This document shows positions 1 to 64,000 of a stretch of 64,000 nucleotides of DNA, piece after piece. Position numbers and translations under genes: made by a program. Numbering within the stretch: the first letter of the stretch is position 1; every line of letters begins with the position of its first letter. The notes under the pieces were generated by a model. It saw only the letters and a program-made list of their open reading frames with translations. It was not told where the DNA came from and did no database searches. Source of the stretch: an uncultured Clostridiaceae bacterium (lineage in GTDB: Bacteria; Bacillota; Clostridia; TANB77; CAG-508); contig CAOJCG010000009.1 in assembly GCA_948356915.1 (NCBI GenBank), positions 1 through 64,000 of the forward strand, read 5' to 3'.

Positions 1-2
1 CT

Positions 3-629
3 TCAACAGAGGAGCCTTCAACAGAGGAGCCTTCAACAGAGGAACCTTCAACAGAAGAGCCTTCAGAAGAAGTTACTTATAGAGTTGAATGGTATAACAC
101 CAAGGGTAATACTATTAAGAATCCAGAAACAAGAAGCGCAAAAGTAGGCGATAAGGTATCAGTAACAGATTCTGATAAAGTTGTGAAAGGATATATATTC
201 GATAAGAATAATGCCAAAAATAACTTGGAAGATGTTGTAGCAAAAGATGGTTCAACAACTTTGAAATTATACTTTAAAAAGAAACCATCTAAAAATGAAA
301 CTGACAAGCCGAGCAATTCTTCTGATGAAAGCAATTCAAACAGCTCAAGTAAGTCCGAAAGCAGTTCATCTTCTTCCGCATCAGCAACAATAAACAATGC
401 TATTAATACAGAAGACTGGAGAAAGAATTATTACCCATATCCAATACTTATATGCCCTAATGACCATGCACCATCTATGTCAGTAGATACATGGGAAAAT
501 CAGACGGCAAAAGTACCAAGAACAGGTGAAGAGAGAAAAAGTGCTTTACCATATATGGTATTAGCTTTAGCTTCAGGCTGTATGGCAATTATGCTTAGAA
601 GTCGTAAGAAAAAAGAAATAGACAATTAA
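3..629 (+). CDS. LPXTG-like cell-wall anchored surface protein, C-terminal part
   Basis: The reading frame is open from the window edge, so the start is missing. It begins with four copies of the pentapeptide STEEP (about bases 3-62), then a region that looks like a small beta domain (TYRVEWYNTKGN), a Ser-rich linker, and a C-terminal sorting signal: VPRTGE (a variant of LPXTG, around 511-528), a hydrophobic stretch of about 17 residues and the basic tail RSRKKKE. Family knowledge: sortase cleaves between T and G and links the protein to peptidoglycan. The STEEP repeats are probably a wall-spanning linker. The ligand or enzyme function lies upstream of the window and cannot be told. The gene ends before two hairpins. 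Confidence 0.8.
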   Translation, partial: STEEPSTEEPSTEEPSTEEPSEEVTYRVEWYNTKGNTIKNPETRSAKVGDKVSVTDSDKVVKGYIFDKNNAKNNLEDVVAKDGSTTLKLYFKKKPSKNETDKPSNSSDESNSNSSSKSESSSSSSASATINNAINTEDWRKNYYPYPILICPNDHAPSMSVDTWENQTAKVPRTGEERKSALPYMVLALASGCMAIMLRSRKKKEIDN

Positions 630-645
630 TGAATTATAAAATTAA

Positions 646-674
646 ACTTTCTCTTCTATAATAGAAGAGAAAGT
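646..674 (+). terminator. Hairpin after the surface protein gene
   Basis: A perfect 13-bp inverted repeat (ACTTTCTCTTCTA / TAGAAGAGAAAGT) with a 3-base loop, 17 bases after the stop codon. It has no T-run, so it may protect mRNA ends rather than terminate. Confidence 0.5.
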
Positions 675-704
675 AGACCTAAAAGAAGATTTATAATTAA
701 TCTT

Positions 705-739
705 AAAAATGCTAGCTCTAATAATGAGCTAGCATTTTT
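705..739 (+). terminator. Rho-independent terminator
   Basis: AAAAATGCTAGCTC pairs with GAGCTAGCATTTTT around a 7-base loop. The right arm ends in a T-run. It closes the surface protein transcript. Confidence 0.8.
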
Positions 740-860
740 GTGTGCAAAAATATGATTGAAACAAAGAAAAATTAAAAATTGCAAGTGTTTAGATATTTAT
801 GTTCTAAATATTAAAGATAGGAATAATATTTTATTATAAGAAAGTAGAGGGGATTTTAAA

Positions 861-1250
861 TTGGAAAATATTAAAGAAAGTGAGTTTTCTAAAAATATGA
901 TAAAAATAGTAAAAGGAAGCATTAGCGCTATAATATTGACTATAATATTGTTACTAATATTTGCAACACTTTTAACATATACTGAGATTAAAGAAAACAC
1001 TATAAATCCAGTTATAATAGTAATTACAGGAATTAGTATTTTAGTTGGAAGTAGTATTAGTACATTAAAAATAAAGAAAAATGGATTAATAAATGGTTTT
1101 TTAGTTGGACTAATATATATTATAACTATATACTTAATATCAAGCCTCACAGGAACAGGTTTTAAAATTAATTTAAACAGCATGATTATGATATTAGTTA
1201 GTATAATAATGGGAATGATAGGTGGTATAATAGGGGTAAATTTAAAATAA
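861..1250 (+). CDS. TIGR04086-family small membrane protein
   Basis: A 129-residue protein with about four hydrophobic helices (roughly residues 18-40, 50-68, 78-96, 103-127). Pattern and length match the TIGR04086/DUF3792 membrane proteins of Clostridia, whose function is unknown and which often lie near the Sec translocase genes, as here (secD follows one gene later). The start is TTG at 861, chosen because AGAGGGGA lies about 8 bases upstream. A terminator hairpin follows. Family assignment is from recollection of the hydrophobic pattern and context. Confidence 0.65.
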   Translation: MENIKESEFSKNMIKIVKGSISAIILTIILLLIFATLLTYTEIKENTINPVIIVITGISILVGSSISTLKIKKNGLINGFLVGLIYIITIYLISSLTGTGFKINLNSMIMILVSIIMGMIGGIIGVNLK

Positions 1251-1272
1251 AAATTTAATAAGTTATATTTAT

Positions 1273-1313
1273 AAAAAATTCAATCAATTTATAAAAAATG
1301 GTTGAATTTTTTT
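1273..1313 (+). terminator. Rho-independent terminator
   Basis: ATTCAATCA pairs with TGGTTGAAT (one G-T pair), flanked by A-run and T-run, after the TIGR04086-type gene. Confidence 0.7.
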
Positions 1314-1354
1314 GCGTTTTAATATATCATTATTAAATAGTAATGGAGGAACAT

Positions 1355-2014
1355 ATGATAACGTTAGAAGATATTAAGAAAAACGAAGAGGTACAAGAAC
1401 TTATACTTAGTGCCCAAAAGCAAATGAAGGCAATAGGCTATACAGAACATTCGGTAAGGCATGTATCTATTGTTTCAAGTAGAGCAGGTAGAATTTTAGA
1501 AACTTTAGGGTACCCTAAAGAAAGGGTGGAATTAGCAAAAATAGCGGGTTATATGCACGATATAGGAAACTGTGTAAATAGAGTCGATCATGCCCATTCG
1601 GGTGCAATACTAGCATATCAAATATTAAAAGATATGAAAATGCCAGTTCAAGACAGAACAGAAATAATGATGGCAATAGGTAACCATGATGAACAAACAG
1701 GAACAGCAGTAAACGATATATCAGCAGCATTAATACTGGCAGACAAATCGGACGCTCATAGAGATAGAGTAGTAAACACAAATATGTCTACATTTGATAA
1801 ACACGATAAAGTAAATTATGCAGTAACTAATTCAGAATTTAAAATTGATAGCGAAAATAGAATAGTAACTTTAGACTTAACCATAGATACAAATATATGT
1901 CCCGTTTTAGATTATTTCGAAATTTTTATGGATAGAACAATGATGAGTAAGTATGCAGCAAAATTTTTAAATATTTGGTTTGAACTAGTTATAAATGGAA
2001 CAAAATTATTATAG
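1355..2014 (+). CDS. HD-domain metal-dependent phosphohydrolase
   Basis: A soluble protein of 219 residues. HD-superfamily metal-binding motifs are visible: SVRHV near residue 34, YMHDIGN near 65, HAHSGA near 79, GNHDE near 108, and a later DKSDAHRDR. This family hydrolyses phosphoesters such as nucleotides or signalling nucleotides; the substrate cannot be told. The start is ATG at 1355, placed 5 bases after GGAGGA; an upstream in-frame ATG at 1343 overlaps that ribosome binding site and is unlikely. Transcribed in the same direction as secD. Confidence 0.8.
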   Translation: MITLEDIKKNEEVQELILSAQKQMKAIGYTEHSVRHVSIVSSRAGRILETLGYPKERVELAKIAGYMHDIGNCVNRVDHAHSGAILAYQILKDMKMPVQDRTEIMMAIGNHDEQTGTAVNDISAALILADKSDAHRDRVVNTNMSTFDKHDKVNYAVTNSEFKIDSENRIVTLDLTIDTNICPVLDYFEIFMDRTMMSKYAAKFLNIWFELVINGTKLL

Positions 2015-2044
2015 AATTAAAAATGCAATATATTTTTAATTCTA
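2012..2044 (+). terminator. AT-only hairpin between HD gene and secD
   Basis: TAGAATTAAAAAT and its complement ATTTTTAATTCTA flank a short loop directly at the stop codon of the HD gene. Weak because it has no G-C pairs in its lower stem. Confidence 0.4.
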
Positions 2045-2091
2045 CATATTTTTATAAATATTACAATTAGTATAAAGTGGAGGAAATAGAA

Positions 2092-3444
2092 ATGAAATTT
2101 GAAATTAATAAAACATTAAAAATATCTTTAATAATATTAATAATTATATTATTATCAATAATATCTTTTATGGGAGTTTACGTTTTAGATAAAGGAAGAA
2201 TGGTAAATAAAGTTAATAATTACATACTAGGAATGGACTTAGAAGGTTCTAGAAGGATAGAATTAGCAGTAAATACTTCAAAACAAACCATAAAATATGA
2301 TAAAGATGGTAAAGAAATTGCAAGTAATGACACTGAAACTGAAGTAGCAAGACAAGAAGAAAAAGCAGTTAATGAAGAAACAGCATTAACAAGTAGCAAC
2401 TATAAAGCTGTAAAAAGAATATTACAAAAAAGACTAAAAACAATGGCAGTAAATGACTATGAAATTAGATTAAATGAAAATAATGGTAATATAACGATAA
2501 ATATACCTGAAAATGATAATACAGATATGTTGGTGGCACAAATTGCTTATCAAGGTAAATTTGAAATTGTTGATAATGATACAAAAGAAGTATTAATGAC
2601 AAACGAAGACTTAAAATCAGCAAAAGCAGGATATGGACAAACACAAACAGGAGCAACAGCAATATTTGTAAATATAGAATTTAATAAAGAGGGCACAGAG
2701 AAATTTAAAAATATAACTAATACTTATAGAGAAGTAAAACAAACAAATGAAGAAACAGGTAAAGAAGAGACAACTAAAAAGCAAATAGCATTAAATATAG
2801 ATGATTCAGCAATATTAACAACATACTTTGAAGAAGAAGTTTCAAATGGAATACTACAATTATCAGTAGGTACAAGTTCATCAAGTGCAACAAGAGAAGA
2901 ACTACAAGAAAGTTTAACAAGAGCAAATAACTTAGCGACATTATTAAATAATGAGAAAATGCCAGTAGTTTACAAAATTAATCAAAACCAATATATAGCA
3001 TCAGAAATAACAAACCAAAATATAGCAATATTTGTATCATTAAGCATTGTAATTATAACTATTTTAATGATATATACAATTATAAAATATAAAGAAAAAG
3101 GAATATTAGCATCAATATCATTAATAGGTTATATTGCAATACTAACATTAGTATTAAGATATACAAATGTAGTTATAACAGTAAATGGAATAATAGCAGT
3201 AGTATTATCTACAATACTAAATTATATATTAACATTAAAACTATTAAATAGTGAAAAAGAGACATTCAAAAAAGAAATTTTAAAATTTGTACTAACATTA
3301 GTACCAGTATTTGCAATTGCAGTGGTGTTTACATTTAATAACTGGTTACCTATATTTAGTTTTGGAATGATAATGTTCTGGGGAATGATAGTAAGCTTAA
3401 TATATAATTTAAGCATTACAAGAGCATTATTAGGAAGCAAATAA
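2092..3444 (+). CDS. secD: Protein translocase subunit SecD
   Basis: A 450-residue membrane protein of the Sec-accessory complex that pulls exported proteins out of the translocon using the proton gradient. An N-terminal helix (residues about 7-29) is followed by a large external domain and, from about residue 307, a cluster of five hydrophobic helices. The SecD P1-like signature is visible: RRIELAVNTSK, the region around VAQIAYQGKFEIVD, and IFVNIEFNKEGTEKFKNIT. The sequence is divergent and the Lys/Glu-rich insertions near residues 80-100 and 215-230 look lineage-specific. Start is ATG at 2092 after GTGGAGG; a GTG at 2077 lies inside that site. secF-like gene follows by 24 bases, indicating an operon. 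Confidence 0.85.
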   Translation: MKFEINKTLKISLIILIIILLSIISFMGVYVLDKGRMVNKVNNYILGMDLEGSRRIELAVNTSKQTIKYDKDGKEIASNDTETEVARQEEKAVNEETALTSSNYKAVKRILQKRLKTMAVNDYEIRLNENNGNITINIPENDNTDMLVAQIAYQGKFEIVDNDTKEVLMTNEDLKSAKAGYGQTQTGATAIFVNIEFNKEGTEKFKNITNTYREVKQTNEETGKEETTKKQIALNIDDSAILTTYFEEEVSNGILQLSVGTSSSSATREELQESLTRANNLATLLNNEKMPVVYKINQNQYIASEITNQNIAIFVSLSIVIITILMIYTIIKYKEKGILASISLIGYIAILTLVLRYTNVVITVNGIIAVVLSTILNYILTLKLLNSEKETFKKEILKFVLTLVPVFAIAVVFTFNNWLPIFSFGMIMFWGMIVSLIYNLSITRALLGSK

Positions 3445-3468
3445 AAACTAAGGAGGGAAAAATATAAA

Positions 3469-4119
3469 ATGAAAAATAAAAAGATAATATATATAATTCT
3501 TGCATGTATTATACTTATAGGAGCAATTATAACAGGAATTAAAGGTTTAAATGTAGGGCTTAAATATTCACCAAATAAGCAAATAGAAATAAACATTGGA
3601 AAAGAATTTGAACAAAACAATATAAAACAAATAGTAAAACAAGTAATAGGAAATAAAGAAATACAAGTACAAAAAGTAGAATTATATGAAGAAATAGTTT
3701 CTATAATAGTAAGAGATATAACAGATGAACAAATAGAACAAATAAATACAAAAATAAATGAAGCATATGGAATATCAAATGAAGTAAAAGACTTAATTAT
3801 AACTGAGAATGGAAAACTAAAAATAAGTGACATAGTAAAACCATACATTTTCCCAATAGCGATATCACTAATAATTATAATAGTATATGCAGGAATAAGG
3901 TTTAGAAAGATAAACATTTTCGAAGTATTAGCAAAAATAATAGGAATGAATATAATTGCTGAAGCTCTATATGTAAGTATATTAGCAATTACAAGGTTAC
4001 AAGTAAATCACTTAAGCATTCCAATGGCTATTGCAATATATGTAGTAATAACATTTGCAGTATTTAATGAATTAGAAAATAAACAAGCAAAAATAGAAAT
4101 TCAGCCAAAAAAGAAATAA
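3469..4119 (+). CDS. secF: Short SecF-like translocase subunit
   Basis: 216 residues, directly downstream of secD with GGAGGG at 3452. An N-terminal helix is followed by GIKGLNVGLKY, which matches the SecF FxGLNxGIDF-type start of the periplasm-like domain, then a small alpha/beta domain, and three hydrophobic segments (about residues 126-145, 155-175, 182-200). Typical SecF is about 290-310 residues with six helices, so this one appears to lack about two helices. Assignment rests on position and the short N-terminal motif; sequence support in the membrane half is weak. Confidence 0.6.
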   Translation: MKNKKIIYIILACIILIGAIITGIKGLNVGLKYSPNKQIEINIGKEFEQNNIKQIVKQVIGNKEIQVQKVELYEEIVSIIVRDITDEQIEQINTKINEAYGISNEVKDLIITENGKLKISDIVKPYIFPIAISLIIIIVYAGIRFRKINIFEVLAKIIGMNIIAEALYVSILAITRLQVNHLSIPMAIAIYVVITFAVFNELENKQAKIEIQPKKK

Positions 4120-4132
4120 GTATATAATACAC

Positions 4133-4177
4133 AAAAATGGACATATTTAATATAATATATTAGATATGTCCATTTTT
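4133..4177 (+). terminator. Terminator after secD-secF
   Basis: AAAAATGGACATAT and ATATGTCCATTTTT pair in a long stem with an AT-rich top, ending in T-run. Confidence 0.8.
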
Positions 4178-4194
4178 ATTTTTGAATAGAAAAA

Positions 4195-4280
4195 AATCGC
4201 CCCTACAAAAGGATTATTTCTTAAATTACAGTATTATGTTTGAACCACATTTTGAGTGAACTACGTGGCGAAGCCACTTT
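4195..4280. repeat. Remnants of TGTAGGGG-type intergenic repeat
   Basis: AAATCGCCCCTACA (about 4195-4208) and CTACGTGGCGAAGCCAC (4261-4277) match fragments of the palindromic repeat seen elsewhere in the window. The copy is decayed. Confidence 0.5.
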
Positions 4281-4325
4281 TATTCAAAAAATAAGGAAAT
4301 ATTAAAAATGAGGAGAGAATTAAAA

Positions 4326-4664
4326 ATGAATATATATAAATTATTTAAAAAATATAGAGATTGTAAGCCAGAAAATGATATAGACTACAAAAATGCAAGA
4401 ATATTATTAGAAAGTAATAATCAATGTATATTACTAGATGTAAGAAGTGAACAAGAATATAAAGAAGGGCACTTAAATGGAAGTATAAATATACCAGTAT
4501 ATGATATAAATGAAGAAATTGAAAAAGTAATTCCAAATAGAAATAACCCAATAATAGTATACTGCCAAAGTGGGAGCAGGAGCAGAAAAGCGATAAATAT
4601 ACTCTCTAAAAAAGGATATGGAGAATTATACAATATAGAAGGTGGGCTAGATAATATAGAATAA
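4326..4664 (+). CDS. Rhodanese-domain protein (sulfurtransferase-like)
   Basis: 112 residues forming a single rhodanese domain: LLDVRSEQEYKEGHLNGS at about residues 36-53 is the conserved first motif, and VYCQSGSRS at 78-86 is the active-site loop with Cys80 as the likely persulfide carrier. Family members move sulfur or act as stress-related sulfurtransferases; partner unknown. Start is ATG 4326, 8 bases after AGGAGAG; the ATG at 4308 precedes that site. The gene ends at a long bidirectional terminator. Confidence 0.85.
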   Translation: MNIYKLFKKYRDCKPENDIDYKNARILLESNNQCILLDVRSEQEYKEGHLNGSINIPVYDINEEIEKVIPNRNNPIIVYCQSGSRSRKAINILSKKGYGELYNIEGGLDNIE

Positions 4665-4666
4665 CT

Positions 4667-4740
4667 AAAAAAATAAAAGGAAAGAATTGGAACGTGGGAA
4701 AGATTTTGAACACGTTCCAATTCTTTCCTTTTATTTTTTT
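4667..4740. terminator. Long bidirectional terminator
   Basis: Two 30-base arms (4667-4696 and 4711-4740) are near-perfect complements with poly-A on the left and poly-T on the right, and contain GGAACGTG/CACGTTCC. It sits between the convergent rhodanese and ytxC-like genes and would serve both. Confidence 0.85.
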
Positions 4741-5597
4741 TAGGTTTTAATATTACTATTAGCTAAAATTTTGTAAGTTCTACAAATATTGCAATCTCTA
4801 CATATATAAATACGTGCTCCAAAAATTAGTTTTAATGTGCTGATAAATTCATCTTCAAACCCAATAATATGAACTTCAATTCTTTTTGGTAAAAGGGTTA
4901 AAAGAGCATTTAAAGCATAATCATTTGAAGAAAAAGAGATATCGGATAAATATTTTGCTTCAAAAATACTATCACTAAGTGATATAATATTTCGAGTATT
5001 ATCTAATAATATTGATTCACCGTTTGTATATATAAGATGCACTAAATCTGCCTCAGAATCTTTAGAATCTATATATAGTTTAAGTAAATTAATGAATTCA
5101 GTATATTCTTTTTCAACAATATATTTATTAACAGAATAGTCAACAACTTCATCAATTGTATCTAAATAATTATCAAGCCTAAAATTAACAAATCCATCTA
5201 ATATCATAGCCTTATTTTCAGAAATGTATTTTAAAACATTGGGCCAAATTTCGTCTTTTCTAAACTTTAAAGAATCATCTTCATTTGAAGTGATATAATT
5301 ATAACAATTTTCTTCAATCAGTTTCTTTTCAAAGTTATCAAAATAAAAATAATTAAAGTTTATACTTCTCTTTATTAAAAAAGGCTCAAAAAATACAAGT
5401 ATACAATCAGAAATAATGTTAGATAATATATTAAGGAAATCACATTCTAATGTACCTGTATAATGAACAATAACATTTTCATATAACTTAAATTTTCTGC
5501 TTATATAATAAATGTTCTCAAAATCAGTAGATACCAAACTATTTAGTAGATAGTCTCTTATTTTTATATTATTAGTTTTTATACAAAAAGATTTCAT
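4740..5597 (-). CDS. ytxC: YtxC-like sporulation protein
   Basis: 285 residues in the reading chosen here. The C-terminal half matches the YtxC family pattern: LDGFVNFRLDNYLDTIDEVV followed by VEKEYTEFINLLKLYID. In Bacillus ytxC is a gene of unknown biochemical role linked to sporulation; the link here is by family only. Start: ATG at 5597 (MKSFCIKTNN) with AAAGGGGA about 12 bases upstream. A longer reading from a TTG at 5693 lacks a ribosome binding site. Two CxxC-like cysteines (ICRDCNIC) near the C-terminus could bind metal. Confidence 0.75.
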   Translation of the reverse strand: MKSFCIKTNNIKIRDYLLNSLVSTDFENIYYISRKFKLYENVIVHYTGTLECDFLNILSNIISDCILVFFEPFLIKRSINFNYFYFDNFEKKLIEENCYNYITSNEDDSLKFRKDEIWPNVLKYISENKAMILDGFVNFRLDNYLDTIDEVVDYSVNKYIVEKEYTEFINLLKLYIDSKDSEADLVHLIYTNGESILLDNTRNIISLSDSIFEAKYLSDISFSSNDYALNALLTLLPKRIEVHIIGFEDEFISTLKLIFGARIYICRDCNICRTYKILANSNIKT

Positions 5598-5708
5598 ATG
5601 CGAAAAAAATCCCCTTTCAAAAATAGTATCTACTAAAAAAACTTTAGATATACATATTTTATGAAAGAAGCTATAATTTGGAAACTTGTGCAAATTAAAA
5701 AATCAATT

Positions 5709-7298
5709 TTAGTAATAAATTCTATAATCAATTTCTGGAAAAATACAATCCTTTTCATATATAGCATTTAGGAATTCCTCATCAATGTCATCATTATTAA
5801 TTTGCTCATATAGTTTATTAAATCTGCCAATATGGTCCTTTATCCTTTTTTTAGCATAGTCAACCATAGTTTTGTTAGTTATTATAAATAGCCAGTCACT
5901 ACTTTGAGCAAGTAAAAGTTCCCTAGCACATTGATTTAATGCTTTTATTTTAATAGGATTTTGTTCATCAATAAATTTGTGCGTAATCTCAACCATTTTA
6001 TTGCCAGCATTATGTAGGTGAATATGAGCATAGTCATTTTCTTCGTTTAGCCATACTTCACTATAACCATTTGCACCCCAACTAGAACGGCAAGGCATGC
6101 ATACTTGAATTTCAGGAAATTTATCTATATATTCGCCAGGTGTAATAAGTTTAAAATCACTTTGATCAAAATGAATTTTTTTAAATAAAACATATAGCCA
6201 ATATGGACCTTCATACCACCAATGACCATAAAGTTCAGCATCATAAGGACATAGAATAATAGGAGGTTTATCCATATTTGAAGAGGCTTTTTCAATTTGT
6301 TCTTTTCTAGAGTTTATAAAATGACTAGCTTGACTATTGGCAGAGTCTTTCGCCCACTGCAAATTATAAATATCTTTTTCCTCACTTTTTCCAGTTATTC
6401 TGTGGTACTTAATACCAGTGTGAACACGTACCCCATTAGAAGCAATATATGGTTTTATATAATCATAAGGTGCATCATAACCAATATCTCTATAAAATTC
6501 CCTATAATTGTAATCACCAGGGTAACCATTAATTGAACTCCATACCTGCCTTGAAGAAGATAAATCACGACCAAAACATACAACTCCATCAGGTGAAACT
6601 ATTGGTGAATATGTACCATAAATAGGGGTAGGGTTTGCATATAAAATACCATGAGTTTCTGTAATAGCGTATTCAATTCCAAAATCTTTTAAATATTTAT
6701 CAGCTTCAGGAACATAACCACATTCTGGAAGCCAAATACCACGAGGTTTTTTTCCAAAGTATTTTTCATAAGTTTGAACACCTACTGCAATTTGAGCTTT
6801 AACAGTTTGCTCAGTAACATATAAAATAGGGAAGTAGCCATGTGTTGCACCACATGTAATTATTTCTAATACACCTAAATCCTGAAAATGCTTAAAACCA
6901 TTTATTAAATTACATTTATAAATATCTTTAAAAATATGCAAATCATTTGAATATCTATCAAAGTAATATTTAGAAAGTTCATTAATCTTTTCGTTATCAG
7001 AAGTTCTTTCAACCTCTTTTTTAGCAAGTTCAATATGTTTTTTCAAATACGCAATATATCTTTTTTGTAAAAGCTTATTATCAAGCATATTAAGAAGAGG
7101 GGGAGTAAGAGACATAGTAATTCTAAAGTCAACTTTTTCCTCCACTAATTTTTTGAAATTTAGAAGAAGAGGAATATAGGTTTCTGAAATAGCTTCAAAA
7201 AGCCACTGCTCCTCTAAATAATCTTCACTTTCTGGGTGATGTATAAAAGGCAAATGTGCATGAAGCACAAAGCTCACATATCCTTTTGATTCATTCAT
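5709..7298 (-). CDS. GH57-family 1,4-alpha-glucan branching enzyme
   Basis: 529 residues. Family GH57 motifs are visible: HAHLPF at residue 13, GATHGYFP near 155, WLPECGY near 195 with the catalytic Glu nucleophile, and CPYDAELYGHWW near 350 with the catalytic Asp. GH57/DUF1957 enzymes of this size move alpha-1,4 glucan segments to make alpha-1,6 branches in glycogen-like polymer, in the cytoplasm. The neighbours, a DUF4912 protein upstream and a GT4 synthase on the other strand, support a glucan role. Start ATG at 7298 after AAGGAG. Confidence 0.85.
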   Translation of the reverse strand: MNESKGYVSFVLHAHLPFIHHPESEDYLEEQWLFEAISETYIPLLLNFKKLVEEKVDFRITMSLTPPLLNMLDNKLLQKRYIAYLKKHIELAKKEVERTSDNEKINELSKYYFDRYSNDLHIFKDIYKCNLINGFKHFQDLGVLEIITCGATHGYFPILYVTEQTVKAQIAVGVQTYEKYFGKKPRGIWLPECGYVPEADKYLKDFGIEYAITETHGILYANPTPIYGTYSPIVSPDGVVCFGRDLSSSRQVWSSINGYPGDYNYREFYRDIGYDAPYDYIKPYIASNGVRVHTGIKYHRITGKSEEKDIYNLQWAKDSANSQASHFINSRKEQIEKASSNMDKPPIILCPYDAELYGHWWYEGPYWLYVLFKKIHFDQSDFKLITPGEYIDKFPEIQVCMPCRSSWGANGYSEVWLNEENDYAHIHLHNAGNKMVEITHKFIDEQNPIKIKALNQCARELLLAQSSDWLFIITNKTMVDYAKKRIKDHIGRFNKLYEQINNDDIDEEFLNAIYEKDCIFPEIDYRIYY

Positions 7299-7325
7299 AT
7301 GTTTCTCCTTTGTTATATCTTTTAT

Positions 7326-7421
7326 TGTAGGGGTCGCTCTTTGAGCGACCCAATAATTATCATATATATTAATGTTTCATTAAAATAAATAGGTAAGTAG
7401 GTCGCCAAAATGGCGACCCCA
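7326..7421. repeat. Two palindromic TGTAGGGG-type repeats
   Basis: TGTAGGGGTCGCTC TTT GAGCGACCC at 7326-7350 and GGTCGCC AAAA TGGCGACC at 7400-7419 are hairpins of the recurring intergenic family. They lie between the branching enzyme and the DUF4912 gene. Confidence 0.7.
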
Positions 7422-7431
7422 CAATTATATA

Positions 7432-8283
7432 TTATGACGAAGGTAATCTTCTAAAACTCAACCTATCAAAATCAATATCTTCATTCTCATACATCGTTTT
7501 ATAAAAATTCTGTACATCATATATTTTACCAACTTTTTTAAATAAAGATAAAGAAATATCTTTTTTAGAATTAGCATTTGTTTTTACATTTCTAAAATAA
7601 ACATTATTATTTAAACTATCAAATAAAATATGGTCATTAGGAGCATCCATATTATTTGAAGAAGATATATATAAATAATTATCAATTTTAGCATATTTAT
7701 TAATAGGTCTTCTACCAAGTTCTACTTTATAAGTACAATTACTATCTGGGACGTGTAAATACCAACTATTAGCAAAATCATTAATATCAACTTCAAAACT
7801 ATAATGTAAAGTTTCATTATAAATAACTAAAACAGGTTTAGTATCATTAAAAAAATATTCACTATATTTATCAATATAATTTTGCTTATCCTCATCTGAA
7901 ATATCCCAATACACGAAAAGTACACTAGGTGTTTGAACAAGTACTTTAACAATAGTTTCGTTATATCTATAAGGTAAATCATAATATTCTAAAATATGAG
8001 CACTGTTTTTAGTTTTCTTATTAGTAGAAGTACGATTAGTTTTAGAAACGCTCTTTTTAGATGTACTCTTTTTATTACCACTACTTAATGAAGCTTTTTT
8101 AGCAGCTTTAGAATTAATTGTTTTTTTATTAGAAGTAGATTTAAAAGTTTTAGTTACTTCACTAGAACTTTTTATATTGTCAATTGTTCTATTTTTGTTA
8201 GAAATTTTCGTATTATTAACAGATGCTTTTTCTACATTTTCTTTTTCATTTAAAATAGCCACATCTTTTGCTTTGTTAGGCAT
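7432..8283 (-). CDS. DUF4912 protein with long basic, disordered N-terminus
   Basis: 283 residues. Residues 1-95 are Lys/Ser/Thr/Asn rich with no predicted fold. From about 98 the DUF4912 domain begins, with LVQTPSVLFVYWDIS near residue 115, its most recognisable block, and later WYLHVPDSNCTYKVELGRR. Function of the family is unknown; it often accompanies GH57 branching enzymes and glucan synthases, as here, so a role in binding or organising alpha-glucan is an inference. It precedes the branching enzyme in the same direction with the repeats between them. Start ATG 8283 after GGAGG. Confidence 0.75.
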   Translation of the reverse strand: MPNKAKDVAILNEKENVEKASVNNTKISNKNRTIDNIKSSSEVTKTFKSTSNKKTINSKAAKKASLSSGNKKSTSKKSVSKTNRTSTNKKTKNSAHILEYYDLPYRYNETIVKVLVQTPSVLFVYWDISDEDKQNYIDKYSEYFFNDTKPVLVIYNETLHYSFEVDINDFANSWYLHVPDSNCTYKVELGRRPINKYAKIDNYLYISSSNNMDAPNDHILFDSLNNNVYFRNVKTNANSKKDISLSLFKKVGKIYDVQNFYKTMYENEDIDFDRLSFRRLPSS

Positions 8284-8388
8284 CAGTTTTCCTCCTTAGT
8301 AAATAATAAATTTAATCTTCATATATAGTATATCAAAACACAAATAAATTCAATAGAAATAAAAAAATAAAAAAAATTTAAAAAAGTA

Positions 8389-8417
8389 TTGACAAACGAA
8401 ATTTAAAAAGCTATAAT
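8389..8417 (+). promoter_or_regulatory. Sigma-A promoter of the tRNA gene
   Basis: TTGACA (8389-8394), 17-base spacer, TATAAT (8412-8417): perfect consensus about 40 bases before the tRNA. Confidence 0.9.
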
Positions 8418-8456
8418 AGAAAATGTCCTAAGGAACAGAAAAATAAAAATTAAAAT

Positions 8457-8531
<75 letters not shown>

Positions 8532-8539
8532 ACAATGGG

Positions 8540-8582
8540 CACCACTGAGAGTAAAGTATTACCTCAATGTGGTGTTTTTTTT
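8540..8582 (+). terminator. Terminator after tRNA-Gly
   Basis: CACCACTGAG and CTCAATGTGGTG form a stem with a small bulge followed by eight T. Confidence 0.85.
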
Positions 8583-8666
8583 ATTTATAATAATTAAGCT
8601 ATATATATAACTTATTATATGTAAGTTTAGGCTTAATAAAAAATATATAAAAAATGTCAAAAAATG

Positions 8667-8695
8667 TTTACATTTATCAAAAAGTTGTATACAAT
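8667..8695 (+). promoter_or_regulatory. Promoter of GT4 glucan synthase gene
   Basis: TTTACA (8667-8672), 17 bases, TACAAT (8690-8695), about 50 bases before the ATG. Confidence 0.7.
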
Positions 8696-8746
8696 AGTTC
8701 TAACTAAAAACAAAAGAAAACAAAAGCTGAAAGGAGCTATTAAAAT

Positions 8747-10039
8747 ATGAAAATATTAATGCTAACTTGGGAATATCCACCAAGAATAGTAGGAGGAATT
8801 GCAAGGGTAGTACATGATTTATCTAAAAGACTAATAAAAGATGGTCATGAAGTGACAGTAGTGACCTATAGAGAAGGAAATACACCATATTATGAAGATG
8901 ATAAAGGTGTAAAAGTATATAGAGTTGACAACTATATGATAAAAGCAAACAATTTTATAGAATGGGTTATGCAATTAAATTTTAATATGGTAGCAAAGGC
9001 ATCTGAAATAATTGCAAAAGAAGGGAAATTTGATGTCATACATGCACATGACTGGTTAGTAGCAAATAGTGCAAAAACATTAAAACATGCATATCAAATT
9101 CCAATAATATCAACAATACATGCAACAGAAAGTGGAAGAAATAGTGGAATACATGATGAAACACAAAGGTATATTAATGATACAGAATGGATGCTTACAT
9201 ATGAATCAACAGAAGTTATAGTAAATAGTAACTTTATGAAAGGTCATGTTCAGAATCTATTTGGTTTACCATTTGACAAAATAAATGTAGTACCAAATGG
9301 AATAAATATAACTAATTTTAATGGAATAGAACGAGACTACGAATTTAGAAGACAATATGCTTTAGATAATGAAAAAATAATATTGTATATGGGTCGCTTA
9401 GTATATGAAAAAGGAATACAACACTTAATTTCAGCCATGCCAAAAATATTGAATGGATATAATGATGCAAAACTTATAATAGCAGGAAAAGGTGGAATGT
9501 TAGAAGAGCTAAAATCACAAGCAGAGAGGATGGGAATAGGAAATAAAGTATACTTTACAGGGTACTTAAACTCAAAGCAAGTGCAAAAAATGTACAAATG
9601 TAGTGACATAGCAGTATTTCCAAGTACATACGAGCCATTTGGAATAGTAGCATTAGAAGCAATGCTAGCAGGAGTACCTACAGTAGTATCAGATGTAGGA
9701 GGACTAAATGAAATAGTAGAGCATAAAGTAAATGGAATGAAAAGTTATGCAGGAAATTCAAACTCGGTAGCAGATTCAATATTAACATTATTATATGACC
9801 ATCAATTATGTAGTAGTATTGCAAAAAATGCAAAGTCAAAGGTAAAGCAAGAATATAACTGGAAAAAAATAGCACAAGACACACACTTTGTATATCAAAA
9901 GGCAATATGCCAAACAATGGCAGAAAAGCAAGCAAGGCAAATTGAGCAAGAACAAGCTCAAAAGACTAAAAAAGCTAAGAACACTGATAGCGAGATAACG
10001 AATTTGTTAGCGTTTAAGTCAAAACATGCGTATGCATAA
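8747..10039 (+). CDS. GT4 glycosyltransferase, probable glycogen-type glucan synthase
   Basis: 430 residues with a GT-B fold. The N-terminal MLTWEYPPRIVGGIARVVHD is the typical start of GT4/GT5 synthases (glycine loop), HAHDW near residue 101 is the acceptor-side motif, and EPFGIVALE near 295 carries the EX7E sugar-nucleotide motif. The domain ends around 390; the last 40 residues are a Gln/Lys-rich tail. Together with the GH57 branching enzyme and DUF4912 protein it probably makes an alpha-glucan from ADP- or UDP-glucose in the cytoplasm. The donor cannot be told from sequence; another GT4 role is possible. Ribosome binding site AAAGGAG precedes the ATG. Confidence 0.75.
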   Translation: MKILMLTWEYPPRIVGGIARVVHDLSKRLIKDGHEVTVVTYREGNTPYYEDDKGVKVYRVDNYMIKANNFIEWVMQLNFNMVAKASEIIAKEGKFDVIHAHDWLVANSAKTLKHAYQIPIISTIHATESGRNSGIHDETQRYINDTEWMLTYESTEVIVNSNFMKGHVQNLFGLPFDKINVVPNGINITNFNGIERDYEFRRQYALDNEKIILYMGRLVYEKGIQHLISAMPKILNGYNDAKLIIAGKGGMLEELKSQAERMGIGNKVYFTGYLNSKQVQKMYKCSDIAVFPSTYEPFGIVALEAMLAGVPTVVSDVGGLNEIVEHKVNGMKSYAGNSNSVADSILTLLYDHQLCSSIAKNAKSKVKQEYNWKKIAQDTHFVYQKAICQTMAEKQARQIEQEQAQKTKKAKNTDSEITNLLAFKSKHAYA

Positions 10040-10281
10040 GGTGCCCATTCCAATTGGGGACGTTTCCTAATGGGGTATCTGGCACTTTTGGGAATTGATT
10101 ATAATAGAGATAATTACTAATTCTAAGATTTTTAAATATATACCTTGAATGAATAATAAATGATAATACATATTTTGAATATTTAATGTAGATAGTAATT
10201 TGTAAGTAATATATGAAAAAAATGAAAATGCTCTAAAGAATATTTAAATATTAATAAAAAATTATGAAAGGAGTACACAAT
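10039..10281. other. Intergenic region with one GC-richer repeat-like block
   Basis: Bases 10039-10093 are less AT-rich than the surroundings, starting GTGCCCATTCCAATTGG and ending in GGCACTTTT, with weak self-complementarity (GTGCC/GGCAC). It looks like a decayed interspersed repeat. The rest is AT-rich with nothing recognised. Confidence 0.35.
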
Positions 10282-10617
10282 ATGAATGTGTATGATACAG
10301 CAAACAAATTAGCAAGTGAAATAAAAAGTTCCGAAGAATATAAGCAATACAAAGAAGCAAAACAAAAAATAGACAATAATCCAGACCTAAAACAAAAAAT
10401 AGATGAATTTGAAAAGTTAAGATATGATGTACAAGTATTAGCTATTCAAGGAAAAGAAGCTGGAGAAGAAAAGAATAAAAAACTTCAAGAAATGTATACA
10501 ATACTGATAGGGGAAAAAGAAATAAAAGAATACTTTGATTTAGAAGTAAAATTCAATGTAATGATAGCAGATGTAAATAAAATAATAGCAGAAGCAGTAC
10601 AAGACGTACTACTATAA
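10282..10617 (+). CDS. YlbF/YmcA-family protein
   Basis: 111 residues, all alpha-helical in appearance, with the family pattern: ANKLASEIKSSEEYKQYKEA near residue 6, then NPDLKQKIDEFEKLR at about 37-51. In Bacillus, YlbF and YmcA together with YaaT form a complex that influences RNase Y mRNA processing, competence and sporulation; a similar role here is by family. Start ATG 10282 after AAAGGAG; an earlier in-frame ATG at 10264 precedes that site. A terminator starts 8 bases after the stop. Confidence 0.8.
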   Translation: MNVYDTANKLASEIKSSEEYKQYKEAKQKIDNNPDLKQKIDEFEKLRYDVQVLAIQGKEAGEEKNKKLQEMYTILIGEKEIKEYFDLEVKFNVMIADVNKIIAEAVQDVLL

Positions 10618-10624
10618 ATGTCGA

Positions 10625-10659
10625 AAAAAGTCACAAAAAGTAAAATTGTGGCTTTTGTT
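10625..10659 (+). terminator. Terminator after ylbF-like gene
   Basis: AAAAGTCACAA pairs with TTGTGGCTTTT (one G-T) around a 9-base loop, ending in T-rich sequence. Confidence 0.75.
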
Positions 10660-10706
10660 TTGGAATTAGAAGTTGAAAAGCAAAAGTTAAAAATAGAAAA
10701 AGAGAT

Positions 10707-10812
10707 TGTAGGGGTCGCCACCTTATCAAGCGACCCGATTCCAAAAATATCATTCTGTTTTTATATAATAACATGTGTTTGTGGGTCGCTTGATAAGGTG
10801 GCGACTCCTACA
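10707..10812. repeat. MITE-like palindromic element, 106 bp
   Basis: The left arm starts TGTAGGGGTCGCCACC and runs to 10736; the right arm 10783-10812 is its complement with a single change. The centre is AT-rich. Ends TGTAGGGG/CTCCTACA are those of the family found across the window. No coding capacity. Confidence 0.8.
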
Positions 10813-10868
10813 ATACATATTAAGACAATTAAACAGTTTAATATATAAAATAAAAAAAGGAGGAAAAT

Positions 10869-11588
10869 ATGGAACACATATTTATTTTAATAGGATGTAT
10901 AACAACAATAGCAATATTATACTTTGCACTAGGAGTTAATATAAAGAAAATAAAAAAAGCAGAAAAAAATGAAAAATTAGATGAATTAGTAAGTAGATTT
11001 CCAGAAAATGAAGAAATATGCAAAAGCATTTTAAAAAAATTAAAAAATGAAAAAGTTACAATAAAACAAAATGAAGACAAAGAAAATAAAACAAGCCTAT
11101 ATGTAGCAATTTCAAACACTATATTTATAGCAAATATAAAAGATACATATACTAGAATTCAAACAATAGCACATGAATGTATACACTCTACTCAAAGCAA
11201 GCGAATGCTACTTTTTAATTTTTACTATTCAAACATCTACTTACTATATTTTGTTATTTCAATAATACTTACAATATGTAAGGTTTTTACAAACTATAAT
11301 CTACAAATAATAATTTTATTGCTAATGAGTGCAATATACTATATAATTAGGTCACTCCTAGAAACAGATGCAATGACAAGAGCAAGATACATAGCAGAAG
11401 ATTACATGAAAGAATATATAAAAGAAAAAGAAATAGCTAACATAGAAGAAATACTAGAACTTACCAATACATATGATAAAATTAATAAAATAGGTATACC
11501 TACATATAATTTTTTATTAATAAATAGTAGTCTTATAAAAGTAATAATATATACCTTAATTGTTATAGTAATAAATTTTTTTAGTTAG
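10869..11588 (+). CDS. Membrane-bound zinc metallopeptidase-like protein
   Basis: 239 residues. An N-terminal helix (about 5-23), a soluble part with TIAHECIHSTQS in which HECIH at 102-106 is a HExxH zinc motif, two hydrophobic hairpin helices (about 115-160) and LLETDAMTRAR near 163, where the Glu could be the third ligand of a gluzincin-like site; a last helix ends the protein. No family was recognised with certainty; it vaguely resembles YugP-type peptidases in having a buried HExxH next to membrane helices. Substrate unknown. Start ATG 10869 with AAGGAGG. Confidence 0.65.
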   Translation: MEHIFILIGCITTIAILYFALGVNIKKIKKAEKNEKLDELVSRFPENEEICKSILKKLKNEKVTIKQNEDKENKTSLYVAISNTIFIANIKDTYTRIQTIAHECIHSTQSKRMLLFNFYYSNIYLLYFVISIILTICKVFTNYNLQIIILLLMSAIYYIIRSLLETDAMTRARYIAEDYMKEYIKEKEIANIEEILELTNTYDKINKIGIPTYNFLLINSSLIKVIIYTLIVIVINFFS

Positions 11589-11593
11589 AAGTA

Positions 11594-11622
11594 TTGAAAA
11601 ATAAAGTAAAAAATGTTACAAT
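11594..11622 (+). promoter_or_regulatory. Promoter of membrane protein gene at 11675
   Basis: TTGAAA (11594-11599), 17 bases, TACAAT (11617-11622). Confidence 0.7.
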
Positions 11623-11674
11623 ATTTACATAATTTAACATACTAATTACAACTAATAATTTAGGAGGTAAGAAA

Positions 11675-12361
11675 ATGAAGAATGTAGAAGATATGCTAGA
11701 AAGAGTTACACAGTGGTTACGGCAAGAAGATAGGATACCAAAGATAGTATGTTATACAATGTTTATACTATTTGAGGTGGCATTAATTTTAGAAACAATA
11801 ATACTACTACCTAATTATATTATAGCAACTATAGGAACTTATATAATAATAAGACTATTAGTCTTTTGCAAAGAAAAAGTAATTTTTAAGAAATTTAACA
11901 AGAAGTTAATGGAAATTCCAAAATGTACAATGATAATATTTTTTATATTAACAATAGCTACTTTTGTAATGGCACATTATACTTTTATAGCGGTAATACT
12001 AGTAGCAATTCAAGCTATTATATATCAGAATTTTAAAAATAGTATTAAGCTAAAAATACAAGAAAGTATAAAGCTAGTAGATGAAAATCTTAATAAAGAC
12101 TTTTACAAAAGGGTATATGCCAAATATTTACCATGGAATACAAAAGAAATTGCTAAGTACAAAATAGAAGCATTCAATTTTTATGCAATAAAAGAAGGGC
12201 AGAATGTAGTAATTCGTTACCCAACTAGGCCATATTTAGTAGAGAAAAATAATACAGTACCTAAAAAATACTTAACAGAAAAAAACTCTTGTATAGAAAA
12301 AAGTATAAGCAAAGAGGATTTTACAAAATATTTTTCTTTAGAAAAGAAAGAACATGAGTAA
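11675..12361 (+). CDS. Uncharacterised membrane protein
   Basis: 228 residues with about four hydrophobic helices (roughly 25-45, 46-66, 85-103, 104-120) and a soluble C-terminal half. No family recognised. Its own promoter and TAGGAGG site precede ATG 11675. It contains an in-frame CGG (11720-11722, Arg16) which is decoded without any sign of a frame change; it is the only such CGG I found in a gene of the host's usual codon style. The end overlaps the start of a tiny frame at 12354. Confidence 0.6.
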   Translation: MKNVEDMLERVTQWLRQEDRIPKIVCYTMFILFEVALILETIILLPNYIIATIGTYIIIRLLVFCKEKVIFKKFNKKLMEIPKCTMIIFFILTIATFVMAHYTFIAVILVAIQAIIYQNFKNSIKLKIQESIKLVDENLNKDFYKRVYAKYLPWNTKEIAKYKIEAFNFYAIKEGQNVVIRYPTRPYLVEKNNTVPKKYLTEKNSCIEKSISKEDFTKYFSLEKKEHE

Positions 12362-12467
12362 ATTGAATATTGAAGTGATTTTTATTATATCTAATGTGCT
12401 TTGCATCCCACAAGCTATTTTATGGGGAGAGTATTATAGGATAAAAAATAAAACAAATTATCTGTAA
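12354..12467 (+). CDS. Possible 37-residue membrane peptide
   Basis: ATG at 12354 overlaps the stop of the preceding gene in the arrangement ATGAGTAA, suggesting translational coupling. The peptide starts MSKLNIEVIFIISNVLCIP and has one hydrophobic segment (about residues 7-24) then a basic end. No family recognised and no independent ribosome binding site is obvious, so this could be a chance frame. It ends just before the terminator shared with the Lon-family gene. Confidence 0.35.
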   Translation: MSKLNIEVIFIISNVLCIPQAILWGEYYRIKNKTNYL

Positions 12468-12469
12468 AT

Positions 12470-12499
12470 AAAAACAGGAGTGTAATTACTCCTGTTTTT
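12470..12499. terminator. Bidirectional terminator
   Basis: AAAAACAGGAGT and ACTCCTGTTTTT form a 12-bp stem between convergent genes. Confidence 0.85.
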
Positions 12500-12506
12500 G
12501 ATTTTT

Positions 12507-14886
12507 TTACAAATCCTTGCTAACACTAGCATATTTTTTCAATTTTTCTTGTACCAAATAATTTATAGAACCAGCAGGAAATCTACCATTTGCATCTTTC
12601 TTTCCAGCAGGTACACCAGTTAATATTTCAATACCTTCATCTATAGTAGAAATAGCATAAATATGAAATTTACCATTTTTTACATCTTCAATTATTTCAT
12701 CAGAAAGGCTCAAATTGTTAACATTTTGAATAGGTATTATAACACCATTAGAACCATCTAAACCACGTAATTTACAAACTTGGTAAAAACCTTCTATTTT
12801 ATCATTGACTCCACCAATAGGTTGTATTTCGCCTTTTTGATTTACAGAGCCAGTTACGGCTAAAGTTTGATTAATTGGTATTCCAGACAAACTTGAAAGT
12901 ATGGCATATAACTCTGTACTTGAAGCACTATCACCATCTACACCATTATATAATTGTTCAAAACATATACTTGCTGTAAGAGATAGGGGAACTTCTTGTG
13001 CAAACATTTCACCTAAATAGCCAGTTAAAATTAAAACACCTTTTGAATGTGAAGAACCTGAAAGTTCAACTTCTCTTTCTATATTAACAACACCAGTTTT
13101 ACCGTAAATATGTGTTAGCAGTTATTTTTACAGGTTTTCCAAAAGTATAATCTCCAATTGTCATTATTGTTAAACCATTAATTTGACCTTTTCTTGCTCC
13201 TTTAGTATCAATTAAAAGAGTATTTTGATCAATCATTTCCATATACCTAGAATCATATTTTTTAACTCTTTCAACCCTTTGTTTTAAAGCAATATCAATA
13301 TATTCTGATGTTACTACTTTTTTTCTATCCATTTTAGCCCAAGTGGCAGCTTCACCAATAACTTGACCAATATCAGTAAACCTTGTAGATATTTTATCTC
13401 TGTCATCAGCAATTTTTGAAGCATACTCTACAACTTTGGCAACAGCACCTTTATCTAAATGAGGAAGTTCTTCTTGCTCACAAAAACCATGAATAAATTT
13501 TGCAAGTTTATTTACATTTTCAGTTGTAATAGGAGCATTTTCTTCAAATTCAACTTTTATTTTAAATAGTTTTCTAAAATCACTATCCATAGCCAAAAGT
13601 GTTTGATAAATTTGATCATTTCCTACAACTAAAACTTTAACATCTAATGGAATAGGTTCAGGTTTTAGAGAAACCATAACCATTGAAGAACGTTGGTCTG
13701 CTGTATTTTCTATAGAAATTTCCTTAATACGAAGAGCTTTTTTTAAGGCTTCATAACAAATTCCATTTGCAATTAGGTCTTTAGCTTGAAATATAATGTA
13801 TCCACCATTTGCAATATGAAGAAGACCAGGCTTTAACATAGTGTAATCAGTTTTTAAAGCACCATAGTAATTTTCATACTCTAATTTACCAAATATATTA
13901 TGATAAGAATAATTTGAATCCATAATAACTGGAGAACCTTCTAAATTACTATTATCTACAAATAAGTTAACGCGGTAGTTAAGCCATGGTTTAGGTGGTT
14001 CCTTAGCAGGACCTTGAGTAGCACCTGGGGCACCTTCTTCACCTACAAAAATTGAAATATTTTTTAATATATCTTGCTTAACATCTGTAAGGAATTTATT
14101 AATTTTTTTATTTCTTTTATATTTATTTTTTATATAGTTAATATGTGAGTTAACAGTAAGTAGGGCAATGTTTGCTTGCCATTCTTCAATTTTTTTATCA
14201 GAAGCTCTTTCAATTTCTTTTATCTTACCAATAGCTTCCATTACTTGCTCTTGAACAATTACAGATTTTTCTTCAAATTGTTTTTTAATAGTATCATCTA
14301 ATTTTTCAAATTCTTCCTCTTCAATTGTTTTACCATCAATAATAGGCATCATATAAATACCATTTTGAGCAGATTTAACTTGGAAACCATGTTTTTCAGA
14401 TTCTTCATTTAATTTATCTAATAGGTATGACCTTTTTTCCTCAAATTCCTGTTTAATTAAAGTTTTCTCTTTTTCAAAATCATCATTATTAAAAGTATTT
14501 TTTATATCTTTGCGAATATCTTTAATAAATAAATTCATATTTTCTTCAAACTCTTTACCTTGACCTGCTGGAAGAGAAACTGCAATAGGCTCATTAGGGT
14601 TTTCAAAATTATAAATATAACACCAATCAGAAGGAACTTTTTTCTTTTTAGAAATTTTATCTAAGTAGTTTTTGGCATACATAGTTTTACCAACGCCACT
14701 AGGACCTTCTAAATAGATGTTATAACCTTTAACATCTACATTAACGCCAAACTCTAAAGCTTTAATACCTCTATCTTGACCAATACCAGAGTCAATACCT
14801 TCAAGTTCAGAAGTATCTTCAAATTTAAATACATCTGGGTTACATATCCTTTTTAAATCTTTATAAGATAATTCATTTTTTTTCAT
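12507..14886 (-). CDS. Lon-family ATP-dependent protease (LonB-like), frame broken by one extra C
   Basis: 792 residues when both frames are joined. Part one (13102-14886) has a Lon-type AAA+ domain: Walker A GPSGVGKT near residue 62, a long coiled insert, Walker B-like region and LDVKVLVVGN. Part two (12507-13103) is the S16 protease domain with the catalytic Ser in DGDSASS and Lys in GGVNDKIEG. The break lies at TTA-C-GGTAAA (C complement at 13104): zero frame stops at once, but skipping the C gives ITANTYLGKTGVVNIERE, the expected start of the protease domain. Both halves are well conserved, which argues for recoding or a very recent event rather than decay. Length matches intact relatives (about 780-800). 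Start ATG 14886. Confidence 0.85.
13102..13104 (-). other. CGG(+1) frameshift site in the Lon-family gene
   Basis: Zero-frame codon CGG followed by TAA; reading GGT one base later restores the protein. Same architecture as seven other sites in the window. Confidence 0.7.
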
Positions 14887-14929
14887 TTGTTTTTTTCTCC
14901 TTTAATTTTTATATATTAATTTAATACAT

Positions 14930-15080
14930 TGTAGGGGCGATTTCAATCGCCCGTGGCTTCAGCGAAATGGCTTAAACAAAATAATTTGAGCCATTTCTTC
15001 GAAGAGCGGGCGATTACTAACGCATAACTTATCTCTAACTCGCTGGCGCTCGAAGAGCTAAGAAAAAAATCGCCCCTACA
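14930..15080. repeat. MITE-like element, 151 bp
   Basis: Termini TGTAGGGGCGAT and ATCGCCCCTACA are exact inverted repeats. Internal sequence has further palindromes (AGCCATTTC / GAAATGGCT type). It lies between the Lon-family gene and rimI. Confidence 0.8.
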
Positions 15081-15102
15081 TAACATTTTAATTTTATAAA
15101 TA

Positions 15103-15552
15103 CTATAGTTCTAACGTCATCAAAATTGCGCTATCTACGCCATTATAATATTTCTTTCTCAAGCCAACCTGCTTAAAATCAAATTGTTCATATAAATGAA
15201 TAGCAGGTTTATTATTTTCATTTACTTCTAATGTAATACTAATGCAGTTTTCTTCCTTTGCAATATTAATTAGTTCATTTAAAATAAACTTGGCAAATCC
15301 CATATTTCTTTTATCTTTTCTAGTTACAATATTCATAACATCAGCTATATCAAAAACAATTTTAATTCCACCATAGCAAACAATTTCATCAGCATAACGA
15401 GCTACTAAATAACTAGAATTATTATTTACAAGTTCTTCCTTAAATATTTCATAACTCCAAAAATTATCAAAATTTTCAGCCAAATTTTCCTTAATTTCAT
15501 CCAAATCCGAAACATGCATGGTGTGAATTACCATTTTAGTTAAATCAAACAT
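15103..15552 (-). CDS. rimI: Ribosomal protein S18 alanine N-acetyltransferase RimI
   Basis: 149 residues, a single GNAT domain. The acetyl-CoA loop is visible as VTRKDKRNMGFAKFILNEL (near residues 75-94), followed by ITLEVNENNKPAIHLYEQFDF, the strand-helix characteristic of RimI. It would acetylate the N-terminal Ala of ribosomal protein S18. Its place next to tsaB fits the common Firmicute order tsaE-tsaB-rimI. Start ATG 15552 after TAGGAG. Confidence 0.85.
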   Translation of the reverse strand: MFDLTKMVIHTMHVSDLDEIKENLAENFDNFWSYEIFKEELVNNNSSYLVARYADEIVCYGGIKIVFDIADVMNIVTRKDKRNMGFAKFILNELINIAKEENCISITLEVNENNKPAIHLYEQFDFKQVGLRKKYYNGVDSAILMTLEL

Positions 15553-15587
15553 ATCATTATCTCCTATTTATAGGTTGCATCATATAT

Positions 15588-15632
15588 TGTAGGGGGGCGA
15601 AGCCTTTGGCGACCCAGTGGCGTCAGGGCACC
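15588..15632. repeat. TGTAGGGG-type repeat fragment
   Basis: Starts TGTAGGGGGGCGAAGCC and continues to GCGTCAGGGCACC; partial member of the intergenic family between tsaB and rimI. Confidence 0.55.
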
Positions 15633-15645
15633 TTGTTTTTTTAGC

Positions 15646-16359
15646 CTATTTTTCTCCTTCTAAAGCACGTTCAGCTTGAGATTTTCTTAAATATAGGGGA
15701 GAAAGAATATTAGAATCTCCATAAATTCCTTTATTATATTTATTAAAACCAGCTATTCCAATACTAACTGAAGTTTGATTATTAAGTTCATCTTCTACAA
15801 ATAATGAGTTACGAAATTTGTCTAAAATTAAACTTTTATGACAAACAGCACCATCACCAACAAATAAAATACTAGATGAAGAATATTTATCTAAAAGGTT
15901 TAATACTTCATTAATATTTTTAGCACATAAATCCTCTAACTGAACAAATTCATCACTTTCATTTTTAAAAACACCACAATAAACATTATTATTTTTAGCA
16001 TCAATTAAAGAACAGACAATAGTTGAATTACTTTCAATATTTGAACTTAGAGTATTATAAGCTAAGCCCTCTAATGAACTAACAGAAGTAACAGGTACAT
16101 TTGTAACATCACAAAAAGCCTTAACAGTAGAAACCCCAATACGAACTCCTGTAAAGGAACCAGGTCCAACATTACAGCTAAATAAATCAAAATCAGTAAG
16201 TTTCATATTTGATTCATTTAAAATATTATCAATCATAGGCATTAGTCTTTGTGAATGTGTAAGACTATCATCAATATTTTTTTCAATAATTACATTATTA
16301 TCTTCTAAAACAGCAACAGAACATATTTTAGAAGAAGTATCAATACTTAAAATTTTCAA
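15646..16359 (-). CDS. tsaB: tRNA threonylcarbamoyladenosine protein TsaB
   Basis: 237 residues of the ASKHA-fold YeaZ/TsaB family: MKILSIDTSSKICSVAVLE at the N-terminus, THSQRLMPMID near 34, and NVGPGSFTGVRIGVSTVKAF near residue 63, the signature of the family. TsaB scaffolds TsaD and binds TsaE in making t6A at position 37 of ANN-decoding tRNAs. rimI follows in the same direction; tsaE lies upstream, separated by two genes on the opposite strand. Start ATG 16359. Confidence 0.9.
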   Translation of the reverse strand: MKILSIDTSSKICSVAVLEDNNVIIEKNIDDSLTHSQRLMPMIDNILNESNMKLTDFDLFSCNVGPGSFTGVRIGVSTVKAFCDVTNVPVTSVSSLEGLAYNTLSSNIESNSTIVCSLIDAKNNNVYCGVFKNESDEFVQLEDLCAKNINEVLNLLDKYSSSSILFVGDGAVCHKSLILDKFRNSLFVEDELNNQTSVSIGIAGFNKYNKGIYGDSNILSPLYLRKSQAERALEGEK

Positions 16360-16550
16360 AATAATTCCCTCTTTTCTTAGTCAATATTCTACATTAATAT
16401 ACAAAGTTTGTAAACATTTTTAGATAAAGAAAAGATTACAATAATGTTACAAATATTACACAAATATTATTTTTACATTACATTATAATAATTCGTTGAA
16501 AATATAGGTAAAATATGGTATTTTAATATAGTACAAAAAGGAGAATGATT

Positions 16551-16703
16551 ATGGATATAGAAGATATAAATCAAGAGTTGTTAAACACTCTTTCTATAAA
16601 AGAAAAATCTAATTTAGTTGGTAGACTAGAAAGAAACCTAAGAATACAAAAAATATTATATGAAGATGAAAAAAAGAAACACACAAATGATTATGAAAGA
16701 TAA
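16551..16703 (+). CDS. Small charged protein, 50 residues
   Basis: Starts MDIEDINQELLNTLSIKEK; strongly charged, probably helical. AAGGAG lies 9 bases before the ATG, and the next gene starts 15 bases after the stop, so the two are likely one operon. No family recognised. Being preceded by a good ribosome binding site makes it more convincing than a chance frame. Confidence 0.6.
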   Translation: MDIEDINQELLNTLSIKEKSNLVGRLERNLRIQKILYEDEKKKHTNDYER

Positions 16704-16718
16704 TTGGAGGCATCCTAA

Positions 16719-17078
16719 ATGGATAAAAATAGTACAAATGAACTTACAATAGTAAGGTTAAGTATAATAGATAAAATTAAAAATTTCTTCAAAAAATTAT
16801 TTTCTAAAAAAGCTAAAGTAGAAAACATAGAAGTACAAGAAAATAAAAAGGAAAACACTTTTATTAGTAATATAAAAATACAAGAAGATGATGAAGAAAA
16901 AAGACTATTAAAACTTCAAGCATTAATCGCAGATGATGTAGTAACAGAAGAAGAACTACCAGAAGAAGATGTAAAAGCACTGCACCAGCTATATGATAGA
17001 CAAATACTGCAATTAAAAAAAGAAATAGATGATTATAGAGAAAAAATATTAAAACTTAGAATGAATATAAGTGAGTAA
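16719..17078 (+). CDS. Uncharacterised protein with C-terminal helix
   Basis: 119 residues. A basic amphipathic stretch (KIKNFFKKLFSKKAK, about residues 19-33), an acidic linker and a C-terminal helical segment (LYDRQILQLKKEIDDYREK) that could be a coiled coil. No family recognised. TTGGAGG lies just before ATG 16719. It and the small gene upstream split the usual tsaE-tsaB order and are transcribed against it. Confidence 0.6.
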   Translation: MDKNSTNELTIVRLSIIDKIKNFFKKLFSKKAKVENIEVQENKKENTFISNIKIQEDDEEKRLLKLQALIADDVVTEEELPEEDVKALHQLYDRQILQLKKEIDDYREKILKLRMNISE

Positions 17079-17092
17079 AATTTAAATAATGA

Positions 17093-17125
17093 AAAACAAC
17101 CGATAGTAAAAAAAGTCGGTTGTTT
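17093..17125 (+). terminator. Terminator
   Basis: ACAACCGA and TCGGTTGT flank a loop of about 10 bases, followed by T-rich sequence. Confidence 0.8.
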
Positions 17126-17273
17126 TGTCATATTAATAGAACCTTTGTCGAAAGCCTTGAAAACTATAATTACATAATGTATGTTATAATAGCCTTTTAC
17201 CTAGAAGCACAGGCAATTGATAATCGCCCCTACATCAGAAAATATCTTTTAGGCTATGAGTAATAACTAAATA

Positions 17274-17698
17274 CTATATTTTCTCAATACACAATTGCCT
17301 ATAATCAGGATTATCATGACTTTTCTTAAAAGTAATTTTAGTATAATTTTTAGGAAGAATACTTTCAATAATTTCACCCCACTCAATAAGGCAAATACCA
17401 TTTTCGAAATATTCTTCTCCACCAATAGCATAAAACTCATCTACATCATCTAAACGGTAAACATCAAAATGATAAATATTCATATTCTCAGTATGGTGCT
17501 CATTTACAACAGTAAAAGTAGGGCTAGAAATTTCATCACCAACACCGAAAAATTCTAAGACGCCTTGCGTAAATTTAGTTTTACCGTGAGCCAAGCTCAC
17601 CGCTTAAAACTATAATATCACCGTTTATTTAAACTTTTAGCAAAATTTTTAGCAAAATTAATTGTATCATTTTCATTTTTTGAAATAAATGTTTCCAT
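17274..17698 (-). CDS. tsaE: TsaE, t6A-synthesis ATPase, with two CGG(+1) frameshift sites
   Basis: 140 residues when two single C bases are skipped; family length is about 140-155. Start is ATG 17698 (METFISKNENDTINFAK) after GGAGT. The first break is at AAA-C-GGTGAT (C complement 17623): skipping it gives SLNKGDIIVLSGELG. The second, 37 bases on, is at TCA-C-GGTAAA (17586) inside the Walker A loop: skipping it gives GELGSGKTKFTQG. Later SPTFTVVNEH, HFDVYRL and LIEWGE are all family motifs. TsaE is the ATPase that drives turnover of the TsaB-TsaD complex and is nearly universal in bacteria, so two independent disabling mutations with otherwise perfect conservation would be surprising. Confidence 0.85.
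17586..17623 (-). other. Pair of CGG(+1) frameshift sites in tsaE
   Basis: Extra C at 17623 (before GGT GAT) and at 17586 (before GGT AAA). Between them the protein reads in the +1 frame; after the second it reads in +2. Confidence 0.75.
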
Positions 17699-17981
17699 AT
17701 AAAAACTCCTAATTACTTAATATTATTATTTTATAGCAAATTGTATTATTTGTAAATAGAATTTAAAAAATTTGAAAATTAAGAAAGAATCAAATTTTTT
17801 ATTTGAAGTGTAGCAAAAAGTAACAACATAACAAAGGAAAAAAAAGTGAAATAATAATTTGAAAATAATCAAAAAAGTTTGTTATATGTAAAAAAGTCAT
17901 AAAATGTAATATATTTCCCTTGAAAAAAACTATAAAATGTAATAAAATAAAGCGAATGAAAATAAAAAGGGGAAGTAAATT

Positions 17982-19394
17982 TTGAAAAAAGTAAATATAG
18001 AAGAAGAACTAAAATATATAGATAAAGTAAATGAAATAAATAAAGGAAAAATATTAAAATATTATATATTAACAATGGGCTGCCAATTAAATGAAAATGA
18101 TTCGGAAAAATTAAGTGGAATGCTAGAAAAGATGAATTACAAAAAGACATTAAATATGGAAGAAGCAGACTTAGTTTTATTTAACACTTGTTGTGTACGT
18201 GAAAATGCAGAAGAAAAATTATTTGGAAAAGTAGGAGAAGTAAAGAAACAAAAAGAAAATAAAGGAACAATAATAGCAATAGGTGGATGTATGATGCAAG
18301 AAGAACATATAGTAAAAAAACTAAAACAAAGTTACCCATATGTAGATATAATATTTGGAACACATACACTTCATAAATTACCACAAGACCTTTATAAAGC
18401 TTTAGAAGAAAATAAAAAAATAAGAGATGTAATAGATATAGATGGCCAGATAATAGAAGGTTTGCCAATTTCAAGAAATGATAATATAAAAGCATCAGTA
18501 ACAATAATGAATGGATGTAATAATTTTTGTAGTTACTGTATAGTTCCATATGTACGTGGAAGAGAAAGAAGTAGAAGCCCAAAAGATATTATAGAAGAAG
18601 TATGTTCTTTAGCAAAAGAAGGATACAAAGAAATAACCTTATTAGGGCAAAATGTTAATTCATACTTAAGAGTAGAACGTGAAAAAAAGATAGAATTTGA
18701 AGAATATGAAGGAGTAAACTCATTTGCAACATTATTAAGAGCAGTAAATAAAATAGACGGAATAGAAAAGATACGTTTTGTATCACCACACCCAAAAGAT
18801 TTCACAGACGATGTAATAGAAGCAATAAGAGATTGTGAAAAAGTAAGTAAAATAGTACACTTACCACTTCAATCAGGAAGTACAAATGTATTAAAAGCAA
18901 TGAATAGAAAATACACAAAAGAACAATATTTAAGCTTGGTAGAAAAAATGGAAGAAATGGTACCAAATATAGTATTTTCAACCGACATAATAGTAGGCTT
19001 TCCAGGAGAAACAGAAGAAGATTTTGAGGATACTCTAGATGTTGTTAAAAAAGTACATTTTGAGCAAGTATTCATGTTTATATACTCAAGAAGAGTAGGA
19101 ACACCAGGAGATAGAATGGAAAACCAAATACCAGAAGAAGTAAAACATAAACGTTTTGATAGATTAAAGGAATTAGTAGAAAGCCAAATAAAAGAAAATA
19201 ATGATAAATACATAGGAACAATACAAAGAGTATTGGTAGAAGGTGTAAGCAAAACAAATAAAGAAATGTTAACAGCAAGAACTGATACAAATAAAGTAGT
19301 AGTATTTGAAGGAAATAAAGATTTAATAGGAAATATGATAGATTTAAAAATAGTATCAGAACATATGTGGTACCTAAAAGGTGAAATTTGTTAA
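17982..19394 (+). CDS. miaB: tRNA-2-methylthio-N6-dimethylallyladenosine synthase MiaB
   Basis: 470 residues. N-terminal UPF0004 domain with three cluster cysteines (MGCQLNENDSE, NTCCVREN, GGCMMQE), the radical SAM motif CNNFCSYC near residue 185 within NGCNNFCSYCIVPYVRGRER, and a C-terminal TRAM-like segment after about 400. It adds the methylthio group to i6A37 of tRNAs using two 4Fe-4S clusters. Start TTG 17982 with AAGGGGAAG upstream. It heads an operon-like run with two HD genes and mutS; miaB-mutS adjacency is common in Firmicutes. Confidence 0.92.
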   Translation: MKKVNIEEELKYIDKVNEINKGKILKYYILTMGCQLNENDSEKLSGMLEKMNYKKTLNMEEADLVLFNTCCVRENAEEKLFGKVGEVKKQKENKGTIIAIGGCMMQEEHIVKKLKQSYPYVDIIFGTHTLHKLPQDLYKALEENKKIRDVIDIDGQIIEGLPISRNDNIKASVTIMNGCNNFCSYCIVPYVRGRERSRSPKDIIEEVCSLAKEGYKEITLLGQNVNSYLRVEREKKIEFEEYEGVNSFATLLRAVNKIDGIEKIRFVSPHPKDFTDDVIEAIRDCEKVSKIVHLPLQSGSTNVLKAMNRKYTKEQYLSLVEKMEEMVPNIVFSTDIIVGFPGETEEDFEDTLDVVKKVHFEQVFMFIYSRRVGTPGDRMENQIPEEVKHKRFDRLKELVESQIKENNDKYIGTIQRVLVEGVSKTNKEMLTARTDTNKVVVFEGNKDLIGNMIDLKIVSEHMWYLKGEIC

Positions 19395-19412
19395 TAAATA
19401 AGGATGTCGAAA

Positions 19413-19982
19413 ATGGAAAAAGGAAAAGAAGAATTAGAAAATATTATAATGGAAAACCAAATTCATTATTTTGATGAAAATATATTTTTTACAATAATTC
19501 CAGAATTAAAAGATTGTGAAGGTTTTGACCATAAACATCCACATCATTGCTATGATGTATGGGAACATACAAAAGTAGCAATGAGAAAATCAAAACCAGA
19601 TTTACAAATAAGGTTAGCACTTCTTTTACATGACATAGGAAAACCACATTCATATCAAGAAGATGGAGAAATAAGACATTTTCATGGACATCCACAAGTA
19701 TCAGCAGATATGTCGAGAAAAATTTTAGTTAGGCTAGGATATAATGAAAAAGAAGTAGAAGAAATATGCTATTTAATAGAAAATCATGATAATATAATTA
19801 ACATAGATAATGTGAATAAAGATAATATAGAACTAACAAAAAAATTATTATACATTCAATATTGTGATGCATATGCACATGACCCTAAAAATATAGAAAA
19901 AAGAATTAAAAAGTTAGATGGAATAAAAGAAAAATTACAAGAAAAAATAAATGAATTACAAAAGAATGAAGAAATAAGATAA
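19413..19982 (+). CDS. HD-domain phosphohydrolase, CCA-enzyme HD-like
   Basis: 189 residues. Metal motifs: HHCYDVWEHTKVAM near residue 44, LLLHDIGKPHSY near 70, HFHGHPQVS near 88, and ENHDN near 124. The arrangement resembles the HD module of bacterial tRNA nucleotidyltransferases (phosphatase/phosphodiesterase activity), here standing alone. Start ATG 19413, 9 bases after AAGGA; the ATG at 19404 touches that site. Fourteen bases separate it from the next HD gene, so the two are co-transcribed. Confidence 0.75.
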   Translation: MEKGKEELENIIMENQIHYFDENIFFTIIPELKDCEGFDHKHPHHCYDVWEHTKVAMRKSKPDLQIRLALLLHDIGKPHSYQEDGEIRHFHGHPQVSADMSRKILVRLGYNEKEVEEICYLIENHDNIINIDNVNKDNIELTKKLLYIQYCDAYAHDPKNIEKRIKKLDGIKEKLQEKINELQKNEEIR

Positions 19983-19996
19983 GGGAGAAATAAAAC

Positions 19997-20593
19997 ATGT
20001 CAGAAAGTGTAAATATAATAGAAAAAGCTTTAATGTTTGCAATAATTGCACATAGCTCGCAAGTAAGAAAAGGAAATCCAGAAGAACCAGCAATAGTTCA
20101 CCCTATAGCAGTAGCAGAAATATTAAGATGTTATGGAGCTGACAAAAATGTAATTGCAGCATCATATTTGCATGATGTTACTGAAGACACTAAATTTGAA
20201 TTAGAAGATATAAGAAAGAATTTTGGTGAAGATATAGCTCATCTAGTAGAGGTGGCATCAGAACCAGATAAAAGCAAACCTTGGGAAGAAAGAAAAAAAC
20301 ATAAAATAGAAACAACAAGAGAATTATCATTAAGAGAAAAATTAGTACCTACGGCTGATAAAATAAATAATATAGAAGATATATACAGAAAAAACAAAAA
20401 ACTAGGATACAAAGACTTTTCAGCATTTAATAGAGGAGAAGAAAAACAAGAGTGGTATTTTAGAAACATATATAAAAGCTTAATTGCAAATGAAGATAGA
20501 CAAAATCCACTATTTGTACGATTAGAAAATGCAATAAATAATGTATTTGAAAGAACAATGGAAGATTATTTTGAAGATGAACGAGTACTTTAA
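19997..20593 (+). CDS. RelA/SpoT-type HD hydrolase (possible small alarmone hydrolase)
   Basis: 198 residues. IVHPIAVAEIL near residue 33 and AASYLHDVTEDT near 54 match the first two motifs of the SpoT/MESH1 HD domain, and PTADKINNIEDI near 118 matches the later helix. No synthetase domain is present, so hydrolysis of (p)ppGpp or a related nucleotide is the likely role. Ribosome binding site AAGGGAG. Another HD substrate is possible. Confidence 0.7.
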   Translation: MSESVNIIEKALMFAIIAHSSQVRKGNPEEPAIVHPIAVAEILRCYGADKNVIAASYLHDVTEDTKFELEDIRKNFGEDIAHLVEVASEPDKSKPWEERKKHKIETTRELSLREKLVPTADKINNIEDIYRKNKKLGYKDFSAFNRGEEKQEWYFRNIYKSLIANEDRQNPLFVRLENAINNVFERTMEDYFEDERVL

Positions 20594-20613
20594 ATGATAA
20601 ATCAAATGCTGAA

Positions 20614-20719
20614 TGTAGGGGCGATTAGTAATCGCCCGTGCTCCAGTGAAATTGCTAAAATAAACATATATTTATAGTAATTCCTTCGAAGAAACGGGCG
20701 ATTAATAATCGCCCCTACA
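20614..20719. repeat. MITE-like element, 106 bp
   Basis: TGTAGGGGCGATTAGTAATCGCCC on the left and GGGCGATTAATAATCGCCCCTACA on the right (each over 20 only when joined; arms about 24 bases), with an AT-rich centre. A short extra fragment GGGCGACCCCTACA lies at 20756-20769. Confidence 0.8.
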
Positions 20720-20799
20720 ATTAAAATATATAAATTTAGACTAATTTCATAGAAAGGGCGACCCCTACAAATAAATTAGATTATAAGGAGAATTAAAAC

Positions 20800-23409
20800 A
20801 TGGCAGAAAAAGCAGAATTTTCACCTATGATGCAAGAATATTTAAAAACAAAAGAAGAATATAAAGATTGTATTTTGTTTTATCGTTTAGGCGATTTTTA
20901 TGAGATGTTTTTTGATGATGCAATACGTGTGTCAAAAGAACTAGAACTAACTTTAACAGGTAAACTTTGTGGACAAGAAGAACGTGCTCCAATGTGTGGA
21001 GTTCCTTTTCATGCAGCAGATACATATATTTCAAGATTAATTGAAAAAGGTTACAAGGTTGCAATTTGTGAACAGTTAGAAGACCCTAAACAAGCTAAAG
21101 GTATAGTTAAAAGAGGTGTAATACGTGTAGTTACCCCAGGTACTGTTATGGAAAGCAATTTGTTAGATGAAAAAAAGAATAATTATATTATGAGTATATA
21201 TAAAGCAGGTACATTCTTTGGAGTAAGTGTATGTGATGTTTCAACTGGAGATTTTAGAACAACAGAGATTACAGATAGCAATAATTTCCCAAAACTATTA
21301 GATGAAATATCAAGGTATAACCCAGCAGAAATAGTAGTAAATTCATTTATGTATGATTCTTTAGAAGAAATAAATAAAATTAAAGAACGCTTTGAAGTAT
21401 TTATTTCAAAAATAAAAGAAGAAGCATTTAGTACAGAAATTCCTAAATTAGAAATAACAAATGAAAATAATGTTAGTATAGAAAATGTGGAAGATAAAAA
21501 AATTGCACTAGCTTCTATAAATGGTTTAATGTTTTATTTATTAGATACACAAAAAAATAGTTTAGAACACATAAACAAAATAGTACTGTATAATACAACT
21601 AAATATATGAGCTTAGATATGAATGCAAGAAGAAACCTAGAATTAACAGAAAAAATGAGAGATAAATCTAAAAAAGGAACACTTTTATGGGTATTAGATA
21701 AAACCTCAACATCAATGGGCGGAAGGCACTTAAGAAGATGGATAAATGACCCATTAATAGATGTTACAGAAATAAACAATAGGCTAGGAGCTGTAAAAGA
21801 ACTAAAAGATAATATTATACTAAGGGGAGATATAACCGAGTTACTTAAAAAAGTATATGATATAGAAAGGCTAGCAGGAAGAATATCATATGGAAGTGCA
21901 ACTGGTAGAGATTTAATTTCACTTAAAAATTCAGCAAAACAATTGCCAGAAATTAAAAAAATACTATCAAATGTAAAATCACCACTATTACAAGAATTAT
22001 ATTTAAAACTAGATGAATTAGCAGATATTCATAAATTAATAGAAGAAGCAATAGTTGATGAACCACCACTAAGTGTAAAAGAAGGCGGATTAATAAAATT
22101 AGGATATAATGAAGAAATTGACCATTTAAAGAAAGCAACAACAGAAGGAAAGACTTGGATAATAAAACTAGAAGCAGAAGAAAGAGAAAAAACAGGAATA
22201 AAAGGTTTAAAAGTAGGCTTTAATAGAGTATTTGGTTACTATATAGAAGTTACAAAATCTAATTTTGACCAAGTACCTGAAAGGTATATAAGAAAGCAAA
22301 CCTTAGCAAATGCAGAAAGATATATAACAGAAGAACTAAAAAATTTAGAAAATCAAATATTAGGAGCAGAAGAAAAAGTTATAAATTTAGAATATAACGC
22401 ATTTGTAGAAATAAGAGATGACATAGAAAGCAAAATAAAAAGAATACAAACTTCAGCAGAAGTAATAGCAATAATTGACGTTCTATGCTCATTTGCAACA
22501 GTAGCAGAGGACCTAAACTATGTAGAGCCAGTCGTGGATAACAGCGGAATAATAGATATAAAAGATGGACGTCATCCAGTAATAGAAAAAATGTTACCAT
22601 CAGGAAGCTTTGTTCAAAATGATACATATTTAGATAAGAACGAAACAAGACTTGCAATGATAACAGGACCAAATATGGCAGGAAAGTCTACATATATGAG
22701 ACAAGTAGCTTTGATAACATTAATGGCACAAATAGGATCATTCGTTCCAGCATCAAGTGCGCATATAGGTGTTGTAGATAAAATATTTACAAGAGTAGGA
22801 GCTTCAGATGACCTAAGTATGGGACAAAGCACATTTATGGTAGAAATGATGGAAGTAGCTACAATATTAAAAGAAGCAACTGGAAATAGTTTAGTAATAC
22901 TAGATGAAATAGGAAGAGGAACATCAACATATGATGGACTTTCAATAGCATGGGCAGTAGCAGAATATATTGTAGATAAAGAAAAATGTGGAGCAAAAAC
23001 ACTATTTGCAACACATTATCACGAATTAATACAGTTAGAAGATAAACTAGAAGGAATAAAAAATTTCCAAGTAGCAGTAAAGGAAAAAGGAGAAGACGTA
23101 ATATTCCTAAGAAAAATACTTCCAGGTGGAACCGACGAAAGCTATGGAGTACACGTAGCACGTTTAGCAGGAGTGCCACAAAATGTAAGTAAAAGAGCAA
23201 CTGAAATATTAAAAAGCTTAGAAAGAAAAAATATAATAAGCGAAAAAGCTATGCAAAAAGAAGAAAAAAAGCAAACAGCAGGACAACTAGATATGTTCAA
23301 CTTCAAACTAGCAGAAATAGCAACTGAAATTGATAAAATTGATATAAACAGTTTAACACCTATTGATGCTTTAAATATTTTGGCTAAAATAAAAGAAAAG
23401 ATGTCATAA
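20800..23409 (+). CDS. mutS: DNA mismatch repair protein MutS
   Basis: 869 residues, full length. The mismatch-binding N-terminus has FYRLGDFYEMFFDDA, with the Phe-x-Glu of MutS1 (F..YEMF), followed by the connector, core and clamp domains. The ATPase has Walker A GPNMAGKSTYMRQ near residue 622, Walker B LVILDEIGRGTSTYDG near 698 and the signature FATHYHEL near 733. It recognises mismatches on newly made DNA and recruits MutL. Start ATG 20800 after AAGGAG. A terminator follows the stop. Confidence 0.95.
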   Translation: MAEKAEFSPMMQEYLKTKEEYKDCILFYRLGDFYEMFFDDAIRVSKELELTLTGKLCGQEERAPMCGVPFHAADTYISRLIEKGYKVAICEQLEDPKQAKGIVKRGVIRVVTPGTVMESNLLDEKKNNYIMSIYKAGTFFGVSVCDVSTGDFRTTEITDSNNFPKLLDEISRYNPAEIVVNSFMYDSLEEINKIKERFEVFISKIKEEAFSTEIPKLEITNENNVSIENVEDKKIALASINGLMFYLLDTQKNSLEHINKIVLYNTTKYMSLDMNARRNLELTEKMRDKSKKGTLLWVLDKTSTSMGGRHLRRWINDPLIDVTEINNRLGAVKELKDNIILRGDITELLKKVYDIERLAGRISYGSATGRDLISLKNSAKQLPEIKKILSNVKSPLLQELYLKLDELADIHKLIEEAIVDEPPLSVKEGGLIKLGYNEEIDHLKKATTEGKTWIIKLEAEEREKTGIKGLKVGFNRVFGYYIEVTKSNFDQVPERYIRKQTLANAERYITEELKNLENQILGAEEKVINLEYNAFVEIRDDIESKIKRIQTSAEVIAIIDVLCSFATVAEDLNYVEPVVDNSGIIDIKDGRHPVIEKMLPSGSFVQNDTYLDKNETRLAMITGPNMAGKSTYMRQVALITLMAQIGSFVPASSAHIGVVDKIFTRVGASDDLSMGQSTFMVEMMEVATILKEATGNSLVILDEIGRGTSTYDGLSIAWAVAEYIVDKEKCGAKTLFATHYHELIQLEDKLEGIKNFQVAVKEKGEDVIFLRKILPGGTDESYGVHVARLAGVPQNVSKRATEILKSLERKNIISEKAMQKEEKKQTAGQLDMFNFKLAEIATEIDKIDINSLTPIDALNILAKIKEKMS

Positions 23410-23413
23410 TTCA

Positions 23414-23453
23414 AAATGTACTCAATTGGCAGTTAGCAAATTGGGTACATTTA
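23414..23453 (+). terminator. Terminator after mutS
   Basis: AAATGTACTCAATT pairs with AATTGGGTACATTT (one G-T) around a loop of about 10 bases; followed by T-rich sequence. Confidence 0.75.
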
Positions 23454-23496
23454 AAAATTTTGTCGAAAACTTTTTAGAAAGATTACATAAAAAATA

Positions 23497-23525
23497 TTGA
23501 CATACTAATAATAAAAATATAAAAT
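23497..23525 (+). promoter_or_regulatory. Strong promoter ahead of the ToxN-like locus
   Basis: TTGACA (23497-23502), 17 bases, TAAAAT (23520-23525). It starts about 320 bases before the toxin gene, so a long untranslated RNA would be made. Confidence 0.75.
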
Positions 23526-23539
23526 ATAAACATAGATTT

Positions 23540-23760
23540 AAATTAGGGAGGTAAAATATAATTCAATATTTTACATATAGAGGAGCAATTTATAATAACA
23601 AAAATAACAGGTTTATTATCTGTAAAAATTACGGGACTAACATTTTCTAAGTTCCTACGTCACTAAGAAAATCTAAGTTTCGCATATTTAATTTCTACGT
23701 CAAGTGCAAAGCACTTTCCTAGAACTTAAAAATTTTAATCTTTTACGAAATCCAAGAAAA
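23540..23760 (+). ncRNA. Candidate type III antitoxin RNA with degenerate repeats
   Basis: A non-coding stretch between a strong promoter and a ToxN/AbiQ-type toxin gene. It holds repeated blocks: TTCCTACGTCA (23652-23662) and TTTCTACGTCA (23692-23702), 40 bases apart, and TCTAAGTT at 23646-23653 and 23672-23679. A short hairpin AAGTGC-AAA-GCACTT lies at 23703-23717. Known type III antitoxins are tandem-repeat RNAs of about 35-40 bases per unit encoded just before the toxin, so the position and period fit. The repeats are imperfect and boundaries are not defined. Confidence 0.5.
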
Positions 23761-23846
23761 ACAAAAATTAGTAATTATAAAAAGAATAATACACACAAAT
23801 ATCAATAAAAATTAATTATTGATTCTATTTGTATGAAAGGGAAAAT

Positions 23847-24368
23847 ATGAATATGAATATATACAAAGCAGATATAGAATACTGTAATTACCTACATTAC
23901 TATGAACCAAAAATTCCATATGTAGAAAATGAAAAAGAAAACAGGCCATTTGTTGGAACATTACTATGTGTTAATGGAAAGAATTTTTTTGCTCCATTAA
24001 CATCTCCAAAGTCAAAGCATTTAACAATGAAAAATACACAAGATTTTCTAAAAATAGATGAAGGAAGATTGGGAGGAATAAATCTAAATAATATGATACC
24101 AATACCAAAAAGATACTTACATGTAATAAAAATTACAAAAATTAAAGATATGAAATATAGAAAAATGTTATTTATGCAAATGCAATGGATTGAAAAAAAT
24201 AAACTAAGAATAAATAACAGAGCAAAAAATTTATATTACTTAGTAAATGAAAAGAAAGCAACAGAAAAGTTGATTCAGAGGTGTTGCAATTTTAAACTAT
24301 TAGAAGCAAAATGCCAAGAACTTATGGAGAAAAATAATATTAAGGAAGAAGAAATTTTATATAAGTAG
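23847..24368 (+). CDS. ToxN/AbiQ-family endoribonuclease toxin (type III toxin-antitoxin)
   Basis: 173 residues. The family pattern is clear along the whole length: FVGTLLCVNGKNFFAPLTSP near residue 36, FLKIDEGRLGGINLNNMIPI near 66, then YRKMLFMQMQWIEKN near 110 and a CNFKLLEAKCQEL end near 146. These toxins cut RNA at A-rich sites and are held in an RNA-protein complex by their repeat antitoxin; many act as abortive phage defence. Start ATG 23847, 4 bases after AAAGGGA; an earlier TTG at 23829 has no site. No other family explains the motifs as well. Confidence 0.8.
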   Translation: MNMNIYKADIEYCNYLHYYEPKIPYVENEKENRPFVGTLLCVNGKNFFAPLTSPKSKHLTMKNTQDFLKIDEGRLGGINLNNMIPIPKRYLHVIKITKIKDMKYRKMLFMQMQWIEKNKLRINNRAKNLYYLVNEKKATEKLIQRCCNFKLLEAKCQELMEKNNIKEEEILYK

Positions 24369-24542
24369 AAAGCTAATATTAAGTTTTAAAATTAAGTACA
24401 AGCTTGAGGCTTTATAATAAATATAATATAGATATTTGAAGTTAAAAATACTACTAATAAAAGCAAAAATACTTAGCCTTGCCAATTATTGGTTTTTATG
24501 CTAATATAAATATGAAATAAGCATATGTGAAAGGAATATAAA

Positions 24543-25139
24543 ATGAAAAATATAAAAATAACAAGAAAAATAACACAAGGAATGTATGTACTAACAACAA
24601 AAGAAGGAGGTTGTATAGTAGATGCAGTATCACAAGTAAGTTCAGGAGAAGAACCTTTTATAGCAGTAGCAGTAATGAAAAGTAACTATACTAATGAGTT
24701 ATTAAAGAAAAACAATAAATTTGCAATATCAATATTAAGCCAAGATGTAAATGCAGAAATAATAAGAACATTCGGTTTTAACACTGGAAGAAAAATAAAT
24801 AAATTTAGAAATATCGAAACAACAAAAGTAAAAGAAATAGATGTTATAAAAGATTCAATAGGATATATTGTATGTGAAATAGTCGATACCATAGAAAATG
24901 ATACACATACATTATTTATAGGAAAAGCAATAGAAGCGGATATATTTGAAGAAAAAGATCCAATGAGTTATGGCTACTATCAAGAACATAAAGAAGAATT
25001 ATTAAAAGTAACAACCAAAAAAGGTAAAACAGCATGGATTTGCTCAGTATGTGGTTATATATATTATGGCGAAGAATTACCAGAAAACTTTGAGTGCCCT
25101 ATATGTAAAGTAGGAAGAGAATATTTTAAAAAGCAATAA
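24543..25139 (+). CDS. Flavin reductase-rubredoxin fusion (high-molecular-weight rubredoxin type)
   Basis: 198 residues. The N-terminal 155 residues are a flavin reductase-like FMN domain (MYVLTTKEGG, VAVMKSNYTNELL, FAISILSQD). The C-terminus is a rubredoxin domain with ICSVCGYIYYGEELPENFEC near residue 161 and CPIC after it, giving the two CxxC iron ligands. Such fusions pass electrons from NAD(P)H to oxygen- or peroxide-reducing partners in strict anaerobes, fitting the oxygen-defence theme. Cytoplasmic. Start ATG 24543 after AAAGGAA. Confidence 0.85.
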   Translation: MKNIKITRKITQGMYVLTTKEGGCIVDAVSQVSSGEEPFIAVAVMKSNYTNELLKKNNKFAISILSQDVNAEIIRTFGFNTGRKINKFRNIETTKVKEIDVIKDSIGYIVCEIVDTIENDTHTLFIGKAIEADIFEEKDPMSYGYYQEHKEELLKVTTKKGKTAWICSVCGYIYYGEELPENFECPICKVGREYFKKQ

Positions 25140-25208
25140 TAGACTATATCATAATTATTGTTTATATAGTAATTCATTAATAGAAAAATTAAAGAAGAGG
25201 TAACAAAA

Positions 25209-25364
25209 ATGGACGAAAAATTTCAAAAATATTTAAGTAAATTAACATGTAGAGGATGTTATAATCATTGCTCCTTAAATAACCCTAACTGTGGAAGAAG
25301 TAGAATTTTTATAAAAGAAGCAAAAGAAAAATTTGAAAAAGAGATGAAGAAATTTAAGGAATAA
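25209..25364 (+). CDS. Small four-cysteine protein, 51 residues
   Basis: The peptide contains CRGCYNHCSLNNPNC at residues 14-28, four closely spaced cysteines that could bind zinc or an iron-sulfur cluster, followed by a basic helical tail. AAGAGG lies about 10 bases before ATG 25209. It sits between the rubredoxin fusion and the rRNA methyltransferase with short gaps. No family recognised, but spacing and cysteines make it a credible gene. Confidence 0.65.
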   Translation: MDEKFQKYLSKLTCRGCYNHCSLNNPNCGRSRIFIKEAKEKFEKEMKKFKE

Positions 25365-25400
25365 AAGTTTGCAAAATAAAAAGAAAGTTGGAAAACTTGT

Positions 25401-26319
25401 ATGGAACGAATAATAAATATACCAGAATTTTTAGAAGAAATGTTAAATAAACAATATGGAGAGAAAATAACAAGTGAAATAATAGAAGGATATAAAATTA
25501 AAAGACCAGTTACTTTTAGGGTAAACACATTGAAAACAAGTATAGCAGAAATAGAAGATAAATTAAAAGAAAATCAAATTGAATTTGAAAATGTGCCATG
25601 GAGCAAAGAAGCATTTATAATAAAAAATAGTACTGAAAAAGAAATAGAAAATATGCAAATGTATACAAATGGTGAAATATACCTTCAAAGTTTATCATCA
25701 ATGTTACCACCAATTATATTAAAACCAAAGCAAAACTATGATATATTAGATATGGCAGCAGCACCAGGAGGAAAAACTACACAGCTTGCAGCAATAACAA
25801 AAAACAATGCTCATATTACAGCTTGTGAAATGAATAATGTTAGGCTAGAAAGACTAAAATATAACATAAATAAACAAGGAGCAACTTCAGTATATATAAT
25901 GCAAACAGATAGTAGAAGGATAGACGACTTTTTCTCATTTGATCAAATTCTATTAGACGCACCTTGCTCACGGAAGTGGAATACTAAATATAAACGACAA
26001 AAAAATAGAAAAAATATTTACAAAAAAATTAATAGAAAAAGTAACTATGTCTCAATTACAACTATTAAAAAAAGCAATAAAAATATTAAAACCAGGACAT
26101 GAAATGGTATATTCAACATGTTCAATACTTTCATGTGAAAACGAAGAAATAGTAAGTAAAGCACTGCAAGGTAGCAATGCAAAAATAAATCCAATTGAAT
26201 TTGAAGGAAAAGAAACTTTGCCGCTATTGCCAACAAAAATACAAGGAACACTTTGTGTTAAACCTACTGAAAATTATGAGGGTTTCTTTATTGCTAAAAT
26301 AGAGAAAATGAAATTTTAA
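25401..26319 (+). CDS. RsmB/RsmF-like rRNA m5C methyltransferase with CGG(+1) site
   Basis: 305 residues after skipping one C at 25971. NOL1/NOP2/sun family motifs: LDMAAAPGGKTTQLA (SAM-binding motif I, near residue 116), then the first catalytic-cysteine motif, broken in the DNA as DAPCS-C-GGAAGTGG; skipping C gives DAPCSGSGIL. The second part holds YSTCSILSCENE, the other catalytic Cys. It methylates C5 of cytosine in rRNA or tRNA. The N-terminal RNA-binding region is short; lengths of about 300 residues occur in the family. Both halves keep their active sites, so a shift or a recent error is likelier than decay. Start ATG 25401. Confidence 0.85.
25971..25973 (+). other. CGG(+1) frameshift site in rRNA methyltransferase gene
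   Basis: TGC TCA CGG AAG in zero frame versus TGC TCA (C) GGA AGT GGA, restoring the CSGSG motif. Confidence 0.75.
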
Positions 26320-26413
26320 GGTAATTCGAAAACTACGCTTTGTAAATATTAAAAGAATATTATTTATTAGTTGTGAAGATGTATCAAAATAAATATAAAA
26401 GGGGAATTAAAAA

Positions 26414-27976
26414 ATGAAAAATAGAAAACTAGAAATATTAATAATATCAATTGCTATTATTATTCAAACATTAGTATATATTGTTTGTGGAATAAATAAA
26501 AGCTACATACATATGGATGAGGCATATTCATTAGGTTTAGCAAGTTATGATAAAGTAGAAATTCAAGATAATAATGACTTTTATAACACATGGCATAATA
26601 AAGAATATTATGAAGATTATTTATCTGTTGGAGAAGAAGAAAAAGGAAAATATAATCAAGTATATGAAAACCAAAAAAATGATGTTCACCCACCACTTTA
26701 TTACTTATTATTAAGGTTTGCAATGGGTTTTAGCCCAAATCATTTTTCAAAATGGTGTGGTATAATTTTAAATATAATAATTTATGGAATTATAACAATT
26801 ATTGCATATAAAATTTTAAATGAATTGCTAAAAAATGAAAAATATGCAAAAGAAAAATCTATAGTACTTGCAACTATATCTTCTATAACAATGGCATCAT
26901 TAACAAATGTAATATATATTAGAATGTACGCATTAGCTACTTTAAATATACTTATAATAGCATACTTACATATAAAATTATATAAAACAAAAAGCATTGA
27001 TTTAAAACTATTAGCAGGAATTAGTATATTTACACTTTTAGGAGTATTAACACACTATTATTACATATTTTACATAGCAATGTTATACTTAATGTTTGGA
27101 ATAAAATACATAAGAAATAAACAATATAAAGAATTTAGCTATTATACAGCTTCAATGTTAATAGCAGGAATTGTTTCCTTAATAATATTCCCATATTCAA
27201 TAAAGCATATGTTTTTTGGATACAGAGGTCAAGGAGTTATAAGCAATTTAACCAACATTCCTAAATTTATAGAAAGTATTACTCAATATATAATGAAAAT
27301 TAACTTTTTTGCATTTAATAATTTATTATTTATAATTATTATTGGAATAATAATATATAAAATATACAAAAAGAAAATATACAGTATAGAAAATAAAGAA
27401 GAAAAAGAGATATTCAAAATAATATGGCTACCAACTATATTTTATTTTGTAATAGCAGCAATAGCATCACCATGGATAGAATTAAGATATATGATGCCAA
27501 TTTGTGGTTTATTATTTATAATAGTAATATATTACTTATATAAAACTATAAGTAATCAAAAATATAGAAATGTAATAATTGCTATATTACTTATAGTAAT
27601 TTTAAAATCACCAACAATTTTTAAAATTGAGCCAGAAGTAATGTATAGTGATAAAAAGGAAATTGTTAAAAAACTAGAAAACGAATGGAATTTACCAACT
27701 ATATTTATATTCAATTCACACAATAATAGATTTTTAGATGATATACTACTATTCTCAAAACTAAATGAATCTTATATAGCAAAAGACCTTGAGTTAACAG
27801 AGCAAAATATTAAAACTATATTTGAAAACAAAGAAACTTCAAGAGGAATTATAGTATTCATAAATGAAGGACAAGATAATGATACAATAATAGAAACAAT
27901 AAAGAGAGCAACTAATTTACAAAAAAGTAATTACATAAAAAGGTTAAATGCATGTGATGTATATATTGTAAACTGA
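26414..27976 (+). CDS. GT-C membrane glycosyltransferase (PMT/ArnT-like)
   Basis: 520 residues with about ten membrane helices. SYIHMDEAYSLG near residue 31 holds the acidic pair of the first external loop and NDVHPPLYYLLLR near 90 is the typical second motif of polyprenyl-phosphate-sugar-dependent GT-C enzymes (family GT39/GT83). The C-terminal 110 residues are soluble. It would transfer a sugar from a lipid carrier to a surface protein, lipid or polymer on the outer face. Acceptor unknown. Ribosome binding site AAAAGGGG before ATG 26414. Confidence 0.75.
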   Translation: MKNRKLEILIISIAIIIQTLVYIVCGINKSYIHMDEAYSLGLASYDKVEIQDNNDFYNTWHNKEYYEDYLSVGEEEKGKYNQVYENQKNDVHPPLYYLLLRFAMGFSPNHFSKWCGIILNIIIYGIITIIAYKILNELLKNEKYAKEKSIVLATISSITMASLTNVIYIRMYALATLNILIIAYLHIKLYKTKSIDLKLLAGISIFTLLGVLTHYYYIFYIAMLYLMFGIKYIRNKQYKEFSYYTASMLIAGIVSLIIFPYSIKHMFFGYRGQGVISNLTNIPKFIESITQYIMKINFFAFNNLLFIIIIGIIIYKIYKKKIYSIENKEEKEIFKIIWLPTIFYFVIAAIASPWIELRYMMPICGLLFIIVIYYLYKTISNQKYRNVIIAILLIVILKSPTIFKIEPEVMYSDKKEIVKKLENEWNLPTIFIFNSHNNRFLDDILLFSKLNESYIAKDLELTEQNIKTIFENKETSRGIIVFINEGQDNDTIIETIKRATNLQKSNYIKRLNACDVYIVN

Positions 27977-28034
27977 AATTAAAAAGGAATAAATTGAATT
28001 TTAGAATTTTGTTATTAAATAGAAAAAATCAAAT

Positions 28035-28160
28035 TGTAGGGACACGGGGCACCGTGCCCTTCATTATAGTATAAGAAAAATCGACTTTTAAAAATACATT
28101 TCACGCTGTAGGGGTCTCCGCCTTATCAAGCGACCCGCATGGCGAAGCCACATTTATCCT
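28035..28160. repeat. Two TGTAGGG-type repeat fragments
   Basis: TGTAGGGACACGGGGC ACC GTGCCC at 28035-28060 and TGTAGGGGTCTCCGCC to CGACCC at 28107-28136 followed by GGCGAAGCCAC. Both belong to the interspersed family; the second matches the left arm of the 10707 element. Confidence 0.65.
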
Positions 28161-28189
28161 ATTAGCATATTAAATTTAAAACTTCATTT

Positions 28190-28540
28190 CTAAAGTTCAG
28201 TTATTTTTAAATTAAATTTATCTTCAAAAACTTTTTTCTTAGCAATATACTCTTTAGTCCTAAAACCCTTAACATCAATAACTTCAGTAGAATTATCCTT
28301 GTGAAAAACAATAAAATCAGCCTTATATTTTAATCCGGGAGCCAAAATGAAAGTAGGTTGCAAACAAAAACCATTAATTTCCTTAGCTTGTAATCTAAAT
28401 TTTAGTTCACAATAATAATCAGCCTCTTTCTTGCTATCAAAAGTATGTCCATCAATAGATACTTTATTTGCTCTATATTTACTTTTTATTTTTTTTCCAT
28501 CAGCATAATTTTTATAATCTTCAACGCTCCAATGCTCCAT
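28190..28540 (-). CDS. DUF1064 protein (phage-type nuclease-like)
   Basis: 116 residues. KYRANKVSIDGHTFDSKKEA near residue 21 and YKADFIVFHKDNSTEVIDVKG near 76 match DUF1064, a small family mainly from phages and prophages with a restriction-endonuclease-like pattern (E near residue 40, D..., ExxK-like EVIDVK). Function unproven; a role in phage DNA processing is suspected for the family. Here it is alone, not in a prophage, and may be a leftover or domesticated copy. Start ATG 28540. Confidence 0.7.
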   Translation of the reverse strand: MEHWSVEDYKNYADGKKIKSKYRANKVSIDGHTFDSKKEADYYCELKFRLQAKEINGFCLQPTFILAPGLKYKADFIVFHKDNSTEVIDVKGFRTKEYIAKKKVFEDKFNLKITEL

Positions 28541-28734
28541 ATCAGTACTCCTATAATAATTTTAATAAATTCATTATAAGCAAAAAAAATAAAAAGTGCA
28601 ATAGCAATTTTTAATAATTATAATGACATTTTTATAAAATTAAAAAAAATTAGAAAAACATTTGAAATTTATAAAAAATTGTGATATTTTAAAGAAGAAG
28701 AAAATACAAAGAAATAAGGAGAGAAAAAACAAAA

Positions 28735-29106
28735 ATGGAAAGAGAAGTAAATGAAGAAAAAAGAAACAAATTTATAGAAAATGCAGGTAAGAGAGTAAAT
28801 AACGTATTACACGATATTCAAATATTAGAGCCAATGGCAAGAAGCAATACTTATGACTTTACAAAACAAGATATAGAAGAAATGTTTAGTGCAATGGAAG
28901 AAACATTAAAAGAAGCCAAAGAAGAATTCTATAAAAAATTTGAAGAAAAACAAAAAGCAGTAAAGAAAGTATTTTCATTTGGAAGTAAAAAGATAGATGT
29001 AGAGCCAGTAAAAGAAATTATAGATATAGAAGAGCAAGTTCAAAACATAGAAGAAGATATTAAAGAAATAGAAAGTACAGAAGAAACAGAACAAATAGAA
29101 CAATAA
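28735..29106 (+). CDS. Uncharacterised charged helical protein
   Basis: 123 residues: an N-terminal helical region with KRVNNVLHDIQILEPMARSN (about residues 18-37) and a Glu-rich C-terminus (residues 90-123). The first part resembles small phage or mobile-element proteins but no family is certain. AAGGAGAG precedes ATG 28735. Stands alone between the DUF1064 gene and the cation ATPase leader. Confidence 0.5.
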   Translation: MEREVNEEKRNKFIENAGKRVNNVLHDIQILEPMARSNTYDFTKQDIEEMFSAMEETLKEAKEEFYKKFEEKQKAVKKVFSFGSKKIDVEPVKEIIDIEEQVQNIEEDIKEIESTEETEQIEQ

Positions 29107-29133
29107 AGAAAATTAAATAATATAAATAAAATT

Positions 29134-29270
29134 TAAAAGGGAGTAGCTTATAAACTACTAATCAACAATCGCGAAGCAAAAAATCTGGTTAGTAACCTAT
29201 ATGGTAAGCAAGACTTTTAAAGAAGGGGGTGCATTTAAAATGTAAAAAATTCTTTAAAAGTCTATTTTTT
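29134..29270 (+). promoter_or_regulatory. Probable yybP-ykoY (manganese) riboswitch with terminator
   Basis: The leader starts AAAAGGGAGTAGC (29135-29147), like the conserved 5' segment of yybP-ykoY RNAs, and contains GTAACC...GGTAAGCAAGACTTT. It ends in a terminator: AGACTTTTAAAGAA (29211-29224) pairs with TTCTTTAAAAGTCT (29250-29263) followed by ATTTTTT. This class binds Mn2+ and commonly controls cation-exporting P-type ATPases, exactly the gene that follows. The terminator is clear; the aptamer class is from recalled consensus. Confidence 0.65.
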
Positions 29271-29301
29271 GTATATAATAAATATAAAGGAGAGTGTTAA
29301 T

Positions 29302-32118
29302 TTGGGAAAACAATGGTTTAATAAAAGTATAGAAGAGGCATGCAAAGAGCTAGAAACAAATGTAGAAACAGGTTTAAATGAAAAACAAGTAGAAGAAAAG
29401 AAAAAAAAATATGGAGACAATAAGCTAGAAGAAAAGAAAAAGAAAAGTGTATTAATAAAGTTTTTAGAACAATTTAAAGACTTCATGATAATAGTACTAA
29501 TAATAGCAGCACTTGTATCAGGAGGAGTTGGAATAGCACAAGGTGAAGGAATAACAGATACAATAATTATATTAATAGTAGTAATAGTAAACGCAATAAT
29601 AGGAGTAGCACAAGAAAACAAAGCAGAGAAATCATTAGAAGCCTTGCAAAAATTAAGTAGCCATAGTGCAAAAGTTATAAGAAATGGGGTGCAAACTGTA
29701 ATTGCCTCAAGTAAGCTAGTTCCAGGGGATATAGTAGTTTTAGAAACAGGAGACTATGTACCAGCAGATTTAAGACTAGTAGAAGCGGTAAACCTAAAAT
29801 CACAAGAATCTTCATTAACAGGTGAATCAGTACCTGTAGAAAAGGATACTAGAGTAATACAAGAAAAAGAAATAGGCATAGGAGACAGAAACAACATGCT
29901 ATTTTCCTCAAGTTTAATAACATATGGAAGAGGAAAAGGAATAGTAGTAGAAACTGGAATGAATACAGAAGTAGGTAAAATAGCAGGAATTTTAAGTGAA
30001 ACTCAGGAAGTAGAAACACCTTTACAAAAAAAACTAAATCAACTAGGAAAAACACTAGGAATAGTAGCACTAGTAATTTGTGCAATAATATTTGTAATAG
30101 GAATACTATATGGCAAAAACCCAATAGATATGTTTATGACAGCAGTAAGCTTAGCAGTAGCAGCAATACCAGAAGGTTTGGCAGCAGTATCAACCATTGT
30201 TTTAGCAATAGGTGTGCAAAAAATGGTTAAGAAAAATGCAATAGTAAAAAAACTACCAGCAGTAGAAACACTAGGAAGTGCCACAGTAATATGTTCAGAT
30301 AAAACAGGAACACTAACACAAAATAAAATGACAGTACAAAAAATATATACAGATAATGAACTAATGGACATAGAAACATTAGAAAAGGCAGAAACAGAAA
30401 TAACCCAAATAGCAGACCTTGAAAGATTAGTTCATATAGCAATGCTTTGCAATGACACAAAAATAACAACAAATAACACTTTAGCAGGAGACCCAACAGA
30501 AACAGCATTAGTAGATATGGGGTTTAAACTAGCATTTGAACCATCAATATATGAACAATTTGAAAGAGTAGAAGAACTACCATTTGATTCAGAAAGAAAG
30601 CTAATGACAACAGTTCACCAAATAGGAAATAAATATTTAGTATACACAAAAGGTGGAGTAGATGAACTTTTAAATAGATGTAACTCATATATAATAGATG
30701 GAAAAATACAAGAAAATATAAATGAATATAAAAAGCAAATAGAACAAAAAAATGAAGAAATGGCAAAAGAAGCATTAAGAGTGTTAGCATTTGGATATAA
30801 AGAATTAGATCATAAACCAACAAAAGAAGAAATGAAAAACATAGAAGCAGACCTAATATATGTAGGAATGGCAGGAATGATAGATCCACCAAGAGAAGAA
30901 GCAAAAAAAGCAGTTGAAAAATGTAAAAAAGCAGGAATAAAAACTGTAATGATTACAGGAGACCATAAAATAACAGCAATAGCAATAGCCAAAAAACTAG
31001 GAATACTAGAAAAAGAAGAAGAAGCAATAACAGGTAGCGAACTTGAAAAAATGACTGATGAAGAGTTAGAACAAAATGTAAGAAAATATAGTGTATATGC
31101 AAGAGTAAGCCCAGAACACAAAGTAAGAATAGTAAAAGCATGGCAAAAAAACGGAGAAATAGTTGCAATGACAGGTGATGGAGTAAATGACAGCCCAGCC
31201 TTAAAAACAGCAGACATAGGTTGCTCAATGGGAATGGTAGGAACAGATGTAGCAAAAGAAGCATCAGATGTAATACTAACAGACGATAACTTTGCCACAG
31301 TAGTATCAGCAGTAGAAGAAGGAAGACGTATATATGATAACATACTAAAAGCAATTCAATTCTTACTATCAAGTAATGTAGGCGAAATAGTAGTATTATT
31401 TATAGCAATATTAATAACACCATGGCTTGGAAAAACATTTGGAATAGATATAAACCTAATAGAAGTATTACTTCCAGTGCACATTTTATGGATAAACCTA
31501 GTAACAGATTCACTTCCAGCCCTAGCACTAGCATTTGACCCAGCAGAAAAAGACATAATGGAGAGAAAACCAATAAATAGTAAAAAAGGAATATTTACAA
31601 AAGGAATGACATTTAGAGTGGTATATCAAGGCGTAATGATAGGTGTGCTTACACTATCTGCCTTTATAATAGGCTTAGCAACTCCAGAAGAAAGCTTGCC
31701 AACAATGCTAGAATACGAAGGAAAAATAATATCAGCTGTAGAAGTACCAAACATAAATGAACTAATTCAAAATGGAGCACAATTTGTATCAAAAGAAAAA
31801 GTAAAAGTAGAAATAGGTCAGGCAATGGCATTTACCGTATTAGCACTATCAGAACTAGTACACGTATTTAATATAAGAAACAACAAAAAATCAATATTTA
31901 AAACAGGAATAACCAGCAACAAAAAATTATTACTAGCAATAGGGGTATCTCTACTGCTAATGTTAATAATACTATTTATACCAGCATTAAGGCATATATT
32001 TAGTATACCAATACTTCCAATAGGAAATATAATAGAAATAATAGTTTTAGTATTTGCACCATTAGTAATAGTAGAAATATTCAAATTACTAAAAATAAAT
32101 ACAGCAAAAGATGAATAA
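29302..32118 (+). CDS. Cation-exporting P-type ATPase (PacL/calcium type)
   Basis: 938 residues. P-type landmarks: TGES in SSLTGESVPVEKD near residue 175, membrane motif AAIPEGLAAVST near 290 (the PEGL of type II pumps), the phosphorylated Asp in CSDKTGTLTQNKM near 334, nucleotide-domain KGGVDELL and the hinge MTGDGVNDSPALK near 621, with about ten membrane helices. Type IIA enzymes export Ca2+ (some Mn2+) at the cost of ATP. The riboswitch-like leader supports Mn2+ or Ca2+ control. Start TTG 29302, 6 bases after AAGGAGAGTG; longer readings enter the leader terminator. Confidence 0.9.
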   Translation: MGKQWFNKSIEEACKELETNVETGLNEKQVEEKKKKYGDNKLEEKKKKSVLIKFLEQFKDFMIIVLIIAALVSGGVGIAQGEGITDTIIILIVVIVNAIIGVAQENKAEKSLEALQKLSSHSAKVIRNGVQTVIASSKLVPGDIVVLETGDYVPADLRLVEAVNLKSQESSLTGESVPVEKDTRVIQEKEIGIGDRNNMLFSSSLITYGRGKGIVVETGMNTEVGKIAGILSETQEVETPLQKKLNQLGKTLGIVALVICAIIFVIGILYGKNPIDMFMTAVSLAVAAIPEGLAAVSTIVLAIGVQKMVKKNAIVKKLPAVETLGSATVICSDKTGTLTQNKMTVQKIYTDNELMDIETLEKAETEITQIADLERLVHIAMLCNDTKITTNNTLAGDPTETALVDMGFKLAFEPSIYEQFERVEELPFDSERKLMTTVHQIGNKYLVYTKGGVDELLNRCNSYIIDGKIQENINEYKKQIEQKNEEMAKEALRVLAFGYKELDHKPTKEEMKNIEADLIYVGMAGMIDPPREEAKKAVEKCKKAGIKTVMITGDHKITAIAIAKKLGILEKEEEAITGSELEKMTDEELEQNVRKYSVYARVSPEHKVRIVKAWQKNGEIVAMTGDGVNDSPALKTADIGCSMGMVGTDVAKEASDVILTDDNFATVVSAVEEGRRIYDNILKAIQFLLSSNVGEIVVLFIAILITPWLGKTFGIDINLIEVLLPVHILWINLVTDSLPALALAFDPAEKDIMERKPINSKKGIFTKGMTFRVVYQGVMIGVLTLSAFIIGLATPEESLPTMLEYEGKIISAVEVPNINELIQNGAQFVSKEKVKVEIGQAMAFTVLALSELVHVFNIRNNKKSIFKTGITSNKKLLLAIGVSLLLMLIILFIPALRHIFSIPILPIGNIIEIIVLVFAPLVIVEIFKLLKINTAKDE

Positions 32119-32191
32119 AATAGTATTTTTGTAACGTTTTCATAGCTAAAATATAGTTTAAAGTTAGTATATTAGAATAAGCTAAAAACTG

Positions 32192-32210
32192 ATGTAGGGG
32201 CGATTATTTT
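32192..32210. repeat. TGTAGGGGCGATTA repeat fragment
   Basis: Only one terminus of the intergenic repeat is seen, followed by imperfect AACTATTATTTCTTC-like complements to 32255. Confidence 0.45.
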
Positions 32211-32360
32211 CTTAACTCTTCGATGGCTATTTGAAGAAATAATAGTTAAAAAAATAAAAAATTTTAAAAAAAGGGTTGTAAAAATTAACATAATATGATA
32301 AACTATAAATAGTTGCAATATTAATATGTTTTTTTACCATATCCTAAGGAGGATTAAACT

Positions 32361-33095
32361 ATGAAGAGATCAAACAATGTAGCAAACGTGGCAACAGTAA
32401 AAGGCAGCGAACTTCCAAAGTGCTGGGTACGGAAGGGTAATGATTATGTGCTAACAGCACAAGGTGGCAAGGAAACGAAAAGGTACTTGCCGTGTGTGGG
32501 AATACAGTATGAAGAGGTATTAAAAAGCCTCGAAATACCTTACGAGGTAATAGAGTTACCTGATAAAAAGGATGCAAAAAAAATCAATCAGGTATGCAGG
32601 TACTGGAACCCGGTTTTATATGAGGAGGAGAAAATTACTCGTCCAGTATATAAGTTGGTGCAGAGTAGCAAAGACACATATATCAAGACTAACGAAGTAT
32701 ACACCGGAAAAGTTATGACACGCAGAGCTATTAATATGGCTATGAAAGTGAAAGAAACAGTTTCACAGGCGGTAGAACTCTATAAAGCTAATCAGAGAAT
32801 AATTCGGAGAGGAGAGTTCTTGAGGAAGCAGCTGGGCACAAAGAGCGCAATGGTAATAACAGGCAATTTTGCTGAAGAAACAATTGCAGGCATAAAGGTT
32901 TTGGCAGGATATCATGCAGATGGAACTCCAAATGGATATTATGCAATATTCGATATGGAAAAACTGCAGAATGTTTCAGAAATTAAATTGAATGTCGCCA
33001 AAGAAGTGGCATCAAAAGTAATCGGCAAAGGAGGAAGAAACAGCCAGTACTGGGAGTATGAATTAGGTAAAAAAATTAAGGTTAATCCGATTTAA
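32361..33095 (+). CDS. Uncharacterised protein with C-terminal KH-like motif
   Basis: 244 residues. Near the C-terminus AKEVASKVIGKGGRNSQYWE has the GKGG loop and flanking helices of a KH RNA-binding domain; a weaker copy may exist around residue 170 (VITGNFAEETIAGIKVLAG). The rest is unrecognised. Codon use differs from neighbours: GCG, CGG, GAG, CTG, CTC and CAG occur, and base composition is less AT-rich, suggesting transfer. Two in-frame CGG codons (32430, 32805) are read straight through. It is a single-gene unit with AAGGAGG before ATG 32361 and its own strong terminator. Confidence 0.6.
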   Translation: MKRSNNVANVATVKGSELPKCWVRKGNDYVLTAQGGKETKRYLPCVGIQYEEVLKSLEIPYEVIELPDKKDAKKINQVCRYWNPVLYEEEKITRPVYKLVQSSKDTYIKTNEVYTGKVMTRRAINMAMKVKETVSQAVELYKANQRIIRRGEFLRKQLGTKSAMVITGNFAEETIAGIKVLAGYHADGTPNGYYAIFDMEKLQNVSEIKLNVAKEVASKVIGKGGRNSQYWEYELGKKIKVNPI

Positions 33096-33112
33096 GGATA
33101 ACCTATCTTAAG

Positions 33113-33157
33113 AAAAACAAATAGCAAGTTTTAAATTAAAACTTGCTATTTGTTTTT
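33113..33157. terminator. Bidirectional terminator
   Basis: Twenty-base arms AAAAACAAATAGC.../...GCTATTTGTTTTT with a 5-base loop between the convergent KH-like and rluD genes. Confidence 0.9.
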
Positions 33158-33162
33158 ATATT

Positions 33163-34054
33163 TTAATTTAAAAATTTTTTAATAGAGAATTCTTTTTCAT
33201 TTAGATATTCTAAAATTTCACTATCATTTCTAAAATTAAATTTCAATTTATAACTACAAAGCATTTGGTACTTTTGATGAAACCTTTTATTAATCTCATT
33301 TATTCCATATTTTCCATCACCAATAATAGGAAAACCTATATGGGAAAGGTGAGCACGTATTTGGTGAGTTCTACCTGTTTCAAGTTTAATATCTAAAATA
33401 GATGTATTATTTTTTTTATCTTCACTTATAACCTTATATGAAGTAATAATTTTTTCGTAACCTTTCTTTGGAATATCTGAAATATAAACCAAAGACTTTT
33501 TACTATCCTTAAACAAATATGCTTCCAACCTAGCTTGCTTTTTAGGTAAAATTCCATAAACAGTAGCAGTATAATATTTATCAATTTCTCTATTTTTAAA
33601 CTTCTCAAGTAAAATTTGAAGAGCTTTCTCATTTTTAGCCATAAGAACAAGTCCGAGAAGTATTTCTATCCAGCCTGTGGCAAGGTTTAACAAAACCTTG
33701 AACATATTTTTCACATTCAGTAGTAAGGGAATTACTACCAGTAACTTCGATGCCAGATGGTTTATTAATAACAAGAATATTATCATCTTCAAAAACAATA
33801 TCTAATACCATATTTCTGTCATAGGAACTACTAAATGTATCAGGAGTAAATAAAAACTCATCACTAATAAAAACTTTCACCTCATCAGAAGAATGAACAG
33901 TAACATTATTATTAACTCGGGAGCCATTAACCCTAATATCCTTCTTTCTAAGAGCCTTATATAAAGTACTCTGTTTTAAATAAGGAAATTTATATAATAA
34001 ATAAGAATTTAAGTTTTTACCATCATAATCTTTTTCAACATTTAAAACTTGCAT
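33163..34054 (-). CDS. RluD-family pseudouridine synthase with CGG(+1) site
   Basis: 296 residues when one C is skipped (complement at 33655). N-terminal S4 RNA-binding domain (residues about 14-75: LNSYLLYKFPYLKQSTLYKA), then the synthase domain: VINKPSGIEVTG and HRLDRNTS with the catalytic Asp. Exactly there the frame breaks at ACT TCT-C-GGACTT; skipping C gives RLDRNTSGLVLMAKN, the universal motif. The second part keeps LETGRTHQIRAHLSHIGFPI and GDGKYG. It converts uridines of 23S rRNA (RluD/RluC type); which sites is unknown. Length is normal for S4-containing members. Start ATG 34054 after GGAG. Confidence 0.85.
33653..33655 (-). other. CGG(+1) frameshift site in rluD-like gene
   Basis: ACT TCT CGG ACT in zero frame; ACT TCT (C) GGA CTT GTT restores the TSGLVL motif next to the active site. 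Confidence 0.75.
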
Positions 34055-34208
34055 AAAAATCTCCTAACATAACAAAAATTAAAAAATAAAATTTAACTTT
34101 TGTATTCTTTATTATTTCAAATTATAAACTAATTTTATAATCTTGAATAATTATAAAAGAATTACGAAAAAAAATCAACTTCTCACAATATAAAATTATG
34201 TAAAACTA

Positions 34209-34237
34209 TTGAAAAAACCAAGAAGAAATGTTATAAT
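34209..34237 (+). promoter_or_regulatory. Promoter of the lipoprotein cassette
   Basis: TTGAAA (34209-34214), 17 bases, TATAAT (34232-34237). Confidence 0.8.
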
Positions 34238-34283
34238 AAAATCAACTTGTTAACCAGTATTATACAATATGGAGGGAAAACGG

Positions 34284-34666
34284 ATGAAAAAGAAAATAAT
34301 TTTGTTTTTATCGTTTCTATTAATGGCTATGTTTTTAACAGGCTGTGCAACTACCAAAACAACTGCAAACGAATTAAAAAAGCTAAATGATATTGCAAAA
34401 TAGTAACTGAAGGCCCAGGGTACAAACTACCTGATGGATACACGTTACATTCAGATCCAAAAGATACTAGCCGGATTAGTATAATTTGCCAAACAGAACA
34501 GGACGATACAATTACAGCAGAATATGTAATAGAAGGTAAAGAAGCACACTTAGACTCATTCGAGATTGAAAATATAGGGGCAGTAGGGATGGATGGAATG
34601 ATGATATGTTTTGTTATAGGCTTGATAGTTGGAGTTGTAATTACAATGCTAGTTGCTATAAGTTAA
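34284..34666 (+). CDS. Small lipoprotein gene with a -1 break at an A-run
   Basis: Frame one (34284-34403) encodes a 39-residue lipoprotein start: a signal peptide and lipobox FLTGCATT with the lipid-carrying Cys at about residue 22. It stops at GCA AAA TAG. In the -1 frame (from 34397) an uninterrupted 90-codon sequence continues as KIVTEGPGYKLPDGYTLHSD and ends with a membrane helix (MMICFVIGLIVGVVITMLVA). One more A in the AAAA run would join them, or a -1 slip at A-AAA. The promoter, GGAGGG site and terminator are intact. Codon use is less AT-biased than neighbours and contains CGG (34472). Function unknown; could be a recent pseudogene. Confidence 0.55.
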
Positions 34667-34706
34667 GTGCTTAATTAAAAGTTAGTAGCTAAAAATAAGA
34701 TATAAT

Positions 34707-34738
34707 AAAAGATAGTAGTCAAAAAGCTGCTATCTTTT
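34707..34738 (+). terminator. Terminator of the lipoprotein cassette
   Basis: AAAAGATAGTAG pairs with CTGCTATCTTTT (one G-T) around an 8-base loop. Confidence 0.8.
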
Positions 34739-34859
34739 AATGTATAATTTATAAAGAATACAAACAACTAGAAAATTTTTAATAAAACTAATTGCAATTT
34801 AAAAACATATATGTTAGAATACTATATGTTAAGAAAAAACAAAGGAGAGTGTATAAAAA

Positions 34860-35108
34860 ATGGTAGTAGTGAGAAACATAGTATTAGTAATATATTTAAT
34901 AGTTTGTATAGCACTAATAATAGTAGCAACTATGCAAACAAAGGATAATGATGGTGCTTCAGGAACAATTACAGGTTCTTCAACAAATAATTTTTATGAA
35001 AAAAATAAAGGTAGAACAAAAGAAGGAAGAATAAAAAAATTAACAATAACACTAGGAATAGCTTTTGTAGTGTTAGCAATTGTATTAGGAATATTATATG
35101 TAATATAA
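34860..35108 (+). CDS. secG: Protein-export membrane protein SecG
   Basis: 82 residues with two membrane helices (about 4-24 and 59-80) and the conserved middle loop with GASGTITGSS, typical of SecG. It assists SecYE in protein export. AAGGAGAGTG precedes ATG 34860. The order secG, rnr, smpB is common in Firmicutes, though here a 400-base repeat-filled gap separates secG from rnr. Confidence 0.85.
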   Translation: MVVVRNIVLVIYLIVCIALIIVATMQTKDNDGASGTITGSSTNNFYEKNKGRTKEGRIKKLTITLGIAFVVLAIVLGILYVI

Positions 35109-35513
35109 TGTGTAATTGAATAAAAATGTAGGGGCTTAATCGGTAAGGACTACCCGTTAGAATTACCGAATTATGCCCTTTTTAGTTAATAATGATGTGT
35201 TAAATTGGTCGCTCTCAGGAGGTTTGATTTATTTTTTTAAAATTTAATTCCTAGCCTCCCACTAAGAGTCTGTAAAATATTTCATTTCATTACATATTTA
35301 ACAGACTCTAAGCGGTCCCAACTGCCTTGGGCGGAATATAGAATTTTAAAAAAATAAATCAAACCTCCTTCGCGCTACTCTATATGTTTAGGCTACTACT
35401 ATTCACAAAAGTAAAAAATGATTTTGTTATACTATGGGTTATGCCCAAGGTTGAGAACGCTACAATAATATATTAAAAATGGAATTTGTACTATTCAAAA
35501 AAGGAGATTAACT
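35109..35513. repeat. Structured intergenic region with a 28-bp inverted repeat
   Basis: 35127-35182 holds TGTAGGGGCTTAATCGGTAA with CCGAATTATGCCC, a repeat-family relative. 35217-35244 (starting AGGAGGTTTGATTTA) and 35342-35369 (ending AAATCAAACCTCCT) are perfect 28-base complements enclosing about 97 bases, inside which AGAGTCTGT and ACAGACTCT pair again. GGTCGCTCTC, GGTCCC and GGGCGG add GC-rich islands. No coding frame was seen. Confidence 0.7.
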
Positions 35514-37736
35514 ATGGAAGATAAAGAAAAATTAATTTTAGATTTTATGTCAGAAGAAAGCTATGTGCCTATGAAGGCTAAAGAAATAGCTAGTATTTTG
35601 TGTGTTCCTAAAACAGAGTATAGGGGTTTTAGTGAAGTACTTAAAAAATTAGAGGAAGAATATAAAATTCAGAAAAATAGAAAATCTAAATATAGTTTAA
35701 TTGATTCTAATAGATATATAACAGGTGTTTTTAGAGCAAATGAGAAAGGTTTTGGTTTTGTAAAAATCCAAGGAAGGGAAGAGGAAATATACATTTCTAA
35801 AAATCATACAAAAAATGCTCTAAATGGTGATACTGTTCTTATAGAAATATTAGAAAGCGAAAAAGAAAGTGGTCATAGTATAGAAGGTAGAATTATTAAA
35901 ATATTAACTAGAGACAAAGATACAGTTGTAGGTGTTTTTGTAAATAGTAGAAACTATGGCTTTGTTGTTCCAGACGATAGAAGACTAGGAACTGACATTT
36001 TTATATCTAAAAAGAATTTTGAAAAAGCACGTAATGATAGTAAAGTATTGGTTAAAATAACTAAATATCCAGAAAACGGGAAAAATGCAGAAGGCAAAAT
36101 AATAGAGGTATTAGGAAATATTAATGAAGCAGGTGTTGATATGCTTTCATTAATTAAAGACTACAAACTACCATATGAATTTCCAGAAGCAGTAGTAGAG
36201 GAAGCAAAAAGCTATAAAGAAGAGGATATTAAGAAAGATATTAAAGGCAGATTAGACTTACGTGATAAAGAAATTTTTACAATAGATGGGGAAGATGCAA
36301 AAGACTTAGATGATGCAGTTAATGTAAAAAAATTAGATAATGGTAACTATGAGTTAGGTGTTCATATAGCAGATGTAAGCCACTATGTAAAAGAAGGCTC
36401 TAAGTTAGATAAAGAAGCTATTATAAGAGGAACAAGTATATATATGTTAGATAGAGTAATACCAATGCTTCCACGAGAACTTTCAAATGGAATTTGTAGT
36501 TTAAACCAAAAAAAAGATAGACTAACACTTTCAGTTATAATGGAAATTAATAAAGAAGGACAAGTTGTATCTTCTGAAATTAAAAAAAGTGTTATAAAAG
36601 TTACTAGAAGAATGAGTTATAATGAAATTGCTACTATTTTAAAATATGTAAATAATGATAAAATGGAAGAAAGTGCAAATAATGAAAAAAGCAAAGAGAA
36701 AATAGAAAATGCAAATGAAGCAAAAGAAAAAATAAGCAAATTAGAAAAAGACTTAAAACTATTAAAAGAATGCAAACCATATTTTGAACATTTTAAACAA
36801 ATGGAAGAGCTTGCAAAAATATTAAAACAAAGAAGAGAAAAACAAGGAAGCTTAAATTTGGATATTCCAGAAACAAAAATAGTTTTAGATAAAAATGGTT
36901 TTGCAATAGATGTAAAAAAATATGAACTTACATTTGCAAATGAAATAATAGAACAATTTATGCTTACAGCAAATGAAACAGTAGCTGAAACTTTCTACTG
37001 GCTAGAAGCACCTTTTATATATAGGGTACATGAAGAACCAGATGAAGACAAAATTTTAGAATTAAACAAATTCCTATATAATTTTGGTTATAAAATTAAA
37101 GGAAGCAAAGAGAATATCCATCCAAAAGCATTTGCAGAAGTATTAGAAGATATAAAAGGAAAAGAAGAAGAAAGAGTAATATCTACTTTAATATTAAGAA
37201 CATTAAAAGTAGCAAGGTATGAAAGTGAAAATAAAGGGCACTTTGGAATAGCAAGTAAATATTACTGTCATTTCACTTCACCAATAAGAAGGTATCCAGA
37301 CTTATTTATTCATAGGGTAATTTCAAAATATTTAGAAGACAACTATAATGTAAAAGAAGAAACACTTGAAAAATATAACGAACAAAGTACAAACTATGCA
37401 AACCAATCATCAGAAAGAGAAAAAGTAGCACAAAAAGTAGAAAGAGAAGCAAACGATATTAAAAAAGCAGAATTCATGCAAGACAAAATAGGGGAAGAAT
37501 TTGAAGGAATAGTATCAAGCATAACATCATTTGGAATGTTCGTAGAACTAGAAAGTACAGTAGAAGGACTAATAAGGTTTGAAAACTTAGGCGACGAATA
37601 TTTTATATATGACGAAAACAGAAAAACTTTAACAGGAGAAAAAACAAAAACAACATATAAAATAGGAGACAAAGTAAAAATAAGAGTAATTCATGCAGAC
37701 AAAATAACAAGGCAGATTGATTTTGAAATAGCATAA
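35514..37736 (+). CDS. rnr: Ribonuclease R
   Basis: 740 residues. Order: N-terminal winged helix (about 1-60), two cold-shock OB domains (FRANEKGFGFVKIQGREEE near 75; NSRNYGFVVPDDRR near 148), the RNB exonuclease domain with the metal-binding Asp cluster TIDGEDAKDLDDAV near 258, and a C-terminal S1 domain (IGEEFEGIVSSITSFGMFVE near 655). It degrades structured RNA 3' to 5' and takes part with SmpB-tmRNA in quality control, fitting its neighbour. A Lys/Glu-rich insert (about residues 380-415) is extra. Start ATG 35514 after AAGGAGA. Confidence 0.93.
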   Translation: MEDKEKLILDFMSEESYVPMKAKEIASILCVPKTEYRGFSEVLKKLEEEYKIQKNRKSKYSLIDSNRYITGVFRANEKGFGFVKIQGREEEIYISKNHTKNALNGDTVLIEILESEKESGHSIEGRIIKILTRDKDTVVGVFVNSRNYGFVVPDDRRLGTDIFISKKNFEKARNDSKVLVKITKYPENGKNAEGKIIEVLGNINEAGVDMLSLIKDYKLPYEFPEAVVEEAKSYKEEDIKKDIKGRLDLRDKEIFTIDGEDAKDLDDAVNVKKLDNGNYELGVHIADVSHYVKEGSKLDKEAIIRGTSIYMLDRVIPMLPRELSNGICSLNQKKDRLTLSVIMEINKEGQVVSSEIKKSVIKVTRRMSYNEIATILKYVNNDKMEESANNEKSKEKIENANEAKEKISKLEKDLKLLKECKPYFEHFKQMEELAKILKQRREKQGSLNLDIPETKIVLDKNGFAIDVKKYELTFANEIIEQFMLTANETVAETFYWLEAPFIYRVHEEPDEDKILELNKFLYNFGYKIKGSKENIHPKAFAEVLEDIKGKEEERVISTLILRTLKVARYESENKGHFGIASKYYCHFTSPIRRYPDLFIHRVISKYLEDNYNVKEETLEKYNEQSTNYANQSSEREKVAQKVEREANDIKKAEFMQDKIGEEFEGIVSSITSFGMFVELESTVEGLIRFENLGDEYFIYDENRKTLTGEKTKTTYKIGDKVKIRVIHADKITRQIDFEIA

Positions 37737-37748
37737 GAATTATTTAAA

Positions 37749-37813
37749 ACCCAACTACCCCCAAAAGGTCATCCCCCTAAAAAGACTAGGTTATTTTGGG
37801 GTAGTTGTGGGGT
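37749..37813. terminator. Hairpin between convergent rnr and smpB
   Basis: CCAACTACCCCCAAAA and TTTTGGGGTAGTTG pair around a loop that itself contains AGGTCATCC...GACTAGG. GC-rich for this genome. Confidence 0.7.
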
Positions 37814-37832
37814 AGTTGAGTTAACTTATAAA

Positions 37833-38270
37833 TTATATGTGCCTTTTCATATACATTTCTGCATCTTTCTTTTTCAAATCTTCACGCTTATCATAAAGCT
37901 TTTTACCTGTACCAATGCCAAGTTCAACCTTAACAAAACTACCTTTAAAATACAAACTAATAGGAACTAAAGTATAGCCTTTTTGTTTTATTAATCCAAC
38001 TAATTTCCTAATTTCATTTTTATTTAAAAGTAATTTTCTATCTCTTAATGGGTCTTTATTAAAAATATTACCATGTTCATATGGGCTAATATGCATAGAA
38101 TGAATAAAAACTTCCGCCTTTTGAATACTAGCATAACTATCTTTTAAATTAACTCTACCATTTCTAATAGATTTTATTTCAGTTCCTGTTAAAACAATAC
38201 CAGCCTCAATAGTATCAATAATATTATAATTGTGCCTAGCAACAGGATTTTTAGCAATTAAATTAGACAT
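37833..38270 (-). CDS. smpB: SsrA-binding protein SmpB
   Basis: 145 residues. [20 protein letters not shown] at the start and [20 protein letters not shown] (residues about 29-48) are the family hallmarks; the C-terminal tail has [20 protein letters not shown], which contacts the mRNA path. It delivers tmRNA to stalled ribosomes. Encoded opposite to rnr, unlike most relatives. Stalled-ribosome rescue may matter for the CGG-site signature reported below. Start ATG 38270. Confidence 0.93.
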
Positions 38271-38463
38271 ATATGTACCTCGCTTTTTTTATAAATAGTA
38301 TAACATAGAAAAATAAATATTAAAAGAACAATATACAATTATATTAAAAATTTAATTACAAAGAGCTATAAAAAAGAAGTTTGAGATATAATATTCATTT
38401 TATTGATGTATCTAATAATTTGAACTGATAACTCCTAATTATTTAGAAATAAGCAATAAGGTA

Positions 38464-38493
38464 TTTACAAATATCTTATTTTTATATTATAAT
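38464..38493 (+). promoter_or_regulatory. Promoter of pilin-like gene
   Basis: TTTACA (38464-38469), 18 bases, TATAAT (38488-38493). Confidence 0.65.
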
Positions 38494-38538
38494 AATTTTA
38501 TAAATAGTGGATACAATATGTAAAATTAGGGAGCACAA

Positions 38539-39499
38539 ATGAGAAACAGAAAATTAATAGAAAAAAATAAAAAATGTAATATTAAAGAAAGTAGAGCTAT
38601 AACATTAATTTCGCTAGTTATAACAATAATATTGTTAATAATATTAGCAGGTATAGCTATTAATTTAAGTATAGGAGAAAATGGATTATTTAATATAGCA
38701 AAACAAGCCAAAAAGCAATATATAAATAAAGAAGAATATGAACAAGAACAAATAGTAAACTTAGTTAATAGCATAGATAAAATAAGTAATAGTAGTGATA
38801 ATAAAAATAATATAAAAAAAGGAAAACTATCAGAGATAATAGATGTTACAGATTATGGAAAAACAATTAATTACAGCGCAAATGGAGTAAATGACTGGAA
38901 AGTATTTTATAATGACGGAACAAATGTATATATTATAACTACTGATTATTTGGAAAATAGTTTAATACCAAATAATATAAGAATAGGTACTGGTGGAAAC
39001 TATGGAGTATATTTTAAAAATGTAAATAATAAACAAGCAGCTGAAATATTAACAAATAAAAACAACTGGGAAGTATTTTCAACTGGAAAAGGTGCGAAAG
39101 AAGCATATCGGAGCACCAACTTTAGATATGTATATAGCAAGTTGGAATGAAAAAGGGTATAATAAAATTTATACAACAACAAATTCTATAGGAAATTTTG
39201 TGGGAAAGAGCGAAAATCCATCAACACTTGGAATAGAATTTAAAAATAATGAAGAAGGAGTAAATGATTCACTATATTCTCCGCACAATGAATTATGTTT
39301 TGCATATTGGATAGCCTCGCCTTCTGCTCGTGATATTAACCGACTGATATACATTAACATTGGTGAGGAAGATAATAGGCATATAGATGGAGGAACATGT
39401 AATGATTCTAATACACTTGGTTATGGAATTCGCCCAATAGTATGTTTAAATGATGTAGCTATAGGGAAAGTAGAAGATGAATTAGTAATAATAGAGTAA
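38539..39499 (+). CDS. Type IV pilin-like surface protein with CGG(+1) site
   Basis: 319 residues after skipping one C at 39109. The N-terminus KESRAITLISLVITIILL (from about residue 15) is a class III (prepilin-like) signal with hydrophobic helix, though the usual Glu at position 5 of the mature part is Ser. The ectodomain reads through GKGAKEAY-GAPTLDMYIASWNEK when C is skipped, and the second part (AYWIASPSARD, GYGIRPIVCLN) is the ending typical of the repeat-type ectodomains of clostridial pilin-like proteins. Likely exported and assembled or anchored at the surface. TTAGGGAG precedes ATG 38539. Single-gene unit with terminator. Confidence 0.75.
39109..39111 (+). other. CGG(+1) frameshift site in pilin-like gene
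   Basis: GCA TAT CGG AGC in zero frame; GCA TAT (C) GGA GCA CCA restores YGAP and the rest of the ectodomain. Confidence 0.7.
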
Positions 39500-39510
39500 T
39501 ATTAAAGTAT

Positions 39511-39551
39511 AAAAAATGTAGAGAAAACGTTAGTTTATTTCTACATTTTTT
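39511..39551 (+). terminator. Terminator after pilin-like gene
   Basis: AAAAAATGTAGA and TCTACATTTTTT flank a loop of about 17 bases. Confidence 0.75.
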
Positions 39552-39612
39552 ATATAAGGGAATATACTAATTTATATATATTTGTAAAGCAAATTTATAA
39601 TATTTTATACAA

Positions 39613-40071
39613 TTAATCATTATAAGAATTATTATTTTGCTTAGCATACATCCAAACAAGAGCAACAATAGCTATACCAACAATAGCCATTATAAGCCAA
39701 GTCCACATAGTACTATTCATACCAAGAAAAGTTCCTTCAGCTTCACTTACAGCACTTCTTGTAGTAGTTCTTGTAGCATTATAATTATTATTATCAGTAC
39801 TTAGGCTTCCTGCTATACCATTTCCAGCATTTTGCATTGTATTACCAACATCATGGCTTGCGTTGCCCATAGCATTTTCACCATTAGATGTTATATTTCG
39901 CACTCCATCTACTAATCCTCTTCCAGCATCTTCTACTACATTTTCAGCTCCACCAACAACATCTCTAATACCATCTACAGCTTTCATATCATTATTGGCA
40001 AAAGTATATGAAAATGAGAATAGAGTGATAGCAATTATGGCGAATATTGATATATAAATTTTCTTTTTCAT
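39613..40071 (-). CDS. Exported protein with C-terminal membrane helix
   Basis: 152 residues: signal peptide (residues 1-25, cleavage after TFA likely), a Gly/Asn/Asp-rich external part with repeats like DVVGGAENVVEDAGRG, and a membrane helix near 122-143 followed by a short polar tail. The layout suggests a small surface protein held by its C-terminus. Similar small genes occur in related Clostridia; function unknown. The next gene upstream (40264-40617) has the same architecture, so they may be related in role. GGAGG before ATG 40071. Confidence 0.65.
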   Translation of the reverse strand: MKKKIYISIFAIIAITLFSFSYTFANNDMKAVDGIRDVVGGAENVVEDAGRGLVDGVRNITSNGENAMGNASHDVGNTMQNAGNGIAGSLSTDNNNYNATRTTTRSAVSEAEGTFLGMNSTMWTWLIMAIVGIAIVALVWMYAKQNNNSYND

Positions 40072-40263
40072 ACTAACCTCCTTAAATATTTTAAATTTTT
40101 AGTTTATAAAATTTAAACTTTCAATAATTAGTATAAAAAAATATAAATAAAATATACGTTTAAAAAATAACTTGAAAAAATTTCTTGGGTTTAATATCGA
40201 AAATTGTAGAAATAATAAGAAAAACAAGAAAAAAAGATATATTTTCATATACCTTTAAAAAAA

Positions 40264-40617
40264 TTAGCTATTTAACCTTATCAAAATAGCTATTGCTAAT
40301 AAAATTAAAACAATACCTACAACAATTAATATAATATTTAAAATAGTAGAAAAACTTAATCCATCATTAGTAGAAGAAGCCATGGCATTACTTACTTTAG
40401 TAGATTGATCACTATAATTAGAAGAAGTTTCTGAATTATTACTATTAGTATAACTATTTGTATTTTTGTTTGTATTAGTATTTATTTCTTCATTTCTAGT
40501 AGAAATTATAGAACTATCTTCTACTAGATTCATATTAATATCAGTCGCAAAAGAAAAACTACATATTAATAATAGAATAATAAATACAAATGAAATTATC
40601 TTTAAAAAATTTGACAT
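40264..40617 (-). CDS. Exported protein with Ser/Asn-rich linker and membrane helix
   Basis: 117 residues: signal peptide (residues 1-24, FSFA), a Thr/Asn/Ser-rich disordered linker (about 40-75) and a C-terminal hydrophobic helix (about 90-113). Same plan as the gene at 39613-40071. No enzyme motif and no sortase signal. GGAGG precedes ATG 40617. Confidence 0.6.
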   Translation of the reverse strand: MSNFLKIISFVFIILLLICSFSFATDINMNLVEDSSIISTRNEEINTNTNKNTNSYTNSNNSETSSNYSDQSTKVSNAMASSTNDGLSFSTILNIILIVVGIVLILLAIAILIRLNS

Positions 40618-40709
40618 TATAAAACCTCCAAATTAAAAAAATATTTATATATAAATATTATGATACACAACAAACTATAAAAAGTCAATACGAAAAAATC
40701 AAAAAACAA

Positions 40710-40738
40710 TTGACATAAATTCTACATAATGCTATAAT
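40710..40738 (+). promoter_or_regulatory. Consensus promoter of DHH-CinA gene
   Basis: TTGACA (40710-40715), 17 bases, TATAAT (40733-40738). Confidence 0.85.
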
Positions 40739-40805
40739 ATGAAAGAAAAAATTTATAGGTACAGTAATAATTTGCACATTACCAACAAGAAGGGAGATTT
40801 CAAAA

Positions 40806-42203
40806 ATGAAAATGACAAATGGCATTAATTCGTGGAGGAATCAGTTAACAGATACTTTAAAAGGTAAAAAAGTAACAATTATAGGGCATGACAATATCGA
40901 TGTAGATGCAGCATTATCAGGAATACTACTATCAAAATTATTAGACTTTTTAAATATCGAAAATGAGTTTCAAATTCTTGAAGAAGTAAAAGAAGATGAA
41001 ACATATGATATCGTTAAAGGACTAATAGGCATTGATCTAAAAAAGTGGCAGGGAAAAGAAGAAGAAAATAGAAATCTATTTTTAGTAGATCATTATGAGA
41101 CCATACATAAAGGAAATGTACTTGGAATAATTGATCATCATCCAACAAAGCAAGAAAAGGGTTATGACTTCATGTATGTGAAAAATTCATGTGCAACTGC
41201 GTATATGATTTATGAAATAATGCAAGCAGTAAACTTTCCTATAACAAAATTGGAAGCGAAGATGATTATTGTTGCAATGATGGTAGATACCATTTCATTT
41301 AGAAGCAGTAAAACAATTAAAGAAGAAGTAGAACAGGCAAAAAAACTTGCAAAACAATATGAATTAGACTATGACTACTTAGAAAAGCAAGGTTTATGCT
41401 TAACACCAGTAGATACACTTAATATACAGCAAATTGTTTCAAATGGGCAAAAGTGGTATAATTATTCTGGAAATAAAGTAGGGTCAGCATATTTACAATT
41501 ATATGGAATGCCAGCAAAAGAGCAACTAAACGAATGGCTAAGTAACCTTAAAACAAAACTTAAAGAAACTAATAGCAATATGTTAGTATTAATCATTTTT
41601 GAAACACAAAGTAATATGACATATGAGTATCAAATAATGAATGACTGCATAAAAGAAATAGTAAGTAAAGGTATATTGTCAAGGGGTAAGAATATTATGC
41701 CGATAATTGAAGAAAGGTATTTGGAAAAAATGGACACAGAAGAAAAGTTAGAAGTATTAGTAAAAAAATTAGCAAAAGATAAAAAAACAATTGCTACAAT
41801 GGAAAGCTGTACAGGAGGCGGTTTAGCAAGCGAAATAACAAATATATCAGGAGCTTCAGAAGTATTAAAGAAAAGTTATGTTACATACTGTAATGAGGCA
41901 AAAATAGAACTTGGAGTTCCAAAAGAAGTAATTGAAAAACATACTGTATATAGTGCAGAAACTGCGATAGCAATGGCAACAGCAGTAAGTAAAAAGGCAC
42001 AAGCTAACATTGGAATTGGTATAACAGGGCAGTTAGGAAGAATAGACCCACAAAATCCAAGTGGTGAAGTTGGAAATGTATGGTATACTATAAACAATGA
42101 AGGAGAAATAACAGTTCATAAGCTTAAAGTAGAAGATATGCCACGAAAAGAGCAAAAAGCAGTTGTGATCAGAGAAATAGTAGAAACACTATATAAAAGT
42201 TAA
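40806..42203 (+). CDS. DHH phosphoesterase-CinA C-terminal (PncC amidase) fusion
   Basis: 465 residues. The first ~310 are a DHH-family domain like manganese-dependent pyrophosphatase or NrnA: IIGHDNIDVDAALSG near residue 25, LVDHYE near 95, GIIDHHPTK near 109 and MMVDTISFRS near 157. From about 320 the CinA C-terminal domain begins: KTIATMESCTGGGLASEITN near residue 331 with the nucleophilic Ser of nicotinamide-nucleotide amidase, then ITGQLGRIDPQNPSGEVGNVW near 400 (the last G-x-G-P motif is altered). PncC recycles NMN to nicotinate mononucleotide. The pairing hints that phosphoester cleavage and NMN recycling are coupled. Single gene with a perfect promoter. Confidence 0.8.
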   Translation: MKMTNGINSWRNQLTDTLKGKKVTIIGHDNIDVDAALSGILLSKLLDFLNIENEFQILEEVKEDETYDIVKGLIGIDLKKWQGKEEENRNLFLVDHYETIHKGNVLGIIDHHPTKQEKGYDFMYVKNSCATAYMIYEIMQAVNFPITKLEAKMIIVAMMVDTISFRSSKTIKEEVEQAKKLAKQYELDYDYLEKQGLCLTPVDTLNIQQIVSNGQKWYNYSGNKVGSAYLQLYGMPAKEQLNEWLSNLKTKLKETNSNMLVLIIFETQSNMTYEYQIMNDCIKEIVSKGILSRGKNIMPIIEERYLEKMDTEEKLEVLVKKLAKDKKTIATMESCTGGGLASEITNISGASEVLKKSYVTYCNEAKIELGVPKEVIEKHTVYSAETAIAMATAVSKKAQANIGIGITGQLGRIDPQNPSGEVGNVWYTINNEGEITVHKLKVEDMPRKEQKAVVIREIVETLYKS

Positions 42204-42257
42204 TATTTTATTATACAAAGCATTATTAAAAAGTACGAATAAAAATTGACAAAAATA

Positions 42258-42286
42258 TTGACGAACATAAAATAACAGTTTATAAT
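42258..42286 (+). promoter_or_regulatory. Promoter of thrS leader
   Basis: TTGACG (42258-42263), 17 bases, TATAAT (42281-42286); an alternative TTGACA starts at 42246. Confidence 0.7.
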
Positions 42287-42329
42287 AATAATTAGTTATA
42301 ATAAAAAACAAAAATGAGGAAAAGTAAAA

Positions 42330-42535
42330 TAAAGGTTACTTGAAAAGAGAGAGTTTGCCACCGGCTGAAAGCAAACTTAAAGAAAACATATTTGAAAAAC
42401 TACCTCAAAAGTTTCTAGCAAAACTAGACGTATTACTTGCGTTAAAAGTATAAATTAAGTAAAAAATTAGGATGGAACCGTGCTAATAAAGTAAGCACTC
42501 CTATGCTCAAAAAGCATAGTGAGTGCTCTTTTTAT
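42330..42535 (+). promoter_or_regulatory. T-box leader (threonyl-tRNA sensing)
   Basis: GAGAGAGTTTGCC with GGCTGAAAGCAAAC form stem I; TTAGGATGGAACCGTGC (42467-42483) is the T-box antiterminator sequence; the terminator is AGCACTCCTATGCT / AGCATAGTGAGTGCT (42494-42527) then CTTTTT. Uncharged tRNA-Thr binding should relieve termination and raise ThrS. The specifier codon was not located with certainty; the downstream gene fixes the amino acid. Confidence 0.88.
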
Positions 42536-42562
42536 TGTAGGGGTCGCCGCCATCGGCGACCC
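42536..42562. repeat. TGTAGGGG hairpin repeat
   Basis: TGTAGGGGTCGCCGCCATCGGCGACCC: GGGTCGCCG pairs with CGGCGACCC. It begins directly at the T-box terminator T-run. Confidence 0.75.
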
Positions 42563-42691
42563 GAGGAGCGTATACATATTTTTGACAAAAGAAGATTAAA
42601 CAGAGCGGTGTAAGAAATTCTAAAATAAAAAATGAATAGTGAAGAGTGAATAATGAATAGTACACGCTTCGCGTGAAAGGAGAAAGAAAAA

Positions 42692-44464
42692 ATGTTTAAA
42701 ATTAAATTAGAAGGTGGAAAAACAATGGAAGTAGAGGAAAGCATGTATTGGCATACAACAGCCCATATATTAGCTCAAGCAGTAAAAAGGTTATTCCCAA
42801 ATTACAAATTAACAATAGGACCAGCTATTGAAAATGGGTTCTACTACGACTTTGATGTAGAAAAACCATTTACAGAAGAAGATATAGCAAAATTAGAAGA
42901 AGAAATGAAAAAAATAATAAAAGAAGATTTAAAAATAGAAAGATTTGAGCTTCCAAGAGAAGAAGCAATAAAACTAATGGAAGATAAAGAAGAACCATAC
43001 AAAGTAGAATTGATAAAAGAATTACCAGAAGGAGAAACAATATCTTTCTATAAACAAGGTGAATTTGTAGAACTTTGCCGTGGTCCACATCTTCCAAGTA
43101 CAGGAAAAGTAAAAGCTATAAAATTAACATCAATGTCATCAGCATATTGGAGAGGAGACGCTAAAAATAAATCTCTTCAAAGAGTATATGGAATATCATT
43201 CCCAAAGGCAGTAGAGTTAGAAGAATATTTAACAAAACTAGAAGAAGCAAAACAAAGAGATCACAGAAAATTAGGAAAAGAACTAGGAATATTTATGACA
43301 CATGACTTAGTAGGAAAAGGCTTACCAATGTACTTACCAAATGGATATATAGTATGGGAACTATTAGAAAATTATATAAAAGGAAAAGAAAAAAAATTAG
43401 GTTACAAACACGTTTTAACACCACCACTAGCAACAGTAGACCTTTACAAAACATCAGGACACTGGGATCACTATAAAGATGCAATGTTTCCAAAAATGGA
43501 AGTAGAAGGAGAAGAATTTGTACTTCGTCCAATGAACTGCCCACATCATATGATGGTATATGCAAATTCAATACACTCATATAGGGATCTACCAATAAGA
43601 ATAGGAGAAATAGCAAGAGACTGTAGGTTTGAAGCAAGTGGAACATTAAAAGGAATAGAAAGAGTAAGAACATTTTGCCAAAACGATGCACATCTTTTTG
43701 TAACACCAGAGCAAATAGAAGAAGAATTCAAAACAGTAGTAAATTTAATACTAGAAGCATATAAAGACTTAAATATTACAGACTATCATTTTGAATTATC
43801 ATTAAGAGATCCTGAAGATAAAGTAAAATATCATCCAGATGATGAAATGTGGAATAATGCAGAAAATAAATTAAGAAAAGTTTTAGATGACATAGGAATT
43901 CCATATGTAGAAAAAATAGGAGAAGCAGCATTTTATGGACCAAAATTAGATGTTCAAGTAAAACCAGCAGTAGGAAATGAATATACACTATCTACTTGTC
44001 AATTAGACTTCTGTTTGCCAGCAAAATTTAATTTAGCTTATATAGATAAAGATGGAGAAAAGAAAATGCCAGTAGTAATACATAGAGCAGTTTTTGGAAG
44101 TATAGATAGATTTATAGCATACTATTTAGAAGAAACAAAGGGAGCTTTGCCAACATGGCTAGCACCAGTTCAAGTAAAAATACTTCCAATTACAGATAAA
44201 CAATTAGACTATGCAAAAGAAGTATATAATAAAATGTTAGAAAAAGGAATAAGAGTAGAACTAGATAGCAGACAAGAAAAATTAGGTTACAAAATACGTG
44301 AAGCACAAATGTCAAAAGTTCCATATATATTAGTAATAGGAGATAAAGAAATAGAGGCAAATTCAGTTGGAGTAAGAGCAAGAAGTGAAGGAGATATAGG
44401 TCAAATGCTAGTAGAAGACTTTATAACTCGTATAGAAAACGAAATAAAGAATTATAGCTTATAA
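42692..44464 (+). CDS. thrS: Threonyl-tRNA synthetase lacking the TGS domain
   Basis: 590 residues against about 640 usual. The N-terminal ~60-residue TGS domain is missing; the protein starts near the editing domain: WHTTAHILAQAVKRLFPN near residue 20. Further motifs: LCRGPHLPSTG (editing pocket), GLPMYLPNG (motif 1 region), RPMNCPHHMMVY with the zinc Cys and His, RDCRFEASGTLKGIERVRTF (motif 2), and FGSIDRFIAYY (motif 3), then the anticodon-binding domain. Charges tRNA-Thr. Controlled by the T-box upstream. Start ATG 42692 after AAAGGAGAAAG. Confidence 0.93.
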   Translation: MFKIKLEGGKTMEVEESMYWHTTAHILAQAVKRLFPNYKLTIGPAIENGFYYDFDVEKPFTEEDIAKLEEEMKKIIKEDLKIERFELPREEAIKLMEDKEEPYKVELIKELPEGETISFYKQGEFVELCRGPHLPSTGKVKAIKLTSMSSAYWRGDAKNKSLQRVYGISFPKAVELEEYLTKLEEAKQRDHRKLGKELGIFMTHDLVGKGLPMYLPNGYIVWELLENYIKGKEKKLGYKHVLTPPLATVDLYKTSGHWDHYKDAMFPKMEVEGEEFVLRPMNCPHHMMVYANSIHSYRDLPIRIGEIARDCRFEASGTLKGIERVRTFCQNDAHLFVTPEQIEEEFKTVVNLILEAYKDLNITDYHFELSLRDPEDKVKYHPDDEMWNNAENKLRKVLDDIGIPYVEKIGEAAFYGPKLDVQVKPAVGNEYTLSTCQLDFCLPAKFNLAYIDKDGEKKMPVVIHRAVFGSIDRFIAYYLEETKGALPTWLAPVQVKILPITDKQLDYAKEVYNKMLEKGIRVELDSRQEKLGYKIREAQMSKVPYILVIGDKEIEANSVGVRARSEGDIGQMLVEDFITRIENEIKNYSL

Positions 44465-44491
44465 AAGTATGTAAACTAATTTAAAAAATAC

Positions 44492-44520
44492 TTGAAAAAT
44501 GTGACAATTTGAGATATAAT
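44492..44520 (+). promoter_or_regulatory. Promoter of GNAT-like cassette
   Basis: TTGAAA (44492-44497), 17 bases, TATAAT (44515-44520). Confidence 0.8.
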
Positions 44521-44552
44521 AGTACTATAATATTTTTAAGGAGGAAAATTTT

Positions 44553-44993
44553 ATGCATTTTGGAACAACTGAACACCGGAGAGTAACAATTAAAGAAACA
44601 AAAAATAAGGAGGATCTTAAAAGAGAACTTAAAGAGTACAACAGACAATTGCAAGTTTATCCAATTATCGAAAATGATAAAATTGAAATTGAGAGAGATA
44701 GTGTTGTAGATGTTATTTACCTATCAATTTATAGTGAAAGCAATAAAATGATAGGTATAATAAAGCTTAAGTTAAGTTATGGCGAAAGAGTGGCAAATGC
44801 AGAAATCTCCATTCCAAATCCAGAATGGTGCAGGAGATATGGAACAGAAGCATTACACCAGTTTGTAAAAAGATGTAAGGAAACATCAATAATAATTCTA
44901 ACTCTAGAAGAGAACACTATAGTATGTAGGTACAAAAATGAAAGACCTGAGGTATTTTTTGCAGGTACTACAGTTAATTTTATAAAGGTATAA
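44553..44993 (+). CDS. Uncharacterised protein, weak GNAT-like pattern
   Basis: 146 residues. ANAEISIPNPEWCRRYGTEA near residue 90 looks like the strand-loop-helix of an N-acetyltransferase cofactor site (RxxG/A), followed by LHQFVKRCKET. The match is weak. It is a free-standing gene with promoter, AAGGAGG site and its own terminator, and codon use that includes CGG (44577), GAG and CTG, unlike most neighbours. Such a unit may have been acquired. Start ATG 44553. Confidence 0.5.
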   Translation: MHFGTTEHRRVTIKETKNKEDLKRELKEYNRQLQVYPIIENDKIEIERDSVVDVIYLSIYSESNKMIGIIKLKLSYGERVANAEISIPNPEWCRRYGTEALHQFVKRCKETSIIILTLEENTIVCRYKNERPEVFFAGTTVNFIKV

Positions 44994-45001
44994 AATCCAA
45001 A

Positions 45002-45033
45002 GCGCTACTTTGAAATTTAAAGTAGCGTTTTTT
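45002..45033 (+). terminator. Terminator of GNAT-like cassette
   Basis: CGCTACTTT-GAAATTT-AAAGTAGCG stem with a six-T tail. Confidence 0.85.
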
Positions 45034-45256
45034 GATTAAAAGTGTATTTTTTTTACAAATATACTTGAAAAATACTAAAAAAAAATATAAAATGTTTTAA
45101 GTAATAAAAACATTTTATATTTTTATCATACTTTGGTTGTTTATGGCGAGAAAAATTAGAAATTAAAAATCAAAATAAAAAAGTATAGAGAACAGTTTAA
45201 ATTAGCTATAGTTTAAAATTTAATATAGTATAAAAGAAAAAAATAGGAGGAGAAAA
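45034..45256. other. AT-rich intergenic region
   Basis: About 220 bases with no frame and no clear promoter; AAAACATTTTATA-type weak palindromes near 45090-45125 only. Confidence 0.3.
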
Positions 45257-46354
45257 ATGGCAGGAAAACATTCAGAAAGTAGAAGTAGTGGAAGAGAAAG
45301 AAACACAAAAACAATAAGACAAGAAAAAATAAAAAGGAAGAGCAAAAAAGGAAAAACACTAAAAATAATAGGAATACTATTGCTTATAATAATAATTATA
45401 ATAGCAGGTATAGCAGTAGGAGGTTACTCATACATAGTTAGTAAATTAGATAAAATGCAACAAGTACAAATAAATGTAGATGAACTAAATGTAAACGAAG
45501 AACTTTCAGGATATAGAAATATAGCACTATTTGGAGTAGACAGTAGAGACTCAAACTTAGGAAAAGGCAACAGAAGTGACTGTATAATAATAGCAAGTAT
45601 AAACGAAAAAACAAAAGATGTAAGGCTACTTTCAGTATACCGTGACACATATGTACAAATAGAAGGACACGGACTAGATAAAATAACACACGCATACTCA
45701 TATGGAGAAGCACCACTTGCAATAAAAACATTAAATACAAATTTAGACTTAAACATAACAGAATTTGTAACAGTAAACTTTGACTTAGTTGCAGAAGCGG
45801 TAGATGCGCTAGGAGGAGTAGAGATAACAATAGAGCAATCAGAGCTTCAATACATAAATGATTATATAGATGGAACATCACAAAACACAGGAATAAAATC
45901 AACACACATAACTAAAGCAGGAAAACAAACTTTAGATGGAGTACAAGCAGTAGCATACTCAAGAATAAGATATACAGCAGGTGGAGACTATAAAAGAACA
46001 GAACGTATGAGAGATGTAATAGAAGCAATGCTTAGAAAATTAAAAACAAAAAGTATTGGGGAAATAAACAATCTAATGGACAAAATTCTTCCAAAAGTAT
46101 ACACAAATATTTCAGCATCAAGTATTATAGCAATGGTACCAGACCTATTAAAATATAATGTAACAGAAAGTATAGGTTGGCCATACAACACCAAAGGAAT
46201 AACATTAGACAGGTGGTATGGAGTACCAGTAACACTAGAAAGCAATGTAAAACGATTGCATAAAGAATTATTTGAAAAAGAAGACTATGAAGTACCAGAA
46301 GATATAAAAGAAATAAGTAACAAAATAGTAAATAAAACAGGGTATAAAGAATAA
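45257..46354 (+). CDS. LytR-CpsA-Psr (LCP) family wall-polymer ligase
   Basis: 365 residues: cytoplasmic basic N-terminus, one membrane helix (about 36-60), and the extracellular LCP domain with FGVDSRDSN near 92, SDCIIIASIN near 108, LSVYRDTYVQI near 127, DALGGVEITI near 188 and SRIRYTAGGDYKRTERMRDV near 234, including the Arg/Asp residues that bind the polyprenyl pyrophosphate head. LCP proteins attach wall teichoic acid or capsule to peptidoglycan. Its place just before the polysaccharide cluster suggests it anchors that polymer. AGGAGGAG before ATG 45257. Confidence 0.9.
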   Translation: MAGKHSESRSSGRERNTKTIRQEKIKRKSKKGKTLKIIGILLLIIIIIIAGIAVGGYSYIVSKLDKMQQVQINVDELNVNEELSGYRNIALFGVDSRDSNLGKGNRSDCIIIASINEKTKDVRLLSVYRDTYVQIEGHGLDKITHAYSYGEAPLAIKTLNTNLDLNITEFVTVNFDLVAEAVDALGGVEITIEQSELQYINDYIDGTSQNTGIKSTHITKAGKQTLDGVQAVAYSRIRYTAGGDYKRTERMRDVIEAMLRKLKTKSIGEINNLMDKILPKVYTNISASSIIAMVPDLLKYNVTESIGWPYNTKGITLDRWYGVPVTLESNVKRLHKELFEKEDYEVPEDIKEISNKIVNKTGYKE

Positions 46355-46362
46355 TAAAAAAC

Positions 46363-46407
46363 AACAAAAGACATAATTGGTAGAAAATACCAATTATGTC
46401 TTTTGTT
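46363..46407 (+). terminator. Terminator after LCP gene
   Basis: AACAAAAGACATAATTGGTA and its exact complement form a 20-bp stem with a 5-base loop. Confidence 0.85.
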
Positions 46408-46462
46408 ATGTAAAACAGCTACTGTTTTAAAACAAAAAACGACAATAAAAACTAATTTTTCC

Positions 46463-46501
46463 TTGACTATTATGTATTGTTGTTATACAATAACAACAAT
46501 A
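46463..46501 (+). promoter_or_regulatory. Promoter and palindromic operator of the polysaccharide operon
   Basis: TTGACT (46463-46468), 17 bases, TACAAT (46486-46491). The -10 is embedded in a perfect palindrome with 11-bp arms, TATTGTTGTTA (46475-46485) and TAACAACAATA (46491-46501), with a 5-base centre. A repressor bound here would block the promoter; its identity is unknown. Confidence 0.6.
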
Positions 46502-46553
46502 CTAGAAAATGAAAATTAAATATATGAGGTTAGAAATATAAGGGGGTTTAGTA

Positions 46554-47261
46554 ATGAATGTACAAGTAAGCAATGAAGAAATTCTGAAAGAAAATGTAAC
46601 ATCAGTTACTAACAGCACAAAAAGAGCAAAAAGTATGAAATATGTAGCATATAAAATTATAAAAAGAACATTAGATATATTAGTTAGTATAATAGGAATT
46701 ATACTATTAATGCCAATTACAACAGCAATATGGGTAGCAAACATTGTAGTAAAAGATAAAGGAACAGTATTTTTTAAACAAGAAAGAATAGGGAAAGATG
46801 GAGAATTTTTTAAACTTTATAAATATAGGTCAATGGTAGTAGAGGCAGATGACAAACTAAGTAAATACTTAGCAGAAAATGAAGAAGCAAGAGAAGAATA
46901 CAAAAAATATAAAAAACTAAAAAATGACCCAAGAATAACAAAAGTAGGCAAATTTATAAGAAACACAAGTTTAGATGAATTCCCACAATTCATAAATGTG
47001 TTAAAAGGTCAAATGACACTAGTAGGTCCACGCCCATATTTACCACGTGAAATAAACGACATGGGAGAAAGCTTTAACGAAATAATAAAAGTAAAACCAG
47101 GTTTAACAGGTTTATGGCAAGTAAATGGAAGAAGCGAAACAACATTTGAAGATAGGCTAAGAATAGATAAAGAATATGTACAAAAAAAGGGATTGAAATT
47201 AGATACAAAAATTTTTATATGGACAATAGGAAAAGTATTTGTGAAAGAAGGAGCTAAATAG
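46554..47261 (+). CDS. Priming sugar-phosphate transferase (WbaP/bacterial sugar transferase type)
   Basis: 235 residues. A membrane-embedded helix (about 38-60, ILVSIIGIILLMPITTAIW) and the catalytic domain: FFKQERIGKDGEFFKLYKYR near residue 75, DPRITKVGKFIRNTSLDEFP near 123, LKGQMTLVGPRPYLPRE near 150 and KPGLTGLWQVNGRS near 182. It starts polysaccharide synthesis by putting a sugar phosphate on undecaprenyl phosphate. First gene of the operon that runs to glf. AAGGGGG site before ATG 46554. Confidence 0.88.
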   Translation: MNVQVSNEEILKENVTSVTNSTKRAKSMKYVAYKIIKRTLDILVSIIGIILLMPITTAIWVANIVVKDKGTVFFKQERIGKDGEFFKLYKYRSMVVEADDKLSKYLAENEEAREEYKKYKKLKNDPRITKVGKFIRNTSLDEFPQFINVLKGQMTLVGPRPYLPREINDMGESFNEIIKVKPGLTGLWQVNGRSETTFEDRLRIDKEYVQKKGLKLDTKIFIWTIGKVFVKEGAK

Positions 47262-47263
47262 AT

Positions 47264-48314
47264 ATGCAAAATAATAATATATGTACACTAATAATGGCAG
47301 GGGGAAGAGGAACTAGGTTTTGGCCAAAATCAACAGAAGAAAGACCAAAACAATTTCTAAGCTTATTAGGAGAAAAAACAATGTTACAACTAACAGTTGA
47401 ACGTTCACTAGAAATTACTCCTATAGAAAGAATATTTATAGTAACAGGAGAAAGTTATAAAAACTTAGTAAAAGAGCAACTACCAAATTTACCAGAAAAA
47501 AACATAATAATAGAACCTATACGGAAGAAATACAGCACCATGTATATTATTAGCAACACTATATATAAAACAAATATATGAAGATGCAAACATAGTAGTA
47601 TTGCCATCTGACCATATGATAAAAGATATAGATAATTTTACACAGGTAATAAATAAAGCGAATAACTACATAAGAAACGAAAATAAGAATTCTATAGTAA
47701 CAATAGGAATTACACCAACAAGACCAGAAACTGGCTATGGATATATAAAATATGCAGATAAAAGATATAAAGAAATAGTAAAAGTAGAAAGTTTTGTAGA
47801 AAAACCAAATATAGAAAAAGCAAAACAATATTTAAAAGAAGAAAAATACCTATGGAATGCAGGAATGTTCATTTTTAATGTAGATTATATGCTTAAGGAA
47901 TTAGAAACAAACTACAAACAAGCATATGAAATATTATCAAATTTACCTAAAATCACTGATAATAATTATGAAACTAAACTAAAAGAAAAATATAAAGAAT
48001 GTGAAGCAATATCAATAGACTATGCAGTAATGGAAAAAAGCAAAAACATTTATGTTATACCAAGTGAACTAGGCTGGGATGACATAGGAACATGGAAATG
48101 TCTAGAAAGATATATAGAGCAAGATGATAATGGAAATGTAGCAGTAGGAAACACATATGTAGAAAACGCAAAAAACAATATTATATATGCAGAAAACAAA
48201 AAGATAATTCTATTAGGAGTAGAAGACTTATTCTGTATAGATTCAAATGGAGTACTAATGATAGGAAAAAAAGACAAATTAGAAGAAGCACATAATTACA
48301 AAAATATTATATAA
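47264..48314 (+). CDS. manC: Mannose-1-phosphate guanylyltransferase with CGG(+1) site
   Basis: 349 residues when C47522 is skipped. The N-terminus has the nucleotide loop LIMAGGRGTRFWPKSTEERP near residue 10 with PKQFLSL. The frame breaks at CCT ATA-C-GGAAGA; skipping C gives EPIGRNTAPCILLATLY, the next universal motif. The second part keeps PSDHMIKD, FVEKPN near residue 182, YLWNAGMFIF and SIDYAVMEKSKN. It makes GDP-mannose for the polysaccharide. It lacks the isomerase domain found in long ManC/ManA fusions. Two bases after the priming transferase, so co-transcribed. A dead copy in mid-operon would be odd. Confidence 0.85.
47522..47524 (+). other. CGG(+1) frameshift site in manC
   Basis: CCT ATA CGG AAG in zero frame; CCT ATA (C) GGA AGA AAT restores the GRNTAP motif. 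Confidence 0.78.
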
Positions 48315-48326
48315 AGGTGGAACAAA

Positions 48327-49412
48327 ATGAAAATAGCAATAGTTCACGATTGGTTAACAAACATGGGTGGAGCAGAACAAGTAGTAATAAATTTTAAGGA
48401 AATATATAAAGAAGCGCCAATATATACTACTTTTTATAATCCAAATAAATTAGATGATAAACTAAAAAATATAGAAGTAAAAACAAGCCACTTACAAAAA
48501 AAGAAAATGGTAGAAAATCATAAAAAATATTTTCCACTAATGCCAATGGCATTTGAGAAATTTGATTTAAATAAGTACGATGTTGTTCTAAGCAGTAGTA
48601 GCTCATGTGCAAAAGGAGTACTAACAAAGCCAGGAAGTGTGCACATATGTTACTGCCATACACCAATGCGTTATGCATGGGAAAAAAGAGATGAATATAC
48701 AGAAGGTATGGGAAAACTAAAAAAGAAATTAGTAGAGATACTATGCCACTATATGAGAATATGGGATGTAGCTTCAAGTAATAGAGTAGACTACTTCATA
48801 GCAAATAGTACAGAAGTCCAAAAAAGAATAAAAAAACATTACAAAAGAGATTCAGTCGTTATAAACCCACCAGTAAGATGCAATATGTTCAATATATCAG
48901 AAACAGATGGAGACTACTACTTAGTACTATCACGCCTAGTAGGCTATAAAAGGTTTGACTTAGCAGTACAAGCATGTAGTGAACTAGGAAAAAAACTAGT
49001 AGTAATAGGAGAAGGACCAGAAAAAGAAAAACTAGAAAAACTATCAAACGAAAATGTAACATTCCTAGGAAGACAACCAGATGCAGTTGTAAAAAAATAC
49101 ATGTCAGAATGTAAAGCACTACTATTCCCAGGAGAAGAAGACTTCGGAATAGTACCAGTAGAAGCCCAAAGTTGTGGCAGACCAGTAATAGCATATGGAA
49201 AAGGTGGAGTACTAGATTCTGTAATAGATGGAAAAACAGGAGTGTTCTTTAAAAAACAAACCGTAGAAAGCCTAAAAGAAGCAATAAATAAATTTGAAAC
49301 TATGAAGTTTGATAAAGAAGAAATAAGAAAACATGCTTTAGAGTTTGATGAGAGTGTGTTTCAGGAGAAGATTAGGAAATTTGTAGAAGAAAAAGTAGAG
49401 GAAAACAAATAA
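48327..49412 (+). CDS. GT4 glycosyltransferase (WbaZ-type mannosyltransferase-like)
   Basis: 361 residues, GT-B fold. MKIAIVHDWLTNMGGAEQV at the N-terminus, HTPMRYAWEKRDEY near 111, and FPGEEDFGIVPVEAQSCGRP near residue 271 with the EX7E-type site. The HDWL...HTPMRY combination is typical of mannosyltransferases such as WbaZ, and GDP-mannose is made by the neighbouring manC, so mannose transfer is likely. Acts at the inner membrane face on the lipid-linked repeat unit. Confidence 0.8.
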   Translation: MKIAIVHDWLTNMGGAEQVVINFKEIYKEAPIYTTFYNPNKLDDKLKNIEVKTSHLQKKKMVENHKKYFPLMPMAFEKFDLNKYDVVLSSSSSCAKGVLTKPGSVHICYCHTPMRYAWEKRDEYTEGMGKLKKKLVEILCHYMRIWDVASSNRVDYFIANSTEVQKRIKKHYKRDSVVINPPVRCNMFNISETDGDYYLVLSRLVGYKRFDLAVQACSELGKKLVVIGEGPEKEKLEKLSNENVTFLGRQPDAVVKKYMSECKALLFPGEEDFGIVPVEAQSCGRPVIAYGKGGVLDSVIDGKTGVFFKKQTVESLKEAINKFETMKFDKEEIRKHALEFDESVFQEKIRKFVEEKVEENK

Positions 49413-49414
49413 AA

Positions 49415-50443
49415 ATGGAAAAGCAAACAATATATATCAATGGTAGATTTCTAACTCAAAAAATTACAGGAGTTCAAAGATATGCTATAGAAGTAGTGAA
49501 ACAATTAGATAAAGAAGAAAATATAAATTTTATAATTTTATGTCCAAATGAGAAATTAGAAAATAAATTAGAATTGAAAAATGTAAAAATTGAAAAGATT
49601 GGAAAATTAAAAGGACAAGCTTGGGAACAAATATCATTACCATTATATATTATAAGAAATGGCAGAAAAAAGTTACTAAGTTTATGCAATTTAGCACCTA
49701 TATTATATCCTAGTTACATAACAATACACGATATAGGCTTTAAAACACATGGAGAACATTTAGATTGGAAATTTAGAGAATGGTATAAAATTGTAACAAA
49801 GTTAAACATAAAAAGATATAAGCATATATTTACAGTAAGTAACTTTTCAAAAAATGAAATTATAGAAAATTATAATGTAAAACCAGAAAAGATAACAGTT
49901 ACATATAATTCAGCCGAACATTTAAAAAGTGTAAAACCAGATGAAAAGATACTAAAAAAGCTTAATTTAGAAGGAAAAGAATTTTATTTTTCATTAGGAA
50001 GTAAAAGTCCTCATAAAAACCATAAATATATAGAAGAATTGGCTAAAAATAATGCAGATAAGATATTTGTAGTAACAGGAAAGAATAATAAAATATTTAA
50101 AGATAATTCAGAAGAGAATATTAAAAATATGATATATACAGGATATCTAACAGATGAAGAGATAGTAACACTATATAAAACTTGTAAAGCATTTATATTT
50201 CCATCTTTATATGAAGGCTTTGGAATACCACCGTTAGAGGCAATGACAGTAGGATGTGAAAATATTGTTGTTTCAAATATACCTGTACTTAAAGAAATTT
50301 ATGGAGATAGTGTAAATTATATCAACACACACAACTCAAATTTTATTAAAATATTAGAAAGAGAAAAAAAAGACGTTGAAAAGACAATTGAAAAATACAT
50401 ATGGAAAAATACATCTAAAATATTAAAAAATGAAATATGTTAA
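49415..50443 (+). CDS. GT4 glycosyltransferase
   Basis: 342 residues. RFLTQKITGVQRYAIEVVKQ near residue 12 and IFPSLYEGFGIPPLEAMTVG near 262 give the two ends of the GT4 pattern. The GVQRYA start is found in enzymes adding mannose, rhamnose or glucose to lipid-linked oligosaccharides; the sugar is not known here. Three bases after the previous gene. Confidence 0.8.
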   Translation: MEKQTIYINGRFLTQKITGVQRYAIEVVKQLDKEENINFIILCPNEKLENKLELKNVKIEKIGKLKGQAWEQISLPLYIIRNGRKKLLSLCNLAPILYPSYITIHDIGFKTHGEHLDWKFREWYKIVTKLNIKRYKHIFTVSNFSKNEIIENYNVKPEKITVTYNSAEHLKSVKPDEKILKKLNLEGKEFYFSLGSKSPHKNHKYIEELAKNNADKIFVVTGKNNKIFKDNSEENIKNMIYTGYLTDEEIVTLYKTCKAFIFPSLYEGFGIPPLEAMTVGCENIVVSNIPVLKEIYGDSVNYINTHNSNFIKILEREKKDVEKTIEKYIWKNTSKILKNEIC

Positions 50444-50455
50444 GGAAGGAAAAAT

Positions 50456-51859
50456 ATGACAAGTTATGTATTAATAGATTCAGTTATTTTCATATTATCA
50501 AATATAATATTGGGAATATATGTGTTTAAAAATAAAAAGTTAGAATTAAAAGAAAAGATAGCATATACTATATTTTTCATAATATTAAATTCTTCTTTTA
50601 ATATTATGCTAAAGCCTATACATGATTATAATAAAGTAATACCTAGAACATTTATATATAGACAAAAACTAATATGGAAATTTTCAATATTAGATATTAT
50701 ATGCATACTATATATTTTGGTAAATATTAAATTTTTATTTAAAAATATAAGAGAAAATAAATTTATTTTATCCCATATAATAAGGGCAGCAGGAATATAT
50801 ATAATAGGAACAATATCGTTCTTAATATTTAAAGGCTATTGGATAGATAATGGAAATAGATTTTTAATTGTATCTAAAGGCTGGGTATATTCTTTAGCAA
50901 CAATAATATTTTCATTTAAGTATTTGAAAAAGAATATAAATTTAATATACCCATTTGCAATTATATTACTAAATGGAATGTTTTCAACTTTTTTTGTACC
51001 AATAAATGATATATGGGTTAGATATGGAAATAGAGCAATTATTATTGATCAAGAAGATGCATATACTGTTTCAAATTTATTAATAACATTTTTAATGATA
51101 AAATGTTTATATATAAAGGATAAAAATACAAAAGATAAAATATTAGATTGGATAATGCTTATTTTCTTTATATTTCAAAATATTTATTGTGTATATAAAA
51201 CAAATTTGATAGTACTACCTTTAATTTTTATATTATATTTAATTATTACGAAAGGTAAAAATAAGATACTTGCACTATCTACGATGTTAGGTATACCAAC
51301 AATGATTTTAATTTTTTGGAATAAATTGTATGCACTGATTACATCAAAAGCTATAAATACAAGATTTATTCAAATTTCTGACTATTTAAAATATATACAA
51401 GAAAAAGGAATATACCCATATATATTTGGCTCTGGGATAGCAACACCTTATTATTCTAATACAGATTCAGGAGATTCAGGAGAAAGAAAACTAATAGATT
51501 TACAAAATAATATAAATACAGAGCAATGGAGAACAGATATTCAAACTCCAATACTTTCAAACTTTAAAGAAACAGGAATTGTAGGAATATTATATTTTAT
51601 AATTACAACAATTTATATATTATATATAACAATTAGTATGATTGTAAAGGTATTAAAAAATAAAAACATAGATAACTATATAAAAACAGAAACTTTTGGA
51701 ATTGGTTTATTTTTATTTATAAATAGTATAATTGGTGTATATTTATATGGTGGAACTATTGCATATCCCATATTTTATGGATTTCTAATTTCAAAATTCA
51801 CAATGAATTATAAAAAAATAATGAGTAGAGGAGAAAAAAATGAAAATATTGATAGTTAA
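50456..51859 (+). CDS. Polysaccharide polymerase-like membrane protein (Wzy type)
   Basis: 467 residues with about eleven hydrophobic helices, a long external loop around residues 310-370 (GSGIATPYYSNTDSGDSGER) and no soluble catalytic domain. In this operon, with a Wzx-like flippase and priming transferase, this is the candidate polymerase that links repeat units outside the membrane. Wzy proteins are recognised more by topology and context than sequence. It overlaps the next gene by 20 bases. Confidence 0.7.
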   Translation: MTSYVLIDSVIFILSNIILGIYVFKNKKLELKEKIAYTIFFIILNSSFNIMLKPIHDYNKVIPRTFIYRQKLIWKFSILDIICILYILVNIKFLFKNIRENKFILSHIIRAAGIYIIGTISFLIFKGYWIDNGNRFLIVSKGWVYSLATIIFSFKYLKKNINLIYPFAIILLNGMFSTFFVPINDIWVRYGNRAIIIDQEDAYTVSNLLITFLMIKCLYIKDKNTKDKILDWIMLIFFIFQNIYCVYKTNLIVLPLIFILYLIITKGKNKILALSTMLGIPTMILIFWNKLYALITSKAINTRFIQISDYLKYIQEKGIYPYIFGSGIATPYYSNTDSGDSGERKLIDLQNNINTEQWRTDIQTPILSNFKETGIVGILYFIITTIYILYITISMIVKVLKNKNIDNYIKTETFGIGLFLFINSIIGVYLYGGTIAYPIFYGFLISKFTMNYKKIMSRGEKNENIDS

Positions 51860-53006
51860 TACATTTTATTATCCTAATATGATTGGTGGTACAGAAAATA
51901 GCATAAAAATATTAGCAGAAACTCTTGTGAAAAATGGAAATGAAGTTGCTATATATTCAGTAGACGAAAAAGAAAATAAAAGTATAGAAAATATAAATGG
52001 TGTAAAAGTATATAGATATAAAATTCCAAAATACAATAAAATAATAAAAAAGTTTAAAGATATAAATAATAATTTAGCCCAAATACAAATAAGAGAAGTT
52101 ATAGAAGATTTTAGACCAAATGTTATACATACTAATAATTTATATGGAATATCAAATATTATTTGGAAAACAGTTAAAAAGGAATATAATATACCAATAG
52201 TACATACATTAAGAGACTATTGGATGCTATATCCAATAGTCTCAAAAGAAAAATTATCTAAAATATTGTTTCAGCCATTTATGAGAAAAAGGACAAAATA
52301 CGTAGATGTAGTTACTGCACCTTCAAAATATACATTAAATAAATTTATAGAAGCTGGATATTTTAGTGAAAGTAAGAAACAATGTATTTATAATGCGATT
52401 AATATTAATATAAAGGAAACAAAGGAAATAATACAAAAGAGAAATATGAATAGTAAAGAAGAAATTAGATTTATGTATGTAGGAATGCTTATAGAAAATA
52501 AAGGAATAAGAAATCTATTAGATGCATTTTCAAGAATTGAAAATGGAAATGTATCATTACATATATATGGAAAAGGTGAATTAGAAAATATAGTAAAACA
52601 AAAAGTTAAAGAGAATGACAAAATAAAATATTATGGACAACTTCCAATAGATAAGCTTAAAAATGAATGGTTAAAAAATGATGTATTAATTGTTCCATCA
52701 ATATGGGAAGAACCTTTTGGAAGAGTAGTGATAGAGGCAAATCAATATGGACTTCCTGTAATAGGCGCTAATAGAGCAGGAATTTTAGAAACTATAACTA
52801 ATATACAAACAGGAATATTATACCAATACGACAATATTGAAGAATTAGTAAAAACTATACAATATTTTGAAAATAGGGAGAATATAAAAAAATATTATAA
52901 ACCAATAGAAGAAAATATAGAGAAATATTCAATAGAAAATCAAATAAAAGAATTTATGGAATTATATAGAAGTATGAAAGATACAACATATATTAATATT
53001 TTATAA
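51840..53006 (+). CDS. GT4 glycosyltransferase
   Basis: 388 residues. MKILIVNTFYYPNMIGGTEN is the GT4 glycine-rich start; VHTLRDYWMLYP near residue 121 and VPSIWEEPFGRVVIEANQYG near 285 follow, with the EX7E site. Sugar specificity unknown. Starts inside the end of the polymerase gene (ATG 51840 after AGAGGAG), implying coupled translation. Confidence 0.82.
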   Translation: MKILIVNTFYYPNMIGGTENSIKILAETLVKNGNEVAIYSVDEKENKSIENINGVKVYRYKIPKYNKIIKKFKDINNNLAQIQIREVIEDFRPNVIHTNNLYGISNIIWKTVKKEYNIPIVHTLRDYWMLYPIVSKEKLSKILFQPFMRKRTKYVDVVTAPSKYTLNKFIEAGYFSESKKQCIYNAININIKETKEIIQKRNMNSKEEIRFMYVGMLIENKGIRNLLDAFSRIENGNVSLHIYGKGELENIVKQKVKENDKIKYYGQLPIDKLKNEWLKNDVLIVPSIWEEPFGRVVIEANQYGLPVIGANRAGILETITNIQTGILYQYDNIEELVKTIQYFENRENIKKYYKPIEENIEKYSIENQIKEFMELYRSMKDTTYINIL

Positions 53007-53017
53007 GGGGAAGAAAA

Positions 53018-54073
53018 ATGAAAAAAAAAGTAGTAATATATCCTACTATAAAAGAAATGGAAAATAGGTATATTAACAATTTATATAATACAATAAAAAA
53101 TGATTATGAAGTACAAGGATATTATGGAGAAAATAGAAGTTTAAAGGAAAAGCTATCATATGATATCTATCATTTTAATTGGATAGAGTCTGCTAGTGGA
53201 AAATTGATACGATTAAAATATATGAATAAGAAAGCTTTAATTATATTGTTGAAAATGCTGAATAAAAAAATAATATGGACAGTACACAATAATATGCCAC
53301 ATGAATGTAAAGCACAAAAATTAACTATAAATTTTATGAATTTTATGGCAAAAAAAGCTGATAAAATTCATATTTTATGCAAAGAAACAATAAATAATGA
53401 ATATCTACAAAAATATAAAGAAAAAGTTATTTATATACCTCATGGGGATTACATAGATAATTATGAAAAAGCTGATATTGATATATATGAAAGGTATAAT
53501 ATAAGCAAAGAAAAGAAGATAATGCTATTTATAGGACAAGTTAGAAAATATAAAAATATTGAACTATTAATAAATGCTTTTAGAAATTCAAAAATAGAAA
53601 ACAATAATTATATACTACTTATATGTGGTAATTGCCCAGATGAACAATATAAAGATGAAATAAAAAAAATATCTGATAGTAATATTTACTTTGATTTCAA
53701 TTTTATTAAAGATGAAGAAATAGAAAGTTATTTAGAATATTCAAAAATATTAGTAGCGCCATACAATAAAAAAAGTTCTCTAAATTCGGGAACATTATGG
53801 ATGGCTATGTCATATAGAAAAACCATGATGTTACCTATAATAGGATGTGTTAAGGACATAGAAAATTACAAAGATATTCTTTATACATATGACTACAAAG
53901 ATGAAGATGAACACTATAATTCATTATTAGATTGTTTTAAACGACTACAAGATGATATAGAAAATAATGATAGTACTTTGAACGAAAAAGGAGAACAATG
54001 TTACAAATATATAATTGAAAAACAATCATGGAAAGCAAATAAAGAAAAATGGATAGATTTATATAAATTTTAA
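53018..54073 (+). CDS. Glycosyltransferase, GumI/beta-mannosyltransferase-like
   Basis: 351 residues. The YDIYHFNWIES near residue 49 and IIWTVHNNMPHE near 86 with the later FIGQVRKYKNIELLINAF near 173 fit the GT-B enzymes annotated as beta-1,4-mannosyltransferase-like; the C-terminal EX7E site is replaced by NSGTLWMAMSYRKTMMLP near 260. Sugar and linkage unknown; mannose is plausible given manC. Confidence 0.65.
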   Translation: MKKKVVIYPTIKEMENRYINNLYNTIKNDYEVQGYYGENRSLKEKLSYDIYHFNWIESASGKLIRLKYMNKKALIILLKMLNKKIIWTVHNNMPHECKAQKLTINFMNFMAKKADKIHILCKETINNEYLQKYKEKVIYIPHGDYIDNYEKADIDIYERYNISKEKKIMLFIGQVRKYKNIELLINAFRNSKIENNNYILLICGNCPDEQYKDEIKKISDSNIYFDFNFIKDEEIESYLEYSKILVAPYNKKSSLNSGTLWMAMSYRKTMMLPIIGCVKDIENYKDILYTYDYKDEDEHYNSLLDCFKRLQDDIENNDSTLNEKGEQCYKYIIEKQSWKANKEKWIDLYKF

Positions 54074-54086
54074 AGGAGTAACTATT

Positions 54087-55001
54087 ATGGAAAATAGTAA
54101 ATTTGTTTTTTTAATATTGCATTATAAAGTAGTAGAAGAAACTATTGAGTGTATTGAATCAATATTAAAATTTTGTGATACATCTAATTTTGAGATAGTA
54201 GTAGTTGATAATTTTTCAAATAATAAAACATCAGAAATTCTAAAAGAAAAATATAATAACTATTCAAATATTCATATAATAATTTCTAAAGAAAATTTAG
54301 GCTTTGCAAATGGAAATAATATGGGATATAAATATATAAAAGAAAATTTAAAAGCAGATTTTATAATAATATTAAATAATGATACAAGCTTGATAACAAC
54401 AGATTTTTGCAATGTAATTTATAATGAATATATTGAAAGTGATTTTGCTGTAATGGGACCAAGAATAATATTAGCTTGTAATAAAATTAATGAATATGCT
54501 TATGAATTACCAACAATAAAACAAACAAAGAAAATTGTAGCTAAATATAAAAGAATGTACTATTTTAACAAAATACACTTTACAAGAGTATATGCACTTT
54601 GTGAAAAAATATATAATATTTTTAATAACAAAATATTACATAGGAACAGAAGAAAAATTGATAAATCAAAAAGAAAAGAAGATGTATTAGTACAAGGGTG
54701 TTGTATAGTACTTTCAAAAAAATATATAGATAAATTTGATACAGCTTTCGATGACAGAACATTTTTATATAATGAAGAAGAATTATTATATATAAGATTA
54801 AAAAAGAATAATTTACTTTCTGTTTTTAATCCATATTTAATGATATTTCATAATGAGTCTGTAGCTATAAAAAAGACTAGTAAAGGTATGAGAGAAAAGA
54901 ATATGCTTGTAGCAAAAAATAGAATAAAGTCAGGGAAGATATTACTATTAGAATTACAAAATATAGGACAAAATGAATTATTAGAAAGGATACAAATTTA
55001 G
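54087..55001 (+). CDS. GT2 glycosyltransferase (rhamnosyltransferase-like)
   Basis: 304 residues, GT-A fold. FVFLILHYKVVEETIECIES at the start, EIVVVDNFSNNKTSE near residue 35, SKENLGFANGNNMG near 70, ILNNDTSL near 94 (the metal-binding DxD-like site is NND) and VQGCCIVLSKKYID near 205. This subtype often adds rhamnose or galactofuranose; glf downstream makes Galf transfer attractive but unproven. Ends at the GTG of the next gene. Confidence 0.8.
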   Translation: MENSKFVFLILHYKVVEETIECIESILKFCDTSNFEIVVVDNFSNNKTSEILKEKYNNYSNIHIIISKENLGFANGNNMGYKYIKENLKADFIIILNNDTSLITTDFCNVIYNEYIESDFAVMGPRIILACNKINEYAYELPTIKQTKKIVAKYKRMYYFNKIHFTRVYALCEKIYNIFNNKILHRNRRKIDKSKRKEDVLVQGCCIVLSKKYIDKFDTAFDDRTFLYNEEELLYIRLKKNNLLSVFNPYLMIFHNESVAIKKTSKGMREKNMLVAKNRIKSGKILLLELQNIGQNELLERIQI

Positions 55002-55603
55002 TGTTTGGAATTAGAAAAAAAATAGAAAGAATTAGATATAGAAAAAGGAATAAGCATAATTTTACTACGATAAAAGAGTGCATAGGAGACTTATCAACAA
55101 TTAATGTAGGGAATGGAACATATGGAACAATTAATATAAAAAGGTTTGCTGGCGAAAATTCAAAATTATATATAGGTAATTATTGTTCTATAGCAAATGA
55201 AACTCTTTTTGTTTTAGGAGGAGAGCACGTATATGATAGGATTTCTACATATCCTTTTAAAGATAAATATTTGAATGAAGGGGAATCTAAAACAAAAGGA
55301 GATATTATAATAGAAGATGATGTTTGGATAGGATATGGTAGTACAATACTATCTGGGGTACGAATTGGGCAAGGTTCAATAGTAGGAGCACGATCTGTGG
55401 TAGCAAAAGATATACCACCATATGCAATTTATGCAGGAAATAAAATTATAAAATATAGATTTAGCGAACAAATTATAAAAAGATTATTAAAAGTTGATTT
55501 TGGAAAGCTAAGCAAAGAAAAAATAATAAATAATATGGAATATTTATATAAAAAAATTGATAATGAAGATATTGATGAAATAATAAATAAAGTAAATGGG
55601 TAG
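55001..55603 (+). CDS. Hexapeptide-repeat O-acetyltransferase
   Basis: 200 residues with left-handed beta-helix repeats: IYIGNYCSIANETLFVLGGE-like start near residue 57, GDIIIEDDVWIGYGSTILSG near 99, then VRIGQGSIVGARSVVAKDIP. The H in GGEH is the likely catalytic base (xenobiotic acyltransferase type). It would acetylate a sugar of the repeat unit. Start GTG 55001, overlapping the stop of the previous gene by one base. Confidence 0.82.
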   Translation: MFGIRKKIERIRYRKRNKHNFTTIKECIGDLSTINVGNGTYGTINIKRFAGENSKLYIGNYCSIANETLFVLGGEHVYDRISTYPFKDKYLNEGESKTKGDIIIEDDVWIGYGSTILSGVRIGQGSIVGARSVVAKDIPPYAIYAGNKIIKYRFSEQIIKRLLKVDFGKLSKEKIINNMEYLYKKIDNEDIDEIINKVNG

Positions 55604-55614
55604 GAGAATAAGAT

Positions 55615-56871
55615 ATGAAAATAGTTCATTTATGTACAGGTTATCCAATAACATTTAATGGAGGAATAACAAACTATGTTAGAGCATTAGCAAGTATGCA
55701 AGTAAAAAATGGATATGATGTAACAGTTATTGGTGGAAAAGAAAAAGAAACAAAAAATTTACCATTTAAATATATTGAATATAACGATTTTTTTTTAAGG
55801 CCGTTCTCATTAAAAGAAAAAAAGGAAATATTTGCATATAAAAAAATAGAAAAAATAATTAGTACTTTAAAGCCAGATTTATTACATATACATATGATGT
55901 TAGACATTGATGAGAGAATATATAAGATATTAGAAAAATATAATATAAAGTACATTGTAAGTTTACATGATTACAGCTTTTTATGTCCTAGAATTCAGAT
56001 GTTTACAAATGAAAGACCTTGTGAATGTGTTAGTGAAAAATGTACAAAATGTGCATATTATATTGAACAAAGATTTTGGCTAAAAAAAATATGTGATAAG
56101 TTAAAAATAAATAAGGAAATAGGTAGAAAAAGAAGTCCACAATTTTTAAAAATGTATGAAGAAAATAAAAAAACATTAGAAAATGCAGAGCTACTGTTGC
56201 CAGTATCAAAGAAAGTTCAAGAAATATATGAAAAATCTAATATAAAAAATAAATACAAAATTCTTCATATAGGAAATATAACAGCGGATAGTTTTGTTGA
56301 ATATTCGAATAAAGAAATAGAAGATAAGACAAAAATTAAAATTGTTATGTTGGGAAGTTTTAAAAAGGTAAAAGGTGGAGAAGAATTTATAAAAATTGCT
56401 AACTCTTTAAATGAAACCTTTGAATTTTACTTTTTAGGAAGGGCAAATGAAAATGAAAAAATAATTATGAGAGAAAATGGTATTATCGATTGTGGAGAAT
56501 ATAAACAAGAAGAATTGCCAAAAAAATTAAAAAAATATGATTTTGGCTGTGTTTTATCAATATGGGAAGATAATGCACCTCAAGTAGTAATGGAACTGTT
56601 GAATAATAATATTCCAGTAATAGGTACATTAATGGGAGGAATACCAGATTTTATAGAGGATAACCAAAATGGCTTTTTATATAATCCATATTCTCAAGAA
56701 TCTTTTGAAAACTTAATACAAAGACTAAATAAACTAAATATCGAAGAATGTGAAAGAATGAAACATAATATAAAGAGAACGTTGACACCAGAAGAACACT
56801 TTAAAGAGTTAGAAGCTGAATATATAAAAATATTAAAGGATATAGAAAAAAATGAAAAAATCAATAACTAA
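55615..56871 (+). CDS. GT4 glycosyltransferase with cysteine-rich insert
   Basis: 418 residues. IVHLCTGYPITFNGGITNYV at the N-terminus; LHIHMMLD near 84; a cysteine cluster (CPRIQMFTNERPCECVSEKC, then CAYY, near residues 124-148) that may bind a metal, as in several GT4 enzymes; and SIWEDNAPQVVMELLNNNIP near 321 as donor site. Sugar unknown. Overlaps the flippase gene by 20 bases. Confidence 0.8.
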   Translation: MKIVHLCTGYPITFNGGITNYVRALASMQVKNGYDVTVIGGKEKETKNLPFKYIEYNDFFLRPFSLKEKKEIFAYKKIEKIISTLKPDLLHIHMMLDIDERIYKILEKYNIKYIVSLHDYSFLCPRIQMFTNERPCECVSEKCTKCAYYIEQRFWLKKICDKLKINKEIGRKRSPQFLKMYEENKKTLENAELLLPVSKKVQEIYEKSNIKNKYKILHIGNITADSFVEYSNKEIEDKTKIKIVMLGSFKKVKGGEEFIKIANSLNETFEFYFLGRANENEKIIMRENGIIDCGEYKQEELPKKLKKYDFGCVLSIWEDNAPQVVMELLNNNIPVIGTLMGGIPDFIEDNQNGFLYNPYSQESFENLIQRLNKLNIEECERMKHNIKRTLTPEEHFKELEAEYIKILKDIEKNEKINN

Positions 56872-58282
56872 AAATTATATATATAACTTAATATATCAAA
56901 TATTAATACTTATATTACCACTAATAACGACACCATATATATCAAGAGTACTAGGAGCAGAAAATATTGGAATATATAGTTATACAATTTCTATAGTAAC
57001 ATATTTTATATTATTTGGTTCATTAGGAATAGCGATGTATGGGCAAAGAGAAATTGCATATTTACAAGATAATAAACAAAAATACAGTAAAACATTTTGG
57101 GAGATTTTTATATTAAGATTTATAACAATGTTTATATCTATGTTAATATTTTATTTTACATTTGCTAAAAATGGTGATTATGCTATTTATTATAAAATAT
57201 TATTGATAGAAATAATAGCTAATTGCTTAGATATTAGTTGGTTCTTTCAAGGATTAGAAGAATTTAAAAAAATTGTAATAAGAAATACAATAATAAAAAT
57301 AGTAAGTATTATATGTATATTTATTTTTGTTAAAAATAGCGATCATTTAATTATATATTTTTTTATATATGTATTATCTATACTACTAGGAAATATAACT
57401 TTATGGCCATATTTACTAAAATTTTTAACACCAATAAAAGTAAAAGAACTAAACATAGGACAACATTTGAAACCTACAATAGCACTATTTATACCACAAA
57501 TAGCAATACAAATATATACTGTTCTAGATAAAGTAATGATAGGAGCAATTATAACTGATAAATCGGAAGTAGGATATTATGAACAAAGTCAAAAAATAAT
57601 AAAAATGTTACTTACAGTTGTAACATCATTAGGAACTGTAATGGTACCTAGAATAGCAAATACATTTATAAATGGAGACACAAAAAAAATACAAGAATAT
57701 ATGAAAAGGGCTTTCAATTTTGTATTTCTTATAGCTTTTCCTATGATGTTTGGAGTACTAGCAATATCTAATAATTTTGTGCCTATATTTTTTGGACAAG
57801 GATATGAAAAAGTAGCAATATTAATGAGCGTTATTAGTCCAATTTTACTAATAATAGGACTAAGTAATGTAATAGGAACTCAATACTTGTTACCAACTAA
57901 GAAACAAAAAGAATTTACTATTTCAGTTGCAATAGGAGCATTAGTAAATTTTACAATAAATATGTTATTAATAAAGAAATATGGGGCATTAGGAGCTTCA
58001 ATAGGAACTGTAGTAGCAGAAATATGTGTTACAATGATGCAATTTATTTTTATAAGAAAAAGATTTAATATATTGGAAATATTAAAGATATCAATTAAAT
58101 ATCTAATAGCAGCAGTAATAATGTTTATAGGATGTATAATTATAGGAAATATTATAAAAAATAGTTTATATGCCATAATTGCACAAGTTGTAGTAGGAAT
58201 AGGAGTATATGGTATTATATTATTAATACTAAAAGATCAATTTGTATATGCAATATTGAAGAAAGTAAAAATTATAAAATAG
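56852..58282 (+). CDS. Oligosaccharide flippase (Wzx, MATE-like fold)
   Basis: 476 residues, about 12-14 membrane helices. TTPYISRVLGAENIGIYSYT near residue 25 and the mid-protein GYYEQSQKIIKMLLTVVTSL are typical of polysaccharide-transport (PST) proteins. It would flip the undecaprenyl-linked repeat unit to the outer face before polymerisation by the Wzy-like protein. A Wzx-Wzy type route is thereby complete in this operon. Confidence 0.85.
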   Translation: MKKSITKNYIYNLIYQILILILPLITTPYISRVLGAENIGIYSYTISIVTYFILFGSLGIAMYGQREIAYLQDNKQKYSKTFWEIFILRFITMFISMLIFYFTFAKNGDYAIYYKILLIEIIANCLDISWFFQGLEEFKKIVIRNTIIKIVSIICIFIFVKNSDHLIIYFFIYVLSILLGNITLWPYLLKFLTPIKVKELNIGQHLKPTIALFIPQIAIQIYTVLDKVMIGAIITDKSEVGYYEQSQKIIKMLLTVVTSLGTVMVPRIANTFINGDTKKIQEYMKRAFNFVFLIAFPMMFGVLAISNNFVPIFFGQGYEKVAILMSVISPILLIIGLSNVIGTQYLLPTKKQKEFTISVAIGALVNFTINMLLIKKYGALGASIGTVVAEICVTMMQFIFIRKRFNILEILKISIKYLIAAVIMFIGCIIIGNIIKNSLYAIIAQVVVGIGVYGIILLILKDQFVYAILKKVKIIK

Positions 58283-58290
58283 GAGAAAAT

Positions 58291-59394
58291 ATGAAAAAAT
58301 ATGATTATCTGATAGTAGGCTCAGGCCTATTTGGTTCAATATTTGCCCACGAGGCAAATAAAAGGGGTAAAAAATGCTTAGTAATAGATAAACGCTCACA
58401 CATAGGCGGAAATATCTATACAGAAAACATAGAAGGAATAAACGTACATAAATACGGTGCACATATATTCCATACAAGCAATAAAGAAGTATGGGAATAT
58501 ATCAATAACTTTGCAGAATTTAACCGTTACACAAATTCACCAGTAGCACGTTATAAAAATGAACTATATAACATGCCATTTAACATGAACACATTTAACA
58601 AACTATGGGGAGTAGTAACTCCAAAAGAAGCACAGGCAAAAATAGAAGAAGAGAAAAAAGAAGCGGGAATAATAGAGCCTAAAAACTTAGAAGAACAAGC
58701 AATTAGCTTAGTAGGAAAAACAATATATGAAAAATTAGTAAAAGGCTATACAGAAAAGCAATGGGGGCAAAGAGCAACTGAACTACCAAGCTTCATAATA
58801 AAAAGATTACCAGTTCGTTTTATATACGACAACAACTACTTTAATGATATATACCAAGGTATTCCAATAGGAGGATATACGCAAATAATAGAAAAAATGC
58901 TTGAAGGAATAGAAGTAAAACTAAATTGTGATTTCTTTGAACATAGAGAAGAACTAGAAAATATCGCAGAAAAAATAGTATTCACTGGTCCAATAGATCA
59001 ATATTATAATTACAAATATGGTGAGTTAGAATATAGAAGCCTAAAATTCGAAACAGAAATATTAAATGAACAAAATTACCAAGGAAATGCAGTAGTAAAC
59101 TATACAGAATATGAAGTTCCATATACAAGAATAATAGAACACAAACACTTTGAATTTGATACCACATCACCAAAAACAGTAATAACAAGAGAATATCCAG
59201 ATAAATGGACATTAGGAAAAGAGCCATATTATTCAATAAATAATGATAAAAATAATAGTTTATATGAAAAATATGCAAACCTTGCTAAAAACGATAGAAA
59301 AGTAATATTTGGTGGAAGACTAGGACAATACAAATATTTTGATATGGACAAGGTAATACTAGAGGCATTAAATTGTGTAAAAGAAAATTTATAA
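58291..59394 (+). CDS. glf: UDP-galactopyranose mutase
   Basis: 367 residues. FAD-binding start DYLIVGSGLFGSIFAHEANK, RSHIGGNIYTE near residue 36, HKYGAHIFHTSNKEVWEYI near 52, YTEKQWGQRATELP near 155 and the substrate Arg region FTGPIDQYYNYKYGELEYRS near 231, and GGRLGQYKYFDMDKV near the C-terminus. It interconverts UDP-galactopyranose and UDP-galactofuranose, giving the Galf donor for the polysaccharide. Last gene of the operon. Codon style is slightly less AT-rich than the variable GT genes before it. Confidence 0.95.
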   Translation: MKKYDYLIVGSGLFGSIFAHEANKRGKKCLVIDKRSHIGGNIYTENIEGINVHKYGAHIFHTSNKEVWEYINNFAEFNRYTNSPVARYKNELYNMPFNMNTFNKLWGVVTPKEAQAKIEEEKKEAGIIEPKNLEEQAISLVGKTIYEKLVKGYTEKQWGQRATELPSFIIKRLPVRFIYDNNYFNDIYQGIPIGGYTQIIEKMLEGIEVKLNCDFFEHREELENIAEKIVFTGPIDQYYNYKYGELEYRSLKFETEILNEQNYQGNAVVNYTEYEVPYTRIIEHKHFEFDTTSPKTVITREYPDKWTLGKEPYYSINNDKNNSLYEKYANLAKNDRKVIFGGRLGQYKYFDMDKVILEALNCVKENL

Positions 59395-59442
59395 AAAGTC
59401 GAAAAATGTAAAAAACTTTTCAAGAGAAATAATTGTAAAATA

Positions 59443-59471
59443 TTGACAATTTACATAAGGTAATATAAAAT
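59443..59471 (+). promoter_or_regulatory. Promoter of TIGR04255-like operon
   Basis: TTGACA (59443-59448), 17 bases, TAAAAT (59466-59471). Confidence 0.7.
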
Positions 59472-59552
59472 ATGAAATATAAATAAAAAGATAAAAGTTA
59501 AGTTTATTATTTCAATAGTAAATCATAATATATATTGTAAGGAGAATTATAT

Positions 59553-60371
59553 ATGAGTAAAGATGAGATAAATAGAGAAGATTTAAATACGAATTTTTTA
59601 AAGCAAACAATTATTAGACTAGACTATGATATGCTATTTGAAAAGGATATTGAAAAATTTATTGAAAAAATATATCAATATTTAATTGGAAAAGAATATA
59701 GAATGAATACTAATACTTTATCGAGTTTTAATGTAAATATAAATATGGATGAAGCTAACAATATTACAAACAATTTTAATACAGATAATGAAAACTATTC
59801 ATCTTTTATAAATAAAGAAGGAAACATTACACTTGATATTACGAAACAATTTATAGCTATGAATATATATTATAATAAATTTGAAAAGTTTGAGCAAATA
59901 TTAGAAATTTTTAATGAAGTAATAAAATATTTGAGAGACATAAGAATAGGTTTTTCATTTAATAGAATTGGTATCAGGAAAATTAATGCATTTGGAATAG
60001 AACATATATCAAAAATTAATAATTATATAGAAGAGACAACATTCAACTTTTCCTATAAAGATAGTAAAGAAAATAGTTCTAATTTAATTATAAAAAACTC
60101 AACTGAGGTTTTTACAATCGATGTATATAAGGTAAACAAAAATGTAAATGTAGCAAATGGAATTATGATTGATCAAAACAAAAAAGAAAATAGCATTTAT
60201 CAAGTAGTATTAGATATAGACATTTATAATGATGAAATAGAAAAGAATAACATTGATTTAATAAAAATGAATAATACATTGTTTAAAATATATAAAGATT
60301 CAATTAAAGAAGACTTTTTGATTAAAATGAAAAAAACAGATTATACAGATAAGGAGATAAGAAAAATATGA
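59553..60371 (+). CDS. TIGR04255-like protein
   Basis: 272 residues, no signal peptide or membrane segment. It begins with a strand-rich half (LKQTIIRLDYDMLFEKDIEK), and the middle FSFNRIGIRKINAFG resembles the central RIGLRYIN motif of TIGR04255 proteins, sporadic bacterial proteins of unknown function that appear in accessory and defence-type islands. The match is by pattern only. It heads a three-gene unit: the next gene starts in the overlap ATGA at 60368. Ribosome binding site AAGGAG before ATG 59553. Confidence 0.55.
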   Translation: MSKDEINREDLNTNFLKQTIIRLDYDMLFEKDIEKFIEKIYQYLIGKEYRMNTNTLSSFNVNINMDEANNITNNFNTDNENYSSFINKEGNITLDITKQFIAMNIYYNKFEKFEQILEIFNEVIKYLRDIRIGFSFNRIGIRKINAFGIEHISKINNYIEETTFNFSYKDSKENSSNLIIKNSTEVFTIDVYKVNKNVNVANGIMIDQNKKENSIYQVVLDIDIYNDEIEKNNIDLIKMNNTLFKIYKDSIKEDFLIKMKKTDYTDKEIRKI

Positions 60372-60544
60372 TTAATTATAATTTTAAACCCTTAGTAACT
60401 TCAATATCAGTATCAAGAACTGCAAGAAAAATAAACGAGAAATCTGCTAAAATAATATCAAAAACAGCTTCAGATGTAGAATATGGAAAGGTGATATCAT
60501 ATAAAGATAGAAGAAAATATGGAGACTATAGAAGGATTAAATAA
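60368..60544 (+). CDS. Small basic protein, 58 residues
   Basis: The peptide begins MINYNFKPLVTSISVSRTAR and is rich in Lys, Arg and Ser. It overlaps the stop of the gene before by 4 bases (ATGA) and the start of the gene after by 26 bases, so all three are translated together. No family recognised; a DNA- or RNA-binding adaptor is possible but unproven. Confidence 0.6.
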   Translation: MINYNFKPLVTSISVSRTARKINEKSAKIISKTASDVEYGKVISYKDRRKYGDYRRIK

Positions 60545-61544
60545 ATATATAGTAAGAGATAAATTGATACTAAAAATTTTTACAATAGGATATGAACCGA
60601 TGGGCGAAAGTATAATTATTTTAATTATTGTAGATGGCGTTGTAAAATTTTCAGCTGTAATAGATTGCTTTAAAACAACAGAGATAAATAAAACTTTAGA
60701 TATCTTACAAGAATATAATGTAGAAAAAGTAAATTTTATATGTATAACTCACCCAGATGTAGATCATTGCAAAGGATTTGAAAAAATATTGGAAAAAGCC
60801 AATAATAAAACAGTAATATTATATCCAGTATATATGATAAATGACCTTAATTATGATAAAGATGCAAAAATAGTTATAGATAAATTATCAGAATTTGTAA
60901 TGAAAAGAAAGAATGACCCAGATAAGCCTATTTTGAAGTCATGTGTAGGTAGCTGTTTGGCTCCAATTAATTTTATATTTGAAAATGAAAAGAATGGATA
61001 TAAATATCCTTTAATAATTAATACATATTCTCCAGTATCAGAAATTATTGAAAGACCAAATGCTTATAACTATTTGATAGAAGAATTTAAACGAACAAAT
61101 TCACACAATAATTTTTCCATTATGTTATCATTAACATTAGGAGATTTTAAAAGTTTGTTTTGCGGAGATATTCAAAATGATAGTATAGATATTGTAAAGA
61201 GAGATTTAAATATGAATGATATGGATTTTTTTATTAATACCATCGATTTTTTTAAAATACCACATCATTGTTCTTGGGGCTCGAAAAATATGTTGAATCT
61301 TTTAAGTAATTGTTTTATTGCTAATTCAGTTACAACTATATATAACAGAGGAAAGAGTAAATTACCAAATAAAGAAATGCTTAAAAAATATATAAAAAAA
61401 TCAGAAAAGACTTATTGTACAAGCAATATAGAAAATGAAAAAGAAAATATATACAAATATGGAATTGTGGAACTTACAGCAAATATATTTGAACGTACTA
61501 TTAGAATAGAAGATAAAAAATATGATGAAGTAGAAGTAATGTGA
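60519..61544 (+). CDS. ComEC-type metallo-beta-lactamase-fold hydrolase
   Basis: 341 residues. ITHPDVDHCKGF near residue 77 is the HxDxDH metal motif of the ComEC/Rec2 subtype; LFCGDI near 207 (the GD ligand) and FKIPHHCSWGS near 243 (PHH) are the remaining metal-site motifs. It lacks ComEC's membrane region, so it is a free hydrolase, perhaps a nuclease or phosphodiesterase. Linked to the TIGR04255-like and small genes by overlap. A defence role is an inference from the accessory setting next to a mobile element. Confidence 0.7.
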   Translation: METIEGLNKYIVRDKLILKIFTIGYEPMGESIIILIIVDGVVKFSAVIDCFKTTEINKTLDILQEYNVEKVNFICITHPDVDHCKGFEKILEKANNKTVILYPVYMINDLNYDKDAKIVIDKLSEFVMKRKNDPDKPILKSCVGSCLAPINFIFENEKNGYKYPLIINTYSPVSEIIERPNAYNYLIEEFKRTNSHNNFSIMLSLTLGDFKSLFCGDIQNDSIDIVKRDLNMNDMDFFINTIDFFKIPHHCSWGSKNMLNLLSNCFIANSVTTIYNRGKSKLPNKEMLKKYIKKSEKTYCTSNIENEKENIYKYGIVELTANIFERTIRIEDKKYDEVEVM

Positions 61545-61682
61545 AGATATTTCTTTACAGTAAGCACCATACGGTACATATTAGTATTACTGAAAAATAA
61601 AAATCAATTTATTATACATTATACAATAAATATACTAAAGTTAAGGTGAACTCATACCAATTTAAGTTGGGAAATTTAATAG

Positions 61683-61757
61683 GGGCATAGTTTAGTAATG
61701 AACTATGCTCTTACTTTTAAAAAAAAGTGGTTTTATGTTAAAAAATAAAACCACTAT
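61683..61757. terminator. Two terminators between convergent transcripts
   Basis: GGCATAGTT-AGTAATG-AACTATGCTC hairpin (61683-61710) then AGTGGTTTTAT-GTTAAAAA-ATAAAACCACT (61727-61757), followed by AAGTGGTTTT that can pair again in the opposite direction. Confidence 0.75.
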
Positions 61758-61779
61758 CTAAGTGGTTTTACAATTAAAT

Positions 61780-62366
61780 CTATTTATTTTTTCCATCATC
61801 TAACTTCCTACAACTTTGCTCAGTATCTGCACTAATACATTTCTCAGGATTCTTAAAAGACAAATACCAACTCATTCCATTCCTATTTTTAGCAATCTCG
61901 TCATTTCTTTTTTGAAGCCCAGCAAAGGTAGTAGGAGGCGAAACAATAATTGGTTCACAAGGTACCCAATTAGCAGGAGTAGAACCACATGCCTCATCAG
62001 AAGTTTGAAGTGCCTCAATACATCTTAAAATTTCAGGAATACATCTACCTATATTTAGTGGGTAAACCAATATAAGTCTTACAATTCCCTTATCATCAAT
62101 AATAAACACATTTCTTACAGTTTCAGTAGTGCTAACATCATTAGATATCATTCCATATTTTCTAGCAATAGCCCCATTTCTATCAGCAATTATAGGAAAA
62201 GGTACAACAATACCAGTTTTACAATAAATATCATAAACCCAAGCCAAATGAGAAGGGTTACTATCTACACTAAGACCTATTAAGCAAGTATTAAGTCTTT
62301 CAAAATATGTATTTGCTTTAGAAAAAGCTATCATTTCAGTTGTGCATACTGGGGTTACTCTATCTA
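61780..62366 (-). pseudogene. 5'-truncated peroxiredoxin (Prx6/1-Cys type)
   Basis: From VTPVCTTEMIAFSK (peroxidatic Cys within the PVCT motif, near 62350) to the end, the sequence is a good peroxiredoxin of the AhpC-TSA/1-Cys class: LIGLSVDSNPSHLAWVYDIY, RNVFIIDDKGIVRLILVYPL, then the C-terminal arm. The usual first ~40 residues before the Cys, including the SHPADFT run-up, are absent; the frame upstream (to 62460) encodes unrelated sequence made of an inverted copy of the break-point. So the 5' end appears to have been cut off by the neighbouring mobile element. A truncated protein might still be made but would lack the first strands. Confidence 0.7.
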
Positions 62367-62415
62367 TGGTTTTCAGAAAAAGTTTGAAAAGTAGAGATAG
62401 AGTAACCCCAGTATG
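62346..62415. repeat. 20-bp inverted repeat at the peroxiredoxin break-point
   Basis: CATACTGGGGTTACTCTATC (62346-62365) and GATAGAGTAACCCCAGTATG (62396-62415) are perfect complements around 30 bases. The left copy is peroxiredoxin coding sequence; the right copy lies in the foreign side, suggesting a recombination or attachment junction. Confidence 0.6.
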
Positions 62416-62613
62416 TTGAATTTTCAAACTCTCGAAAGTATTGATATAACTGACACACAAAAAAACAATAAACTAAAATATTTGAGAAAAACAGTGAAAA
62501 ATTGATTAAAGTTGAAAATAGAAAATTCTTAAAAAAGGGTAATAAAAAATCAATGAAATGTGCTAAATATAAACAAAAAATGTGGTATGGATATATAGAT
62601 AAAAAACTGTACC

Positions 62614-62653
62614 CATTTTTGACACATAAGACACTTTTGTCTATGTGTTTTTT
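62614..62653 (+). terminator. Terminator-like hairpin at the mobile-element edge
   Basis: ACACATAAGACA-CTTT-TGTCTATGTGT (one bulged base) then seven T. It precedes the HTH gene and may block read-in. Confidence 0.65.
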
Positions 62654-62680
62654 TATACATTTTAAGGGGGTGATTTATAT

Positions 62681-63451
62681 GTGAAAAATGAAAGACAACC
62701 TTCATATTATGCTATAATTCCAGCAACAATAAGGTATGATGAAAGATTAAAATATGCAGAAAGATTATTTTATGGAGAGGTAACAGCTTTAATTGGAAAA
62801 GAGGGATATTGTTTTGCAAGTAATAATTATTTTGCAGATTTATATAAAGTAATACCAGGAACAATATCTCGTTGGGTTTCGCATTTATCAAAATTAGGAT
62901 ATATAAAAGTAGAGTTAATAAGAGATAATAATAATGCAATAATAGAAAGAAGAATCTATATTACAGACATCAGTTGCAGGAGAGTAGTGCAAGATACCTA
63001 TAAGCAAAATAGCACATACCCCTATAAGCAGAATTGCTCATACACTATGAGCCAAAAAGCTAAAGATAATAATATAAATATTAGGATAGATAGATTCTTT
63101 AATTATATTATAAATAATAAAGGCGAGTTTCCAAAAGAATTTAAAAATGAAGAGCAATATCAGGAATTTTATGAAATAATTGAAAGGTTTGAATTTAATT
63201 ATACAGAAGATATAATAAACACTTTTAAAGAAGAAAATATTGAAAAACTAAAGATTATAATTTATGCGATAAAAGAAATTTTTATAAAAAACAAAGGAAA
63301 AATTTTGTTAAAAGCAACAAGAAATGATTTTTTGGATGTATATAATAGTTGCAAAGATTTTGAAAATTCGTACAAAGATACAGAAAATGAAATTAAAAGC
63401 TTTTTTGACTATTATTATATAAGTATTATAAGAAAATTAGGAGCTAAGTGA
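62681..63451 (+). CDS. Winged-helix replication/regulatory protein of a mobile element
   Basis: 256 residues. Residues 1-105 resemble the helix-turn-helix (RepA N-like) proteins common at the start of conjugative elements: IPATIRYDERLKYAERLFYG near 16, CFASNNYFADLYKVIPGTIS near 46 (the helix-turn-helix), RWVSHLSKLGYIKVELIRDN. The rest is charged and helical. It could start element replication or regulate transfer. Start GTG 62681, 8 bases after AAGGGGGTG. Direction leads into the two membrane proteins that follow. Confidence 0.65.
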   Translation: MKNERQPSYYAIIPATIRYDERLKYAERLFYGEVTALIGKEGYCFASNNYFADLYKVIPGTISRWVSHLSKLGYIKVELIRDNNNAIIERRIYITDISCRRVVQDTYKQNSTYPYKQNCSYTMSQKAKDNNINIRIDRFFNYIINNKGEFPKEFKNEEQYQEFYEIIERFEFNYTEDIINTFKEENIEKLKIIIYAIKEIFIKNKGKILLKATRNDFLDVYNSCKDFENSYKDTENEIKSFFDYYYISIIRKLGAK

Positions 63452-63485
63452 TAGCTTTATTTTTTGACTTAAATGGAGGTTTTAA

Positions 63486-63770
63486 ATGATTGAACCATAT
63501 AATTTAGAAACAAATTCTAGTATGAATCTTATGTTAGGAGAAATGATGGAAAATACTTTTTTTTTCTAATCATTTTTATAACAATTTGGATTTTTACTAG
63601 TTTGGTAATTTGGCGAATTCGGAAGCCGTATAAAATCCGAAAAAGCAATAAAATTTGGTGTGAAGAATTTTATAATATGTATTTTAATACAAGTTTTTAT
63701 ACTAGCAATACCATTACTTATAGCTTTTTTAAGTGATGGAGGAAAATTTTTAAATGAAAATAGAAAATAA
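63486..63770 (+). CDS. Small membrane protein of the mobile element, broken at a T9 run and at a CGG(+1) site
   Basis: The start MIEPYNLETNSSMNLMLGEM stops at TTC TAA just after a run of nine T (63558-63566). With one more T the frame continues LIIFITIWIFTSLVIWRI to ATT CGG; skipping C63620 then gives GSRIKSEKAIKFGVKNF and an uninterrupted hydrophobic tail ending ...GGKFLNENRK. Total about 94 residues, two membrane helices. So two different frame breaks lie in one short gene. The ATG of the next gene (63754) lies inside its end. Role unknown; small membrane proteins precede VirB2-like genes in conjugative operons. Confidence 0.5.
63620..63622 (+). other. CGG(+1) frameshift site in mobile-element gene
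   Basis: CGA ATT CGG AAG in zero frame; CGA ATT (C) GGA AGC CGT in the restored frame. Confidence 0.55.
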
Positions 63771-64000
63771 AAATATAAAAAGTAAATTAAAGAAAATGAA
63801 AATAACATCGTTAATTACAACAGCTTCAGTAATGTTAATGAATTTAAGATGTTATGCAGCTACAACAATAGGTACGCAAGAAGTAGAAACAGCTACACAA
63901 AATGTAAAAGATGCAGTTATTAAGTTAGCAATGCCAGTAGGATCTGTTCTTATGTTTGTTAGTATCGTTATTATTGCAATTAAATTAATTGTTAATGCTA
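63754..64000 (+). CDS. VirB2/TrbC-like or Maff2-like conjugation pilin, 5' part
   Basis: Reads open to the window end (82 codons). A basic N-terminus and signal-like helix (KITSLITTASVMLMN, cleavage likely after CYAA), then VKDAVIKLAMPVGSVLMFVS and a second helix. Two hydrophobic helices behind a signal peptide are the plan of VirB2/TrbC-type transfer pilins and of the Maff2 family from conjugative elements. The gene continues outside the window. Confidence 0.6.
   Translation, partial: MKIENKNIKSKLKKMKITSLITTASVMLMNLRCYAATTIGTQEVETATQNVKDAVIKLAMPVGSVLMFVSIVIIAIKLIVNA

Follow-up and report, generated by a model that had tools for sequence, protein, structure and literature searches.

Three genes form a tightly coupled operon in the window, i.e. 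the whole stretch of DNA that was analysed (64,000 nucleotides). They code for a protein of the TIGR04255 family, a small basic protein and a free metallo-beta-lactamase (MBL) of the ComEC type. The features of the operon are as follows.

59443..59471, plus strand: candidate sigma-70 promoter TTGACA-17-TAAAAT, 11 of 12 consensus matches, positioned ahead of the operon
59539..59544, plus strand: RBS AAGGAG of gene 1, by sequence reading
59553..60371, plus strand: gene 1, TIGR04255 family protein of 272 residues (NCBIfam profile; 27 loci), proposed sensor or regulatory subunit
60351..60356, plus strand: RBS AAGGAG of gene 2, within gene 1, by sequence reading
60368..60544, plus strand: gene 2, basic protein of 58 residues, pI 10.2 (conserved open reading frame), proposed tether or inhibitor
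60519..61544, plus strand: gene 3, free ComEC-type MBL of 341 residues (Pfam; sequence and fold match to 9ic4), proposed nuclease effector
60747..60770, plus strand: first metal motif of the MBL, THPDVDHC (H78, D80, D82, H83), from sequence and alignment
60831..61106, plus strand: stretch of extra residues relative to ComEC, about residues 105-196 of the MBL, candidate gating loops, from the alignment with ComEC-like proteins
61167..61169, plus strand: metal ligand D217 of the motif CGD, invariant in operon MBLs
61263..61268, plus strand: metal motif HH (H249, H250) within KIPHH, invariant in operon MBLs

Properties and surroundings of the three genes

The open reading frames were re-read as 59553-60371, 60368-60544 and 60519-61544. 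They overlap by 4 bases, in an ATGA at 60368, and by 26 bases (60519-60544), which is the coupling that a sequence-only reading of this DNA had claimed. The gene identities proposed in that reading are also upheld by the profile, conservation and fold matches given below. A single promoter had been assumed for the whole operon. The candidate at 59443 is well placed, but promoter-like matches around the operon show no excess over shuffles of this AT-rich stretch, so that only its position argues for it. The location between polysaccharide genes and a mobile element proved correct: a UDP-galactopyranose mutase gene is found 5' of the operon, while on the 3' side a peroxiredoxin gene is followed by genes for a T4SS pilin and for PrgI, which mark a conjugative element. 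Polysaccharide clusters adjoin the trio in each of its three same-genus copies (window 54087-59394; L049 211-6028; L050 1-6515) and are perhaps an insertion hotspot. The peroxiredoxin gene itself (window 61780-62460, minus strand) is missing its first ~35 codons. At the break of this gene lies an inverted repeat (62345-62375 / 62385-62415, with arms of 31 nt that are 90% complementary) that duplicates part of its active-site coding sequence; the truncation and the repeat reflect either a true rearrangement or an assembly artefact.

Gene 1 reached 55.3 bits against the NCBIfam profile TIGR04255 (cut-off 30) over residues 11-257, close to the whole profile, and is thus a member of the family. 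No relative of TIGR04255 was found by sequence in the PDB. The AlphaFold2 model of gene 1 has a pLDDT of 72.7, and fold matches of the TIGR04255 model are weak (best E 2.5e-3). TATA-binding proteins recur among them at low TM-score, and a TBP-like fold of the predicted structure is a lead only. The 23 rows of the family alignment differ too much to yield a pattern for searching.

Gene 2 had no family match in the profile libraries searched. Two same-genus genomes nevertheless retain its reading frame, with 45-46% identity and the same kind of junctions, and same-genus comparison with the window gave dN 0.44 and dS 1.25, figures that include ~26 bases shared with the MBL frame. A chance open reading frame was rejected on these grounds. 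Each of the five MBL-type loci has a strongly basic small protein (pI 9.7-10.4) in this position.

The product of gene 3 belongs to the metallo-beta-lactamase superfamily, with 26.9 bits against Pfam Lactamase_B (cut-off 22.7). Among solved structures, the MBL domain of ComEC (PDB 9ic4) is the closest to it both in sequence and in predicted fold, and the second fold match is the phosphorylcholine esterase CbpE/Pce (E 1.7e-8). The ComEC-type metal ligands are all present in the window MBL (H78, D80, D82, H83, D217 and H250). Across four operon MBLs, H78, D82 and H83 are invariant and position 80 is either D or H. The metal motifs are separated by 150-171 residues in operon MBLs versus 116-136 in most of the ComEC-like proteins collected, a range that three collected non-operon sequences likewise exceed. 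Residues 174-198 of the MBL model fall below pLDDT 50. The nearest profile models are mostly antiphage (RTasMBL, LmuA, PDC-M48B, 6A-MBL, Avs1a), all of them far below membership. Three candidate assignments were rejected by score: ComEC/Rec2 (18.7 bits, equivalog cut-off 190), the window protein being a free enzyme of 341 residues and not a channel protein; Avs1a of AVAST type 1 (26.1 bits, equivalog cut-off 420); and 6A-MBL (NF058524; 44.6 bits, equivalog cut-off 220).

Conservation, third-gene exchange and mobility

The complete trio of TIGR04255, small basic protein and MBL recurs in five loci, in which TIGR04255 identity is as low as about 30%. Two rabbit-gut MAGs of the same genus carry it with identities of 52-53%, 45-46% and 61% for genes 1 to 3 and with overlapping junctions alike. 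TIGR04255 is absent from the other 24 same-genus genomes sampled, and the trio is therefore sporadic. In a second genus (G559), a diverged trio directly adjoins type I restriction genes, and on a contig of a viral collection (L062), reached through TIGR04255, the trio adjoins a Hypoth_Ymh gene. The trios of G002 and G022 were recovered independently with each gene. An MBL profile built from these trios and run over the 287 genomes of the order gave more than 470 bits for the window, G022 and G559 and at most 56 bits for all others, a gap that is not by itself proof of exclusive pairing since G559 and L062 were reached via TIGR04255 and included in the profile. Relatives of the window MBL were found neither in annotated phages or plasmids nor in the viral contigs searched with its alignments, and a tblastn search of plasmids with the L062 MBL returned weak ComEC/MBL matches only.

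Beyond the trio, TIGR04255 belongs to a wider system in which the third gene can be exchanged and the MBL is one of its forms, a point that the sequence-only reading had missed. Few genomes carry TIGR04255 (5 of 398 in a sample of the phylum, 8 of 287 in the order), and it is also found in phage records, in viral contigs and on plasmids. It heads a tight three-gene operon in 26 of the 27 loci examined, from four phyla and from chromosomes, plasmids and phages; the exception (H15/L094) is a lone TIGR04255 gene. In the 21 tabulated loci, adjacent triad genes overlap or lie at most 11 nt apart. The second gene is small in several Bacillota and longer, often with a helix-turn-helix, in other phyla. 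The third gene falls into the following classes.

MBL: 5 loci
Unnamed family marked by the conserved motifs QG and Q.CD: 15 loci, 12 of them aligned
Short protein: common to 2 loci
HEPN-like protein: 1 locus, by a weak match below the cut-off
Protein with hydrophobic helices (membrane class): 1 locus, whose gene 2 has such helices too
MAG6450-like protein, with a SocA-like second gene: 1 locus (L047 1244-3174)
Unclassified: 1 locus

The QG/Q.CD family spans four phyla (L041 9098-9628, L044 8506-9159, L053 7405-8241, L060 6371-7213 and 11 further loci) and has no significant match in Pfam, NCBIfam or PADLOC. No clear RxxxxH motif was seen in the HEPN-like third protein. In the TIGR04255 tree, grouping follows the class of gene 3. 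Within it, the SocA/MAG6450-type row (L047) is nested in the MBL clade (inner fork support 99/99) and the HEPN-like row has a QG/Q.CD-type row as its sister (support 100/98), and these two placements imply that gene 3 was exchanged and gene 1 stayed.

The mobility of these triads is apparent from their neighbours. A phage integrase, a resolvase or an HsdM-type methylase lies within 6 kb of TIGR04255 in 7 of 13 genomes against 0.90 expected at a random point (P 6e-6, for context families picked after the neighbours were known). Enrichment in defence islands had been proposed as a check of the sequence-only reading. The enrichment seen is that of this combined set of mobile genes and HsdM; restriction systems occur near TIGR04255 in only 2 of the 13 genomes, namely the type I R-M genes by G559 and G171. 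Because the families were chosen post hoc and only two of the seven contexts are restriction systems, the context points well to mobility and faintly to defence. A block of 3,245 bp is identical in a viral contig (L063 4618-7862) and a genome (L044 7239-10483). In the genome it starts inside a tRNA-Leu gene (3' part) and extends across the triad into the integrase; in the viral contig it is preceded by phage genes. A triad between attP and integrase is the expected picture of temperate phage cargo, and the identity of the block in both records indicates that this phage is probably active. At the DNA level, the Klebsiella triad was not found in E. coli. One rhizobial TIGR04255 triad is immediately preceded, on its upstream side, by a set of multiubiquitin, ThiF and DUF6527 genes (L052 2192-4489).

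The earlier expectation that the three genes co-occur is confirmed by these loci, as is the one that their homologues also occur outside housekeeping contexts. The family is named by a number only and has so far been assigned no role. A literature search, whose reach excluded the DefenseFinder models and most subscription papers, found no paper with 'TIGR04255', and NCBIfam (June 2026) and PADLOC (2023) assign it no role in defence. Within these sources no description of the exact gene set was encountered, in agreement with what the sequence-only reading had stated.

Proposed function and its alternatives

Abortive-infection and toxin systems typically pair one constant partner with exchangeable third genes. 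The module probably represents an anti-virus or toxin-type system not described before. At about even confidence, we take the locus to be a mobile conflict module of three genes in one of its effector variants, most likely acting in abortive-type defence against phages (or against mobile elements). In such a module, sensing or regulation would fall to TIGR04255 as the constant subunit. The small basic protein, produced by overlapping translation, would tether TIGR04255 to the third protein or help to keep the latter inactive. We infer that the MBL would act as a ComEC-type DNase and be kept in check within the complex, possibly by the MBL's own extra loops. Upon infection, the complex of TIGR04255 and small protein would change state, and the MBL would be released and degrade DNA. 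Release by such a change is proposed because the operon encodes no protease. The defence role advanced from the sequence had likewise coupled an effector to a sensor-like protein; it fits the two type I R-M neighbours, the carriage by phages and plasmids, the exchange of effectors and the likeness to antiphage MBLs, but sits less easily with the scarcity of restriction systems among the neighbours.

A broader reading is tentative and somewhat doubtful: TIGR04255 might define an unrecognised and widespread class of modular immune systems with a constant sensor, a short adaptor and interchangeable effectors (MBL DNase, HEPN-like, membrane, QG/Q.CD), in which the MBL would be restrained and released without proteolysis. 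If TIGR04255 is the constant part of a conflict system that exchanges its effectors, a testable role would fall to many triads now called 'hypothetical' on chromosomes, phages and plasmids, QG/Q.CD would be added as a new effector family, and the MBL version would illustrate how a ComEC-type nuclease is restrained without a protease.

The border between abortive defence and a toxin-antitoxin or addiction module is thin. In the latter case, the third protein would be a toxin that TIGR04255, the second protein or both neutralise, the helix-turn-helix second protein would autoregulate in many triads, and the operon would mainly maintain its mobile element. Overlapping genes, helix-turn-helix second genes and the many plasmid-borne copies would suit such a module, as would the triad of the MBL clade that combines a SocA-like second protein, from an antitoxin family, with a MAG6450-like third. 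However, three genes are constant though two would suffice, the antitoxin-like protein occurs in only one locus and for the copies on chromosomes no element that they would serve to maintain is obvious, all of which make addiction an unlikely main role.

The strong link to integrases, phages and plasmids, with copies that adjoin attP, would also be expected of a phage- or plasmid-encoded module directed against rival elements, or acting on the transfer or recombination of its own carrier, and not in host defence. Such competition or regulation between elements is quite improbable, as exchange of gene 3 among unrelated families is hard to explain by regulation and several triad copies lie outside recognisable elements (e.g. 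G002). The match to CbpE/Pce and the polysaccharide genes beside all three same-genus copies bring to mind an envelope or metabolic role, in which the MBL would hydrolyse envelope glycans or phosphoesters in connection with these genes. This role we regard as very improbable. Polysaccharide clusters are ordinary insertion hotspots, the trios of G559 and L062 do not stand beside polysaccharide genes, no signal peptide is apparent in the MBL sequence, and ComEC is a better match of the MBL than CbpE/Pce in sequence and fold.

Comparison with known systems

The conflict module proposed here has its closest counterparts in the gated MBL pro-nucleases. HamM, Avs1a and CanC are ComEC-like pro-nucleases that insertions hold off and that a protease switches on (PMC12799240). 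Like the MBLs of Hachiman (HamM), AVAST (Avs1a), Lamassu, DRT and Canu (CanC), the window MBL is a ComEC-like enzyme in a defence-type operon and has extra residues round the active site compared with ComEC, which recall the gating insertions of these enzymes and may lie at equivalent positions; the operon has three genes, as does Canu (PMC12799240). In contrast to these systems, its partner is TIGR04255 and it lacks a trypsin- or caspase-like partner, HamB, STAND, SMC or reverse transcriptase. Genes 1 and 2 had no protease family match in the profile libraries, so that a co-encoded protease is not recognised.

The best NCBIfam match of the window MBL is the 6A-MBL anti-phage system (NF058524); no paper on 6A-MBL was found in the literature search. 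With the MBL domain of ComEC/Rec2 (9ic4), the window MBL shares the metal motifs. Unlike ComEC/Rec2, it is free of the channel and OB parts, and its metal motifs lie about 35-45 residues further apart than in most ComEC-like relatives. The Panacea/SocA (DUF4065) toxin-antitoxin network (PMC8832971) likewise joins a constant family to many exchangeable partners, and one TIGR04255 triad includes a SocA-like protein, but the constant family is here TIGR04255, which heads a three-gene operon and is not a known antitoxin. Overall, TIGR04255 as a constant subunit and the present gene set are, as far as checked, undescribed, within a kind of system that is already known, i.e. the modular conflict operon with swappable effectors and an MBL nuclease effector.
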